Assembly (NCBI GenBank): GCA_028554645.1
Contig: JAQOOI010000019.1
Span: 124,001-188,000, forward strand
Reading direction: 5' to 3'
Source: Omphalotus guepiniiformis
Lineage: Eukaryota > Basidiomycota > Agaricomycetes > Agaricales > Omphalotaceae
Length of the DNA stretch: 64,000 nucleotides
The translations under genes and the position numbers were made by a program. This document shows positions 1-64,000 of this stretch, piece after piece. Position 1 is the first letter of the stretch. Every line of letters starts with the position of its first letter. The notes below the pieces were generated by a model. The model was not told the origin of the DNA. It was given only the letters and a program-made list of their open reading frames with translations, and searched no databases.

Positions 1-124
1 ACTTGAGCTGTTTAAGTTCTTTCTTTGCGAGCGTTTCGTCGACGGCGTGAATTGGGGTGGAGGAAACTAGGAAACTTGAGAGGAAGATTGTGCAGAGGAG
101 GAGGACGATGAGGTGTTTGAACAT
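1..124 (-). CDS. Secreted protein, 5' end only (cut by window edge)
   Basis: A minus-strand reading frame begins with ATG at 124 and runs open to base 1. The 41 visible residues start with a classic secretory signal: MFKH followed by a hydrophobic core rich in Leu, Ile, Phe and Val, then a small-residue stretch ending in an HA-V junction that would suit signal peptidase. The mature part begins VDETLAKKELKQLK, which is hydrophilic. A TATA box lies about 100 nt upstream (227-234), a spacing like that of the hydrophobin genes in this window. The family cannot be recognised from so little sequence. The signal peptide supports secretion; any function is unknown. Confidence 0.55.
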   Translation of the reverse strand, partial: MFKHLIVLLLCTIFLSSFLVSSTPIHAVDETLAKKELKQLK

Positions 125-226
125 TTTCGCAATTGAATGGAGGGGATTGGTCAAGTACTAGATGAAGACGAAGTGAAGTGGAGAGGTAAGTATGGTGACT
201 ATAGATTCCATCGCTGAGGTACCTGT

Positions 227-234
227 CTTTATAC
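227..234 (-). promoter_or_regulatory. TATA box of the partial secreted-protein gene
   Basis: GTATAAAG on the minus strand, about 103 nt before the ATG at 124. The distance matches the TATA-to-ATG spacing of the three hydrophobin genes in this window (95-110 nt). Confidence 0.5.
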
Positions 235-2023
235 TCTGAGCCTGAGTGTATCGAGTCTCGCCCGCGACCCGCCCGCCGCACACAAATACGACTCAGAAAC
301 AGCGTTCCCTTCGCGGCCAAAATGAACCCTAGACACACACCATTTCCCAGTGTTTTGCGTTAAGAATCTCATTTAGAAGACAAAGTAACAAAGAGAGAGA
401 ATTTGCGATCATTGAGATCGGGCCTGGGGAGTAAGTTCGTTCGGAAGTTCGGTAGTTCGAATGGCAGCAGCGTCTGCGTCTGCGTACGAGTGGTTGGGGT
501 TGGGATTTACAGAGACAGAATGAGGTACAGGAACGATCTGAAATTCTGGGAGAAAGGAAAAGGAAAACGCAAAAGTTCGTTCTAGAGACCTTGTTGAAGT
601 TTTCTTGGCAAAGTGTCTGCAGACATCTGAGATCGAAGGCACAGGATGGTGCACTGGTGATTCGATGTGGAAATTTGACCTCTGGAAAAAGTTCATTCAC
701 TGGCTTTGGCTAAAATCCCTGCTTCCGAATCTTCGAACCTCCGAACCCCTCGAGAAATTGCTGCGATACCAAGCAAGGGATGAATGGCGTCAACGACTGT
801 TCTAAGTTTTATCTGCGACCGTCTTGAGTGTGTTCAACGGTCAATGAGGGGTCGGAGGGGCCTTGTTTTGGGGGACAAGTAATTGTTGACAACGTTGAAC
901 GTTGAAGATACCTACATAGCTTGAGCTGGACGCGATTCCTCAGGCTGGTTTGAAGCCGTCGTGCACGTTTTCCGTCAGTGAGCGTGCGGATCAGTTCGAG
1001 TCGCAATTTTTTCAGAGTCAACTGAATTTGAGGGCTTGATTAGAACTTGTCAGTTTCGATCCTCGAGAGACAGTAAACTTGTAGGCTATGTACATAGAGG
1101 ATGAAGAGGATGAAGACATTCGAGAGAATTTTTTCCCAGGCCATTGGCAAAGACCCGGCAAAGACCCGGCAAAGACCGGCAGTTCTAGCAGGCTTCGTTA
1201 CTTAAGCTTACCTGTACTGTACATGATTGAGTACGTACATAAACGTATTCCTTGACTCAGAGAACTCTCGGAAACCGCCATCCACAATTTCAGTACCTCA
1301 GTACCTCAGTGTTAATGAACACCCCCGCGGCTTCAAAACCTCCCAAGACTTTCCCAGCTTTCGCTATGTATATAGGATTGTATGATGATGATGCCCAGAC
1401 TTTCATACACAGCTGCCGTCGAAAAAAATAGACTGCGCACAATTTTATCAACGCTTCGAGGATGGGCAGGCGGTGCATACGGCGTATAGGGCTGTTATTG
1501 CGCAGTTGGCGCTTGCTGAAGCGTGCGAACCAAGTCTGGTCTGGGCAAGGCGCTTCTAATCTTCCGAAGCCACCGAATCTTCCTTCCTTCCATCCCTTAC
1601 TTTTTCATCGTAGCCAGCCGCTGCGCAGCTGTGCATACTTTACTGCCTCTGAGTCTCTAGCATCGCCCCGACGACGAATCTCGACTACCTAGGGCTGTTA
1701 TTGAATATTGACGGTTGACCCACATCATCAAGGGCGTCGACAGGACGGAGCTTGTAATACATATACGAGGTTATAAAGAGGGCTAGGGAATTTAAATACG
1801 TATTGAGAAAGCGCAGGTGGGTTCATTTCATCAAGCTTCACGCGTTAAACTGGTTGTTGCCAAGACAAACCTATAGTAACACGCCCCCACGCCCTTTTCT
1901 ACTTAGTTCATATCCCTCTCTTCTTGCAACCACCACCTTCACCACCACCTCCTCCTCTCTATTCTTAGCTTGACCACACAAACAAATTTCTTCACGCTCT
2001 ACCTCAAACAATCGAGAAATACA
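235..2023. other. Intergenic stretch without a supported gene
   Basis: No reading frame here has intron structure, composition or domain content that supports a gene. The one notable item is three tandem copies of an 11-mer, GCAAAGACCCG, at about 1148-1180; a related GCAAAGACC tandem occurs at about 16957-16988. The 1870-2023 part is C/T-rich and is probably the promoter and leader of the gene starting at 2024. Confidence 0.5.
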
Positions 2024-2823
2024 ATGTCGAACGCTTCCGTAACATTCAATCAACCTAAATCACTCAACTCAATGGACCTCTATCGAGATTTCCACGTTCT
2101 CGCCGACGAAAAGTCTTCGTCTAATTTACCTCCCTACCCTTACGCTCAGCAGCAGCAGCAGCTAGATGACGCCTGCGAATCTCATACCGGACCTTGCCAC
2201 AAACGATGCCACAGCGCACGTCTTCGACGATTTCTCCTTCCGATTCTCGTGGCGTTGTTATCATTAGGCGCCGTACTGGCATTATCGTGTTTCTTTGATA
2301 TGTCAGGGTTGTTCAGCGAGGGGGCTGAAGGTTTATTGAAACGGCAAACGACGACGACGACGAATGGTCAATCGACGTTTGTTGATCATAAACGTACGTG
2401 TTTTTGAGGTGTATTGGTTGGAGCGCATATATTGAACTTGCTGGCGTTGGCCTTGGCGTTACTTATAGTTTACCTGATCATCGTGTTTGTCGGTCTTTTT
2501 GTTGTGCTGATACTCGCTATTTGTTTGAGTGCGTGGTGCTGCAAAGGTACGTCTTCGGAACTCAACTCTCTGTATTCCTTGTTCTGAGCCTTTTTTTTAC
2601 TACGTATGTAGGCTCCTTCCAGAACCCGTTGTGTTGTCCTTGTTATCTATGCGCGTGCTGCGGTGGTCTCGGTGAGTTTAGCGCCGTTTGCGTTTGTTCG
2701 ATTTTGTACCGCATATACTGATCATCTCCGTCTTTTTTTCTCCCTCCAACGTTCTCACGTATTATAGCTTGCCTCGAATGCATCGGATGCGGACTCTGCG
2801 CAGAAGGGGTCGAGCAAATGTAA
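2024..2823 (+). CDS. Two-helix membrane protein with Cys-rich C-terminal tail
   Basis: Four exons (2024-2393, 2469-2546, 2612-2671, 2768-2823) join with GT-AG introns into 188 codons including the stop, open throughout. Order of parts: a polar N-terminus with a glutamine run (about 46-50); a first hydrophobic helix (about residues 75-95, LLPILVALLSLGAVLALS); a linker with a Thr run; a second helix (about 127-147, LYLIIVFVGLFVVLILAICL); then a tail of about 40 residues with 12 cysteines in CC, CPC, CACC and CxxC arrangements. The last three exons encode only helix 2 and the Cys tail. Such tails can be palmitoylated or bind metal, but nothing here decides between these. I do not recognise the family. 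The exon joins are well supported because each restores the frame and preserves the Cys pattern. Confidence 0.7.
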
Positions 2824-4529
2824 ACAGAGTTTCATATTGAGCCGATCTTTGCAGTGGGTGTCGTTTCTTGAGTACCTGTATGAGCTCGGTGAGTACTTGA
2901 GTAGCTGCGATGTAACAACTCTTCTGAATGACTTGCTCCGCTCGGATATCATGATCTCCATTCACTTATGCGCCATTGATAGCTGTATTTACTTTCTCTT
3001 GTAATGTCATTTGTGACTTTTATGGACCTTTCTTCGTTGTCGGGCACAATCCAATCACTATATATCCTACACCCACACACACCCTTTACCCACATCTTTA
3101 CAATCACCTCCTCCTACTCCTACTTAGGATCACTTTGATCATCGTATTTGATCATCCACTCACCACCTTTCCTTCTTCGCTCGTTCCATCCCTCCGTTGA
3201 ATGACTGGGATGTAAATATATAAATATTCAGGACTTAAATTTAAAATAGTAAAAGATTTTATTTTTGGTGTGCTATTGTACGGTGGAAAATTGTGGATTC
3301 GGGCGGTGTATTTGACCGACCTGACTCAGAACTTTTTTGGGGGGGCGGGGGTTGCGCATGCTCCGGTTTACTGCGTACGCATGAATCCTCGTTACGCTTC
3401 CTTCATTTCCGTTCCCTCATCATCATCGTCACTGTCATCGTCATCGTCATCGTCATCCCCAATGGATCACGAAAATCTGAACAGCAGAGCACCAAAAGCA
3501 CATGTGGTTCACCGTACCTCACCGTACCTGAACATGGGCTGTGGCGTGTTGAATGGTTCTATTACTACATATGCCATATTACTAAGGTCTGGTTCGCAAA
3601 GTCTTTTCATTCATTTGTAAAATACATAGTATGCACTTCTTAGAAGAAGTTCGAAGTCGTTAAGCCTTTGATACAGTAGTGCCAATACACTATGATTCGA
3701 ATGCCGAAAAACAGAAAACAGAAAAACATACCCCTTTTCTGGCCATTTCTGAATCTGATATCATATTGTCCGGACAATGTACCGACCCCCACCATGGCCA
3801 TTTAATACTGCTGTAAGTATTCGATCAAGATAGCGGTACGTACAATAACTTGAATGGGACTCCGCGAAAGAAGGGTTCAAATGTCAGAAGGAGGATGTAT
3901 ATACAGACTGACAGTATGTCACAGTAGAAACCGGTGCGGATTGTCACTTCGGTCATCGAGGACATGACACTGCATGCAAAAAGTGTTCAACTCATTCAAG
4001 TTGAAGTTGTAGCTGCTGTAATCTATTATATGTACATACTGACAACATGTTCCATGTAACATGTCAGTTACTCCCCAAGGTCCCGTCAATCTATACTTAC
4101 ACTTACACTGTGCTATTGGCCACTAGCCCAGGTACGCCGTACGAGTTCAAGGTTTTGGTTTCAAGCTCAAGCACGATGATCTCAAAGCTCGAATTCGAAA
4201 GAAGACATCTTCATTTCTTCGATGCTTCGTACTGATTGTAGATGATTAGAGTGAAATTCCTGGGTTCCACTTGTGCATGGACAAACAATAGAAGCATATG
4301 TATTTCAACTTCTTCGGTTTTTTTTTTTTTCAAAGTCCGGAAGGAAATGCCGACATGTACATATTTGACATGAAGTACATACATACTTACCTACGTACCG
4401 TGGTCTAAGGAAGGCACAGTGTCATGAACGTTCCAACATTCACTTACCACCCCCACTCCCCCAGGCCCACTGCATTCGTCCGTTGAACGTAAACACATAC
4501 CAATGCAGATTTTGAACGAGGCAAATGCG
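2824..4529. other. Intergenic stretch with a trinucleotide-like microsatellite
   Basis: No convincing gene. A CATCGT/CATCAT simple repeat lies at about 3417-3461, and a T-run at about 4319-4330. The long frames across 3270-3643 owe their openness to the simple repeat. Confidence 0.5.
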
Positions 4530-4537
4530 TATAAAAG
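4530..4537 (+). promoter_or_regulatory. TATA box of hydrophobin 1
   Basis: TATAAAAG, 95 nt before the ATG at 4632; followed by a pyrimidine- and CCAA-rich leader. Confidence 0.6.
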
Positions 4538-4631
4538 CCATGACCTCTAGGTCTGTTTTCTTTAGCCCACTAAAGCTTTCTTCACTTACTCAAACCAAAA
4601 AACTCAACCAACCAACCCCGACCAACTTAAT

Positions 4632-5232
4632 ATGTTGTTCTCTCAAATCTCCTCTGTCGCGATCTTGCCTCTCTTCGCTATCCTTGCTGCCGCCTATCCC
4701 GGTGGAGGAGGTAGCCCCCCAGTGACGAAGACGGTTACTATCCCGGCGGTATGTCGATTAGCTCGTCCCTTTGTGAATTCTTTGCACTGACCTCACACTC
4801 ACTCCGATAGTCGCCCACTGCTACTGAACCTGCTAGTCAGTGTAACACTGGTTCTATTCAATGCTGCGATACCACTACGACTGTGAGTTTTCAAGCCGTC
4901 CTTATCTCTCCTGACCAACCCGCGGGTCATCAAGTTAGCTATATCTGATGGCGCGATATTTAGGCTGGATCCGCTGCAGGTGCAGCTGCTCTCGGCTTGC
5001 TCGGAGTCGTTGTTCAAGACCTTGACGTTGTCCTCGGAATCACTTGCAGCCCCATCAGCGTCATTGGCGCTGGAGGAAACAGTTGCAGTGCATCCCCCGT
5101 GTGCTGTGAGGACAATAGCTTCGTAAGTTCTTTTGACTCCCTCTGCTTGGGGATTGATTTGAAATTGACCATTTGTTTGTTAAGGGCACACTTATTTCTA
5201 TCGGCTGTGTTCCTGTTAACCTTAGTCTCTGA
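4632..5232 (+). CDS. Class I hydrophobin (hydrophobin 1)
   Basis: Four exons (4632-4748, 4811-4882, 4964-5122, 5185-5232) give 131 residues; all introns are phase 0. The N-terminus MLFSQISS plus a hydrophobic core ending in AAAYPGG is a signal peptide. The mature chain has the eight-cysteine hydrophobin pattern: C, CC, C (in [11 protein letters not shown]), C, CC, C, with hydrophobic loops between. Class I is inferred from the long spacing between the CC pair and the fourth cysteine and from the similarity to the two other hydrophobins here. Hydrophobins are secreted and self-assemble at air-water interfaces to coat hyphae, spores and fruiting bodies. Exons 3 and 4 are 159 and 48 nt, exactly as in the paralogues at 21689 and 29204. 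Its 3' flank (ATTTGTCATTC and the T/C-rich tract) resembles that of hydrophobin 2. Confidence 0.93.
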
Positions 5233-5963
5233 GCGCATAAAGTGCCAGAGACACGCTCACCGTGGCTGGTTACGAGGCCTGAATCGGTCGTAGCGATGTT
5301 TTTGAACGCCGAGTAGGAAGGATATGATAGTGGTTCTCGCTGACGCAGTCACGTAGTCGTACAAGAGCATTTGTCATTCTCTTACTAGCACCCTTCTTTT
5401 TTCTTCTCCTCTTTCTTGTTTCCAGCCGTTCAACACCGAGTTGGAGCCTTCAGTGGGTCCGAGTCAACCTTTAGATCTTAGGAGGTTGATCATTTTGGGT
5501 CTTCGGAGGTCTTCTTTAGCTTTGTATTGGATGTCTATTTCTGTGTTTGTACAATGATATTTTTGGCTTGTTCCAGTAAAAGTTTGTTTGATGCTTTGAT
5601 CTCCCTTCAACGTCAACTTGCAATGTTCACGATGCCACCGTGGATACAGAGAAAGTGGCAGAAGCGTGCTTTCTCTGCGGCTGAGTACCGGCAGATGGCG
5701 GAGTTGCAACTTTGAGAATCTACCACAGTGCCCCCGAATCTACGCTTCCGCGGCTTTACGGTCCGAAAGGCCACGTGGCCTGAGTTGCTAGAAGGAACGA
5801 CTCACACTTGACTTATTATTGACCACCACGTTCTCTACAGTGTAACACAGAACTCGAAATACAACAGAAAACTATCGAATCTTGATTGATCCAATGAAAA
5901 AAGGGGATTTAAGGCGTTGTAGGTCTAATTCATCTACACTGTGCTCACTGCTCAGCGCTCAGG
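5233..5963. other. 3' flank of hydrophobin 1 and BTB-gene upstream region
   Basis: No separate gene is supported. The first 250 bases resemble the 3' flank of hydrophobin 2. The frame at 5527-5715 has no family resemblance and no start context. Confidence 0.4.
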
Positions 5964-6908
5964 GGGGCTGACACCCACAAAATAGTCGCAGGACCCGACG
6001 GAGACATCATATTTCGCTCCTCCGACAACGTCCTGTTCTATTGCTACAAGCAAAATCTCGCAATTAACTCGCACGGGTTCCCATCGGCTGATACACCAAC
6101 AGATAGCAACCTCAATGAGCCCGTCTCGTTGACTGAAACATCCGAGACGCTCGAGCTCTTGTTCGAGTTCATGTACTGCGATAAACGCTCTGATCTCGAT
6201 GAAGTTTCGTTTGAGGTTTTGATGAACTTGGCCAGGGCAGCGGACAAGTATGGTGTTGAGTCTGCGTTGCAGTGTTGTCAGTATGAGTTGCGGTTTAGGT
6301 ATGTCATGTTCTGGTTCTGGTCTGGTCTGGACGTTGGGTTGTGTTTCGGTATATTCAAGTTCATGGATGCTTTATCGCAGGGACATCGATCGGAAAGATG
6401 CTCTGGAGGTTTTCCGTTTTGCGCTCGACCACGACTACTTTCGTCTTATGATCAAGGTCGCGCCTTTGCTCGTTCGTGAACCGCTCGAGGAGATGGCGGA
6501 TATTTTACCACCTAAACTCTTTGTGCGCTGGGTACGTACCGTGAACTCACAGCTATGTGTATACATAACCTACAAATGGACTCTACACAGGCCATCTACC
6601 GTGAAAAATACCTCCGCTCACGAACGCTTCGCATCATGGAGCACCCACCTCAAACTGAAACGCACTGCTGCAATTTCTACCACTCAGCTCTCGAAATATG
6701 TAAAAACGAATACATCCGAAAAATAGATGTATTACTCTCCCCACCATCTGAATGGCAAGACTCACTGAAAAAGTACGGGGTCTCGGAAATCTTCAACAGT
6801 CCAAGCAGCAGGTCATGCACCAAGTGTTTTTTTAATCTAACCAATTGGCAGCAATCGTTGAAGAGCAGTGTTTTGGTTGACCCTTTTTTTGACCTCTTCA
6901 ATGTGTAG
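5964..6908 (+). CDS. BTB/POZ domain protein (5' exon unresolved)
   Basis: Three exons are clear: about 5964-6298, 6381-6531 and 6591-6908, ending at TAG. The first carries a BTB/POZ fold: GDIIFRSSDNVLFYCYKQNL, then TETSETLELLFEFMYCDKR, then FEVLMNLARAADKYGVESAL. The second continues with a helical segment (ALEVFRFALDHDYFRLMIKVAPLLV) typical of the agaricomycete BTB family, which has many copies per genome. The third has CxxC (SCTKCF) and tryptophans. BTB domains mediate protein-protein contacts, often with Cul3 ubiquitin ligases or in transcription, but this fungal subfamily is uncharacterised. The start codon is not certain: ATG near 5893 precedes a possible short intron ending at the AG near 5963. 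About 265 residues are visible. Confidence 0.78.
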
Positions 6909-7374
6909 TATTACAACCCGACTACCGCTTCGAAAGACTCCGCCAGTCACTGAGTCAGTGTATGAGTCATCTGTATTGTGTATGTTCCCACTGGCACTCA
7001 CGTAATACTAAAAAGTAACTTCTCCATTATTCTCGAAAGCCCCCGTTATCTTCCGCTCGTTCCGGGTATCGGAGCATCGAGTCCTCACCTGTTTCTCATT
7101 GTCTCAGATAGTTCTGGGTGCTTCCCGCCAAGCCAAGCTCACCAATTCATTTTGAATCGGCCCCGCAAACTAGGGGGGTTGAATAGTAAGCAAGGTAGTA
7201 AGCAGATTTATCTCTCTCTCCTCTACAGTCACTTACGGACTTACATACTGGCGCAAGCAGCTGAAAAATGACGTCAAATGGTTTACGGTCCAGCGATGTT
7301 GCGAATTCGGCCACTATAAATATCCCAACGTTTTCTGCGATATTCACTTTATTTTTGGTTTCCTATCCCCTCAA
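6909..7374. other. Intergenic, promoter of the DUF2156-like gene
   Basis: No gene is supported. CACTATAAATATCCC at about 7311-7325 is a plausible TATA element, 60 nt before the ATG at 7375. Confidence 0.45.
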
Positions 7375-8716
7375 ATGACTGTCAAGACAACTAGGTCTGC
7401 TGTTGCCTCTCCTACTTCCGATTCTTCGTCGGACATTCGTGTGCCACCAGCTGACGAGATAGATCTCTACGACGATGGTTCAGACGATGAGGAGCCACCT
7501 TCTAGTTCGGGCTCTGAATCAGACGGACAGACGTTTTCTTGTAACACCACAGACGCTACCTATTCCGGTTTCGATAAAACAACCATTTCCTCACTCGTAG
7601 CAGAATATGGCTCTTCGTCTGCTACCGCCTGGCTAGAATTCGACCGTTATCGTATCTGGCAAGCGAAACCTGGTCAAGTCAAGGAAAGCACGTTTTTACC
7701 TGTACAAGGGTACATGCAGCGAAAGAAATACGTGTTCGCATGGGGTGACCCTTTGGTTTCTTCTCCTGACGCATTGCGTCCTACCGCTCTTGCGTTTATC
7801 AATTGGGCAACAGGACAGGGTCTTAGACCGATTTGGTGCTGCGCTGATTTGGCGATGGAGGAAGTGCTTGCTGAGATTGGATGGAGTGGGGTTATGTGTA
7901 TACATGAAGAGGTTCTTGATCCTGATCATATACTTGATATGACGAGTGATAAGGCGAAGGGGAAGGAGGGTGTACATGCTGTTAAAGATTTGAAGAAGAA
8001 TTTGAGGAGGGCGGAGAAAGCTGATGTTGTTGTTGAGGAGGTCACTGGGAAGTGGCATCCGGAGGAGAGGAGGCAGGTTGAGGAAGGGTTGACTGAGTGG
8101 AAGAAGGCGAAAGGCGTCAAGGGTGTTCAGTTGGCTTCGGTTGGTTTCTCAGTTTTCATTTCTGTCGTTCTTCACTCATTTTTTGTTGTTTTAGACGACT
8201 GGTCAGCCCTGGATAGACGAAGAACACAGACGATATTGGGTAGCTCGACACGAAGGAAAAGTACGTTGTTCCTCTTCCGTATGTATCTACATTCATCTCA
8301 TCTATTCCACTTAGATCGTCGGCGTACTCATTCTAACCCCCATTCATGGGCCCCACATATACCTAATCAAAAACGCCGTTTCCTTCCCTTCCGCTCCCCG
8401 AGGTACATCCGAGCACCTCATCCACACCTCCCTCCAACACATTCAAAACGACGAAAAACGCCTCGGGTACCCTATCACTGTAACATTCGGCATCACCGCT
8501 TCAGATCATCTGGTACCCAAGGACAATCTATCCGGGTGGAAAATTAGTTCTTTAAGCAAAGTGTATGAAAGAGTCGCAAAGGGCGCTGGGTTGCTCAAGA
8601 GGGGAGATTTTAGAGGAAAGTTTGATAGTGGGAGATTGGATATGTACGTTTGTTATCCTCCTGATGGGTTTGGATTGGAGGGTGTGAGGAGTTTGTTGAA
8701 GGTGTTGAAGAAGTGA
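7375..8716 (+). CDS. DUF2156-type aminoacyl-transferase-like protein
   Basis: Three exons (7375-8139, 8195-8260, 8315-8716) sum to 1,233 nt, 410 residues, open throughout. The first 60 residues are acidic and Ser-rich. A GNAT-like fold follows, resembling the C-terminal domain of phosphatidylglycerol lysyltransferase (MprF, DUF2156): an N-terminal half with VFAWGDPLVS and LRPIWCCADL, then KNLRRAEKADVVVEEV (the helix-strand of the second GNAT half), WIDEEHRRYWVARHEGKIVGVLIL, and a C-terminal FRGKFDSGRLDMYVCYPP near the end. Known relatives transfer an amino acid from aminoacyl-tRNA to a lipid: lysine to phosphatidylglycerol in bacteria, aspartate or glycine to ergosterol in fungi (ErdS, ErgS). 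No tRNA-synthetase domain is fused here and no membrane helix is visible. The substrate is unknown; the family call is moderately sure. Confidence 0.68.
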
Positions 8717-10324
8717 GATCGTTATGTATGGGAGAGATGGGTTAAATGTTGTTCTTTTATTGTTGTGATAATTAGTGTAGTACTTTGTGTAATAGCTTGT
8801 ATATACGGAATGATTCTCTGGATGTTGGAGTCTGCACGAGAGATGCAGATGCAATGTGTGTTGGCTCGTTCCGAAATGGGCCGTAGTACGGTAGTTTCGA
8901 AGTTGTTGTCTATGTTTTATTTTAGTCCTCCGAACCCGTTCTTCATCTAGGGATGCGATGAGCGCTGAGCGCTGAGTTCGTGCACGAAAAATGATACATA
9001 CGTACCAATCGATTACAGCCGTTGCTCGACTATGTATAACTCGCCGTATATTTAGAACCAAATGACTTGAAAAATTTCAAAAAATGCATGTTGCTCGCCT
9101 CAAGATCTCTATACTTACTGTATGTACATCATTGCAAATGGCGGCAAACTAGGGCAGACCAGCTTTTTTTTTTCAGAGAAATACAGGCTCAGCTATGTAA
9201 AAGTTCAATCATAGAAGAGAGAATAAGGTGGGATACGGTCAGGATAAGATGCGTTGGAGGAAAAGACTCAAAAGAGAGCGCGCGGCCATGTAGTTCGAAG
9301 CGCATAAGTTTCACAAGTTGATTTTGTTCTATATATACATCACCCATGGGGCCCATGAATATGCATGAATGACCATGATTAAGTAAGTATGTATGGATGG
9401 TCATGATCACGACTATGCAAAACGGCTGTAACATGTGTACATACAAAAATACACAAAACACACCAGAGTAAGTGGGTATTCGAGTCGGATCGACCCTTAC
9501 TTACTCGCCACCATCATAGCTCACCAATGCCAGGACCCCTCCATCATCATGGATGTGGCTCACCAATAATACACGCATTCCCCGATTTCTCAGAGGGAGG
9601 AACCCAGCCAACTTCAACAGGTGAACTCAATCTCATCGACCGATCGCAGTATCTCCCGATACTTGTGAATCTCCTAAACCTCCATGCATAACACCTTGGC
9701 ACGTCTCGTGTGTAAGGCCCGCATACCAAATATCGTACGCAGGATATTCCGTGCGCCTTTGCTTAACGGAGCACTTGATCGCCGACTTCTTCGACGCCAA
9801 GACGAATACCATATGGAGGACATATCAAGTTTGAGTTCATCCTGAGGATAGCAGAACAAGTAGAGACACAATGACTTCACCACGCTCACCAAGATTGATA
9901 TATGAATAGCAAATGTGCCTCGGCAACAATCCAACATTTTGTTAGTTGCATTTCAAAGCAAGATGCCGTTCGAGTGAGTTATCACGTCTAGAACTTAGAA
10001 GTACCCGTACACAGCAGAGCGATAAGTTGAAGAGGTTGGTGACCAGAGTGACTCGGAAGTAGGAGTATATTACATAACCGTGTCAATATTGCTCTAATAT
10101 TGCTTGAGGCCGGCGAGTGCGAACACGCCTGAGCGCCTTCCCCGGCGCTTCTCTCGACATTTCTCGATTCCTCCTTCATCCAACTTCCACATTGCACAGG
10201 AAACGTATGGTCAATGTATCAAATTGCACGTAAAATCAACATAAATCCCATACAGACGCAAAAACATAATCCATACTATAGCAGGCCTTCCAAAATAAGA
10301 ATTTTTCTAGGGTATCCCTAATTG
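8717..10324. other. Intergenic stretch, no supported gene
   Basis: Several short frames are present on both strands (for example 9674-9937 minus), but none has a domain, a signal peptide or believable splice partners. The region 9480-9900 is the least random in composition and could hold a decayed gene, but no family is recognisable. Confidence 0.4.
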
Positions 10325-13160
10325 ACATCTGCGTGCACTCTTGACCAACATCAACAAGGAATTCGAAGTTATGAACTTGTGTGACGGAAATCTCTTTGAT
10401 CATATGCTTCAGAGGGTGTACGAACCAGTACAATCTAACACTGCAATGAACAAATCCCATGATTGAATGAAAACGAATCTAACAAAGCAAGTATGGAAAG
10501 CTACAGAACAGAAATAAACCAAGAAACAAATCGAATATCCGAAACGAAACATTCATGAATCATGCACATGCTCCATCACCCAGGCCCGAAGCTCATCAAC
10601 GCCAATCCACCAATCCAGACCATCTCCATCACCGCATTCCCAATAGGTGTCAGCTTAACCGTCATCTGCTGTTCAGAGTCAAACTGTTCAACAACAGTAC
10701 CCGGAGGCAATAGACGATTCTCCCGAGTTAATTCCATGCATAAACCAAGCTCAACAAGTGCCTGCGGATCGAACTCGAGTCCTGCATCTCTCGAATAACA
10801 CGACCCAATAACACAATCTCGTATGACATTTTCCTCGTTATCTGCCCGTTCTGCTGAAGACGTGGACTGCGGAAAATTGATAGGAAGATGTTGGTATGCT
10901 TCTTCGAGAGGACCACTGACTGCCAGACCTTCGTCGGGAACACGCACACCTGTACCTTGAAGTTCAGAATACGTGACTTGCCTGGCGATGACATGAAAAC
11001 CTGGTAGCAAGATGCTATGCTTATCACGCATGGTGTCAGGTATCTGAGATGAATTGGAAGCCGAATTGTCGAGGATGATTGGGGAGAGAGCCTTATAAAA
11101 GACCAATAAGAACCTCCGATCCTCCAGTGGTAGATGTGGTGCCTCGAAGGGAAATGACCTTTGCGAATGAAGATCTGTTTCTCCAGGCCATAGGGGAAGG
11201 AGCATGAACAAGGAATCATGCGGGACGCAAGATAGAACATCATTCTTTGGCGCGCCAGCCTTATTGTTCGGTTTCCCCTTACTACTAACGGTGTTGTTAG
11301 CCTCATTGAAGCTGCTCTTTCGTTTGGTTTTAACCCGCTCCTTAATGGGAGGTACGAATCCCACATCCTCCAACGAGCGCTCGAGCGAATCAAGGAGCTT
11401 GCGCTGCGCCTTCCGAGGATCGTGTGCAGGCTCAGTCACCCAAGGCGAAGGCGGAGCAAAGGAATTTCCCAGCTCTGAAGAAACGGTAGTTGTCGGTGTC
11501 GTAGAGGTGGAGGTGACACTCAGGAACGTTTTCGTACTGCCATTGGTGGTAGTAGTGGTGATAGCCGTACTGCTAGATCCCGTACTAACCACACCCACAG
11601 TAGACGACAACCGCGAGGATGAAGACGAAGAAGATGAAGTATCCCAGGGTAATAACCGCTTTAGAATACTTGACTTGGAAGATACTGTCTCCGTGACGTG
11701 AGGCTGAGAACTGAAACTAGGCATTCGGCGTCTTGAACGCTGTGGACGATCAGGGGTCGACTCCTGAGGCGCCGGTTGAGTGTGCGAGGAATTGTTCGAA
11801 ATATGTTCGCGGCCTAGCCCATCTTCCCCCGTCACTTCCAAATCCACGAGACCTTCGTCGACATCTGAGCTTTGCACCGGTGCTGACCTCGTCCCAACAC
11901 CTTTCGTCGACGACGGCGAAGACGGGTCTCCTTTAACAACACGGAAGCTACCCAACACCCAATCAAGATCAACACCAGCCCCATTACGAGTTTCAATCTG
12001 TCCTTCACTTGTCGCTTGAACCCTACCGCGTTCACCGAGTTTCGAAGAAGCCGATCTCTTTTTCCTCAAGTTAATTCTCTTCTTCTGATTCTCCTTTTCG
12101 TCTATCCCACTGCGCTCCTTCAACAAACTCAGGTCTTTCTCCTCACTTCCCTTCCTCCTCGAACTTAAACCCAAGGGCTTCATACTGCTATCAACAGCAC
12201 TCCCACCACCCTTTCTCACTTCCCTCTCACTCTCCCTTTCTTCCCCCTTTCCGTTTACATTGCCTTTCCCCGGTCTAGGCAACCCCGGAACAAAAGCAGC
12301 CATGATCGCCTGATGCTGATCTAACACCACCTTCCTCATAATCTCCGTATTCGTGAACGCCTCCTGCACCGTCCGTTGGGCAAGCATGAAAACGTGTGAA
12401 CGAGACCGAGATTCAGCTTGCGCAGTACAAGCAGAGCTACTACTCTGTCTCGGCGAACCCGCTGCGGGGCCAACGGGCTTCTTCGAAAATGAAGTTTTAG
12501 GAGTCGACGAACTCGAAGCGCTCGTGGACACATTTGCGTTCCCCTTGCCACCACTACCACCAGAAGTAATAAATGTACCGGAATTAGCACTCGAGCTCGG
12601 ACCCGGACGATGTTGTCTCCGTAGCGAAAACGCCATAGCTTTCGAATGTTTATGTACAATGACAGGCGGATGGTCAGGATCATGCAGGCGCCCAGTCCCT
12701 ATTGATGTAGACGAAAACGAACGATGTTTAGAAGTGGGCGTCGCTTTCGGTGTCGCAGCCTCGTCATCAAAATGCGAGGGGGAGGAGGTCAATGAATGAG
12801 ATGTGGATTGTTGTGGGTACTCTGAAACTGGACGCAGTAGAACTGAGCTATAATCTCACGTCGCAATTGCAGAAACGTTACCTGAAGTTAGACCAGAAGC
12901 AGCGCTAGAGCTAGAGCTAGATGCTGGGCTATCACGTAGTCGTCGAATAATGAGTCTCTGTTGAGGAGGTTTTCCTTGACCACTTCGGGAACCTGGTTAT
13001 TGAATAGAATGACAAGGTCAGAAATACGAAGCGACAGGTTAACACGAAGGATATACACACCTTTCTCATTCCTACCACTCCTCTCTTTCCCTTCTCCATT
13101 CACATCCCCACTCTGCTTCCCCTTCCCCTTCCGCTCCTTTCCACCACCACCACCTCTCTC
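10325..13160 (-). repeat. Inverted segmental duplication, arm A (parent copy)
   Basis: This segment, read on the minus strand, is repeated on the plus strand at about 30785-33735. It covers the last part of exon 4, exon 5, exon 6 and about 250 nt of 3' flank of the large Ser-rich gene. Matching landmarks include the C-terminus (GGLALMSFGPG), the intron ending TTCCAGTTTCAG and the 3' flank CCCTCTGAAGCATATGATCA. Arm A keeps the reading frame, so it is the functional parent. Confidence 0.85.
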
Positions 13161-16100
13161 ACCCGAATCCGCTCCTTCCTTTGCTCCTCCTCCTCCCGCC
13201 GGCGCACCCACCTCCTCTCTGGTGACAACAAACCGCCCAAGTAAAAAATTCACCCAAGTCTCCTCTTCACCCAACGCCATCCCTTTCCAAGGCCCTTCAT
13301 CGCCTTCGTCATCGTCATCGTCACCCTCACCGTCTTCTTTACGCGACGGCCTTGAAGAACCCACGAGGGAAGACGCGACCGTTGGAGTTAACAACTGAGC
13401 AGACACCAAATTCCTAACAAATCTATCCCCTTCCCCATCCCCATCCTCGTCCTCGTCCCCACCAAGATCACTCCTCTTCCTCTTAACCTGCACCGGAACC
13501 TTCCCACTCCCCCTCCTCTTCCTCCCTCCACCTTTCTCCTTGTCCTTGTCCTTGTCCTTGTCCCTCTCCCTCTCCTTCCTAACAACCCACTCCCTCCTCA
13601 TAACCCCATACTCCTTCCCACCCCACACCATCAAACTCTTAGCAAACGAGTCATCATGCGCAAACGAACTCGAGCTGTGAGTATTTGAGGTAGAGATCCC
13701 TGAGGTGGACGAGTGTAGTGATATAGCCGAGAGACGTCGGATGTATGGTGTAAACGTTGCGGGTGTGAGTACGTGGTTTGAGTTTAAGTGGGAGGTAGAG
13801 GTGGCGTTGGCGTTGGCGTTAGCAGGAAGAGGTGATAGAGACGAACTTGATTGTTGAGATGAAGGGGGGAACGAATAGTGGATAGGATCTGTTAACAGAT
13901 GGGTATGCGGGAACGAAGCCGTCGGCGTAGACGAATCAATATTGGGAGCAGTCACCGATGTATTCAACGGAGAAACAGTAACCTTGACCCGCGAAGAACC
14001 AGACCCAGCCCCAATAACAGGCACAGACGTACTGGGGTCACCTCCCCCTGACCTCTCTTTATCCTTCCCTACATTCGAACCCCTAGCCACACCAGGCATA
14101 TCAAAATAAATACTTCTCTTCCTTTTCGCTTTCCCTTCCCCCACCTCACGCTTCATCGCCTCAGTCCCGCGCCAATCACTCGTCACAAGTCCCGTAGCAG
14201 AGTTCAACCTCCCGCTCTCGAGCTCTTCGAAAAACTCATTGTCGTTCGGACTATTTTTCGCAGACCCCGACGCGGGAGAGGCATTCGAAACGGCGACACC
14301 ATGAGACTTGGTGGTAGTCCCAGTCCCAGTCCCAGTCCCAGTCCCGCCTTTCATCGGGTTAACAAAATCCCATTTCTGCTCGTCGGGGTCAAAGTCCTCT
14401 GAGAATCCCTGCGTGATATACGTCATATCAAAATCAGCTGTGGGATCGGACGTTGCGGGTAAAACACATATTGAGGGAGGTGATGTCGGTGAAGGGTCAG
14501 GGGAAATCGTGAAGGAAGGTAAGACCGGTGAAGAAGGCGGTGATGGAGGGAGTAAAACGGGCCCGAGAAGTTTTCTCCAACCTTCGTCAACATCAGCTGG
14601 GTGACTTCGATGATGACGACTCTGGTCATATCCTTCTTCTTCTTCGTCAGATACTCGAGTATCACATCCATATCCACCCTCGACGACACTAGCCAAACTT
14701 CCACTTCTCAACTCTCCATACCCACTTCCAGCACTCCCACTCCCAGTGCTCCTTCCACTGTACCCACTCTTCACACTCCTTCCACTCCTCATACTCCATC
14801 CACTTTGACTACCCCTCTTCAGGACCTTAGTTGACAGAGGTACCCCACCCCATCTTTCATCAACTGCAGGTCCCTCAACGACAGAATCAGCATCGAATCT
14901 CGCCGAGCTGATTTCTATACGCATGTCGGAGTCGACGTCGCCTTCATCTTCGTACTCTCCCTCGTCCTCTCCTTCATCAGGGTCCCCGCCATGCTCGTAT
15001 TCATACTCGTAGTTGAATTCGAACCTCGCGCCGTGGTTATACTCGGGATAAACTCTTGAATCCCGATACGTGTATCGATATCTACTTCTGTCGCTGCTGC
15101 CACTACCGCTATGATGACTCCCGCTAACGCCGACGTATATGTCGTCGCCACCGCCACTACTGCTTCCAATGCTCCTGTTACTACTTTGGGAACCTCCGCT
15201 CCCACTTGCGTAAGGAATAGAGCTAGACGGACGAAGAAAGGAGGAAGCATCGACATCGGCATCGTTCAAGCTGACGAGGCTTTGCGTCTCTGAACCAACG
15301 TAACAGTGAGACGCGCTGTCGTTGTTATCCTAGAACATAAGAACCATAAGGAATCATGTAGACAGAATTCATGAACGTGATTGATTCACCTGGTCACCTT
15401 CTTCACTCCCATTATCGCTATCGCTATCGCAGTCCTCGGGATCTGGGTGACGCTGCTCTTGCTGGTGAATTTCAGAGGGCATGTGCTCCACAGTGGAAGA
15501 GTGGGAATGAGGCGAGATGTGGGGATGTGCAGTAGTACTACTGCCAGAGCTCGTAACAATGACATGACGAGCCGATGTCAAAGTGCACGTTGCAAGATTC
15601 AAGCCAGGATCCATACTCGAGTAGGCTGTGCTATCTGCCAAGCTACCCGAGTTTGGGGTGTCGAGCAGGGAAGTAGAATTGTCAAGTAAAGTAGGAGACG
15701 TAGAATAGAGTGAAGCGCATGGCTGAGTGAGTGTGGGTATAGGTATGGGTATCATAGCCGGCGGTGACTGGGAAAAAAGGGATATAGAGTGAATAGAAAG
15801 TGGAATAGAAAGCGAATCATGACCAGTCCGAGTGTCGTGATGATTATGAAGATGATGATCTGCGGTTGCAAATTGAATTGGTGTGTGTTGCGATTGATGA
15901 CTGCGACGGGATTGGTTCACTGACTGACCTGTGAGAAAAACCCACAGAAAAACACAAAAAAAAGACAGCAAACAAAGTCGAAGAGAAGAGAAAAGAAAAG
16001 AATGTTAGAATTAGTTTACAGCATCCGAGGATCCATGATATTACTGACCAGCGTCACCAGTGAACTGTATCCCCTGAATTTGTTGAAAATCTTGAACGTT

Positions 16101-16564
16101 ATCGATGACCACCGAAGAACGCGGTGTCCCCTCTGGTCCTCCTCCGCTTCTACCGCCCTCAGCGTGTTCACCTAATAGTAACAAAAACAAAAAGGAGATT
16201 TTCGTCAGCTGACCGACTTTACTTCCGCAGTGTCTTTCATACCGTTATCCTGACCCTGATATCGACCCTGCCCCAATCCTGCTCTCTGTCCCTGGTCACT
16301 CTCACTCTCATATGTCGCGTCTTCTCCTCCCCTCTCATCACCATCACCATCCTCTCCGCGATACGATCCAAAACGAAACCGACCCAAATCCTTCACATTT
16401 GTCAGATAATCCTCTTCTCGCTGCGTGTATGTTGTACTCGGGGAAGACCACGCGTTATGGTTGCTTGCGTTCACGCGGGAACTCTCCGAGCTTCTACCGC
16501 GAGTGGAATTTGTTGAAAGAGGAAGAGGAAGATTGGTGGAGATCTCGCCACGGCATAATGGCAT
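10576..16564 (-). CDS. Large Ser-rich protein of unknown function
   Basis: Six exons on the minus strand (16564-16243, 16171-16049, 15928-15390, 15329-13061, 12992-12882, 12821-10576) sum to 5,610 nt: 1,869 residues, open and in frame across five GT-AG introns. Most of the chain is low complexity: Ser/Gly runs (RSGRSVKSGYSGRSTGS), acidic EDEGEYEDEGD stretches, Thr-Gly repeats, DKDKDKDKEK and Ser-Thr tracts. Two parts look folded: about WVNFLLGRFVVTREEV before exon 5, and the last 260 residues (LFMLLPLWPGETD, PLEDRRFLLVFYKALSP, HSILLPGFHVIARQVTY, VIRDCVIGSCYSRDAGL, ending MEMVWIGGLALMSFGPG). I do not recognise the family; the architecture resembles large scaffold or regulatory proteins. The ATG at 16564 is the simplest start, but upstream exons are possible (see the entries at 16622-16684 and 18081-18235). 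Its 3' part has an inverted, decayed copy at 31-33 kb. Confidence 0.7.
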
Positions 16565-16621
16565 GGCGAGTGAGTTATCTCAATCTGGTTCGTGGAGGGG
16601 GCTATGCACTTTGTATTGTCG

Positions 16622-16684
16622 CTGTTCCTTCGCATGAGATTGAAAAGCTTTCTTGAAAACGCGAGATCGTCCTCGCGCATCCAA
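16622..16684 (-). other. Candidate upstream exon of the large Ser-rich gene
   Basis: On the minus strand a stretch reading AIGGVVLDARGRSRVFKKAF, SHAKEQRQYK is preceded by a pyrimidine-rich tract with a CTAAT branch-like site and an AG, and is followed by GTGCAT. Splicing that donor to the AG before ATCTCCACC (about 16551) would enter the first exon of the 10576-16564 gene in frame. If real, the ATG at 16564 lies in an intron and the gene starts further upstream. Confidence 0.35.
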
Positions 16685-17562
16685 TACGACACCGCCAATG
16701 GCTTGGACGAAGGAAAGAATTTCGGGATTGAAAGAGAGTGAAGTATTAGCGAGGAAGGAAAGAAAGGAGAATGAAAGATTTGGTTACTCTTCACAACATT
16801 TAAGGAACGATATCAAGCGCCGTAGCGCTTGCTGATTTTTTGAATAAACATCCGCATGATATTCGCTAAAAACGGTAACCTCGCGATCGACAATAGAATT
16901 GATTTTGCTCCAATATGGCGAGAAGACAGCTGAAGACCACAGACTCTATTGAATACTTGCAAAGACCTGCAAAGACCTACAAAGACCCAGTGCTTGGCAC
17001 CATGGCAAGGCATTCTCGGTCACGAATTTGCAATAAATTCTGAAAATACCCGTTTCTTCGTCCTTGGTGATTTTCGTTGGACTTTTCGATGGTTTTCTGT
17101 TCCGAATTCACCGCTACGCGTGGGCCGTGTGTGAGCAGCCCGGAGCCGAAGCTGCGTGGCAAGCACGTGGTGCTCCGTATGTACATGACCACATCCATTT
17201 CACGTGGAAGGCTCTCAGCCTACTCGGTGCACTGACCGTTCGTTTCGCAAGTTGGCATCCCAGTTGTTCAAGGAAACAAGGATCGCCTCTAAAGTCTACA
17301 GGCGCACAATCATACAGTCACAACCCTGGAACGTTCGTCGATTATCTTTGATCCAAGAGTCAAGACTTCAATACAGTAAGAATTTCAACTTCTGTACATA
17401 ATACATAATATGTACATTGTAAGTATTCAATTCTGGATATCAGGCGCCCCAGGGTTGTACTTTCAATACCTTGTGGACCGATACGTACGGCAGCACAACC
17501 CGACGAGGTCCTTATACGCGTAAATCACATTAAATCGGCGGAAGCCCATACATCCTGTACAT

Positions 17563-17900
17563 ACCTATGAACCTATGACTTCGAACGTAAACGATAAGTA
17601 CTCTAGCCATGGATCGCACAAGGGACTCAACAGACGTTGCACATGTAGGTACCTAGACCTGCCTAGATGCACTTCTGCCAATACATCCGGTACCTACAGC
17701 GTACATACCTATAACTTCGGACGTAACGGTAAACACCGATAAGTGTTGTAGCCATAAATCTCCTAGGGACTCAGAAGACAGGAATCCACGGCGCATACCT
17801 ATAACTTCGAACGTAACGGTAAACACCGATAAGTATTGTAGCCATAGATCTCCTAGGGACTCAGAAGACAGGAATCCACGGCGTGCACATGTAGGTACCT
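17563..17900. repeat. Tandem repeat, unit about 90 nt
   Basis: Two near-identical units begin at about 17708 and 17798 (CCTATAACTTCGAACGTAAC ... GGAATCCACGGCG). A more diverged third unit lies at about 17563-17660. Stems such as GATAAGT and CTCCTAGGGACTCAGAAGAC recur in the two close units. No coding pattern is retained. Confidence 0.75.
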
Positions 17901-17995
17901 CGACCTGCCTAGAAATACATACATACTGAAATACATGAACTTTATCGTCAGGCCAAGCCTGGCACGGCTGCTGAAGTCGCTTATTTCTCATTACT

Positions 17996-18050
17996 TCCAA
18001 CCTTCCTTCCAACCTTCCAACCTTCCAACCTTCCTTCCAAAGTTCCAACC
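17996..18050. repeat. TTCCAACC microsatellite
   Basis: Imperfect CCTTCCAA/CTTCCTTCCAA repeats in about 55 nt. Confidence 0.8.
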
Positions 18051-18080
18051 TGGATAAGACAAATTATCGCCTGTACTTAC

Positions 18081-18235
18081 CGTGAATACCGCCATGACTT
18101 GGCGCTTGAGTTCATTCAATTCTGCTTGAATTTGCGCAGTACTATTTGTCTCAGCCATCCGAGAACTCGTATCAGCACCCGCGACTGAATGTGAATGTAA
18201 CGCGTCTGTAGACTGTACCCCCTTTACCGAGTCTA
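18081..18235 (-). other. Candidate coding exon on the minus strand
   Basis: An open minus-strand stretch reads DSVKGVQSTDALHSHSVAG, then MAETNSTAQIQAELNELKRQ, VMAVFT and meets a strong donor (GTAAGT) at 18080. The part after the internal ATG at 18158 has a heptad-like helix (IQAELNELKRQV). It may be the 5' exon of the large Ser-rich gene, with a long intron down to about 16684, or a small separate gene. Further possible exons lie at 18240-18430 (reading MSLVASSHRTGFSYISDEPL). No splice chain could be settled by eye. Confidence 0.35.
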
Positions 18236-19440
18236 TTCATTCACGACCTCGCCTTCCTTGGCAGATAGGTATTCACCGGAACATGCAGCACACCACGCAA
18301 CCCCCACTCTAATCCTACATTGTCTTGCGTCCAACGACGACGCTGGGGTTGGAGGTTGGGCGGATTCACTAAGAGCGAGCGGCTCGTCTGAGATGTACGA
18401 GAAACCAGTGCGATGAGAGCTCGCAACCAGAGACATCTTATCGAACCTGACGCGCGTCAAGACTACACATACAGCGCGCATACAAGAAAGCTCACTAAGT
18501 AGATCCGAGTCGTCGCTCCAACTCAACCAACAAGTGATAAATCAAGTTCCTTCAGATAGAGCGTAAATGTCTTTACGTTCCCCATTCCCAGCATCGAGCG
18601 AGTGTCTCGACGTTTTAATCGAAATGCCATCGAGAGATGTGTATGTGCTAGCAGGATTTTGTTGGGGTGGGCTCACGAAGAGCAGCTGAAAAATACAAAT
18701 GGCCATGGGGAGGGAGACGAAGATTCGTCGACGTCGACGTGGGATCAGTCTCAAGGGGTTGATGAAGGGCTCTTCTCCAGCGGAAACATAATCTAACCTG
18801 TTCGGGCTACCACCTATCCATTAAGAAGGAAGCAGCGGCATCCTCTCAAGGAGCCCAATAAACAGCAGAACAATATACTTAGCAGCGACCTTAGCTGCCC
18901 TAAACTCAGACTTTCGAAGAGGAGCCATCGCCCGACACCTGCGTATGAAGGCGAGCGAGGGATAAGTGTGAGATGTCCTTAGCAGCGGGAAGAGTTATTG
19001 ACTCTGAGCGTGGTGGCTGTATAGAACCCCGCTGACAACTGTCCTATCGAGCTGCACCGTCAATCACTTGGTATCGATGCAGCGCCCTTATTCCAAAAGA
19101 CCAATATAAAGGGTTTAGCATGTATGAAGAGGAGGATGAGTACTCTGATACCGCACGACGTATGAGCTCCTTGCTGCAGTTCGTCGCAAACTAGGAGGTT
19201 CGCGCACTTCTTTTCTTCTTTTCTCCCCCCTCCTCAACCTCCGACGTCGACCTCATTGCATCTGCCTCCACGAACCACGAAGCTGGTAAATGATCATGCG
19301 CACCAAGTCCATCCAGGCGTTCATTTCAATCTCGACAATCCCATTCAAATTTCAAGATTCGAAGTCAGATTGGTTCTATTTGTTTCGTTGCACAATACAG
19401 GGAGGACGAGGAAGAAGATATAAGAGCAAAACCGGCAATG
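18236..19440. other. Stretch with possible minus-strand exons, otherwise featureless
   Basis: 18240-18760 has minus-strand frames with plausible protein composition but no resolvable splice chain. 18780-19440 shows nothing I can support. Confidence 0.35.
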
Positions 19441-19999
19441 TTACGAAGATTCCTTCGATTCATATTGTTTAGCCCACTAAGAAAAACATTGAATGAGCCA
19501 TCTTGCCCGAACACATACACATGAACAAAAGAACGCACCTTCATAGATGGTATATCCCTAGTCGGCGCAACATATCGATGCTACCAACCAACCAATAAGC
19601 CTCAACGAACACAGATGAAAAGACAAAGAAAATGCAAAACCACACACCTCTTTCTCAGCGCTCACTTTATGCCCAGCATACAAAAGCCCCAAAATCCCAC
19701 TAAAAACGATAAACGTGTTGGATTTCCAATTCGAAGGGCGTACCCACCAGCCACCTTCACTCAGACAACACGAGAACAAACGACAGAGAATTGCATTGCG
19801 AAAAGAGACGGTGTAATGAGTAAATGGACGAAAGAGTGTTTGAGTCGAGACGATTGGTAGGAAGAATGAAAAATGGACACGTACCAGCTGGGGTCCAGAC
19901 AACTTTAGGATATGGATATCTATCACCGCCGCCCTGTAAGAATAAATAACATTTAGATGAGTTTGTTTTCGGTGGGCAGAAGTGGGATATACAGACCAT
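19441..19999 (-). CDS. 71-residue single-helix protein, probably mitochondrial, five small exons
   Basis: Exons 19999-19997 (the ATG alone), 19933-19885, 19754-19646, 19557-19539 and 19476-19441 sum to 216 nt with the stop. The protein starts MGGGDRYPYPKVVWTPAGGW, continues WVRPSNWKSNT, has one membrane helix (TFIVFSGILGLLYAGHK), a charged SAEKE, then IPSMK and WAKQYESKESS at the end. The PYPKxVWxPAGGWW..P.NWxxNT, helix, IPSMxWAKQ pattern resembles a small conserved fungal membrane protein that I associate with mitochondria, perhaps a respiratory-complex accessory subunit; I cannot name it firmly. The donor of exon 3 is chosen at GTGTGG because only that option keeps frame into exon 4. Exons of 3 and 19 nt explain why simple ORF finding misses this gene. 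Confidence 0.68.
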
Positions 20000-20734
20000 G
20001 TTCGTTTGTGAATGTCGTTGACGACGACGACGACGAAAGCTGCGTTTGTGACCCGGACGTCGAAGTGTTCCCACGGTCTCAGCCGGTCCGCGACTTTTCC
20101 AGGTCTTTACTCTCAATCATTGACATTGACTTACGATGGAATCTATTGATATGTAACGAGCGATAACTTTCTTTCTATATTCACCTCCAATTCAACCATT
20201 TCCAACCAAGGTTTTGTACAACACGCTTTGCAGCTACTTCAAGTCAACATCTTCAACAGGGCCACAGGGACATAGCGAGGTGCCCACCACCGGATAAAGC
20301 TGCTTTGCGATCTTGCAATATAGAGAGCAAGAGGAGAAAATGTCCTGATGTGCCATGTAGGCCTTCTGGTTGGGTTACTCACCGTAACGTTGAATCGTTT
20401 GCATGAAATCAAAATGTCGGACGGTACGTTGATCTTTCTGTCATCATCATCTCTATTGAAAACCGGAAGTCGATATTGACTGAAATATGTAGCTTCGATT
20501 GCTCATTTAAACAGCAAAGACCGTCTAGATTAATTTGCCACGGAGTTTAGGAGTAAGATAACAGAGGATGATATCGATTGGTGAGGATTTTTATATATGT
20601 CTTTGTGTTGCAGTTTCTTTTGGCTTCAGGCAGATGATCACCATTTCACCCTCCGAACTCCTTCTTGCTGAAGTAGCATTGCTGCCAGTGGAACTGTCAA
20701 ACATGGGAAGTTGGGGGAGAGAGTGTTTGTCTCG
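20000..20734. other. Region without a firm gene; weak similarity to the NTPase-family remnant
   Basis: About 20490-20570 (AGCTTCGATTGC, AAACAGCAAAG, TTTAGGAGTAAGAT) resembles 36925-37005 in the broken P-loop NTPase gene (AGCTTCAATTGC, AAACAGCCAAG, TTTAGGAGCAAAAT). It may be a small fragment of another member of that family. Nothing else is supportable. Confidence 0.35.
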
Positions 20735-21579
20735 GAAGGAATTGTCGTCCATGCCAATATTTCAACACGGGGAACAAGTGCAAGTTGTACTGTACTTCAA
20801 GTTCATCAAGCTTTCGCGAGGACAGATGTCCGAAGAACGCCATCGAGCTATTGAGGCGCACTTAATACACGCCGTTGAACGGTTGATCGAGGTGAGTATG
20901 ACCCTTCGCGTCTATTGTCGGTCATCCCACCGCCCCCGGGCCAATGACTCGCCGACTGACGTACATACCCTCTCCCTCTCTATGCTATCTCTATGCTAGC
21001 GCTGCAATTTATGCTTAAGATGCATATCTTATGCTCATGGTCAGACAGACGTCCGGGAGCATTTGAATTGTACGTGCTCTGCCATTGTTTCTCTGGCGCT
21101 GAATTGACGTCGCTAACTCGCAATTTACACCCCGCGATATGTTACTTCTGGAATCGAACATTTGAACTGTCCTCGATGAAGAGCTGCTACATATCCCCGT
21201 CCACGAATAATTCATAGTTTGAAATTCTCGATTGATATATGATTGAAGAGGCCTGTTTTAAACCGATGACACACTGCTGTACTCGTTGTGTTCTAGTGTA
21301 GCTGTTGCACGATGACATATGCCCAGCAGGTACATGGACGGTCATCGATTCATCAGTGGCACAAAGCAGGGACGTCTGCTACTTTCACCTCGTATTGGAA
21401 CTCGAATTAACCCGGACCCGCAGGCGACACATGAAGTTCGCAACTCATCGTCTCACGAACGCCTTCATAGAACTCCGACATGCCACAACCTGCTGCAAGT
21501 GCATATTTTGGAAGCTTCGTTTGGTATGTATTCCTTTCCGGTACTTTCTTTCATCCCGTGATGGGAGTTCGAGGAAAAG

Positions 21580-21587
21580 TATAAAGG
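21580..21587 (+). promoter_or_regulatory. TATA box of hydrophobin 2
   Basis: TATAAAGG, 109 nt before the ATG at 21689. Confidence 0.6.
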
Positions 21588-21688
21588 ACGCACCTCAAGC
21601 TTGTTTTCATCATTCGCCTTCGTTGCAAAGACTCAGTTCACAAAGCTCTCTTCGTAACCCACGAATAACCAACCAACCTACTAAAAAA

Positions 21689-22288
21689 ATGTTCGCTCGT
21701 CTCTCTGTCGTGACCTTGTCTCTCTTCACCATCCTTGCTGCCGCCGCTCCTAACGGAGGTAACCCCCCAGTGACGAAGACAGTGACTTTCACGGCGGTAG
21801 GTCGTCAGCTTGTCATGCGCGAGATATTGACTGACTAAATGCCCTCAACCGCTCTAGCCGGTGCCCACTGCTACTCAGCCTGCCAGCCAGTGCAACACTG
21901 GTCCTGTCCAATGCTGCCAGAGCGTTCAGCAAGTGAGTTCAGCCGTTCACATCTTTCGTGACCACCGCGGTCCACCGAGTTAGCTATATCTAATGGCGCT
22001 ATTTCATGTGTTTAGAGTGATAGCTCTGCAGTCACGAATCTTTTCGGCTTGCTCGGCATCGTACTGCAAGGCGTCGCCGTTCCCGTTGGAATCACTTGCA
22101 CCCCAATCGCCATCATCGGTATCGGAGGAGAATCTTGCTCTTCGCAGCCAGTCTGCTGTGAGAACAATAACTTCGTAAGTCTGCCAATTTCCCGACTCTC
22201 GACGACCTCAGACGACTGAAATTGACAACTTGAATTGTAGAACGGAGTTGTTGCTATCGGCTGTACCCCTGTTAACCTCAGCCTCTGA
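21689..22288 (+). CDS. Class I hydrophobin (hydrophobin 2)
   Basis: Four exons (21689-21796, 21858-21932, 22016-22174, 22241-22288) give 129 residues; all introns are phase 0. Signal peptide MFARLSVVTLSLFTILAAAA; mature chain begins about APNGGNPPVTKTVTF. Eight cysteines in the hydrophobin order: C (SQCNTG), CC (VQCCQS), C (GITCTPIAIIG), C (ESCSS), CC (VCCENN), C (IGCTP). Secreted, self-assembling surface protein by family. It is closest to hydrophobin 3 (29204): the start MFAR, the motif CCENNNF and exon lengths 75/159/48 are shared, and the surrounding DNA is duplicated too. The paralogue pair probably arose by tandem duplication before the copia element entered between them. Confidence 0.95.
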
Positions 22289-22872
22289 GTGTCGCTACAT
22301 CGTGCCAGAATGAGTCCTTAGCTGACGTGACGCGCACCTGGTCTGACTCGTTGCGGTTTTTTGTTTTCGTACGCCGAGTAGGATCATTGTGGGGCTCATT
22401 GCATAGATATGTAGTCAAGAAACAAGAATATTTGTCATTCCTTTACCTTTTTTTCTCTCCTTCTTTCTCTCGTTTGGATACCGTAGTTGATTTCCTCGTC
22501 ACGTTCAGTCGGATTGTTTTCTCATCTTGAAAGGCCTTCTTCAATTTGGGTTATGTTTTTGCGTCTGTATGGAATTGATATTATGTGTAGCTGATGTTTT
22601 GTGAAATTTGATATATTGGATGCCTTTCTTTTGCAATATATAGGTGGATGAAGGAGGAATCGAGAAATGTCGAGAGAAGCGCTGGGGTAGGCGCTCAGGC
22701 ACATTGAAAACTAAAGTTGGCACGCTCTTGCCGGCCCTCAAGTCTCTCTCAAGTCCTGCTTACGCCGCGCATACGCGCTGCTTCACCAACTTCTCCAACA
22801 TCTCACTCTGCTCCGTACTTCTAGACGTGATATTCACTCGACCTAAATTCTGGCTTGATGATACAACCTAGC
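22289..22872. other. 3' flank of hydrophobin 2 up to the copia element
   Basis: T/C-rich tract and sequence shared with the 3' flank of hydrophobin 3. No separate gene. Confidence 0.5.
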
Positions 22873-22877
22873 AGAAG

Positions 22878-23293
22878 TGTTGAGATGATGCCAAAGCTGT
22901 TGGTTGGGAGCCTCGAATCGTATGCCGTCTGGGCCTGATCGTATTTCCCCTATACCTATTTTTTCCTTTCGATACTTACAACTTAAATTCATTTACTCCT
23001 TTCGCTACCTACCTTTTAATTCACGGCACTCCGTGACGATACCCGCATTCCGCACATACACGTCGAATACACAATACTTATACTTTGGCGGTACCTACAT
23101 TGACCCTTAGTCTTTCACCTATACATCGGTGTAATTCTAAGGGTAAGTTTTACTTGAATATTCCTAACATACACGAGCTTACTGTCTTTGTATAGTCGTT
23201 ACTTACGTTGGTTTTACAGGTGAAATATAAACACGAGTCTTTCACCTATACATCGGTGTAATTCTAAGGTCGTTTACTTACGTTGGTTTTACA
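22878..23293 (+). repeat. 5' LTR of the copia element
   Basis: 416 bp, TG...CA. It differs from the 3' LTR at eight places, each a change of one base in a homopolymer run, with no substitution. It contains a tandem pair: 23109-23220 (with a 53-nt intron-like insert at 23143-23195) and 23236-23295 (the same segment without the insert). An AATATAAAC-like element lies between the two copies. Confidence 0.95.
23143..23195 (+). other. Intron-like segment inside the 5' LTR
   Basis: 53 nt starting GTAAGTTTT and ending TTTGTATAG, with CCTAAC (branch site) 28 nt before the acceptor AG. The flanks TTCTAAGG and TCGTTACTTACG are found directly joined in the second copy at 23236-23295, as splicing would join them. 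The same arrangement exists in the 3' LTR. Confidence 0.85.
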
Positions 23294-23379
23294 GGTTATG
23301 GGCCCCGCCCTCTGCTAAATACCAAAGACGTAAGCACCGATTACTGAAGACTGAAATTGAAGCTCGTATTCGTGATCCT

Positions 23380-26300
23380 GAACCGCTATGGCATCGAGTG
23401 GCTCGATACCACCCCCGTTAGCTGATGTTCCTGAGGATCAGAAATTTGACGGAGGTGGTCCGTATAGGATGGGCACCTGTTAGAACGACGAATAGAGGGG
23501 TGCACTCCGTGTACAAGGCCTTGACGGGTATAATCAACAACACAATCAAACAACCAGCCGCTGCTGCCACAACGCCCCCTTCCTGCTCCTACCTACCTCC
23601 GTTTATGCACTGGACCCGACCCTGGCTGAATGGAGGTTCCGTAACAATCGGGCAAAGGGAGTCATCGAGTCCCATATCGCCGACTTGACGTCTCTTATCC
23701 CAGACGCAGATGCGAAGAACGCGCATCAACTAATGGTTGCCCTAAATGAACTCTTTTGGAGCTTTGGATGATCTGCGAATGGTGGTTACCGAGCGTCGAC
23801 TCCGATCGTATGTTTACCAGGAGGGAGAGTCACTTGACGAGTTCTTCAGACAGCTGCGCATCCTTAGACGTGACGCTGTCGAGGCTGAAATGACATTGAT
23901 GATCCATCATTCCGGAAGATTGTCCTGGCCGCATTCCCTACGAAGACGTTCGACACTATCATCCAGAATATCGCGGCTACTGACACTATAAGACCTCCGC
24001 AGCAGTCATTCAGCAAATTTCGTTCGCATATGCTAGAGTTGAGGACCGATCCGACAAGGTAGCAGCAGGCAGTGAGTTTACCCCACAAGCTCATGCTGCA
24101 GCGATTGCGAGGATTGCAGAGTTGGAGAAGAACATGGCGGCTAAATACTCGAAGGCCAAGTCGGGAAAGAAGTGTGAGAATTGTTCGCGGGATGGGCATG
24201 TGAAGGAAGACTGCTATCGTAAGGGAGGAGGCAAGGAAGGACAATATCCGCCCTGGTGGAAAGGGAAGCGAGACGCGCAAGCGTCAACTACTTCTGACAA
24301 TAATTCCAACACGCCACAGCTAACACTGCAGTTACAGAACCCCCACAGCACTATGCTATGGTAGCTATCGCCTCTGTTGCCTCTAGGGGAGAGCTTCCAG
24401 GTCAGGTCTATGCCGATTCTGCTGCCTCTGACCATTTCTTTTCGCAACCGAGAGGACTTCGTCACCTATACTCCATGTGATCGCACGGGTCAGTCGTCTG
24501 AAGCGAACACGCCACTGCGTATTGCGGGGGTGGGACGCGCGCGTAAGACTTTTCGTCGACGCAGGTCGCAAGGTGGTCGTAACCTTCGAGAACGCTCTCC
24601 ATTGCCCAAACGTATCCTCAGATCTGATATCGATCGGTACACTTGACGAGCTCGGCTACAAAATTGTGTTCGGAGATAAGACAGCGAAGTTCTATACCCC
24701 GAAGGGCGCCCACATGATGACTGGTGTACGCCAGAATCGGCTGTATCTCCTAAAGGAGAAATCGAGGACCTCGCAGGGCTGCACACTTGGCACGTTCCGC
24801 GCTCGCTAAACCATCCCGTTGACCTCGCTACATGGCACCGACGATTTGCTCACGCGGGGGTAGATCGTATTAAAGACCTCCTGCGGAAGTCCTTGGTAGA
24901 TGGGCTGGAAGTGACAAAGACGGTGATGGAGGGAAAGTGCGTGGATTGCCTGGTAGGGAAAGCTGTTTAGACGCCCTTTTTGACTCTACCGTTCCGCGAG
25001 AAAACACGACCTCTAGAACGTGTCCACACCGACCTTACAGGCCCGATGCGAGTGATGGCTAAAGATGGTTGGTTATACTCCATGCCAATTGTGGATGGTT
25101 TCACGGCGATGACGAAAGACTTTTATCTGAAGAGCAAAGATTCGGATGACACGCTGGAGGCAATGGAAAGGTACAGGGCCCGGTCTGAAAATGAGACTGG
25201 ATGCAAGCTCTTGCGAGTACGCATCGATGGTGGGGGAGAATTCGGTAGTGCGAGTTGGAAGGCATGGGCAGACAAGCACGGCATCATACTCGAGCGCATC
25301 ACGCCATACTCATCTGCAGCGAATGGGGTTGCTGAACGACGACATGCCATTATTTTCGCCAAGGTCCGAACGATCCTCCAGGAAACTGGGCTCCCAGCAT
25401 ACTTGTGGAAATATGCAGCTTCGTATGTTGTCTACACGGAGAATCTCCTCCCTTCAACTCGAGCACTAGAGCGATACCTGCTGAATTGTGGATGAAGAAG
25501 AGGCAGGATGTCTCGCACCTTAGGCCGTCGGTGTGCGTGGATGGGCGACTATAGTGGATGGGTCCACCAGGAAAGCTGGATGCGAGAGCTGTGAGGGACG
25601 GTTGATCGGTTATGGGGAGCGTGGAACATACCTCCTCTACAATGCTACCGGTAAAGTCTTCACCAGTCGTGATGTTGTCTTTGACGAAGGTCTTGCTCAT
25701 CGTTCCTTGTTGCCTGTTGGAGGGGAGGAGAACGAGGAAGATGGACCAACACGCCACAATACCGCAAGCCCGGTTAACACCGACCCCATTAACCCCGCGA
25801 TCGGCCCTGACAACGTGCCCCCGAGGCCTCGACCCATATGGAGTTTCCCACTAACTCCGTACCCCCCCAATTCGTGCCTCGTCGATCGGCTCGAAACCGC
25901 ACCATATCTCCAGCCATTGCTCGAATCCCTCAACTCAGTAGCGCGAGAAGAGGATGCGAAGAGGATGGGAGAGGAATGGGCGACGAACGAACAACCACAG
26001 GCTCATTTCGCGGCTCTTGTTGGGCATATGAACGAGGTTGGGTGTGAAGATAACGTGGCGCTCTTCGGCTCTGGGTTTACCGCCTGTTCCCAAGACTTTC
26101 TCGAAGGCTATGGAGGACCCACAACGATGGGAATCGGCTATTGAGAAGGAGATAGGAAGGATGATGGAGTACGAGGTATTTGGCCCGCTTCAAGATCCTC
26201 CGCCTGGTGCAACCATCCTTTGTCCCGCTGTGGGTTTTTTGCTCATAAGATGAATGGCAAAGGGGAGATTGTTGACGAGAAGGCACGATTGGTGTGGTGA

Positions 26301-27664
26301 ATGGGGGACGACAGAAGGAAGGGTTGGACTACACGGAGACATTTGCGGCGGTAATGCGTTTTGAGTCTCTTCGTATGCTGATCGCCGTGTGGGTCCAGTT
26401 AGGGTTCCATATCTGGCAAATAGACTTTGCCTCTGCATACCTCAATGCCGACCTTGAGGAGGGAAATTTTAACGCATGGCCTCCAGAAGGATACGAGGGT
26501 AGAGGATCAGGAAAGGTGATGAGGATTAAGAAGTCGATATATGGGACGATGCAGGCTGGAAGGAATTGGTGGATGAAGTTGGACGGGACATATCAGGAGC
26601 TGGGCTACAAGAGGTCACAGGCTGACCAGTGCGTCAGAAGTCGGGTGTCAGAGTCAGGGGGAGACGATGACGGGTACGTACACGGATGACACCCTGGGAG
26701 GGTCGTCGTCTGTGGAGGAGATGAAGCGGGCAAAGAAGGAGATAGGGGAGACTTACAGGATAAAGGACACCGAGAGCGTACAGTTTGCGCTGGGCATGAG
26801 GCTTACTCACGACCGTTCTCTAGGCACCGCGTCACTTTCTATGGAAGCGTACTGGGAGCGCTTGCTTCTCAAACATGGGTTACAGGACCTTAAGCCTAAG
26901 TCTACGCCCCTTCCTCTTGGCCTCACTCTGTCGGCCAGCCAATCGCCCCAGTCGGAGGAGGATAAGTCTTCATGCGCGACAAACCCTATGCTGAATTACT
27001 GGGTGCTATTCAGTTTGGACAGGCAGCCTGTCGCCCTGACCTCACCTACGCTGCTAACCTTCTCAGTCGTTTCGTTCACAACCCGGGTCGTGCACACTGG
27101 AACGCGTTGCTTCATCTCGTACGTACATAAAACGGTACTAAAGGATATGCCATTACTTATCGTCGTGACGCTGACCACGGTCTCGATCCCATCACATATG
27201 TCGATGCCGACTATGCTGCGTGCGTGGATACAAGGAGGTCGACAACAGGAATCGTAAACCTTTATGGCAGGTGGTCCAACCTTCTGGATGTCTAAGAGGC
27301 AAGGAGTAGTGGCACTGTCAACGACGGAGGCAGAGTACATCGCATTGGCTAAAAGGAGCACAACAGGCGAGATGGGTTTCACAATTTCCTAGGCGAGATA
27401 GGACATGGTACACCTCTGCCCTCCATCTTACGTGCCGATAATCAAGGGGCTATCGCCCTTAGCAAGAATCCGAAGTTTCATGGCCGCGTTAAACATATCG
27501 ACATCCGCTTCCATTACCTCCGTGACGCCGTGGAGCAATCTGAACTCCGTGTCGATTATATACCTACCGAGGAGAACCCTGCAGATATATTGACGAAACC
27601 ATTGGGTCCAGCAACTCATCGCAAACAAGTAGAACTGTTGGGGCTGGCAGACATTCGAGCCTAG
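23380..27664 (+). pseudogene. Copia gag-pol region with many frame breaks
   Basis: Recognisable pieces in order: gag with a CCHC zinc knuckle (CENCSRDGHVKEDC, about 24171-24215); protease active site (YADSAASDHF, about 24408-24440); GAG-pre-integrase (LATWHRRFAHAGVDRI, about 24820-24870); integrase 24985-25495 with the DDE acidic residues in HTDLTGP, RIDGGGEF and NGVAERRH; reverse transcriptase about 26080-26720, with QIDFASAYLNADL and YTDD in place of the usual YVDD; RNase H about 27160-27660, ending near ENPADILTKPLG. The frame changes about every few hundred bases; several changes inspected lie at short homopolymer runs (for example near 27350 and 27394). Sequence error and decay are both possible. 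Confidence 0.9.
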
Positions 27665-27669
27665 GGGAG

Positions 27670-28087
27670 TGTTGAGATGATGCCAAAGCTGTTGGTTGGG
27701 AGCCTCGAATCGTATGCCGTCTGGGCCTGATCGTATTTCCCCTATTACCTATTTTTTCCTTTCGATACTTACAACTTAAATTCATTTACTCCTTTCCGCT
27801 ACCTACCTTTTAATTCACGGCACTCCGTGACGATACCCGCATTCCGCACATACACGTCGAATACACAATACTTATACTTTGCGGTACCTACATTGACCCT
27901 TAGTCTTTCACCTATACATCGGTGTAATTCTAAGGGTAAGTTTTACTTGAATATTCCTAACATACACGAGCTTACTGTTCTTTGTATAGTCCGTTACTTA
28001 CGTTGGTTTTACAGGTGAATATAAACACGAGTCTTTCACCTATACATCGGTGTAATTCTAAGGTCGTTACTTACGTTGGTTTTTACA
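27670..28087 (+). repeat. 3' LTR of the copia element
   Basis: 418 bp, with the same internal tandem of unspliced-like and spliced-like segments as the 5' LTR. Confidence 0.95.
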
Positions 28088-29098
28088 AGAAGGTTAGATA
28101 ATTGTCATCCAAGCCAATACTTATTTCAACACGGGGAACAAGTGCAAGTTGTAATGTACTTCAAGTTCATCAGACTTTCGCGGCGACAGATGTCCGAAGA
28201 GCGCCACTGAGTTCTCGAGGCGTACATACTACATTCAACTCGAAGCATTCCCCATCAAGATCCGAAGCTGCTGAACGCCTTTGAACGGTTGATTGAGGAT
28301 TGAGGTGAATACGACCCTGCGATGCCACCTTCAATCAGTCCACCGATGGTGTACCTTTTTGCACCCTAATGACTCGTCGACTGACGTACATATCCTCTCT
28401 GTGCTAGTGCTGCAAATGATGCTCAAGATGCATAACAAAGGCTCATGATCAGACATACGTGGTTCCGGGAGCAGTCAAGAATTGTAAGTACGTGCTCTGC
28501 AAGGCTCTGCATTGTTCTGGCGCTGAGTTGACGTCGCTAATTCGAACTTTACACCCCGACTGAGTATGATATATGAAGTGTTACTTTTGGAAACGGAACT
28601 CTGAACTGGCTTTGATGAAGAGTTGGTACATATCCCCGTTCACGAAAGATTCATAGTTTGAAATTTCCAAATGATATGATTCATTAGGTATGAAGTGTCC
28701 TGTTTTTTGGATGATGACGCACTCGTTACTTTCGAGTTCAGCAGGGTTTCTTGCGCGATGACATAGGCCCAGCAGGTACATGGACGGTCATCAGAACCGT
28801 CGCAGTGGCACAAAGCAGGAATGTCTGTGTCAAACTGACCCGGACCCGTAGGCGCCATATGATGTTCGCAAGTCATCGTCTCACGGATGCCCTCGTAGAA
28901 CTCTGACATGCTAGAACTTCGTATTTTGGAAGCTACATTTGGGTATGTATGCTTTACCGGTGTCACTTTCTACATGATAGACGTCGCGTTGAAACTCGAG
29001 CCCTTGCAATACAACAGATTACTGGCCACGGGTCCAATCTTCGCTTTTCATCGAATGAAGTTCTTTCCATGTTCTCCGGTTTACCCGTTAGAGTTGAG

Positions 29099-29106
29099 TA
29101 TAAAAG
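29099..29106 (+). promoter_or_regulatory. TATA box of hydrophobin 3
   Basis: TATAAAAG, 105 nt before the ATG at 29204. Confidence 0.6.
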
Positions 29107-29203
29107 CAGACCTGGTTTTCACTCTATTAGCATCGAAAGAAATCTCCTTCGATACATACATATACTACATAGCTCAACACCGCACTCTCACCAAAGAAAC
29201 GCA

Positions 29204-29798
29204 ATGTTCGCTCGTGTGTCTACTTTTGCTCTCTTCATTTTGTCTTCTTTTGCAGTTCTTGCTGTCGCCACGCCGGGAGGATGGCCTACTACTTCTTCGA
29301 AGCCCCCGGTGACGACCACGGTCACTGTTACTGCCACAGGTGTACGTACTCCGTTTCGTTTTCTTCGTGGCTGATTGCTGACATACGTGCTCAACGTCTC
29401 CAGCCTGCGACCACCACCACTGAGGCCGCGAGTCAATGCAATACCGGACCTGTTCAATGCTGCAACAGCGTCCAGAAGGTATGCGAGTTCGCTCATGAAA
29501 TCTCAAATACCGCTTTATTTGTCGGCTACAGGCCGACTCTCCTGCAGCCAGTACCCTCTTGGGATTGCTTGGAATCGTCGTCCAGGACGTGAACGTTCCC
29601 ATCGGTATCACCTGCTCCCCTATCAGCGTCATTGGTATCGGAGGAAACTCTTGCTCTGCGCAGCCTGTCTGCTGTGAGAACAACAACTTTGTATGTTATT
29701 CTTCTTCCAGTGCTCAGAATTGATACTTACTGAAATGAACTTGATTATAGAACGGGGTCGTCGCTATTGGATGTGTCCCTGTTAATCTCAACGCTTAA
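29204..29798 (+). CDS. Class I hydrophobin (hydrophobin 3)
   Basis: Four exons (29204-29341, 29404-29478, 29532-29690, 29751-29798) give 139 residues; all introns are phase 0. Signal peptide [20 protein letters not shown]; mature chain from about VATPGGW, with a Thr/Val-rich N-terminal stretch about ten residues longer than in hydrophobin 2. The eight-cysteine pattern is complete: C (SQCNTG), CC (VQCCNS), C ([11 protein letters not shown]), C (NSCSA), CC (VCCENN), C (IGCVP). Role as for other class I hydrophobins: secreted, assembling into amphipathic rodlet layers on the cell surface. Downstream of the copia element and part of the second tandem unit. Its promoter shares blocks with that of hydrophobin 2 but with many differences, so expression may differ. 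Confidence 0.95.
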
Positions 29799-30650
29799 TG
29801 CGCAACGCCGCAATGAGTTGAGGTTCTTGATGGATCGGAGCTGCGACTACGCTTTATTCCGGTTCCTGTCAATCACTGGGATGATACCGTAGATCGTTCT
29901 TATCGTGGCTTCTCCGAAGTAATGTTCAATGTCGAAATCAATTTCCGTTTTTTCTTGTTTTATGTTGTGATTCTTTTATCGAAGAAGCGGATGATCGGCC
30001 GTTGGTTGTAAAGGAAATCGTGTCACTAGTTTTCTGTTTGACAAGTATAATAAATCACCTTCATGATGTTTGAGTTATCTTCTGATTCCCCGGATTCTCG
30101 TCTGGCAGTGGGTAGGATGCAACGTCGACCAGCGCTGTACGATATCACAGTCGACTTCCTTTCTCGAATTTCATTGAAGTCGGAGGCTTCATTCCCACTC
30201 TTGGAAGGCCCCCTTCAGTTTGAATTGGATAGTTATGTATCTGCGTTTGTGTGAAATGTTTATGTGTAGTTGATCTTTGCAATATGAAGGAGGAGACAAC
30301 AAGAAACAAGAGTAAATTGGCTGACTACGCTAAAATACATAGCTCAGGTAACATAAGATAAATATACTACCTCGTCAGCTCGTTTCGTATATTGAAAAGA
30401 AAAGAAAAAGAAAACAAAAACAAGGAAAGGAAAGCAGCATTAAAAGAAGCGCTCAGGCCCGTCCTGGCCCGGACACCCACACGACAATGCCGGCCCTCAA
30501 GTATGTCTAGTATGTCTACACATGCTTTTCCCGACCCCACTCTTCTCACCAACTTCTCACACACCTCTTACTCTACTCTGGGCTCGTAAGATGATCCCCT
30601 TGACCGAACTTGAGTGCCTGGAATAATCAACTTACAAAATGCTGGAGGAA
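29799..30650. other. 3' flank of hydrophobin 3, no further gene
   Basis: Contains sequence shared with the 3' flank of hydrophobin 2 and an A-rich tract (about 30396-30445). No gene is supported. Confidence 0.5.
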
Positions 30651-30775
30651 ATCCCATCTATGCATATGCTTCAACGAAGTTGCGATGCAAGCAAATTCTA
30701 GTTCATCAGGCTTTCCTGGCGACAGACTGGGATATCAGAGCGCCAGTGCTCGAAGGCTAGAGAGGTGCTGGTGAT
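30651..30775 (+). repeat. Third, truncated copy of the hydrophobin upstream module
   Basis: About 30665-30770 (TTCAACGAAGTTGCGATGCA, GTTCATCAGGCTTTCCTGGC, GACAGA, AGAGCGCCA) aligns with 28127-28207 and 20758-20845. It ends where the inverted duplication begins, so a third hydrophobin unit seems to have been cut off by that rearrangement. Confidence 0.6.
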
Positions 30776-30784
30776 GGTGGTAGT

Positions 30785-33735
30785 AGTGGTAGATCTGGAA
30801 AGGAGCGCAAGGGGAAGGGCAAGCAGAGTGGGGATGTGAATGGAGAAGGGAAGAAGGGAAGGAGAGGAATGAGAAACGTGTGTATATTCTTCGTTTCAAC
30901 CTGTCGCTTCGTATATCTGATCTTGTTATTCAATAACCAGGCTTCCTAAGTGGTCAAGGAAACTCCCCTCCACAGAACTCACTATTCCACGACTCCGTGA
31001 TAGCTAGCTCTCACACCCAGGAGTGATGGATTTTTGGGTGAAGAAAGTAAATAAGAAAACGTTTCGGGTACCGGGCAACTTTAACTTTAAAATTTTCCTC
31101 CAATTCCAAGGTTGGTGAAAACATCAGGTTTCCTAGTTCACTTTTGACCAAAAATTTGTTAGCTCCCCTGGGTGTGTCTAGCTCTAGCGCCGCTTCGGGT
31201 TTATCTTCAGGTAATGTTTCTGCATTCGCTATGTGAGATTACAGCTCAATTCTACTGCTTCCAGTTTCAGATTATCCACAACAATCCACATCTCATTCAT
31301 CGACCTCCTCCTCGCATTTTGATGACGAGACTGCGACACCGAAAGCAACGCCCACTTCTAAACATCGTTCTTTTCGTCTACGTCAATAGGAACTGCGCGC
31401 CTGCACGATCCTGACCATCCGCCTGTCATTATACATAAACATTTGAAAGCAATGGCGTTTTTTTTTTCGCTACGGAGACAACATCGTCCGAGTCCGAGCT
31501 CGAGCGCTAATTCCGGTACACCTCTTACTCCTGGTGTTGGCAAGGATGTGTCAACGAGCGCTTCGAATTCATCGACTCCTAAAACTTCATTTGCCAAGAA
31601 GCCCGTTGGTGCCGGCTCACCCGTTGTTTCGAATATACAGAAACAGACTAGCTCTACTGCGCAAGCTGAATCTCGGTCTCGTTCACACGTTTTCATGCTT
31701 GCCAGACGGTGCAGGAGGTGTTCACGAATACGGAGATTATGAGGAAGGTGGTGTTAGATCAGCATCAGGCGATCGTGGCTGCCTTTGCTCCGGGGTTGCC
31801 TAGGTCGGGAAAGGCAACGGGGACGGTTTAGGAAAGGGAGAGTGAGAGGGAAGTGAGAAATGGTAGTGGGAGTGTGTTGTGGATAGCAGTATGAAGTCCC
31901 TGGGTTCAAGTTCGAGGAGGAAAGGAAGTGAGGAGAAAGAGCCGAGTTTGTTGAAGGAGCGCAGTGAGAGGGAGAATCGGATAGACGACAAGGAGAATCA
32001 GAAGAAGAGACTTAACTTGAGGAAGAAAAAATCTTCTTCGAAACTCGGTGAACGGGGTAGGGTTGAAGCGACAAGTGAAGGACAGGCTGAACCTCGAAAC
32101 GGGGCTGGTGTGGATATTGATTGGGTGTTGGGTGGTTTCCGTGTCGTGAAAGGAGACCCGTCTTCGCGGTCATCGTCCAAAGACGTTGGGACGAGGTCGG
32201 CACCGGCGCAAAGCTCACATGTTGACGAAGGTCTCGTGGATCTGGAAGTGACGGGGGAAGATGCGCTAGGCCGTCAACATGTTTCGAACAGTTCCTCGCA
32301 CCTCAACCGGCCCCCCCTGATCGTCGACAGCGTTCAAGACGCCAAATATCTAGTTTCAGTTCTCAGCCCCACGTCACGGAGACAATATCTTCCAAGTCAA
32401 ATATTCGGTTATTACCCTGGGACACTTCATCTTCTTCGTTTTCATCCTCGCGGGTATCGTCTTCTGTGGGCGTGGTTAGTATGGGGTCTAGCAGTACGGC
32501 CATCACTACTACCACCAATGGCAGTACGAAAACGTTCCTGAGTGTCACCTCTACCTCTACGACACCGACAACTACCGTTTCTTCTGAGCTGGGAAATCCC
32601 TTTGCTCCGCCTTCGCCTTGGGTGACTGAGCCGGCACACGATCCTCGGAAAGCGCAGCGCAAGCTCCTTGATTCGCTCGAGCGCTCATTTGAGGATGTGG
32701 GGTTGGTACCTCCCATCAAGGAGCGGGTTAAAACCAAACGAAGGAGCAGCTTCAATGAGGCTAATAACACCGTTAGTGGTAAGGGGAAACCGAACCGCGC
32801 CAAAGAATGATGTTCTGTCCTGCGTCCCGCATGATTCCCTGTTCATGCTCCTTCCCCTATGGCCTGGAGAAACGTTCATTCGCAAAGGTCATTTCCCTTT
32901 GAGGCACCACATCTACCACTGGAGGATCGGAGGCTCCTATTGGTCTTTTATAAGGCGCTCTCACCAATCATCCTCGACAATTCGGCTTCCAATTCATCTC
33001 AGATACCTGACACCATGCGTGATAAGCATAGCATCCTGCTGCCAGGTTTTCATGCCATCGCCAGGCAAGTCACCTATTCTGAACTTCAAGGTATAGGTGT
33101 GCGTGTTCCCGACGAAGGTCTGGCAGTCAGTGGTCCTCTCGAAGAAGCATACCAACAATCTTCCTATCAATTGTCCGCAGTCCACGTCTTCAGCAGAACG
33201 GGCAGATAACGAGGAAAATGTCATACGAGATTGTGTTATTGGGTCGTGTTATTCGAGAGATGCAGGACTTGAGTTCGATCCGCAGGCACTTGTTGAACTT
33301 GGTTTATGTATGGAATTAACTCGGGAGAACCGTTTATTGCCTCCGGGTACTGTTGTTGAACAGTTTGACTCTGAACAGCAGATGACGGTTAAGCTGACAC
33401 CTATTGGGAATGCGGTGATGGAGATGGTCTGGATTGGTGGATTGGCGTTGATGAGCTTCGGGCCTGGGTGATGGAGCATTTGCATGATTCATGAATGTTT
33501 CGTTTCGGAATTTCGATTTGTATCTTGGTGTATTTCTGTTCTGTAGCCTTCCGAGTTCATACTTGCTTTGTTAGATCGGTTTTCATTCAATCGTAGGATT
33601 TGTTCATTGCAGTGTTAGATTATATGTACTTGTTCGTACACCCTCTGAAGCATATGATCAAAGAGATCTTCGTCACAAGTTCAGAACTTCGAATTCTCTC
33701 GTTGATGTTGGTCAACATGAGGCAGATGGGTTCTG
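30785..33735 (+). pseudogene. Inverted, decayed copy of the 3' part of the large Ser-rich gene (arm B)
   Basis: Plus-strand copy of the minus-strand segment 10325-13160. It retains the exon 5 region, the last intron, most of exon 6 and the 3' flank. Frame breaks, small deletions and stops are spread along it, so the reading moves between frames (open pieces 31443-31742, 31879-32541, 32466-32810, 32859-33209, 33097-33471). The final 90 codons are almost unchanged, up to MEMVWIGGLALMSFGPG. No promoter or 5' half of the gene was copied. A 165-bp TIR element (31012-31176) interrupts it. Substitutions as well as indels separate the arms, so this is real divergence rather than an assembly echo. Confidence 0.88.
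31012..31176. mobile_element. MITE-like element with terminal inverted repeats
   Basis: 165 bp beginning CACACCCAGG and ending CCTGGGTGTG, with a further imperfect inverted match inside (ATTTTTGGGTGAA near the left end against TTGACCAAAAAT near the right end). Flanks are CTAGCTC on both sides (about 7-8 bp target duplication, blurred by a CTAGCT repeat). The parental arm A (around 12905-12915) lacks it, giving an empty site. No coding capacity. Confidence 0.8.
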
Positions 33736-33869
33736 ATCGGTTCTCAACCACAGTGCGTAGGTAAACTTGGATTCACTAGAGCTACCAATAGAAATAGTAT
33801 ATATTATGATATAGGGAACAGAAATCAGCGTACAATAACCACAGAAACAGCACGATTACACATTTAAAT

Positions 33870-35399
33870 CTACACATGCGGTAAAAAGTCCACCCATTGT
33901 ACGGTTTGGTATGCACTGGGTGGTAAATCTCTTAGCAGCACAAGGGCTTGTATCAAGAGCGAAATGCGCGATAGGACATAACAAACAGCCTGAATGGATA
34001 CCAGAACTCCCACAAATCGTCGGAACCAATCGAACCAAGCGGGAAATGGACAGTGTCTCATAATGACCTGGGAAATAGCAGCAAAAACCGGACCACAAGT
34101 TATCATGAGCGCCGTTCCCCTCCAAAGTAGTTGCTCTGTTCTAGTAGGGAACTCAAACCCCCACGCAATCAGATGGACGACACCCAAAATGACAGCGATG
34201 AAATACACCAGCAAGCTCAGTTCAAGCGGATCCTCGCTGAGTCCAGTGTAGAAAGTTGGAACGCACAAATCGGAGCGGAATTTGTGTTCTAGAGGTCTTT
34301 CTGGTCCAAAGACGTGGACAGAGTTGACTACGAGCTCGTGCAGGAGGTGAACAGGATAAAGGACAGGAAGCATGATTTTTGGAATTGAACGGTGTTCAAG
34401 TCCGTACTTGTTGAGGGTCTGTGAAACATCATTGGCGATACGCTCATATATGTGGGGAAGGTTTCGGATGATGTCCCAGAGCGAGCGCCTCTGTCGAACT
34501 GCTGCAGGACACACCAATGTTGAATTATGTCCATTTTCTTGACGTCCTTTGTCGTAACAGCGTACCGGAAAGGAGGTCTGCAAATTGAGAGGTTTGTACC
34601 ACCAGACTGCGTAGGTCACGAAATTCAAGACAGCAAAGCCAAGAGTGACGATCTCCAACTCAGTGATAGCAAGGCCCTCGATGCCTCGAGCTATACACTG
34701 AAGTACAAACCATGCCAATTGCACCACTGTTATGAGCTTCCCCAACGCATCACCTGTGGACCTTGTGGTTTCGTCCTTGATGATGTTGACACAGCCATCT
34801 TTAACATGATCGTCAAGAAGCGGTAGGATCGTCTCGTCGGACCCGAGTTTTCGAGGTCTGTCTTTTCCTTCTTCTTCGTAAACGAGTACCCCTTTCATTG
34901 TGTGTGTGTTTCCGTCGTAGAGCATGAATCCACCCATCAATGCGAGAAATCCGTGCGTCATGGTCCATCCATAACCTAAAACACCGCATAAGTAAGTGGC
35001 GATAGGTCAATATCGGAAAAGACGTAGATATTTACTTTTGTATTTTTTGGACAACCTCTTTGCCGTAACCCATTGTCGCATAGCCCACAGAATGATGAGC
35101 TCCGGAGCTATCACCGCAACGCCCATCAATTCTAATCGTTGCCAAACCCAACGAATTCTGCCATCATGAGGAGAAGGTATGTTTGGATGAATGGAAAGCC
35201 ATCCACAAGTGGAAACGACAACAAGGCAGCTCCAGACGATGTCGGAGAAAGACCTGCAGTTGTTTAGGTCGTTACATGAGGAACTGAATGGAGGAAATGA
35301 GAAAGGATTGTTCAAAGTCGAATTACCGGCAGGTATGCTATTGACCGGAGCCATGAGTGTTGCTGGGTAAAGAGGGGGACTGTGGCAACAGCTCGACAT
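33870..35399 (-). CDS. Eight-helix membrane protein of an agaricomycete family
   Basis: Two exons, 35399-35036 and 34975-33870, joined by a 60-nt intron, give about 489 residues. The N-terminal part has CNDLNNCRSFSDIVWSCLVV, CGWLSIHPNIPSPHD and then an ELIILWAMRQWVTAKRLSKK helix. The second exon opens YGWTMTHGFLALMGGFMLYD. Further helices lie at about ITVVQLAWFVLQCIAR, TELEIVTLGFAVLNFVTYAV, SLLVYFIAVILGVVHLIAW, ALMITCGPVFAAISQVI and VGVLVSIQAVCYVLSRIS. These motifs mark a family that is expanded in mushroom-forming fungi and has no known function. The start is uncertain: ATG at 35399 gives an N-terminus without an obvious signal peptide, and an acceptor-like CGCAG lies just upstream (about 35410), so a further 5' exon is possible. 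Confidence 0.78.
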
Positions 35400-36290
35400 A
35401 AGTAGTACCTGCGGATGAGATCGATGACAATGTTAGAGTGAGTTGGAACTATGAACGATCGTCGACTCCGTGCGTGGACCTTGAGGAACCGTGGTTGGGG
35501 GCATTGGAATACATTAGACGAGGAGGGAAGGAGACAAGTGGGCCATCGGCATGAATATAGGTGCCAGATGACCCTGCTTCATGGTCGTTCACGCATAAAC
35601 GGTGAGGCTAAAGTCGATGGACAACTGGAATGATCAGGTGAATGTGCCGACAAGGCATATGTTCTGCCAAAATAACTTACTTGTACTCATTTGGGTAAGG
35701 CAGGTGTGAGAAATTATATGTAGAAACCACTCTTTCGTCGTCCCTGCCAGGGCATGGCAGCAATATTTGCCCATTGAAGCGAGTCAGAGGAGTCTGGTAC
35801 AGGCGCCAAAACCTGGACCCTCAAACGGGAGGTCTCCAAAGGGGTACTCATTTTAACAGACACGATCGAGAAGTAGCGCCAGATACATTTGAATTAACAT
35901 CCTTTCTGTGATGTTTTGGTGTCCATCATCGTCATTCTCTTCACAGAAAATTCATCTGACCTGTCAAATCTTCAACAAGGAATCAAGAAGCCATTTTATA
36001 GAAAATGCAAGGAATAAGTAGTAATTTCTGCAAGTAAAGACTCGGGTCATTCACCTTGAGCTTCACTGGTGCTACGACTATTCTTGATTTCTGCCTTGGT
36101 ACGCAGCTGTTGACCGTGACAATTCACTGAAGTTTTGGTGGGTTGTAAGGCTAGTTCCCACGCCCGGGCCGGTGCCATCGCACCGGTGCGGCCCGTTAGG
36201 TTCGGCCATAACCGGCGTGAGCTGCTTTATATGGTGATTATCGGCCCGTTTTTATGTATGTACCAACGTACCAACGGCTGTTTTTTGGGA
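35400..36290. other. Intergenic, with a GC-rich hairpin
   Basis: No gene is supported. A strong inverted repeat lies at 36164-36195. Confidence 0.45.
36164..36195. repeat. GC-rich inverted repeat
   Basis: CGGGCCGGTGC, loop CATC, then GCACCGG, TGC, GGCCCG: two stem blocks around a short loop, in otherwise AT-moderate DNA. Confidence 0.6.
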
Positions 36291-36299
36291 TGACTCATT

Positions 36300-39010
36300 T
36301 GCAAGTACCGAAGTTCTTCAAAAGACACGAAGCTATATGGTACCTTTTTCACCGGAGTCTGGTATGTATCAGTTTAATGCCTTTCTATGTTCCATCCAAT
36401 GCATCTTGATTTTCAGCCTCGTGGATCCAAGAGTATCGGTGTGAAGGAGTCAACCTCTTGTACTACGATACTCTTTCCGAGTTCAGCTACTTGGAACGAT
36501 ATCGGTATCATAATGCCTACGCCCTTTTGTTCAATCATCAGGAACTGGCAAGTCTCGCATGCTTGATGAGCTCGCTAAACGCATAGTTTCCATTCCACTT
36601 AACCTGGGCGACAGACGACTTGGTAATTCATCCTGTTCCATTTTGGTCCTAGTAATCATGATCTGCTTAATGGATTGTATAGCGTGCTCTCCACCCGACG
36701 ACTGGAGCATACGAGCATGGTTATCTGAAGGCAGCGCGTCGCGCTATTCAGCGTATCTGTTCGGAGTAATGACGGTAACATTAAAAGAGATCGAGGAGTT
36801 GGACCCAATGTCCAATTTGCTTTCATCCCTAGTCTTGAATTTGTGCTGACTGCAACACATAGCAATGTCCAATTTGCTTTCATCCCTAGTCTTGAATTTG
36901 TGCTGACTGCAACACATAGCTTCAATTGCTTCTTCAAACAGCCAAGTTCGCCTAGAGAGATTTGCCTCGGGATTTAGGAGCAAAATGTCAGAAATAATGT
37001 TTACGCGATAAAGATGACTATGGGATTCTCAAATATGGCACATATCGACAAGAATATTATGCTGAGGTGCTGCGCGTAGCCGACGATGTCAGTTAGCCTG
37101 TTATCACATCATCTCAACTGCTAACTATTTCTTAGAATCAAACTACGGCGTACAAGGAAGTGGGCAAGAATGTCGAGAGCTGTGGTGAAGCCCTTTACAA
37201 GTTCCTCTTTTCCCGAAATCCGTACCTATCTCAACCACTGCTGATCATGTACTTCGATGAAGCTGACTGGTGAATGGAATCCAAACTCCAACACGGACGA
37301 ACCTCGAACTCGTTAAATGAGGAAAGCGCTTCACGCGTTGTCGTCGTTTCTATTCTTTTCAATCTTTGTCTCTGGTCCTGACAAAGTCTATTTTTACCCC
37401 GTAGACTACTATCTTTCTCCTTCCAATCAATTGCATTTTTTCGAAAATGATTTCCTCGTATCACTGAGGTTGGCTTTGATGAATTCGTGAGTCGTGTTAC
37501 CCCGAATGAGGAGTGGACGCTCAGTCGTCTCGCGTCAACGCATCACTTTCTCATCTAGGATGCGCCATGTAAGCATCCAAGTTGCACTCCACAATATCCT
37601 TGGTCAACTCTGATATCAACGTAGCTTTGCGTCATTTTACGACAATTGCGGTCGCGAACATACACTGGTGGCAGCGAAATCTTCTCGTTTGCCCACAAGG
37701 ACTTTATGGGAGAATACCATCATTTCCTCGATACGAACAAGTCCGACGATGATGTGAAGTTGGCGTGTCTTGCTGTACGCCTCGGTCTAGAGTCTGAAGC
37801 GGTCAATTGGGAAGCACGGGAGAAAGAGCGTATTCAAGATGAACGTCATATGCGACTTTGTGTTGCAGCGACATCTGGCTTCAAGGACATGTTCACGAAC
37901 TCACCCTCTGAGCCTCTTCTTGCCGATATTTGAGCGGCGGTGGAAATGTCGCAATGGACAAGCACAAGAGCGCCTGTTAATGCATTTTTGGAATAAATCA
38001 GCAACTCACATGTTGGTGAGCGTGGCGAGTTGATTGTGTCGCTTTTCGTTCTGTTAGCTAGAGATGTGGCACTTCAACGATATTAAGGTTCTCGCCGTTT
38101 CGTAATACACCCAATCGTTTCTGACCTGAACCCAAGGTTTTCGAGTGCGATCCTTTCAAGCGGAATGGCGGTGAGCGAGTTGTGTCTGTTACCGAGTGGC
38201 TAGCTGCTCTCCTCATATCCAGTGCTACGGTATTGAAGCAGCCTCCGACGACGTACGCTGATGATGATCTCAGACAACAACGCCTATCCGAAGCTGTCGA
38301 CGATGCGTACATCTGGTTCAACCATTTCATCAAACTAAACGATCGCGCGATCGTTGACCAGGAGTACCTTTGGCAACTAATGTCTCGTGGAGCAGCTGCT
38401 GTCTGTGCGACCGGCCAACGGGGTATTGAAATTGTCATCCCTATACTCTTTCACAAGAGAGAACTTGTCTGCGGTTCTTATTCAAGTCAAGATTGATGGT
38501 GCTTTCACTGATTTTGTCAAGCCTTACCTATTCGATGTAATGGATTCATTCCAGATAAACGTATTCCCATCGGCCCCGAACGATAGCGACGACACGCCCT
38601 TCTTCAGCCCCTCACGCAGAACTCAAGCCTATCATTCGCATATTATTTGCTCTATCGTCGAAGAAGTCAGCGGTCAATTCCCCCATTCAGAACCCTTCTT
38701 CCTGTCAGCCAAACAACTCGAAGTATACTTCGTAAGTACGATATTTGGTGTGCGGGACTCACGAACAAGACGTTTGGTGTTATCGAGGGTTTGGACAGGT
38801 ATGATGATCTTTTGCGTTCGTTCAATAGAACTTTTCCTGTGAAACTTGATCATCAATCTTGGGATATTCAAGCAAAGAGAGCTAGGATGCGAAGGAGGAT
38901 GCATCCTGATATTGGAGAACGAGATGTGTATAGGAGGGTAGCGATGATTTGGAGCTTCCCGTGCCGTGCAAGGTATGTGAAAGAAATGAGTACTTCGCTG
39001 AAATTTCTTT
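36300..39010 (+). pseudogene. Broken P-loop NTPase-family gene (agaricomycete multicopy family)
   Basis: Pieces in order: a Walker A (SGTGKSRMLDELAKR, about 36538-36585) followed by SIPLNLGDRR; a helix region with an in-frame 57-nt tandem duplication (36806-36919, NVQFAFIPSLEFVLTATH twice); MGEYHHFLDTNKSDDDVKLA (about 37706); WKCRNGQAQERLLMHFWNKS (about 37940); YIWFNHFIKLNDRAIVDQEY (about 38310); a strand LIQVKIDGAFTDFVKPYLFD (about 38480); and IQAKRARMRRRMHPDIGE near the end. Stops and frame changes separate the pieces. Intact members of this family are large proteins of unknown function, found in many copies in mushroom genomes, often near mobile DNA. The LIQVK strand recalls PD-(D/E)XK nuclease cores, but that is only a suggestion. 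Confidence 0.75.
36806..36919 (+). repeat. 57-nt tandem duplication
   Basis: Two identical or nearly identical 57-nt units (36806-36862 and 36863-36919), 19 codons each, within the broken NTPase-family gene. Confidence 0.9.
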
Positions 39011-39639
39011 GAATCCCGAGACTGGGTATAATTTTGATTTGGGAGGGGAAAATAGGAGGACAAATTTGGTTACGAAGTAAGTTCTGTTCGTATGTTTTGA
39101 TGGATGGTTCGAACGCTATTTGCTAGGAATAGTTTCATGGACAGATTGGTTCTGCGGAAGTCTTGTACTTGCTTCTCCTGTATATATAGCAAGAGTGTAA
39201 TTGCATTGCTCGTTCAAGCTTCACATATTGGTTCGTACTATCGTAGAAAAATTTGGGGACATAAAGGAACGTGCGCGTGAATGGTCCCTGTTTTTTTGAA
39301 TGGCCCCTGTATCAGCACGTGCCAGGTCTTTCCCTTGGAAATATGTTGCGGCTTGGAGATGTGGGGCGCTTGTACAGTGTGCATTTCATCGATGACAGTG
39401 AGCTGGACCATTTGGTTCAAACTTCAGGAGCTCTAGACTGTTTGGACGCAACAAATCTTTCGCCGCCGTTGTCTGCATTCAATAATTCTTCATTCAATAA
39501 TTCTTCCGTTCTCTTCATTCTATCTCTGTTCAATTTGAAACCATAAATCTTGAGAGTTTTGTATACGGCTTTGACGACCTTCACTGGAACTGCTACGGGT
39601 CTGTGAGACGACGACGGGTGTAGGAGGATTATCACCACG
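39011..39639. other. Upstream region of the lipid kinase gene
   Basis: TGTATATATAG at about 39179-39189 is a TATA-like site. The frame 39271-39546 has no recognisable content; most of it is probably 5' leader or spacer. Confidence 0.4.
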
Positions 39640-42600
39640 GTGAAGGACCAAGCCGAAACTATCACTGCGAATCCCCGAGGAATGGCGGACCATAAACCAT
39701 TACCAGCGGTCCCTCGTAATTCTTCCATTGCAAACTCGACCAATAAACCTTACGATAATGCCCGGTTGAATTATACAAAACTCTCCCTGGCTGCACGCAC
39801 CCACCGTTCTCATCTCATCCGATTTACACTGAGCGAATGCGCGAAGGACGATACGTGGGTAGAGAGCAACAAGGAAGAGCTTGTTGGTGTTCTAGAAGAC
39901 GTGCTTGATGAGCTCGGGGAGTGTGTTGAGAGAGGAAAGTGGTTGTGTGGGATAAAGACGAGGGTCGTGTTGCGTGCGAGGAAGAGAAGCCGTGCTCGCG
40001 AGTCCTTAGTTCAGACTGAAGCATTGGAAGAGCTTCGCCAGCTCGCTGCAAAGCCTGATACACCATCAGGTGTATCGACGTGCAAGCACCTGTTGCTCTG
40101 TCTTGCACCTTTAGGGAGCCGAAGTGCGTTGCCGGATGAAGATTCAGGTTTCGACATCGTTCCTGCAAACATTGACTGTACGTTTCGGTCGGGGTGCTAT
40201 GTGCTTGATGATGAACAAGGTGTATTGTACGGTCTTGAAGATTGGGATTCTTGTATGTTTTCTATTTCATCCTTTTTTTTGTCCCCTAATTTTGATTCAC
40301 TTTTTGTTGTGTAGCTATTCCAACTCGCCTCGTAGGCGGTACATTCACTTTCAAAGGCGTGCCGTCGCCCACACACCACCAAATTCTATCTAGGATACTC
40401 AAAGTGAGCATCTACACGCATCTTTCACTACTCCTTGAGCAACACGTCCTCATCGACTCTCACATCAAACTCGCCTTTGCGCCTCCCCGCGTGCGTACAC
40501 GAACCTTGACACCTCCATCCCTACCCACCTCCAGCTCCGACTCCTCCAGTAAACATCGGAGAGCAGACTCGCATTCTATCATTCCGAACCGGATATTAAA
40601 TTTCTTTTCGAGAAGGAGCATCGGGAGGGCGAACTCACCAGGGTCGCCATACAGCCCGAGTTTGGCCTTCGAGACGAGCAATAGAGTAGGGTCTTTGGAC
40701 CACGACGTACGCTCTGACGCGATAAAGCGCCTACGCAAGATATCGACTACCTCTTCTTCGTCACATAACACTGCTGTACCGTCACCATTATCTCCCCCTA
40801 TATCTTCATCCTCATCAACACCACTCCTTTCGTCGCAACAATCCCCATTCAGCAATACTCTTGCCCGCCTCGAATCAGAGAAAGGTCTGCTGTCGACGAG
40901 CGCAGGAGTTCAGTTTGAGCCGCCGGTGGTGATTGTTAGACTTGCTGAGAAGGAGAAAAGGACAGCTGCTGTCACTGCACAGGTCACCACAGGTTTGGCA
41001 TCACTAGGCTCTGGTTTGCTCGGTGATGAAAGGGCTGCTTTGGGGAGTTTGCTGGGTTGGGGTATACCGTCGACAGCGGTTGCACGAAGACCAGAAGATA
41101 AGGACAAGGTGGATAGAGCAAGGGGCATGACTGGACTCGAAGGTTTCGTCAGGCACCAGCATATAACCGTCCTTGTCTCTTCGCACGTTCCGTTGGGTGA
41201 TGACATGTCTTCAAGTTCAACTGCCATGAACACGGATGCGAATTCGAACTTACGAGGAGGACTAATAGTTCGGGCTGGTGCTGGCTCCGGCACAGAAGCG
41301 ACCACATCAGCTTCGACCTCTACCGCACGTTCCGCGCTGTCTCCGTTTCCCTCGTCAGATGCTGGGCCTTCGGGTGTTTCGTACTCGCTCTCCACTGGAA
41401 CATCGAACCCGACTATTTATACAGCATGCAACGAGCCTGGGTGGGTCACGTATCAGTATTGGCGATACAAGGTCGGTGCGGTGGATGGAGACGGAGAGCA
41501 AGGATCGTCTCAATGCCGAGAACGAGAACGTGGTCTTGGACGGTGGTGGGGGAGATCCGAAGACGAGAGTGATAATGCCTCCGAGTCGAACAACAACAAC
41601 GACACTGACACTGACACCGATGGCACAGAAACGGAGACAGAGGTAGAGGGTTCTGATGAAGGTCTTGTGAGAGTGTTGAATACGCATCGGCAACGACGTC
41701 GTGAGGGAAAGAAAAGTCGTAGTGGTAGAAAGGGGCAGGATATGTGTCTGGGTGAAGTTCTTAGAGGGTGGATTGATAGTGCGGAGGAGGAATGTGGGAA
41801 TATGAGGATTGTACCGGTGATTCCGCCGCCCCTCACTGTCGCCTCTGGGTCGGGAAAGGAGGATACGAAGGGCGAGAAGGACGGTGCATCGATGGATGTT
41901 GCTGGGTCTGGACCAGGCGTCCCGGGTGATACTGTCAGCAAAGCCGAACAAATTCGACCTTCAGGTTCACTCTCACCTCCACCCCAAACTCAAACCCAGA
42001 CGCAGAAATTTGCCCCGCAGCCGCAGATTCAACAAGGTCCAGGTGGAAAGAAGCTGATGCGGTGCGGGGTAAAGAAAGGGAGGCATGAGAGGAGGTTCGT
42101 ACATGGCGGTGTTAGGGTCTCTGTTAAACTCGAAGAGGTTGGGCAGGTTGAAGAGGTGGTTGAAGGTGGGGATGAAAGAGGCGGAAAAAGGGATGAAGCA
42201 ACGTCGTCAACGTCAATGTCATTCGTGGCAAAAATCTCATCTGCAATTCCCATACGCGCCGCGTCTTCTGCTTCCACCAATGCTACGGACAACATCCCCA
42301 TCCCCAGCAATGACATCCCACCCGACCCTCATCTGCGGACTTACACCTCCTGCCTGATTTGCGGTGCACGTACACCCACCCGCTTACTGTCGGATGGAGC
42401 GTACTTGTTCTCGTGGGGCAAGTTTTTAGAGGTGTTAATTTATGCGGAGGATATCGGCGTTGTCGGTCGTGAGGCCTCCGAGTCAGGTAATGACAAGGAT
42501 GGAGATCAGGAGGATTTGTGTATGCACACCCGTTCGCATTCGAGGATTAAGGATGAGGCGAGCAGAGGAAGAGGAGGGAGAAAAGAGAGGTTTAATATTT

Positions 42601-45600
42601 TGAGACATTTCGTTGGGCTTGCGTCTACTCCATCGGGAACAGAACTAGAGTCGGGGTCAGAGTCGGAAAAGAAGGAGAAGAGGAGGAAGAGGAAAGAGTA
42701 TCGAGTCACGTTCTCGCTCTTGCCCGTGGAAGATATCTACGAGATAAGAGTGCCGAGGGTGCAGATCGATCCTTTGAAAGGGTTTAAAGTTGAACATCCT
42801 GGTGGTCGGGATGGCGTGGGTGTGGGTACGGCAGCGGCAGCGAGAACAGCAAGTGGCGGAGGTATTGATAGTGCACCTAGTGTAGGTGTAGATGGTGCTC
42901 AAGGGGAAGATGAGAAGAGGAAGCTGAGGAGAGAAATTAGGGATTGGTGGGAAGGTGTCGGGGAGTTTTTGGATGGGTTGGTGAGTTTCCTTTCTTTAAT
43001 TATTATCTCTGATTTTGTGCTGTTGCAATTGTTGATGGCTTCTGGGTTGTAGGAAGACCGCTTGGCACCTTCTACACCTACTCTTGGCTCATTTGAACTA
43101 GGAGCTGGCACCGATGCAGACACTGCAAAAGCAAGGAAGAAGAAATTGCCGAGGTTACCGTCTGTTGATGATGACTCTGACGACGACTACGAGGAGGATA
43201 ATGAGGAAGAACTCACGAGCTCAGAGACGCCTAGAGTCTCTACATTTCCAAGTTCCCGTCCTAATGCCACTTCTACGCACACCACAGTGCATCCAGGAAT
43301 CTCTGGCCTTCCCGATGCGGCTTCAACGCCAAGGGAGCAGTTTGCTTCTGCCTTGGGGTTGAGGTCTAGCGAAACTGAGGAGGGTTCAGTGACTCCGAAA
43401 GCAGCGTCTGCATCATCATCTGTAGAGTTGTCAACTTCGGAGGCTTTGAGGGCTACTATGCTCACCTCATCATCATCATCCTCTTCCTCTTCTGTATCAA
43501 CATCGACGTCGTCTCTCCCACCTCTGCAGCTCTTATCCGTGCTCCGTGAGACGCTTAAAGGGACTGAACAATCGCTTTATGTGCAGCTTGGACGTACGCC
43601 TGTTGGGTCATTGAATGAGGTGCGCAGGGCATTTCTGTGTGCAGCGCGGGGAGTGGAGAGAAGGTTGGATGCTTGGGAAAGGAAACATTTTGGGAAGAGG
43701 AAGGAGAAGAAGAAGAAGGATGATAAGGACAAGAGCGGCAAAGTGAATTTGTCTGCCTCTGAACCTGAGTGGTGGGACAAATCCTGCCATGTCGTACCTG
43801 GAGGGAATATCATCGTGAGGGAAGATGATTGGGGCAGTATCATCGCCTTTACGTTGAGGTGCGCTTTCTTATTCCTCGTTTGCATTCATTCATAGTCATG
43901 TTATTGAACAGTACACCCGATTACCACAACGAACTAGCTAATATGACTATCTCCCGTACCGCATCTGCATCTGCCTCTTCGTCACCAGCTGTCTCCAATC
44001 CCCCCAATGCCCCATTCAGACCTTTACTGGTCAGTGCCGCCTCGTCACCGGCTGTTTCCAATACACCCAACCCCCCGGTTAGACCTTTACTGGTCAACTT
44101 CTCATCCTCCTCCTCCTCTTCATCCTTCCTCTCTGCCGCAACAGCTACAGGATACAAACTTTTCCGCCCCTCAGCTTCAGCTTCAACTTCCTCACTCTCC
44201 CTATCAACTTCATCCTCCACCAACTTCCTTGCCGTCGGTGACACCGTCAACCGTGACCCCGACGCACCAGACGTCATTTGGCAGACCGAACCAGAGGCCT
44301 ACTCTGGTGTCGTCACACGCAAAGAACATCCGCGTGATCCGACGTCGTTGTTGTCCCTCCGGGAGGTACTGAGGAACAAGACTCCTATCGGGCTCGGGGA
44401 TGCTACGAGTGGCACTGGGATTCTTTCTGGATCACGGTTCGCGAGTTTAGGGAAGGACACGGGCAGGTTGTTGAGGATTGGTACACCGCCGTCTGCGTGG
44501 GCGAAGCCGGATGTTGGGATTAGTAAGCAGGTGGTTGGGGGTGAGGTCGGAGGTGTTGGTGGGATGCATGAATTGGAGGTTTCTGGAAGCGTTGAAGGAG
44601 GTGGTGGGGCACGGTCGAAACCATCTGGTTCTGGTTCGGCGTTTTCGAGTGTGTACTCGTGGACGACAGCTGCTAGTGCGGGAGAAGAGAGGGATGCGTC
44701 GCATGATAGGAGAGGGAAAGGTCTTTCAGAGTCGACTGTGGATAGCGATATGACGGTGAAGCTTGTAGAGCATGACAACGCTCCTGTGCCTCCACCGAAG
44801 AATGACGGAGATTCGATGGCTGAGCGTCCACCGATACCGTCGAAAGGAATATTTGGGAGAGACATTGTATCCCCCATTTCTGCCAAGTCGTCTTTCAGTT
44901 CTCTCACGAGTGGGTTAACCAACGCCGTGCGTCTTGTTCTTCCGCTTCCTGGTGGTATGGGCAACCATAACGAGTCGGCTCGGACGCAACCGAAACACCA
45001 CAAGCTTCTCTCCACTGCTGATGTCGCGCCAATCGATGAACGCCCGCACATCAAATATGATTGGACGATCGGTAAACGATTGAAGTTCAGCTGCACTGTG
45101 TACTATGCAAAACAGTTTGACGTGCTGAGGAAACGGTGCGGGATCGATGAAGTGTTCTTGAAGAGTCTATCCAGAAGCACGAATTGGTCGGCCGAGGGAG
45201 GGAAGAGTAAGAGTAACTTCTGGAAGACGTCGGACGATAGGTTTATCATCAAGACGTTGGTCAATGCCTGGAACGTTGCTGATCTGTAAGAGATTTTCAT
45301 TGTCAACTTGTCGCAAGTAACCGACAGATTGATTCACTCGCCACAGACAAGTCCTGATTGAGCTTGGTCCTTCGTATTTCCGCTACATGGATTCGACGGC
45401 GAACAAAGCCAGTGTTCTTGCCAAACTCGTGGGGTTCTACACTGTCGAGGTTAGGAACCTCGAGTCGGGCCATGTACAATCCAAAGCGGATTTGCTCGTC
45501 ATGGAGAACTTGTTTTTTGATCAAAAGGTCGACAAAACGTTTGATCTGAAAGGTATTCAGGGTCGTAAAGTCAAAACGGGTGCAAACGCGAACGCTCAGA

Positions 45601-46280
45601 CGTCCAAGACGCTGTTTGATGGAGAGTGGATAGAAGGCAAGTAGAAATCGTACGACTTTGAACTTGTTTGTGGCTGATGTTTGTGTTATACAGGTCAACA
45701 ACAGACCTTGACTTTGGTCCGGCCATATTCCAAGGTCATCCTTCGAGAGGCCGTCAGAAGTGACGCAGATTTCCTTGCGAGAAGCAACATCATGGATTAC
45801 TCGTTCGTGGTTTCCAGAGTGACCGATAACACCGATTATAACTGACGCTGTTTTAACAGCCTTCTTTTGGGGGTGGATACCGAGCGGAAGCAGATCGCCT
45901 GTGGACTAGTTGACACTATAGGTCCGTATGTCTTCAGAGAAGAACATGGAAAATGTCAGACTGATACTTCTTTGACAGGGAGCTACACGTTTGCGAAGAC
46001 TTTAGAGTATAAAGCAAAGCAAGGACTGAATGCAGGTAAAGAAGTAACGGTGATACCTCCGGTAGAGTATCAGGAGCGCTTTGTCGGCGCTCTGGAAAAG
46101 TACTTCCTGGCCTGCCCTGGTAAGCCTGCCTGCTTATTGTTCTTTTCAGACGGCCTTCTAAATGTTTTATTGACGGCTCCCCCTTCCTTTGCGTCCCCGG
46201 TTTCGGCAGATAAATGGTCTCGCCCATTGGACGATAGCAAGGTGATAAGTGACTCTGATCTGCTGCCCAGTGTCTTATGA
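39640..46280 (+). CDS. Fab1/PIKfyve-type phosphatidylinositol phosphate kinase
   Basis: Nine exons (39640-40252, 40315-42980, 43053-43858, 43912-45285, 45347-45636, 45694-45802, 45860-45921, 45979-46119, 46210-46280). From the ATG at 39682 they sum to 6,090 nt, 2,029 residues; the ATG at 39640 adds 14. The last 300 residues are the kinase: ATP-binding lysine in FIIKTL, DLKG (about residue 1871), catalytic IMDYSLLLG (about 1935), VDTIGSYTFAKTLEYKAKQG and the Fab1 ending YFLACPDKW. About residue 870 has the CxxC-containing TSCLICGARTP...SWGKFLEVLIY of the Fab1 Cys-rich region. Family members phosphorylate PI3P to PI(3,5)P2 on endosome/vacuole membranes. No FYVE zinc finger and no clear CCT-chaperonin-like domain is visible at the N-terminus. 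A GC-AG intron starts at 45637. Exon 4 has a 22-residue tandem repeat (SSPAVSN...RPLLV). Confidence 0.9.
45637..45693 (+). other. GC-AG intron in the kinase domain
   Basis: Donor GCAAGT after GAAG, acceptor TACAG. Only this donor joins GEWIEG to QQQTLTLVRPYSK in frame; a GT donor three bases downstream breaks it. Confidence 0.75.
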
Positions 46281-48641
46281 CCTAAAAGAAATTGCGCGAG
46301 AGTTCCGTTCTGTACGCTACTTTATGTTATGGAACTGTAATATGTGCTATGTATGTCACGAAGATTGGACTTTCTGTATGTTTTTTAATTAGACTCAAAA
46401 TGGAGTGTACTACCAGCTTGCACACATGTTTCCCTACATGTATTTCTGCATTGACTTGATAGAAGAAGTTCAAGACAAGATGTTTTCGATACAGCTATCA
46501 TCATTAAGAGGCGTCGGGCGTTATGCTGCATTAACTCCTCTCGTCTGTGACACTCTATAGGGGATGAATGAGAAAGTCATAAATTTTTCTATGCAGTGCG
46601 GCATAGCTAGGCACGATTTATATGTCCCCGCTTCTCCGCCGTGTAATGATACTTGATATAGTACTGTAGTACAAATTCTCGGAATCGGAGATGTTTTCCG
46701 TAAGACGCTGACAGAGTAGTAGGTCTCTGATGCTAGCGGTACCTTTAGAATTCGAATACTTGAGCTGGCGGAGGTGAGGCCTGAGGCTTGGAGGCACTTG
46801 ACTTGATCTTTTCCTTCTTCTTTCTGAGAGCTGGTCAGGTCCATCAACATGTTTTGGAAATACCCACCATGCAAAAACTGATGCTTTATTGGCCAGTTCT
46901 TGCTGGCGTCTGTTCAAACATAATGTAATAGGTAAATATATAGCACGAGACTCGGACGACCTTCGTCTCGATGATTCAGATTACGCGCTCTTCATGCCAG
47001 TGATTGTCTATGGTAACATATACACACGCATGTTTCCTAAAGCGGGATTATGGTAGCTTTCGGGCAGAAGATTGCACCTATTATTCTTCCTGTCAACCCT
47101 CACAGAACACCGATTCAAGAGACTAGTAGTGCGTATTTTCAGCAGCGGCCGTAATCGAGTACTTATGGCGTTCTTACTGCAGAGAACTGTGAAGGAGGAT
47201 TATTCTCGGTTATTCGGGCTTCATGGAACACACCGACCTTTCGAAGCCTCAAAGTATGTCGGGTTGTTACCACCAATGTGGCGCCCTTCGATCTGCCATG
47301 TCACGGTTCTCTCAGACCCGTCGACCATCATGGGAATGGGAAGAAGGGGGAGAGAAGGGGCTACGACGACAACGGAGGTCTCGGAACGAAGCGAAGCGCA
47401 ATGGACTTCCCAACACATACCTTCTATGTACTCTACATTTACCACATGAGAAGTTATGACCCGCAGAAGATGGGTGACTCGCCAGATCATGATGATCTTG
47501 ATATTGATATTGTTCTTGATCTGAATAATAATAGAAACGCAGAACTCCTAAAACCATTGACAGTATATTGGACCCCATGTGGAGTATCCCTTCTCTTCGA
47601 GTCTCAGGAGGGCTCCAGTGGTAGTAGACTTTGTAATGGGTTTTGGGTCGCAGTTTACTTTGTGAGGTTGTGAGGAGTTTTGTCACCCGTGGAATTGTCG
47701 ACTTCATATGTAGATGTGGGTAGATGTGGGTCCCTGGCACGAGACCTCTTATAGATTGATATCTTACCCTTTGTTGAAACTGTTCGGAAGGACGCCCGCA
47801 GGCAATTGAAGCGATGATTCTTTGTGAGTCAATCCTAGCCGAGCAGTGATGCCTCGAGGAAAAAAGACCAAGCTGGAGCCTGGATAATATAAACGGAAAT
47901 ATCAAAGGAAATACGGTTGGATTATAGTTGGCGTGAAAACCTGGAAATCTGAAGACGAATATGACAAAAAGTTGAAGTTACCCAGAGCCGGTAAAGTCAT
48001 ACTTACTTAAATCAGCTTGAACGTGTGGCTGTCGGGAGACGAGCTGTGAAAGAAAGTCCAGTCCAGAAATTTGAAAAAAAAGGTGCTCCAAGTCTCTCGT
48101 GTCATATTCAGGTTATTCACCATCGATCCCATCAATACAATAGTGCTGTGGAGCAGCTGCTGTTGGTTTTTTCACGTAGGAATAGCCGCCACGTAGCTGA
48201 AAGCGCAAAATTTGGCAGATTGAACTGTGGTCCAAGCGTATTCGTAGGTCAGCAGGGACAGTTAATATCAAAAACAAAAGAAAACCCAAGGGACTGCCAC
48301 GTTCAAAAACCATGAGAAGTGTTATGGCTGTTGAAGATATATTTGCGCCCCTTGCTTCCTGACACGAATTTTTTTTTCGTTTTCGCACACTGAAAGGCTG
48401 TACCCATTCCGTGAATGGCCAAAGTACGGGATGAAAGTGTCTCATCCGACATTCGGTCTACAAAACGAGCTATATACTCTCACCGGAATAGATTTATATT
48501 GGTGGAAGTGATTGTTATTCGATCCTTGTTATTCGATCCTGAGGTGTAAAAAGATGGGTAAAAGATGTTTGCGGAATATGAACGTATGAACCTGTACCTG
48601 TTTTTGGAGCTCCCAAAGAACCTTCAATATCACAGCTCACC
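46281..48641. other. Intergenic stretch without a firm gene
   Basis: Frames at 47072-47673 show mixed plausibility (Arg-rich, then an acidic DHDDLDIDIVLDLNNN), but no splice chain or family could be established. Nothing else is supportable. Confidence 0.4.
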
Positions 48642-48648
48642 TATAAAA
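48642..48648 (+). promoter_or_regulatory. TATA box of the small gene at 48684
   Basis: TATAAAA, 42 nt before the ATG at 48684. Confidence 0.35.
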
Positions 48649-48683
48649 CGTAGTGGGTTGTGAGTATATTCACAGCAAATCCC

Positions 48684-49014
48684 ATGTCAGCTCACCACGA
48701 CGTAAAGCCTAGCGCCGCCTCAGGTATGTACGGCAAGACCGAACAGGAACGAACACACGAGATTTTTCACATGAGTGAGCCTCAGCCAGTAGAAGTCCGA
48801 CAGATTTTCATGCACTCCCTGCATCCTAAGAATAAAGAAGGCATGCTCGGTGTTTCACAGTATGGGCCAAGCGGTAAGGAAGGGTAAGGAGCTGTGCGGC
48901 GAATATCATCCGATTATAATCAGGGAAGTTGTACGAAGTTTGCTTTCACGAGAGTTTTCGTAGCTTAAACAGCTCTACAGTTGAATGAAGAAGCCTTGCT
49001 GTAGAAGCCTTTAA
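48684..49014 (+). CDS. Possible small hydrophilic protein
   Basis: From ATG at 48684 the frame reads MSAHHDVKPSAASGMYGKTE, then QERTHEIFHMSEPQPVEVRQ and FMHSLHPKNKEGMLGV. Unspliced it ends at 48887 (67 residues). A donor GTAAGG after the codon for Ser-Gly (about 48873) and an acceptor at about 48920 (ATAATCAG) would instead extend it by about 20 residues to a stop near 48985. The chain is hydrophilic with no signal peptide or helix. A TATA box is close upstream. It lies just before the LINE and could be a host gene clipped by it or an independent small gene. Family unknown. Confidence 0.4.
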
Positions 49015-49049
49015 GCCAGAGAACGAAAGGAAAGCAAAAGTCGAAACAT

Positions 49050-52000
49050 TGAGGAGTTCATTGAAGGACAGCAAGAACAACCACCACCACCCCACACCCC
49101 CAGCCCTCGGTCTTAACTCAGATACGCTTGTTCCGTCCGTAGTTATCTCTTAAAATACTCGCATACTAGTCAAAAAGCCTCTCTGTCAAAAAAAAAAAAA
49201 ACCCCCAGCACGGCCACTTCCCAAAAGAAGAAACTGGCTCAAAAACCCCCGCTCGCCTAAAAATTCCCTCCGTCCTTCCAGAAAAAGACTGTGACGACCG
49301 AAATCAATCATTTCTCGGCTAAAAGCTATGTCGCTAACGGAAGACGAGCCGATGCTGTCTGAGCCAGCGGCTAACGCCGTCAACAACTCCCCTCGCCCTC
49401 CAACCACTCCCCCCAGACGACGCTCCCTCTTAGGCAATGCTGGCGATCTACCATTCTACACTCCACGAAAACCCAACCCGAGGCTCGCTACCCTCCTCGA
49501 ATCTCCTTCCACCCCTCGTACTCGAACTGTGGCTGTCAGACCCGTGGGGATGAAGCTCATCATCAGAGGAGCCTTCACCGAAACGGACCCAGTCCATGAC
49601 CCCGTTCGTACTGTGGAACTTGCTGTAGCTGAGATCCAGAAAAGGGACCAATCTCTTCGCTCAATAACTGTAGTGGCCCAGTCTTTCAAAGCCTCCTCCC
49701 CCCACCCCTCCACTTGCTACTTAGCTCTTGCCCCCTCCCTACGCCTCCCCGATGCCGAACCTCGTTGCGACCTCCTCGACCTGTGGAAATCATCTCTGGT
49801 CCAGACCTACTCTCATTGGGAGGTGGAATGGGTGCCGAACAAAGATGGAACAGACAAGCGGATGTGGCTTCGAATCTCAATTGCTAGCATCAGACCCAAA
49901 ACCAATCGCCCTCCCAACTCCTCCGACGACGCATGGGCAGAACACTGCCGGAAAACCATCACGGATTCGCTTAACGCTGGAGGAACCCTCGTTTACAGCA
50001 GCTTCAAAATGGGTTCGAGCGCCATCGTGGTGGAATTGGCTCACCCTCAGCATGTTGATGACATCCTTGCCCGCGGGACGCTGCAGGTTCCCGAGCTATC
50101 ATCCCTCCCTATCCCAGTCTACTCAACTCGTTACCACTCCCCCCAAAACCCCTTCGAAATCATTGTCACGGGCATCGGATCTTGGGAACCGACTCTCGAT
50201 GAAGTAATTCGTGAATGGGTCCACAAAAACTTTCGAAACTCCGAAGGCCTGTCGATAGTTGAAGAGCGCATCGTAGGTCAACAAGACGACGCTTACATCT
50301 TCTCTTGCGCCACCTGGGACGTCACTGCGAATGTACTCAGAGCCTCGGAACAGTTCAAAAACGAAATCGGCGCGTATTACACCGAACTCTCTGCCATCCA
50401 ACTACTGTATAACTTCAACGCTGCCCCCGCACCCGTGCGTCGAACCGCTCGTGAAGCCGTCAACGATGGCGCATCCAAAATCGCTACGAGTATGGACGAC
50501 ATATCCAAACGAATCGACCGCATGGAGAATCGGCTTGAGAAGTCAAATCGAGACCTTCGCGACGAGTTGGCCACTGATCGCGCAGCGAACCAGATCATGC
50601 AAACGAACGTGATGGCCATCAATGCGTCTATAACGGAGCTTCGCGAAGGCATGGGCTCCACGCAGCAACACCTTTATTCGCTCAGCCAAGCCATGGTAAT
50701 GGGTCAACAACGAGCGGCGCTGGAAGATAAAATACTCACCCTACGACTCCGAGTGCTGGAAGGCCTCGAATCCCAAGCGAAGGAAGTCGAGTTCAAGCAG
50801 GTCATCGAAGATCTTCAGGCGCAACTGGGCACCCTCCAGGAACACCAGAACTCCTTTGCTGGACTCCAACAGTCCGTGCAGCCCCGCGCTATCCCCCCCC
50901 CTCCAGCTCGAGAAGCCGTCGACGAACCCGCATCAACCCCGTCCGCACGCACCTCCACCACCAAGGCAACGCGAACGCGAACCACTCCCGTGCTGACTCG
51001 CTCCAACTCGTCGTCGTCTGGCGCGGCTTCCTCCAGCTCTCCGACCATTCGGATTCGTCCTCTAAGATCTTCCCCCAGAGATCGATCCATCACTCCTACC
51101 CCGCAGGCACCAAGAGCCAAGAAGTCCAGGGTATCGAAGGGTCAAGCAGAAGACGAAGACATGGAGGATGTCTCAACGGTAGCAAGTGAGGTAGGCAGAC
51201 AACCCCTTCACCCCTTATTTCCTCCCGGTCTTACAAAACAACGAACGACCCTAGTTACAACCGCGATGATGCCATCCATGACTCAAAAATACACACGCGG
51301 TCCTGACGGGACTAGTGGCTTTAAGAGAAGTAGAAGGTGGAGTGGAGTAACGCCGGTTGACAAAAGTTGTCGAGTTTATACCACTTCTTGCTCGCAAATT
51401 TCACGTACATGTTCTGCTAGTTTATCTGCCCCTCTCACTCATCGACAACCCCCTTTCTTACATTCAACCCTTTCTTGTATCTCGCTCTCGCCATTTCTTG
51501 TTATCCTAATATCACTTCTCTTAACACTCTCACTTGCTACCCGAGCACACGCGATAACCCCGACCTCAACATTTTCAATATACTCCCTCAATGCTAATGG
51601 ACTGGGACACAATGTAAAGCTTGCCCACATCAACAACGCCATCTCGGTCAACAAACCTCATGCATTTGTACTCAACGAAAGCAAAACCAAGGCGTCCGTA
51701 CTCAACGATCTTCCTACTTCGGAATACGAGGTATTTGAAGAACGCGCGGTCAAGTGTGATGGAAACTCCGGCCTATTCAAATGGGGCACTATTCTAGGGA
51801 TACGGAAAGATGTTCATGTCATTCAACGACTTATCATCACCGACCAGCAGCTACGAGGACGAGTGGTAGCCGTCGACGTTGCAATACAAACCACAGACGG
51901 CAAAGCATTTTCGCACCGAATCTTCGCCGTTTATGCCCCATGGGATCCCGGTTCCACCAACTCCAACGGATTCTGGCCCTCGCTGACAGCACTAGTCTCA

Positions 52001-55000
52001 ACCACGCCCACATCATGGTCTATGTCTGGAGACCTCAACGCAACGATCTCCCCAGCAGAACGAGCAACTGGAGGACAAGACGCTAGAGAACAATTCAAAA
52101 CCTTTCTGCTGACCACGGAAGCTGTCGACTTGTGGTCACTTAACGAGCATCGGAACAGGATGTATGACTGGACATGCAAAGCACGAGGATTGGACGCAGC
52201 TGGCGGAAGCATCATCGATCGGACGGTACTGTCAAAGAACGCTGCCTCAGATGCTCAAGTAATGGTTGCAGCGGGGAAAGACGACTACATCCCATGCACG
52301 GACCACAGGCCAATAATAAGCAAGCTCCTCCTTCTTCCGCCGAACAATGCATCCACCATTCTTCTCCCCCATCGCATCTCATTCAACAAGCCCCGAATAA
52401 AATTTCCACAACTGGCAGAAAAACATCGGCATCAGACCTTCCGGAACGCGTTCGATATTGAGGCACAAGAACACAAGCTACATGACATTGAAGTCACGGA
52501 CGACGCAACATTCCTAGACCTATACAACAAGGTAGGAAAAATCATGAAAACATGTGCGGAAGAAGCATACGGCAGGACCTCACAGACATTCAATCACGAT
52601 GTGAATCGCGGAAAAGTGACGAACGACAAAATACAGAGGATAGTCGGATACATTCGCTCGCTAGGAGCCGCCATACAAATCATAAAAGGAAGACTGAATC
52701 CCAACTACTCAATGGCATCCCGGTCAGCACACGACAAGATGCAACGGAAGGCAAGAGCAGCCAACCTTGACCCTTTACAATACACCATACAAGAGAGAAG
52801 GCGGGCACACAAGGAACTTTATCAAGAAAGGGCTAAGGAAATCAACGAGCGCGCGCTAAGAAGAGAGAAAGCAAGAGTAACGGCCACACTTCTACGGAAC
52901 TCTACCAAGCACCTGTTCAACAAGAACAAATATATTGCTCTGCCACGAGTAATAAAGGACCCGGCCTCAGATCAACTATTGGCAAATCCAGACGACGTCA
53001 AAAGCGCATCCCAGGAATATTGGTCAACACTCTATGCTCGACAGCCCCCTCCCAACATCCCAAAACCGTGGCTGACGACACCTTCAATAAACACCATACG
53101 GAATCGAGTCTTGGCAAAACCGTTCACATGGCCCAAACAAGCATCAATCGAAGACTTTCGAGCCCTACTACGTCGAGGTAATGCCCGACCGGCGCCAGGA
53201 CCCGACGAATGGGAAAAATGGATAATCAAGAATCTCTCTGACGAAGGCCTCCTCCTAATCATCAGACTACACAACTACATCACCCTCAAGTCACGATTCC
53301 CAGGTAATCTCAAGGACATGTGGCTCACAATGTTCCACAAACGCGGATTAAGAACAGACCTGACTAACTGGAGAGGAATTTTACTATCAAACTTTCTCGC
53401 CAACTCACCAACATCGTGGCTAAACTTTCGTCTAGTGCCCTATATCGCTGAACTACGCATCCTACCTGACACGCAAGTGGCTACACAAAAGGACGTCCAA
53501 ACTCGGGATCTTATGAGCTTTCTAGCTGGTGTCAAGTGCTGGTCGAATCGACACAAGCAAACCGTCTACGCCATCAAACGAGATCAAATGAAAGGGTTCG
53601 ACTACCTTGCACCAGAGGGATTTTACGACGCAATCACAGCCTACGGTCTGCCCCACCAAATCATCGAATTGGACAAGGCAGCTCAAACGGACACCAACTG
53701 CTTCATTCGGACAGCCTACGGAGTAACGGACCCCATCACGATCAACGGAGTAACTAAGCAGGGCGGCCCTCTCTCACCACTGAAATCAACGCTCACAACC
53801 AGTCTCGGCCATCACTACCTAAACGACCTCCTACTTCAAGACAAGGACGCTGTCATCATCACGACCGAATCATTCATCAAAGGTGATCCCCATCTACCGG
53901 CAGACAGCATCAACATCACGATAGGAATGACCGAAGCGACGGACGACTCTTATCTCTTCTCGCGATCCCTCCCATCACTCCGGCTGATTACCCTACTAAT
54001 GGAACGGTTCCAATTTGCCTACGGATGGCTCACTCAATGGGCCAAAACAAGGGCATATGTGTTAAACCCCGAAGGTCCTCAACCCCCGACAGTATTATTC
54101 GACTCTATCACAAACGAAAAGGGGGTGGATCCATTAAATGTCACCGTCCAAGAAGTACCACTGATCGTTAATGAACTAGAGTTTTTGAGAGCAAAAGTAG
54201 ACGATCCGGCAACCAGACACCAAGAACTACACGCAATCATCAACGACTTCGCTTTTCCGCGTCTGAGCAGAAGGGCCCCAATAACACTCATTCGGAAGAT
54301 TGTATCACAAAACATTGTGTCAAGATGCCGAGCTCTACTCTCACTACAGCCAATTCGACAGGTCGATGCAGAGAATTTGGATCGTCTGATGACAAGAAGA
54401 ATTCACGACCAGCTAGGCTTCCCTTTTAACCCCAATACAGACATACTGACGTTACCCATCCATATGAACGGGCTAGGATTTCCTTCAATCGCACGGATCA
54501 ACGCAAGCCTGGCGGTTGAGGGCTTACGCCGGGATCTTAACCACCACATTCCCGCATACCGAACAATGGCACGACTCACGTTGGCAGATTGGACATGCAC
54601 AATGAACAACTGCATATCACCACTGGAAGGAATGGGCCTGAAGACTCACACCCACGCCTCGAGACTAAGCAAAATCCCGGCGGCATGGTTAACGGCACAC
54701 AGGATCTTATGCGACCATAGGAACGACATCTCGTTATGTGCTACAGACAAGTCGGAAATGCTCAGAGGTGAAGTGTCGATATCTCACCACGTATCCGTCT
54801 ATAATCACTGCACCATGGTTACAGACGAACGTCCAGATGGAAATACAATTCGCTCACTGAGAGCCAAAGGCATCAGAAAACTAGCTGACATTGGACGGTG
54901 GAGGATCAACGCAACCAACGGAAAAGGGAAGTTCACAAAGCGAGGTGATATCAACACGGCAGGATGGTCCCAGGCAGCGCAGAAAAATCTAGAGAAACTC

Positions 55001-56580
55001 TACACCATGCTAAGTAACTTTGATCTACGCTGGATACATGAAGGCTCAGTCGATATCTTTACAGATCGTATAACACGACGAAAGATAGCAGAGGAATATA
55101 TCCTACGACTAGCTGAAACAACCCAGCTACAGAGCTCGAAAGTAACTGAGATGAGAGGACAGATATGGGGATCTGACGGCTCCATGATTCCAGCCGCGGC
55201 CACCATCTTCGACGAGAAAATGGTCACGGCTGCCATTACAGGACCCAAAACGCTGGTAGTCAAACTGGGTGGAAACTCAGCTTTCATCACACAAGGCGAA
55301 CTCATGGCATTGATCATGGGTTCCTTGCTGGCCGATAACTCCGTGTCGTCACCCAAGATATACGCAGACCCCTTGACCATCATAAGAATCATCGACGATT
55401 GTCTACTCAACCCAACTCACCACATGCGTCTACGCCACATGAACGCTAGATCCTACTACAAGTGGCTCCTCCACACCCTACACGATAAACCCATCCACAT
55501 CGAACACACGAAAGCCCACACCAACAGCTCCTCCACGCCCTCACGAATCAACGCGGAAGCGGATCATTATGCGTCGACAGGTCAGAAATATCTTGACAGT
55601 ATACCGGTTGCACCCATCCCAACGTTCTACATGGACCAATACACACTCCACTCCCGAAATCTCGGCTGGATCGAATCCAGCACGACTCACTATGTGCAGC
55701 AGGTCATGGAAAGAGACATGGCGAGGAAACTAGCAACGGCACACACCCTCCGGATGTCGAAATGGCTTTACGAGTCACGTCCCCCACTCGAATACCCATA
55801 CACGAAGGCATACTCAGCATACTCGGCCACGATACAGCTATATGCTCGCTCTGGACAGCTAGCAACAGCAGATACACTAGCTAGAAGAGGGAAGATAGCC
55901 GACGAAACGTGCAGACTCGGGTGTTCAGCACTGGAAGACATGCACCATATATTTGTCGAATGTCAGCACTACACGAAGTGGAGGAAAGACGCGGCGGAAG
56001 AAGTCTTAGCGAGAACGCAGAGGAAATTGGAGGAAAAGGGAATCAATAACGAAGCAGCAGGGCTTCTGCTAACCGGAGCTAAGTCCCTATTTTCCGCTCA
56101 CGAAGAGATATGGCCACTGCAAAGACCCTTCTATTATCTAGGCTTGACACCACCCATCGAGAAGCTGATAACGAGACCGTCCCATATCTCCCCAATCGAA
56201 CACGAACGTCTTCTTCATCACATCTCAGCAGACTGGCATCTACAGGCTATACGACTCGCAGGAAGGATCTTCGGAGACTATCAGAGGGAAATGGCAAAGC
56301 AGAACACATCACGTAGAACAACAAGGAGTAGGGTTTTCCTCGCTCGATGAAGGGAGTTAATAAACCGCCCCGAGAAGAGGTTTTTCATCCCCTCCGCTTA
56401 TGATACATCTTACGATACATTTACGATACTTTTTACACCTTCGCACAAAACCAGCAATGACTGGCATTTTACGATACTTTTATTACCTACATAACAGTCC
56501 GGTTCGTCGAGGTCGATTATCTACCTTAGTCTCTCGTAGACGTAGACGAATATCAACATTGAAAACATTGAAAACAGTTT
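49050..56580 (+). mobile_element. LINE-type non-LTR retrotransposon (full coding length)
   Basis: A single ORF of 7,023 nt with endonuclease, reverse transcriptase and RNase H domains, preceded by a C/A-rich leader with an A12-13 run (about 49189-49201). It is followed by a short 3' region holding several TACGATAC repeats (56405-56480) and GTCTCTCGTAGACGTAGACG. The exact ends and target-site duplication were not found, so the limits are approximate. Codon and base use (C/A-rich on the plus strand) differ from the neighbouring genes. Confidence 0.9.
49328..56350 (+). CDS. LINE polyprotein: ORF1-like region, endonuclease, RT, RNase H, zinc finger
   Basis: 2,340 codons without a stop. Residues 1-390: Pro/Arg-rich start, then folded segments. 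About 390-520: coiled coil (ISKRIDRMENRLEKSNRDLR). About 530-640: Ser/Thr/Pro/Arg linker. About 690-745: an odd Ser/Cys-rich joint with a hydrophobic run (FLVILISLLLTLSLATRAHA). About 748-1005: exonuclease-endonuclease-phosphatase fold with SLNANG, NESKTK, SGDLNATI and CTDHRP. About 1280-1580: reverse transcriptase with KRDQMKGFD, KQGGPLSP and ATDDSYLF (a Thr before the DD where Ala is usual). About 1945-2085: RNase H with GSDGSM, GELMAL, YADP and NAEAD. About 2194-2212: C-terminal zinc finger CRLGCSALEDMHHIFVEC. These enzymes nick target DNA and copy the element RNA in place. All catalytic acids seen are present, so the copy could be active or recently so. Confidence 0.95.
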   Translation: MSLTEDEPMLSEPAANAVNNSPRPPTTPPRRRSLLGNAGDLPFYTPRKPNPRLATLLESPSTPRTRTVAVRPVGMKLIIRGAFTETDPVHDPVRTVELAVAEIQKRDQSLRSITVVAQSFKASSPHPSTCYLALAPSLRLPDAEPRCDLLDLWKSSLVQTYSHWEVEWVPNKDGTDKRMWLRISIASIRPKTNRPPNSSDDAWAEHCRKTITDSLNAGGTLVYSSFKMGSSAIVVELAHPQHVDDILARGTLQVPELSSLPIPVYSTRYHSPQNPFEIIVTGIGSWEPTLDEVIREWVHKNFRNSEGLSIVEERIVGQQDDAYIFSCATWDVTANVLRASEQFKNEIGAYYTELSAIQLLYNFNAAPAPVRRTAREAVNDGASKIATSMDDISKRIDRMENRLEKSNRDLRDELATDRAANQIMQTNVMAINASITELREGMGSTQQHLYSLSQAMVMGQQRAALEDKILTLRLRVLEGLESQAKEVEFKQVIEDLQAQLGTLQEHQNSFAGLQQSVQPRAIPPPPAREAVDEPASTPSARTSTTKATRTRTTPVLTRSNSSSSGAASSSSPTIRIRPLRSSPRDRSITPTPQAPRAKKSRVSKGQAEDEDMEDVSTVASEVGRQPLHPLFPPGLTKQRTTLVTTAMMPSMTQKYTRGPDGTSGFKRSRRWSGVTPVDKSCRVYTTSCSQISRTCSASLSAPLTHRQPPFLHSTLSCISLSPFLVILISLLLTLSLATRAHAITPTSTFSIYSLNANGLGHNVKLAHINNAISVNKPHAFVLNESKTKASVLNDLPTSEYEVFEERAVKCDGNSGLFKWGTILGIRKDVHVIQRLIITDQQLRGRVVAVDVAIQTTDGKAFSHRIFAVYAPWDPGSTNSNGFWPSLTALVSTTPTSWSMSGDLNATISPAERATGGQDAREQFKTFLLTTEAVDLWSLNEHRNRMYDWTCKARGLDAAGGSIIDRTVLSKNAASDAQVMVAAGKDDYIPCTDHRPIISKLLLLPPNNASTILLPHRISFNKPRIKFPQLAEKHRHQTFRNAFDIEAQEHKLHDIEVTDDATFLDLYNKVGKIMKTCAEEAYGRTSQTFNHDVNRGKVTNDKIQRIVGYIRSLGAAIQIIKGRLNPNYSMASRSAHDKMQRKARAANLDPLQYTIQERRRAHKELYQERAKEINERALRREKARVTATLLRNSTKHLFNKNKYIALPRVIKDPASDQLLANPDDVKSASQEYWSTLYARQPPPNIPKPWLTTPSINTIRNRVLAKPFTWPKQASIEDFRALLRRGNARPAPGPDEWEKWIIKNLSDEGLLLIIRLHNYITLKSRFPGNLKDMWLTMFHKRGLRTDLTNWRGILLSNFLANSPTSWLNFRLVPYIAELRILPDTQVATQKDVQTRDLMSFLAGVKCWSNRHKQTVYAIKRDQMKGFDYLAPEGFYDAITAYGLPHQIIELDKAAQTDTNCFIRTAYGVTDPITINGVTKQGGPLSPLKSTLTTSLGHHYLNDLLLQDKDAVIITTESFIKGDPHLPADSINITIGMTEATDDSYLFSRSLPSLRLITLLMERFQFAYGWLTQWAKTRAYVLNPEGPQPPTVLFDSITNEKGVDPLNVTVQEVPLIVNELEFLRAKVDDPATRHQELHAIINDFAFPRLSRRAPITLIRKIVSQNIVSRCRALLSLQPIRQVDAENLDRLMTRRIHDQLGFPFNPNTDILTLPIHMNGLGFPSIARINASLAVEGLRRDLNHHIPAYRTMARLTLADWTCTMNNCISPLEGMGLKTHTHASRLSKIPAAWLTAHRILCDHRNDISLCATDKSEMLRGEVSISHHVSVYNHCTMVTDERPDGNTIRSLRAKGIRKLADIGRWRINATNGKGKFTKRGDINTAGWSQAAQKNLEKLYTMLSNFDLRWIHEGSVDIFTDRITRRKIAEEYILRLAETTQLQSSKVTEMRGQIWGSDGSMIPAAATIFDEKMVTAAITGPKTLVVKLGGNSAFITQGELMALIMGSLLADNSVSSPKIYADPLTIIRIIDDCLLNPTHHMRLRHMNARSYYKWLLHTLHDKPIHIEHTKAHTNSSSTPSRINAEADHYASTGQKYLDSIPVAPIPTFYMDQYTLHSRNLGWIESSTTHYVQQVMERDMARKLATAHTLRMSKWLYESRPPLEYPYTKAYSAYSATIQLYARSGQLATADTLARRGKIADETCRLGCSALEDMHHIFVECQHYTKWRKDAAEEVLARTQRKLEEKGINNEAAGLLLTGAKSLFSAHEEIWPLQRPFYYLGLTPPIEKLITRPSHISPIEHERLLHHISADWHLQAIRLAGRIFGDYQREMAKQNTSRRTTRSRVFLAR

Positions 56581-57147
56581 GAGTGGCACGTGAGAAAGTG
56601 GCGTAAGGACTCGCCGTCACGCTTATTGTCAGCATTCCACTGCCTCATTTACTCTGCCACAGTACACGGTCGAGTCTCCGTGCAACTATCACTGATACAT
56701 ACCAGCACGGAACGTAGAAAGTACGGTCTGTACTTACCTCAGTCGATACCGACCGACTCCCGGTATCTCCTTGGAACATACAGCATTGCTATATGACAAG
56801 ATATATTCGCCTTCGACGTGAAAACCCCCGAGCAGCATACCTTCCTTCCCCTTCGTAACTCTCTGGCTCTTCTCTAGGCTTGCAACCTCAAATCGCGGAC
56901 GGCCATTTGAAAGGAGTTATTTGTCAGGGACTGACACGGCCCGATTCTACATTGCAAATCCACGTTGAAAACACGAGGTGATAGACTAGCTATAGGCGCC
57001 TTCAACTCGTCAGGTTCTCTAGCCTCAGCTCCTCAGCTCACTCTTGTGGGGGAGTTGTTCTGCTCAATTAGCGCCACAGTCTAAGCCCAATTCCAACTTC
57101 TGGGCCTACTAGAGTTTCGTTTTGGCTTTGAATCTTCGTTCCTCCTC
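56581..57147. other. Intergenic, promoter side of the NTase-like gene
   Basis: No gene is supported. The last 150 nt before 57148 are C/T-rich, as in many fungal promoters. Confidence 0.45.
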
Positions 57148-59264
57148 ATGTCTGTCGCAATTAACAGCAACAGCATGTCCTGGCCGACATTATCTGATCA
57201 CCAACGTACTACATCACACTCGCAGACGCCAGAACAGCTTGCGCCACGCAACAATATCGAGTTTACACGAGAAATGCTCACCAACATCCTCGAACACTTG
57301 TCTACTGTTATCGCTTCGGAATTCAGTGGTGTTCCTCTACGTTTGGTAGCGCATGGTGGTGCTTGCATGCTTCTGCATCCGGGTCTTCACGAGCTGGCGA
57401 ATCGAAAAGCAATGTATCACAGTAGCAAAGGGGAAGATGTGGCGCGACGGACAACAACAAGGGATGTTGATTATATTCATCGTTCATTCGTTGCGGAGTA
57501 CGCAGGTTGTGGGATTCCTGATGCTGGAGAGAGGTTGAAAAGATGTATACGAGCGACGGCGATTCATTTTAGGTTAGGTGCTGATTGGATGAATAGTGAT
57601 GCGGATGTTGCTCTTCCAATGGCATGCGAGTGAGTTTTGCCCAATTTCTCATTCCGGGAGTAGATTTTGACGACACTACATATCAAGTCCTGGAACAGGT
57701 GCACCTTATGATCCCATCTATGCTGCGTCCGTCCAGCCCAATAACATCCGTCTTTACACGGTATTCACGTCGAGGAATTCGAAACTGACGCTCATTAACG
57801 TTACCCCGTTCTGGGCTGTCGCCTTGAAGCTCGTACGATACGCGAAGTGGGATCCGGGAGATATCTGTCTGCTACTTCTGTGAGTCCCTGCTTCGAAACT
57901 ATCGTATGACTCCCCTGCGATGTAAAGAACCCCATGAAGTTCGTTCCTCTTTTCGTTCCGACTTCTTTCCATGATACGTTGAACGACATCTATTGGTTGC
58001 GAAACTATGACTCTGATCCGTTACATGAAGCTCGCATGATGGATATCAAGATGGAGAGGATAGTGGAAATATGTTCGCATCCGAACAATCAATGGGCCCC
58101 CCTGATATTGATATCGAATGACTCATTCTACGAATTCAATTCTTTTTCTTTTTCAGGAATGGTACAAGCACACGTGGCGTGAAATGGAGCGCTGAAATTA
58201 TAGAAACATGGATTAGGCAAAACTGTTCCGCTATGGGATACGATAACTATGATACTGCGAGGGTAATCGATATGAAGCATAAAATAGCGCATGCGGTGCA
58301 AATGCTTTCGACTATTGGTGGTAGTATTATGAGCAAGCAGGATCGTGAAGAGCCTGGGTTGTCTCGTATGTCGAGTCCGATTTCGGGAGGCGCGGCGGCG
58401 GCGGCGGCTCCCCAATCGTGGAATCAAGCGTCGAAGGAGCTGCATTCTACGTTCATTAGTCCACCTCCTGGTACCTCGAGTATGCACAGATCCAGTTCGT
58501 CTACACGTCTTACACCGCCAGGGTCCCAGACGTGGAGCAGCTCTCCGGCTCCGAGTCCTGCTTTTCATACTTCCTCATCCACTCCAGGCAACGCATGGCA
58601 TGGTCCAGCTTCATCCAGCAATGCCTTGCGTTCTCGCAATGATTTAACTGCTCCCCGTATGCCAGAAGCCATCGAAGAACCAGAACGTTTCATTCCCTCA
58701 TATTACGGCGAAATCACTCATACCACCCGGAAGCAGCATCAGGTGATGCACAAGTTGCCGGACGAGAAACGGTCTTCGCGTCGAGAAAAGGAGCGTTCTC
58801 GTCATCGTAGAAGGGAGGAATCGAGAAGGTCGAAGTATATGTTGAGAGCTGAGGAGCCGGATGACTCTGATGAAGAGGAGGATGAATCCACTGATACTGA
58901 TACTGATACTGATGAACGTTCGCCGCATTCAGGACGAGGTTTACGATCTCAGTCATGGGTTCCTTCACGTTCGCAGCATTTGGATCGCTCGTTCGAGCAG
59001 CAGCATCTTGTTCCGGGCCATAGTAATCATCGTACGAGGTCGTGGACGCAGAATGGGCATTTAAATCAGGAGCCGATGTCATCACTCTCCGTTTCACCTC
59101 ATCATTCACCTTTACCATCCAACGTTCACCAATCGCAACCTCATTTTCATCCGACTCACTCTCAGACGTGGCTTCTACCTTCTCAGATGTCCCGTTCCAT
59201 GACTATCTCACAACAGCTTGACTTTCCTTTATCGCTAGAACATATTTCTATCCGACATGATTGA
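57148..59264 (+). CDS. Nucleotidyltransferase-like protein with disordered C-terminus
   Basis: Three exons (57148-57629, 57688-57879, 58157-59264) sum to 1,782 nt, 593 residues, open throughout. The first about 270 residues look folded: LRLVAHGGACMLLHP, then RTTTRDVDYIHRSFVAEYAG, LGADWMNSDADVALPMA, DPGTGAPYDPIYA, FWAVALKLVRYAKWDPGDIC and RGVKWSAEIIETWIRQN. The GG followed by a D-x-D in TRDVDYI fits the hGG...DxD pattern of nucleotidyltransferase-fold proteins (such as AbiEii/DUF6036-like groups), so a nucleotide-transfer or decayed-enzyme role is possible; this is inference. The last 320 residues are Ser/Pro/His/Arg-rich and probably disordered, with an acidic DDSDEEEDESTDTDTDTDE. The second intron (277 nt) is unusually long and holds an open frame (57934-58182). 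Confidence 0.72.
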
Positions 59265-62200
59265 TGGACTTCCCTTCCCACCCTACTCAAGTCGACGACT
59301 CTATGCATTGCATCACAACCACAACATTGTACACAATTATTCATTGAAACATCCATCTGTATGCTGTGCCTTTTTAATATCTGTGTACTGTAAGATATAA
59401 GTATGTACGGGTATCCACTGTAATTAAGAACTACATACAATCATGTAGCATGCCAAGCTCTAACAAATGTATTTAAATAAAGTTTTTTCTTTCTGCATGA
59501 TTAAATGTCCCCGATGCCCTCCGTTCACTTCCCTTGTACCAGTATCAAAAGATCGAAACGAAATGTAAAACGCACGCAAAACCCCCCACGCGGACACCCT
59601 TGAAACGCGTCGCGCATGCCACGCGTCAAACATCCACCACGCGCGTAGATCACATGACTACTGTAAGTATCACACATTTGTCAGTGTCACAAAATCCTTG
59701 ATCCTGTTACCGAGCTGTCACCGAGTCCGTAACCAAAGCAATCTGTTGCTAAGTTCTAACGCTTTTTCAGATTTGAATTTCTTTTTTTTTTCTCGCTTTT
59801 CAATCATACTAAATGGCAAATGCTCGCGACGCGCGTCAACGGTCAAGCCAGGCTGGGCCAAGCAACCATCGCAATTTTTGCGAGCAGATGCTTGATGTTC
59901 TTAATTCTTGATAAATGGGGGTACGAGAAAATTTTATTTGGGATTTATGAATGACTCGGAGGATGGGATGAATGAGGGAGACCCGTAGTAACGGCGGCGG
60001 ATATACCTCAAGACGATACTACACACACTAGTACTCGTACCTCTGAATACGCGACGCGTTTGAAGGTTGGGTTGGGGGGGTTGGGAAGGAACCAAGGAAG
60101 GCACCTTCAAAGGAAGTCTGGACCCCACATGGACATCTCTTTGGAGCTCTTTGGCAGTTTCAACTTTTTGGGACCTTACCAGGAACTTTTTACGCCGCAT
60201 GCACGCGAGCCTCGAGGGTTGGGTGGGTGATGGGCCAGCAGTGAATCAGATGATGGGTATGGGCACCCGGTAAGTAATGTACTCAGTTTCATTCGTTCGT
60301 TCGTTTAGTTTCCACTTATCCCAATTCCCTTCCTTCTGTTCAACGAAAACCGCACTGCGTATTCTTGATATGATATGATATGGGGGGTTCGCACTGATTC
60401 CTGAACGGTCCAGCAGTTCAAAGGTCCAAGGGCATGGTTACATTCATACTCTCCTCGAGCTCTCGGAGTCCGACCAAACTTCGGATTCCCTTTGTTGACA
60501 TCTCTCTATCAGTTTCAAGTTTCACTGTCAGACGCGGGCTCGTTGTCAAGACTAAGCAAGTCCTCCCTCCTTCAAGTCCGTTATTTCTCAGAATGGATTA
60601 ATTATCTTGATTGTCACGGTTTTTAATGAAAATCATACATACAGTACATATTATACTTCGCTCGGTCGCTCGCTCGTTGACAGAGCACTCAGACCCCAGC
60701 TCCAGACCTCCAAGACCAAGAAACAGAGTTCAGAGTTCTAAGTTCAACTTCTCGTTATTTATTGGGAAAACGTGGCCCCGGTAGGCCCGGTAAGGGGTTG
60801 GGTTGGTAACCGGAGACTGGGGTCCTCTAAATAGGCAAGTTGTGATATCGATTCCGGAATCCGTTGGTTGAAGAGTAAGTAAGTAAAATTGACGGTTGAC
60901 CGAATTAACCCATGAGTGACGGAGTCTCGGTGGTACCCATTTACAGTACGTTTGTGCGTATACGGTTTAGGGTTTAACAACAATAAGTATACGCTTCCTT
61001 CCCTTTCAAAGCTGAACGGGACTGAACTAACTGTATAATTTCTGATTCCTGAATCTTTGAATCGCGGGACGCCATGCGATAGATATGATGCGATGCGATG
61101 CGATTGCGATTGCGAACGTGGTTTTTTGGGCGCCCGGGATCAGTTTAACTGTTAACAAAACTACATACATACCCACCGTCCCCGCCACTAGTACCGTATG
61201 TATGTGTTCTCTACTACATACTTATTGCCTGCGAGCGCCTCAGAGCTCATGCAATGAATGGGTTGAATAAGCCTTTTCTTTTCATGCTGCTTCTTTATGT
61301 GGCTTCTTCAAGAACTGATCTTACCTTACCTTCAAACCTTACCTTTACAACCAGAGCAGTCCACCGTGACAATGACATTGGGGCCGCAATGTACATTCAA
61401 GTCGTACTTGAACTTGAGTCCGACATCATCGTCGTCGGTGAGATCGGTAGATCGGTAGGTTCGGTAGTTACTACGTCAGTAGGTCCCCATATACTTCCTG
61501 TGTGTGTTGATGATATCGATATCATGACCCTACTACAAGCCCCTATATACTGAGTGCTTGCTTCTATCTTGTTAGGCTTCGGCGCTTCGGCGCTTCGCGG
61601 TGTTCGCGCTCTTAAGCTACTGTACATAGGTTGCCCTCTGCCGTCATTTCGATTCCGCCTCGAGCGTGTACTTATCAAGCACGCATGCAACGACACTATA
61701 CATAGTACATACTTAGTAGGATCTTATCGTATTGCTTCAGCTGTGAGGGTGGTCTGGGGTATATACAGTATGCTGAGCTCAGGTCTCTGTCCTCTATCTA
61801 CGGACTCGGATCACTTTGATGGTATGTATGTGGTATGTATGGATTCTGAATGTATGCGTATGCAAACTTCACGGTGCGTTTGGTTTGCATATTCATCAAT
61901 TTATCAGGTTCCGTTCAGGCTATCATGTACATGATCAGTGTGCAATGTTACTGTACGCATGGCCCCCATGCACGCAACTGCGCTACCCGGTGAATACCCA
62001 AGGGCAGGCAGGCAACTTGCTCCCCGGCCCAGCACTGTACTTACTACAAAAGATACTTACTGAAGTTAATATATAAATCCATATCTCGAGCTCGAACTCG
62101 ATCCCAAACTCAACTCAGCGGAGTCAGCGGCTACTGCGGGGTAACCTTATCGTCGATCGTGATACTGTAATACAATACATACAATACATACAATACATAA

Positions 62201-64000
62201 GTTATATTGTTAGCACTGCCCACCCAAAATGAAATGAAAACATTGACATTGAATACATCCATATACGGCCCCAGTGATACATACATACATACATATATAT
62301 GTCATGTCATATCATCGATTCATCTCGCATTCAGTTACATAGTAGTTTGTTCGACTATGAAAAAAAGAAGCCTGAAGTGTGGCCCGTTAGGAAGGTTACC
62401 TTTGCCCGGGATCCCCTTCTAGCTCAGGCTTGAGGTTTGTCTTATGTACTGTATGTATATCTATAATGAACTTGAAGGAGAGACGCGACTCGGGCTCGGG
62501 AGACGGGAGCTCGAGATGGTTCCCCAAGATTTTGGACCGGAGTGCTGGCACTGGAACTCTTTTCCTCTATCTCAATTTCCCGAATCAGAAAAAGGTGGGG
62601 TGGGCACAAGTATAGATTTGCATTCGGTTACCTACAAGTTGGTGTGGTCGGAAACGCAAAAGTAGGACACCCTTTCTACGATTTGATCTTGTAGACATGA
62701 CGCATGTGTGGGTGGGCCGGGGACAAAAACTGGGACTGTGGCGCCCTATTGGCAACACCAGATAAGTACCGCGAAGCCTTGCACGCACCATGTACTATGT
62801 GCAACAAAATGTCCCGAAAGATCCCAACGGCTTGCGCGGGGATACAAAATTTCGAGGCTGGAAATCGTTCTCGTGGCAGTGAACCGATTATACACTGCGG
62901 CCACCTGCGGTACATACTTATCGACCGGGTTCAGATCAAAAGGCCGTTTAGGGTTCCGGCTTGTTTACTTATAGCAAAGATTGAATGATCTTCGCAACAT
63001 CTACGTAGCAGTAAGCAATTCTAGGGGAGGTTGGGGGTTCTGATAGTCCGCGCGTCACAAATTTAAAAAGGGGAGGGGGGAGGGAGAAGGGTATTGTGGA
63101 TTTCTAGATCCCTATCGTCCCCTTCGTCCCCCCTGGCCGTAAAAAACGTGGAGCTTGGCCAGTGTGAGATTGATGACGACACTTACTTTTGCGTGTAGCG
63201 CAGAAAACTTGATACACGATATACACGATACCATACAATACTAATAGATCGTTAATGAGCACAGCTCAGGTCCGTGGCAAAATTTATTATTATTTCTGTG
63301 GGTGTTCTGGAACCTCTGCTTAACGGCTTAACGGTGTCATGGGTTCTACTCATAATTGTAGTTCATGGGCGCAGCGTGGTGAAAAACCTTGTTTATACAG
63401 TATAGTCTCTTGCTTCCGGAAAAGCGGTGAGAGGCCGTTATTGAGTGGGTACCTCTTTTTTTGTTTTTTTTTTTCTTTCGCTCCTTTGCTCCGGCGTTAT
63501 ACTTGCGGGTGACACGGCGACACGCTCCAGTAAGATTACTGCCGTTCTGTTGGGGCTTGCCCTTGCCACGACCCGGCAAAAAAGTGAGAGAATTACCCCT
63601 GTCTAGTAGCTTCCCTTCCTGTAACTCGCAATTTAGCTTGCAGGCCGTCCGGAACTCGAAGCTGACTATCTCCGACAGCAGAACCGTACGATCGAAACAT
63701 ATTCCGATCATTGTCCCAAGTCCTCTTGATTTTTTTTTCCATCTTCCACCGCAGTGGAGGATAGCGAATGATAACGCTCGTCACATAGTCACAATAAATG
63801 TCACATGTGGTCACGCGAGGTAGCTGAGTTAGGAAAGTGTGACAGGAATCTATGTTGGTTGCTATACACTAACGCGAAACATTGAGTGAGTGCAACGGTC
63901 GTCTTGTCTGGCAGATATTTAGAATATGTTTCGAATTTACTTGCTCGGAGGAATCGGGGGGACATGAGGTAAGGACAACATTTAACCTATCTTGTAACTT
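59265..64000. other. Gene-poor end of the window
   Basis: No reading frame above 126 codons and none with recognisable content. ACGCGT sites are clustered at about 59605, 59621 and 60053, with related CGCGCG and CGCGAC nearby. Simple repeats: CATA/ACATAC runs at about 62168-62200 and 62277-62300, GCGAT repeats at about 61088-61115. Homopolymer-rich tracts lie at about 63455-63480. Very little else can be said. Confidence 0.5.

What the first reader, a model, noticed from the sequence alone, without database searches (positions are those of the whole stretch)
23109..23295. Copia LTR carries an unspliced and a spliced copy of the same segment side by side
The segment starting AGTCTTTCACC occurs twice in each LTR. 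In the first copy the text between TTCTAAGG and TCGTTACTTACG is a 53-nt block with GTAAGT at its start, CCTAAC 28 nt before its end and TATAG at its end: a textbook fungal intron. In the second copy those flanks are joined directly. This is what one expects if a spliced element transcript was reverse-transcribed and its 5' (R/U5) cDNA became fused to an LTR that still held the unspliced form, for instance by a misaligned first-strand transfer. A retrotransposon that splices inside its own LTR and then fixes both forms in tandem is not something I know as described.
Basis: partly seen in the sequence, partly recalled or inferred. Interest (0 to 1): 0.88.

Follow-up and report, generated by a model that had tools for sequence, protein, structure and literature searches.

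The report
Retrotransposon ends rebuilt by RNA splicing
A group of jumping genes in a mushroom-type fungus carries, in each of its terminal repeats, an intron-containing stretch followed by a spliced copy of itself, and comparison of many relatives suggests that the spliced copy is rewritten from processed RNA whenever the element copies itself, which would make splicing part of its replication.

Summary
In both window LTRs a stretch A-intron-B-linker is followed by A-B with the intron missing to the base. Of 63 primer-site ends read in the same genome, 24 have this layout (20 with two inferred introns, 4 of a simpler one-intron kind; 22 after dropping near-duplicates), with very different letters. 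In 22 of 22, copy 1 is closer to its own copy 2 (92-100%) than to any other LTR's copy 1 (59-95%). In eight sister pairs 79 columns changed in both copies together and 0 showed a copy-specific pattern. So copy 2 is renewed repeatedly; it is not a one-off fusion. TATA stands before copy 1 (17/22), not copy 2 (1/22). Copy 1 ends AG|GT and copy 2 ends like a 3' splice site, so a second intron (linker-A-B) could be removed. The mature RNA would start A-B-primer site, and its strong-stop cDNA would restore A-B at first-strand transfer. A hairpin whose 5' arm lies upstream of the inferred start reaches the donor only in 3' LTR RNA, which could explain why the intron survives there. Splicing, RNA ends and hairpin function are inferred: there are no RNA data, and one genome was studied.

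The parts
22873..22877 (+). 5' target-site duplication AGAAG
   Evidence: repeated at 28088-28092
22878..23293 (+). 5' LTR (TG...CA, 416 nt)
   Evidence: aligned with the 3' LTR, eight single-base gaps, no substitution
23079..23083 (+). TATA-like box about 30 nt before copy 1
   Evidence: TATA at -38..-22 of copy 1 in 17 of 22 LTRs, of copy 2 in 1 of 22
23103..23110 (+). 5' arm of the hairpin, six of eight bases upstream of the inferred start
   Evidence: pairs with 23137-23144 across the donor; 144 of 152 cells pair over 19 two-intron LTRs
23109..23142 (+). A1: exon 1 / R, copy 1; inferred transcription start at 23109
   Evidence: sequence; TATA spacing and TTAG/TCAG context
23143..23195 (+). 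intron 1 (GTAAGT...CCTAAC...TATAG, 53 nt)
   Evidence: exact block missing from copy 2; GT-AG in 15 of 15 unconstrained cases in this genome
23196..23219 (+). B1: exon 2, ends ACAG|GT
23220..23235 (+). linker: begins with the inferred donor of intron 2 (GTGAAA; GTGAAT in the 3' LTR); A+T-rich, possible poly(A) signal (inference)
   Evidence: linkers 72% A+T over 19 LTRs
23220..23294 (+). inferred intron 2 = linker + A2 + B2, acceptor TTTTACAG at the LTR/primer-site border
   Evidence: homology ends at AG or AGGT with copy 1 reading AG|GT in 16 of 18 LTRs without snapping; CTNAY near the 3' end in 19 of 22
23236..23269 (+). A2: copy 2 of exon 1 (inferred R at the RNA 3' end)
   Evidence: identical to A1
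23270..23293 (+). B2: copy 2 of exon 2, joined to A2 without the intron
   Evidence: identical to B1 apart from one extra T
23294..23308 (+). primer binding site GGTTATGGGCCCCGC, complementary to the anticodon arm of initiator-tRNA-Met-like genes
   Evidence: three of four pattern hits read GCGCGCGGGGCCCATAACCC, the fourth GCGCGCAGGGCCCATAACCC
26231..26912 (+). Copia-type reverse transcriptase region (RVT_2), frame broken
   Evidence: places C19:150231-150644 (over the cut-off) and 150652-150912 (below it)
27670..28087 (+). 3' LTR (418 nt), same layout
27902..27935 (+). A1 of the 3' LTR
27936..27989 (+). intron 1 kept in the 3' LTR (54 nt)
27990..28014 (+). B1 of the 3' LTR
28015..28029 (+). 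linker of the 3' LTR (GTGAATATAAACACG)
28030..28087 (+). A2-B2 of the 3' LTR; the LTR ends ACA and AGAAG follows, so the acceptor ACAG of the 5' copy is not formed there
28088..28092 (+). 3' target-site duplication AGAAG

Best explanation
The LTR has a split R region that is rebuilt by splicing in each replication cycle. Inferred course: transcription starts at A1; the 5' end of the RNA loses intron 1 and intron 2 (linker-A2-B2), leaving A-B joined to the primer site (or to a further U5 piece C). Reverse transcription, primed by the 5' half of initiator tRNA-Met, makes a strong-stop cDNA of this spliced A-B(-C). The RNA's 3' end lies in A2 of the 3' LTR, whose A1-intron-B1-linker stays unspliced. 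First-strand transfer pairs the cDNA with A2, so the new LTR is U3-A1-intron-B1-linker (from the 3' LTR) followed by A-B-C (a spliced copy of the 5' LTR's copy 1). Copy 2 is overwritten each cycle and does not pass on its own changes. A hairpin of bases just upstream of the start with the end of exon 1 can close only in read-through RNA of the 3' LTR, because RNA begun at A1 lacks its 5' arm; that would let one donor be used at the 5' end and masked at the 3' end. The linker's poly(A)-like sequence would leave with intron 2 at the 5' end and serve at the 3' end. Shown: the layout, the exact GT-AG blocks, concerted copies, TATA and hairpin asymmetry. Inferred: splicing, RNA ends, strand transfer, hairpin effect, poly(A) role.
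For: Block search without a splice rule: 15 LTRs, 15 of 15 allow GT-AG, 0 of 132 shuffles. Copy 1 is nearer its own copy 2 than any other LTR's copy 1 in 22 of 22. Eight disjoint sister pairs, 458 columns: 79 changed in both copies at once, 0 copy-specific columns shared by both relatives, 6 in one copy only, 18 gap columns set aside; the other five pairs tried also gave 0 copy-specific. Differences between the copies within 24 LTRs: 13 transitions and 2 one-base gaps, no transversion, once L029 is read as its one inserted G (the script, cutting at fixed length, printed 15 transitions and 2 transversions), as mutations after insertion would give. Homology runs right to AG (L044, L047, L050, L058, L067, L069) or AGGT (10 LTRs) with AG|GT in copy 1 in 16 of 18; L029 and L031 stop a few bases early at a base change. 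CTNAY in the last 45 nt: intron 1 19 of 19 (shuffled mean 9.3, max 15), intron 2 19 of 22 (mean 7.5, max 14); stricter CTWAY 17 of 19 and 13 of 22. TATA 17/22 before A1, 1/22 before A2; bases -1 to -6 pair in 106/114 cells at copy 1, 32/114 at copy 2; pair -1 is C-G in 16 and T-A in 3, pair -5 C-G, A-T or T-A in 16 of 19. Arms permuted among LTRs: 0 of 2000 reach the observed energy. 3' LTRs keep the intron where seen in full, the collapsed ones apart.
Against: No RNA evidence at all, and one genome. Collapsed LTRs exist (U3-A-B-C, no intron, no duplication): L046 and L062, both LTRs of each, and the end L080. The gags of L046 and L062 are 93-96% like intact relatives, so such elements could still insert and the layout is not strictly needed. 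5 of 22 lack a TATA in the range tested. 7 of 22 intron-2 donors are GTACTG, weak against the usual consensus. In the tables the end of B1 was set at the nearest AGGT and the start of A1 at the nearest AG, so 22 of 22 GT donors there is partly by construction (unsnapped counts: 16 of 18 ends; homology starts at AG in 11 of 18 and 1-3 bases earlier in 7). The hairpin register was chosen for best pairing per LTR, which favours it over slid controls (32-52 of 152). The permutation does not correct for relatedness: 9 of 19 share the same 8-base arm, 15 of 19 its inner six. The donor's first base is paired in 16 of 19 (not in L022, L057, L069), and in the one-intron kind the stem stops 5 nt before the donor. 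The own arm ranks first in only 5 of 22, and L022 pairs worse than average. Most 3' LTRs were seen as coordinates only.
Confidence: 0.77

Rival explanations
1. One-off event: spliced R/U5 cDNA was fused once to an LTR with the unspliced form, and the tandem has been inherited passively since.
For: The window element alone fits this; its two LTRs have the same layout.
Against: Groups with barely related gags share the layout, but each has its own letters in both copies: 79 concerted columns against 0 copy-specific ones.
Confidence: 0.05
2. The same fusion arises anew in separate lineages (a recurrent accident with spliced strong-stop cDNA), not in every cycle.
For: Same sequence relations; collapsed LTRs show that the layout can be lost.
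Against: The dual-use features (B1|GT, branch-point-like motif and AG in B, upstream hairpin arm) recur across the set and would have to be ready beforehand; the linkers of L029, L031, L039, L048, L050, L053 and L054 all begin GTACTGT, so the duplication looks inherited there.
Confidence: 0.08
3. The copies are kept alike by DNA gene conversion or by reverse-transcriptase template switching between A1-B1 and A2-B2, without splicing; the block is only a spacer.
For: Short direct repeats can recombine; collapsed LTRs could be deletions between A1 and A2.
Against: Does not explain why the block is a 51-59 nt GT-AG unit with a branch-point-like motif, why homology runs to AG|GT, why none of the 24 LTRs has the block in copy 2, nor the hairpin arm and TATA at copy 1 only.
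Confidence: 0.07
4. A2 is a second, independent start site; A1-intron-B1 is a decayed or regulatory upstream copy.
For: Homology of the copies begins at, or 1-3 bases before, the inferred start base in 18 of 18; BARE of barley makes RNAs of different use from two promoters (PMC3735527, passages).
Against: TATA before A2 in 1 of 22 against 17 of 22 before A1; nothing would then keep A1-B1 and A2-B2 alike.
Confidence: 0.03

Closest known systems
Foamy virus LTR (major splice donor in R; PMC3694450, abstract and section 11 read)
   Same: A splice donor lies between transcription start and poly(A) signal; 13 bases upstream of the start, present only in 3' LTR RNA, change the fold around the donor, so 5' and 3' LTR behave differently.
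   Different: By the parts read, the point there is suppression of the 5' poly(A) site; an intron wholly inside the LTR or a spliced copy written back is not described in them. Host and element class differ.
BARE and Drosophila copia (Ty1/copia elements with a spliced gag RNA; PMC3735527, passages read)
   Same: Ty1/copia elements whose RNA is spliced. Priming of Drosophila copia by an internal stretch of initiator tRNA-Met is recalled.
   Different: Their splicing serves Gag production; the BARE paper says that for replication spliced RNA must be kept from packaging and reverse transcription. Here the spliced RNA would be the replicating one.
HTLV-1/BLV type retroviruses with a splice donor in R (recalled, not looked up)
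   Same: Splice donor inside the LTR.
   Different: Acceptors outside the LTR; no duplicated R-U5 (recalled).
Penelope-like elements that keep introns in terminal repeats (recalled; PMC3846280 seen only as a search listing)
   Same: Introns survive retrotransposition.
   Different: Different enzyme class and insertion route; no spliced copy beside the unspliced one is known to me.

Membership tests
Ty1/copia LTR retrotransposon | Copia-type reverse transcriptase (RVT_2) | tested here: met
   PF07727 at window 26231-26912 in two broken pieces, the first over the cut-off; 99 matches in the genome
Ty1/copia LTR retrotransposon | LTRs TG...CA with 5-bp target duplication | tested here: met
   22878-23293 and 27670-28087 with AGAAG; L002/L004 LTRs with GTTTC read by eye
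Ty1/copia LTR retrotransposon | integrase before reverse transcriptase in pol | not tested
   no integrase model was run
Copia-like half-tRNA priming | primer site next to the LTR complementary to the anticodon arm of initiator tRNA-Met | tested here: met
   15-nt complement in the window to three of four initiator-tRNA-like pattern hits; the hits were not run through a tRNA finder
Spliceosomal intron (intron 1) | GT...AG, branch-point motif, fungal length | tested here: met
   GT in 18 of 19 (L022 AT), AG 19 of 19, CTNAY 19 of 19, 51-59 nt; GT-AG was required by the search but not by that (15 of 15)
Spliceosomal intron (intron 1) | removed from RNA | not testable with these tools
   no RNA reads; the exact absence in copy 2 is indirect evidence
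Spliceosomal intron (intron 2, linker-A2-B2) | GT...AG, branch-point motif, fungal length | tested here: met
   AG|GT at the unsnapped end of homology in 16 of 18, CTNAY 19 of 22, 55-94 nt
Spliceosomal intron (intron 2, linker-A2-B2) | removed from RNA | not testable with these tools
   no RNA reads; required by the model only
Classical U3-R-U5 LTR | a single R-U5 per LTR | tested here: not met
   the R-U5-like stretch is present twice per LTR, once with a block
Foamy-virus-like 5'/3' LTR switch | upstream bases present only in 3' LTR RNA fold over the splice donor | tested here: inconclusive
   predicted fold with varying, compensated pairs; first donor base paired in 16 of 19; no probing or mutant data

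The most novel reading that the evidence does not exclude
A lineage of LTR retrotransposons in which pre-mRNA splicing is a step of replication itself: each new LTR carries a freshly spliced cDNA of its own first half. A hairpin spanning the start site leaves one splice donor open in 5' LTR RNA and masks it in 3' LTR RNA, so the element separates the promoter copy and the poly(A) copy of R and rejoins them through an exon that doubles as the next 3' splice site.
Probability: 0.65. Interest if true: 0.93.

Novelty: new variant of a known kind. Interest (0 to 1): 0.86.

Why it matters
LTR elements are generally thought to copy unspliced genomic RNA; here the spliced RNA would be the template that restores the ends. 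It would add a way of solving an old problem, how identical LTRs start transcripts at one end and finish them at the other, and it makes sharp, cheap predictions for any RNA data set of this fungus. Each LTR would also be a natural record that stores the unspliced and the spliced form of the same RNA, in many lineages with different letters.

Tried and rejected
Chance or assembly artefact: rejected, because 24 of 63 examined primer-site ends have the layout with different letters and 0 of 132 shuffles do. Block as an independent insertion: no shifted position among 20 two-intron LTRs. Relatives outside this genome: the one exact primer-site match in viral contigs (L099) is GC-rich, bacterial-looking sequence without the layout by eye; fungal genomes are not among the DNA collections held, so no outside relative was tested. 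MAFFT on the hairpin segments did not bring the arms of L047, L057, L064 and L069 into register, so pairs were counted in a script. Duplex energies were a weak test: the own arm ranks first in 5 of 22. Literature: nine searches ran; no title or abstract start in their listings describes an intron and its spliced copy inside one LTR; the library lacks most subscription journals. PMC5445492 on fungal Copia has no word beginning intron or splic in its main text (find). A Pfam scan of the window's long frame 49328-56347 gave one weak zf-RVT match below its cut-off.

Not done: 36 of the 63 ends were set aside as lacking the layout, by detector and by eye; 7 of the 15 extra primer-site hits were not read; the LTRs of many of the 99 RVT_2 matches were not examined.

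Full report
What is there. The window holds one Copia element, 22878-28087, with LTRs of 416 and 418 nt, ends TG...CA and target duplication AGAAG. Each LTR holds A1 - block of 53/54 nt - B1 - linker - A2 - B2 just before its end. The block starts GTAAGT, holds CCTAAC and ends TATAG; A2-B2 lacks it to the base. The LTRs differ from one another by eight single-base gaps and no substitution, so the insertion is probably young and run-length errors are likely.

Relatives. 63 primer-site ends were examined: 61 and two (L069, L080). 20 have the two-intron layout: 18 found by the automatic search, which required GT-AG, plus the window's own L012 and the old copy L022 by hand. 4 have a one-intron layout (L045, L049, L052, L055: A1 - GTATGT...linker - A2 - short C), set by hand. 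3 are collapsed (U3-A-B-C: L046, L062, L080). 36 lack it: 22 of the L008 type, 8 of the L010 type, 6 others. When the block is sought without any splice rule, 15 LTRs show it and 15 of 15 allow GT...AG, 0 of 132 shuffled ends giving a hit. Below, 22 LTRs remain after dropping L026 and L055 as near-duplicates; some of the 22 are sisters (L012 and L032, for example, are about 82% alike over the LTR), so they are not 22 independent families.

Concerted copies. In 22 of 22, copy 1 is closest to its own copy 2: 92-100%, against 59-95% for the best other LTR's copy 1. In eight disjoint sister pairs (458 columns) 79 columns differ between relatives in both copies at once, 0 show the pattern of two old independent copies, 6 differ in one copy only and 18 hold gaps; five further, overlapping pairs also gave 0. 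Differences between copies inside 24 LTRs are 13 transitions and 2 one-base gaps when L029 is read as one inserted base; the script itself printed 15 transitions and 2 transversions because its fixed-length cut misaligned L029; one of the 13, in L047, depends on placing the donor two bases on. Gag regions of the main groups are 21-31% alike over the longer alignments (short stretches up to 65%), and L057, L064 and L069 match no other group at 1e-3. The layout is therefore old while the copies are young: something rewrites copy 2 from copy 1 minus the block.

Second intron. For spliced A-B to be copied next to the primer site, linker, A2 and B2 must leave the 5' RNA; if only intron 1 left, each cycle would add a unit (inference). 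Without any snapping, homology of the two copies runs to AG (6 LTRs, all with an extra piece C after copy 2) or AGGT (10 LTRs, where C or the primer site itself starts GT), with AG|GT in copy 1, in 16 of 18; L029 and L031 stop a few bases short at a base change. The one-intron LTRs L045, L049, L052 and L055 also read AG|GT in copy 1 and AG|AT or AG|TT in copy 2. The last 45 nt of this inferred intron hold CTNAY in 19 of 22 (shuffled mean 7.5, max 14) and the stricter CTWAY in 13 of 22 (mean 4.7, max 10). B is thus an exon in copy 1 and looks like a 3' splice site in copy 2. The intron would be 55-94 nt. Some donors (GTACTG, 7 of 22) are weak. In the window the acceptor's A is the last base of the LTR and its G the first base of the primer site; the 3' LTR reads ACA then AGAAG.

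Start and switch. TATA stands at -38 to -22 of A1 in 17 of 22 and of A2 in 1 of 22. In the 19 two-intron LTRs bases -6 to +2 pair with the end of exon 1 and the donor region: 144 of 152 cells, 32-52 in slid controls, the register having been chosen per LTR for best pairing. The six upstream bases pair in 106 of 114 cells at copy 1 and 32 of 114 at copy 2. Pairs vary with compensation: -1 C-G in 16 and T-A in 3; -4 C-G in 18 and T-A in 1; -5 C-G 5, A-T 9, T-A 2, unpaired 3. The donor's first base is paired in 16 of 19. In the one-intron kind the stem (CACGAAGGTCAA with TTGACCTTCGTG in L045) stops 5 nt before the donor. Predicted energies of the two-intron segments are -14.8 to -27.1 kcal/mol with 16 upstream bases and -4.1 to -14.0 from the start of homology on. 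Thus RNA begun at A1 cannot close the full stem, while RNA read through U3 into the 3' LTR can. Foamy viruses use 13 upstream bases in a similar way (PMC3694450, abstract and section 11). The hairpin may instead, or also, hide A1 so that the cDNA lands on A2; the data do not separate these.

3' LTRs. The intron is kept, by letters, in the window's 3' LTR and in L004. By coordinates, 19 of the 21 places matched by the L054 end (both LTRs of several elements among them) run across the intron without a gap of its size; the other two (C63:858205, C41:169803) are partial. The pairs of L067 and L058 and of L069 and the C77:1793073/1798810 element are also full. For the one-intron kind both LTRs of L055, L049 and L045 align over the stretch. 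One partial match (C58:35624) was not read. The collapsed elements at C22 and C20 have both LTRs collapsed; their gags are 93-96% like L058 and L067. Collapse is what transfer to A1 would give, but deletion between A1 and A2 would look the same. L080 is collapsed while a full LTR of the same kind lies 19 kb downstream; whether the two belong to one element is open.

Primer. GGTTATGGGCCCCGC after the LTR is the complement of part of GCGCGCGGGGCCCATAACCC in three of four initiator-tRNA-like pattern hits; the fourth reads GCGCGCAGGGCCCATAACCC. The same kind of primer is recalled for Drosophila copia.

Judgement. The layout, its intron-like borders and the concerted copies are shown. That splicing and first-strand transfer produce them is the simplest account, but it rests on sequence alone, in one genome. 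The host is a basidiomycete, probably of the Agaricales, by one protein search whose best named hits are Paramarasmius palmivorus and Moniliophthora roreri, mostly at 30-37% over most of the length; it was not identified further.

Noticed in passing
22878-28087: The two LTRs differ only by eight single-base gaps beside the same base, and the RVT_2 region is in two broken pieces, which points to run-length errors of the assembly as well as, or instead of, decay.
   Followed up: partly
20758-22280 and 28122-29790: A diverged duplicated stretch (pieces 74-95% alike) with a small secreted Cys-rich protein, hydrophobin-like by eye; the Copia element sits between the two copies.
   Followed up: no
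49328-56350: Open frame of 2340 aa that reads by eye like a LINE; Pfam gave only a zf-RVT match below its cut-off.
   Followed up: partly
L046, L062, L080: Collapsed LTR ends (U3-A-B-C, no intron, no duplication) in groups whose relatives keep the full layout.
   Followed up: partly
L045, L049, L052, L055: A simpler one-intron kind in which exon A itself ends as donor in copy 1 and as acceptor in copy 2; the gags of L045, L049 and L052 also match the abundant L008 group that lacks the layout (31-40%).
   Followed up: partly
L010, L014, L030: These LTR ends hold CGGTGAGTATGCACTTACCGTCTTGTAG, a short GT...AG stretch without duplication; perhaps another intron-like unit in an LTR.
   Followed up: no
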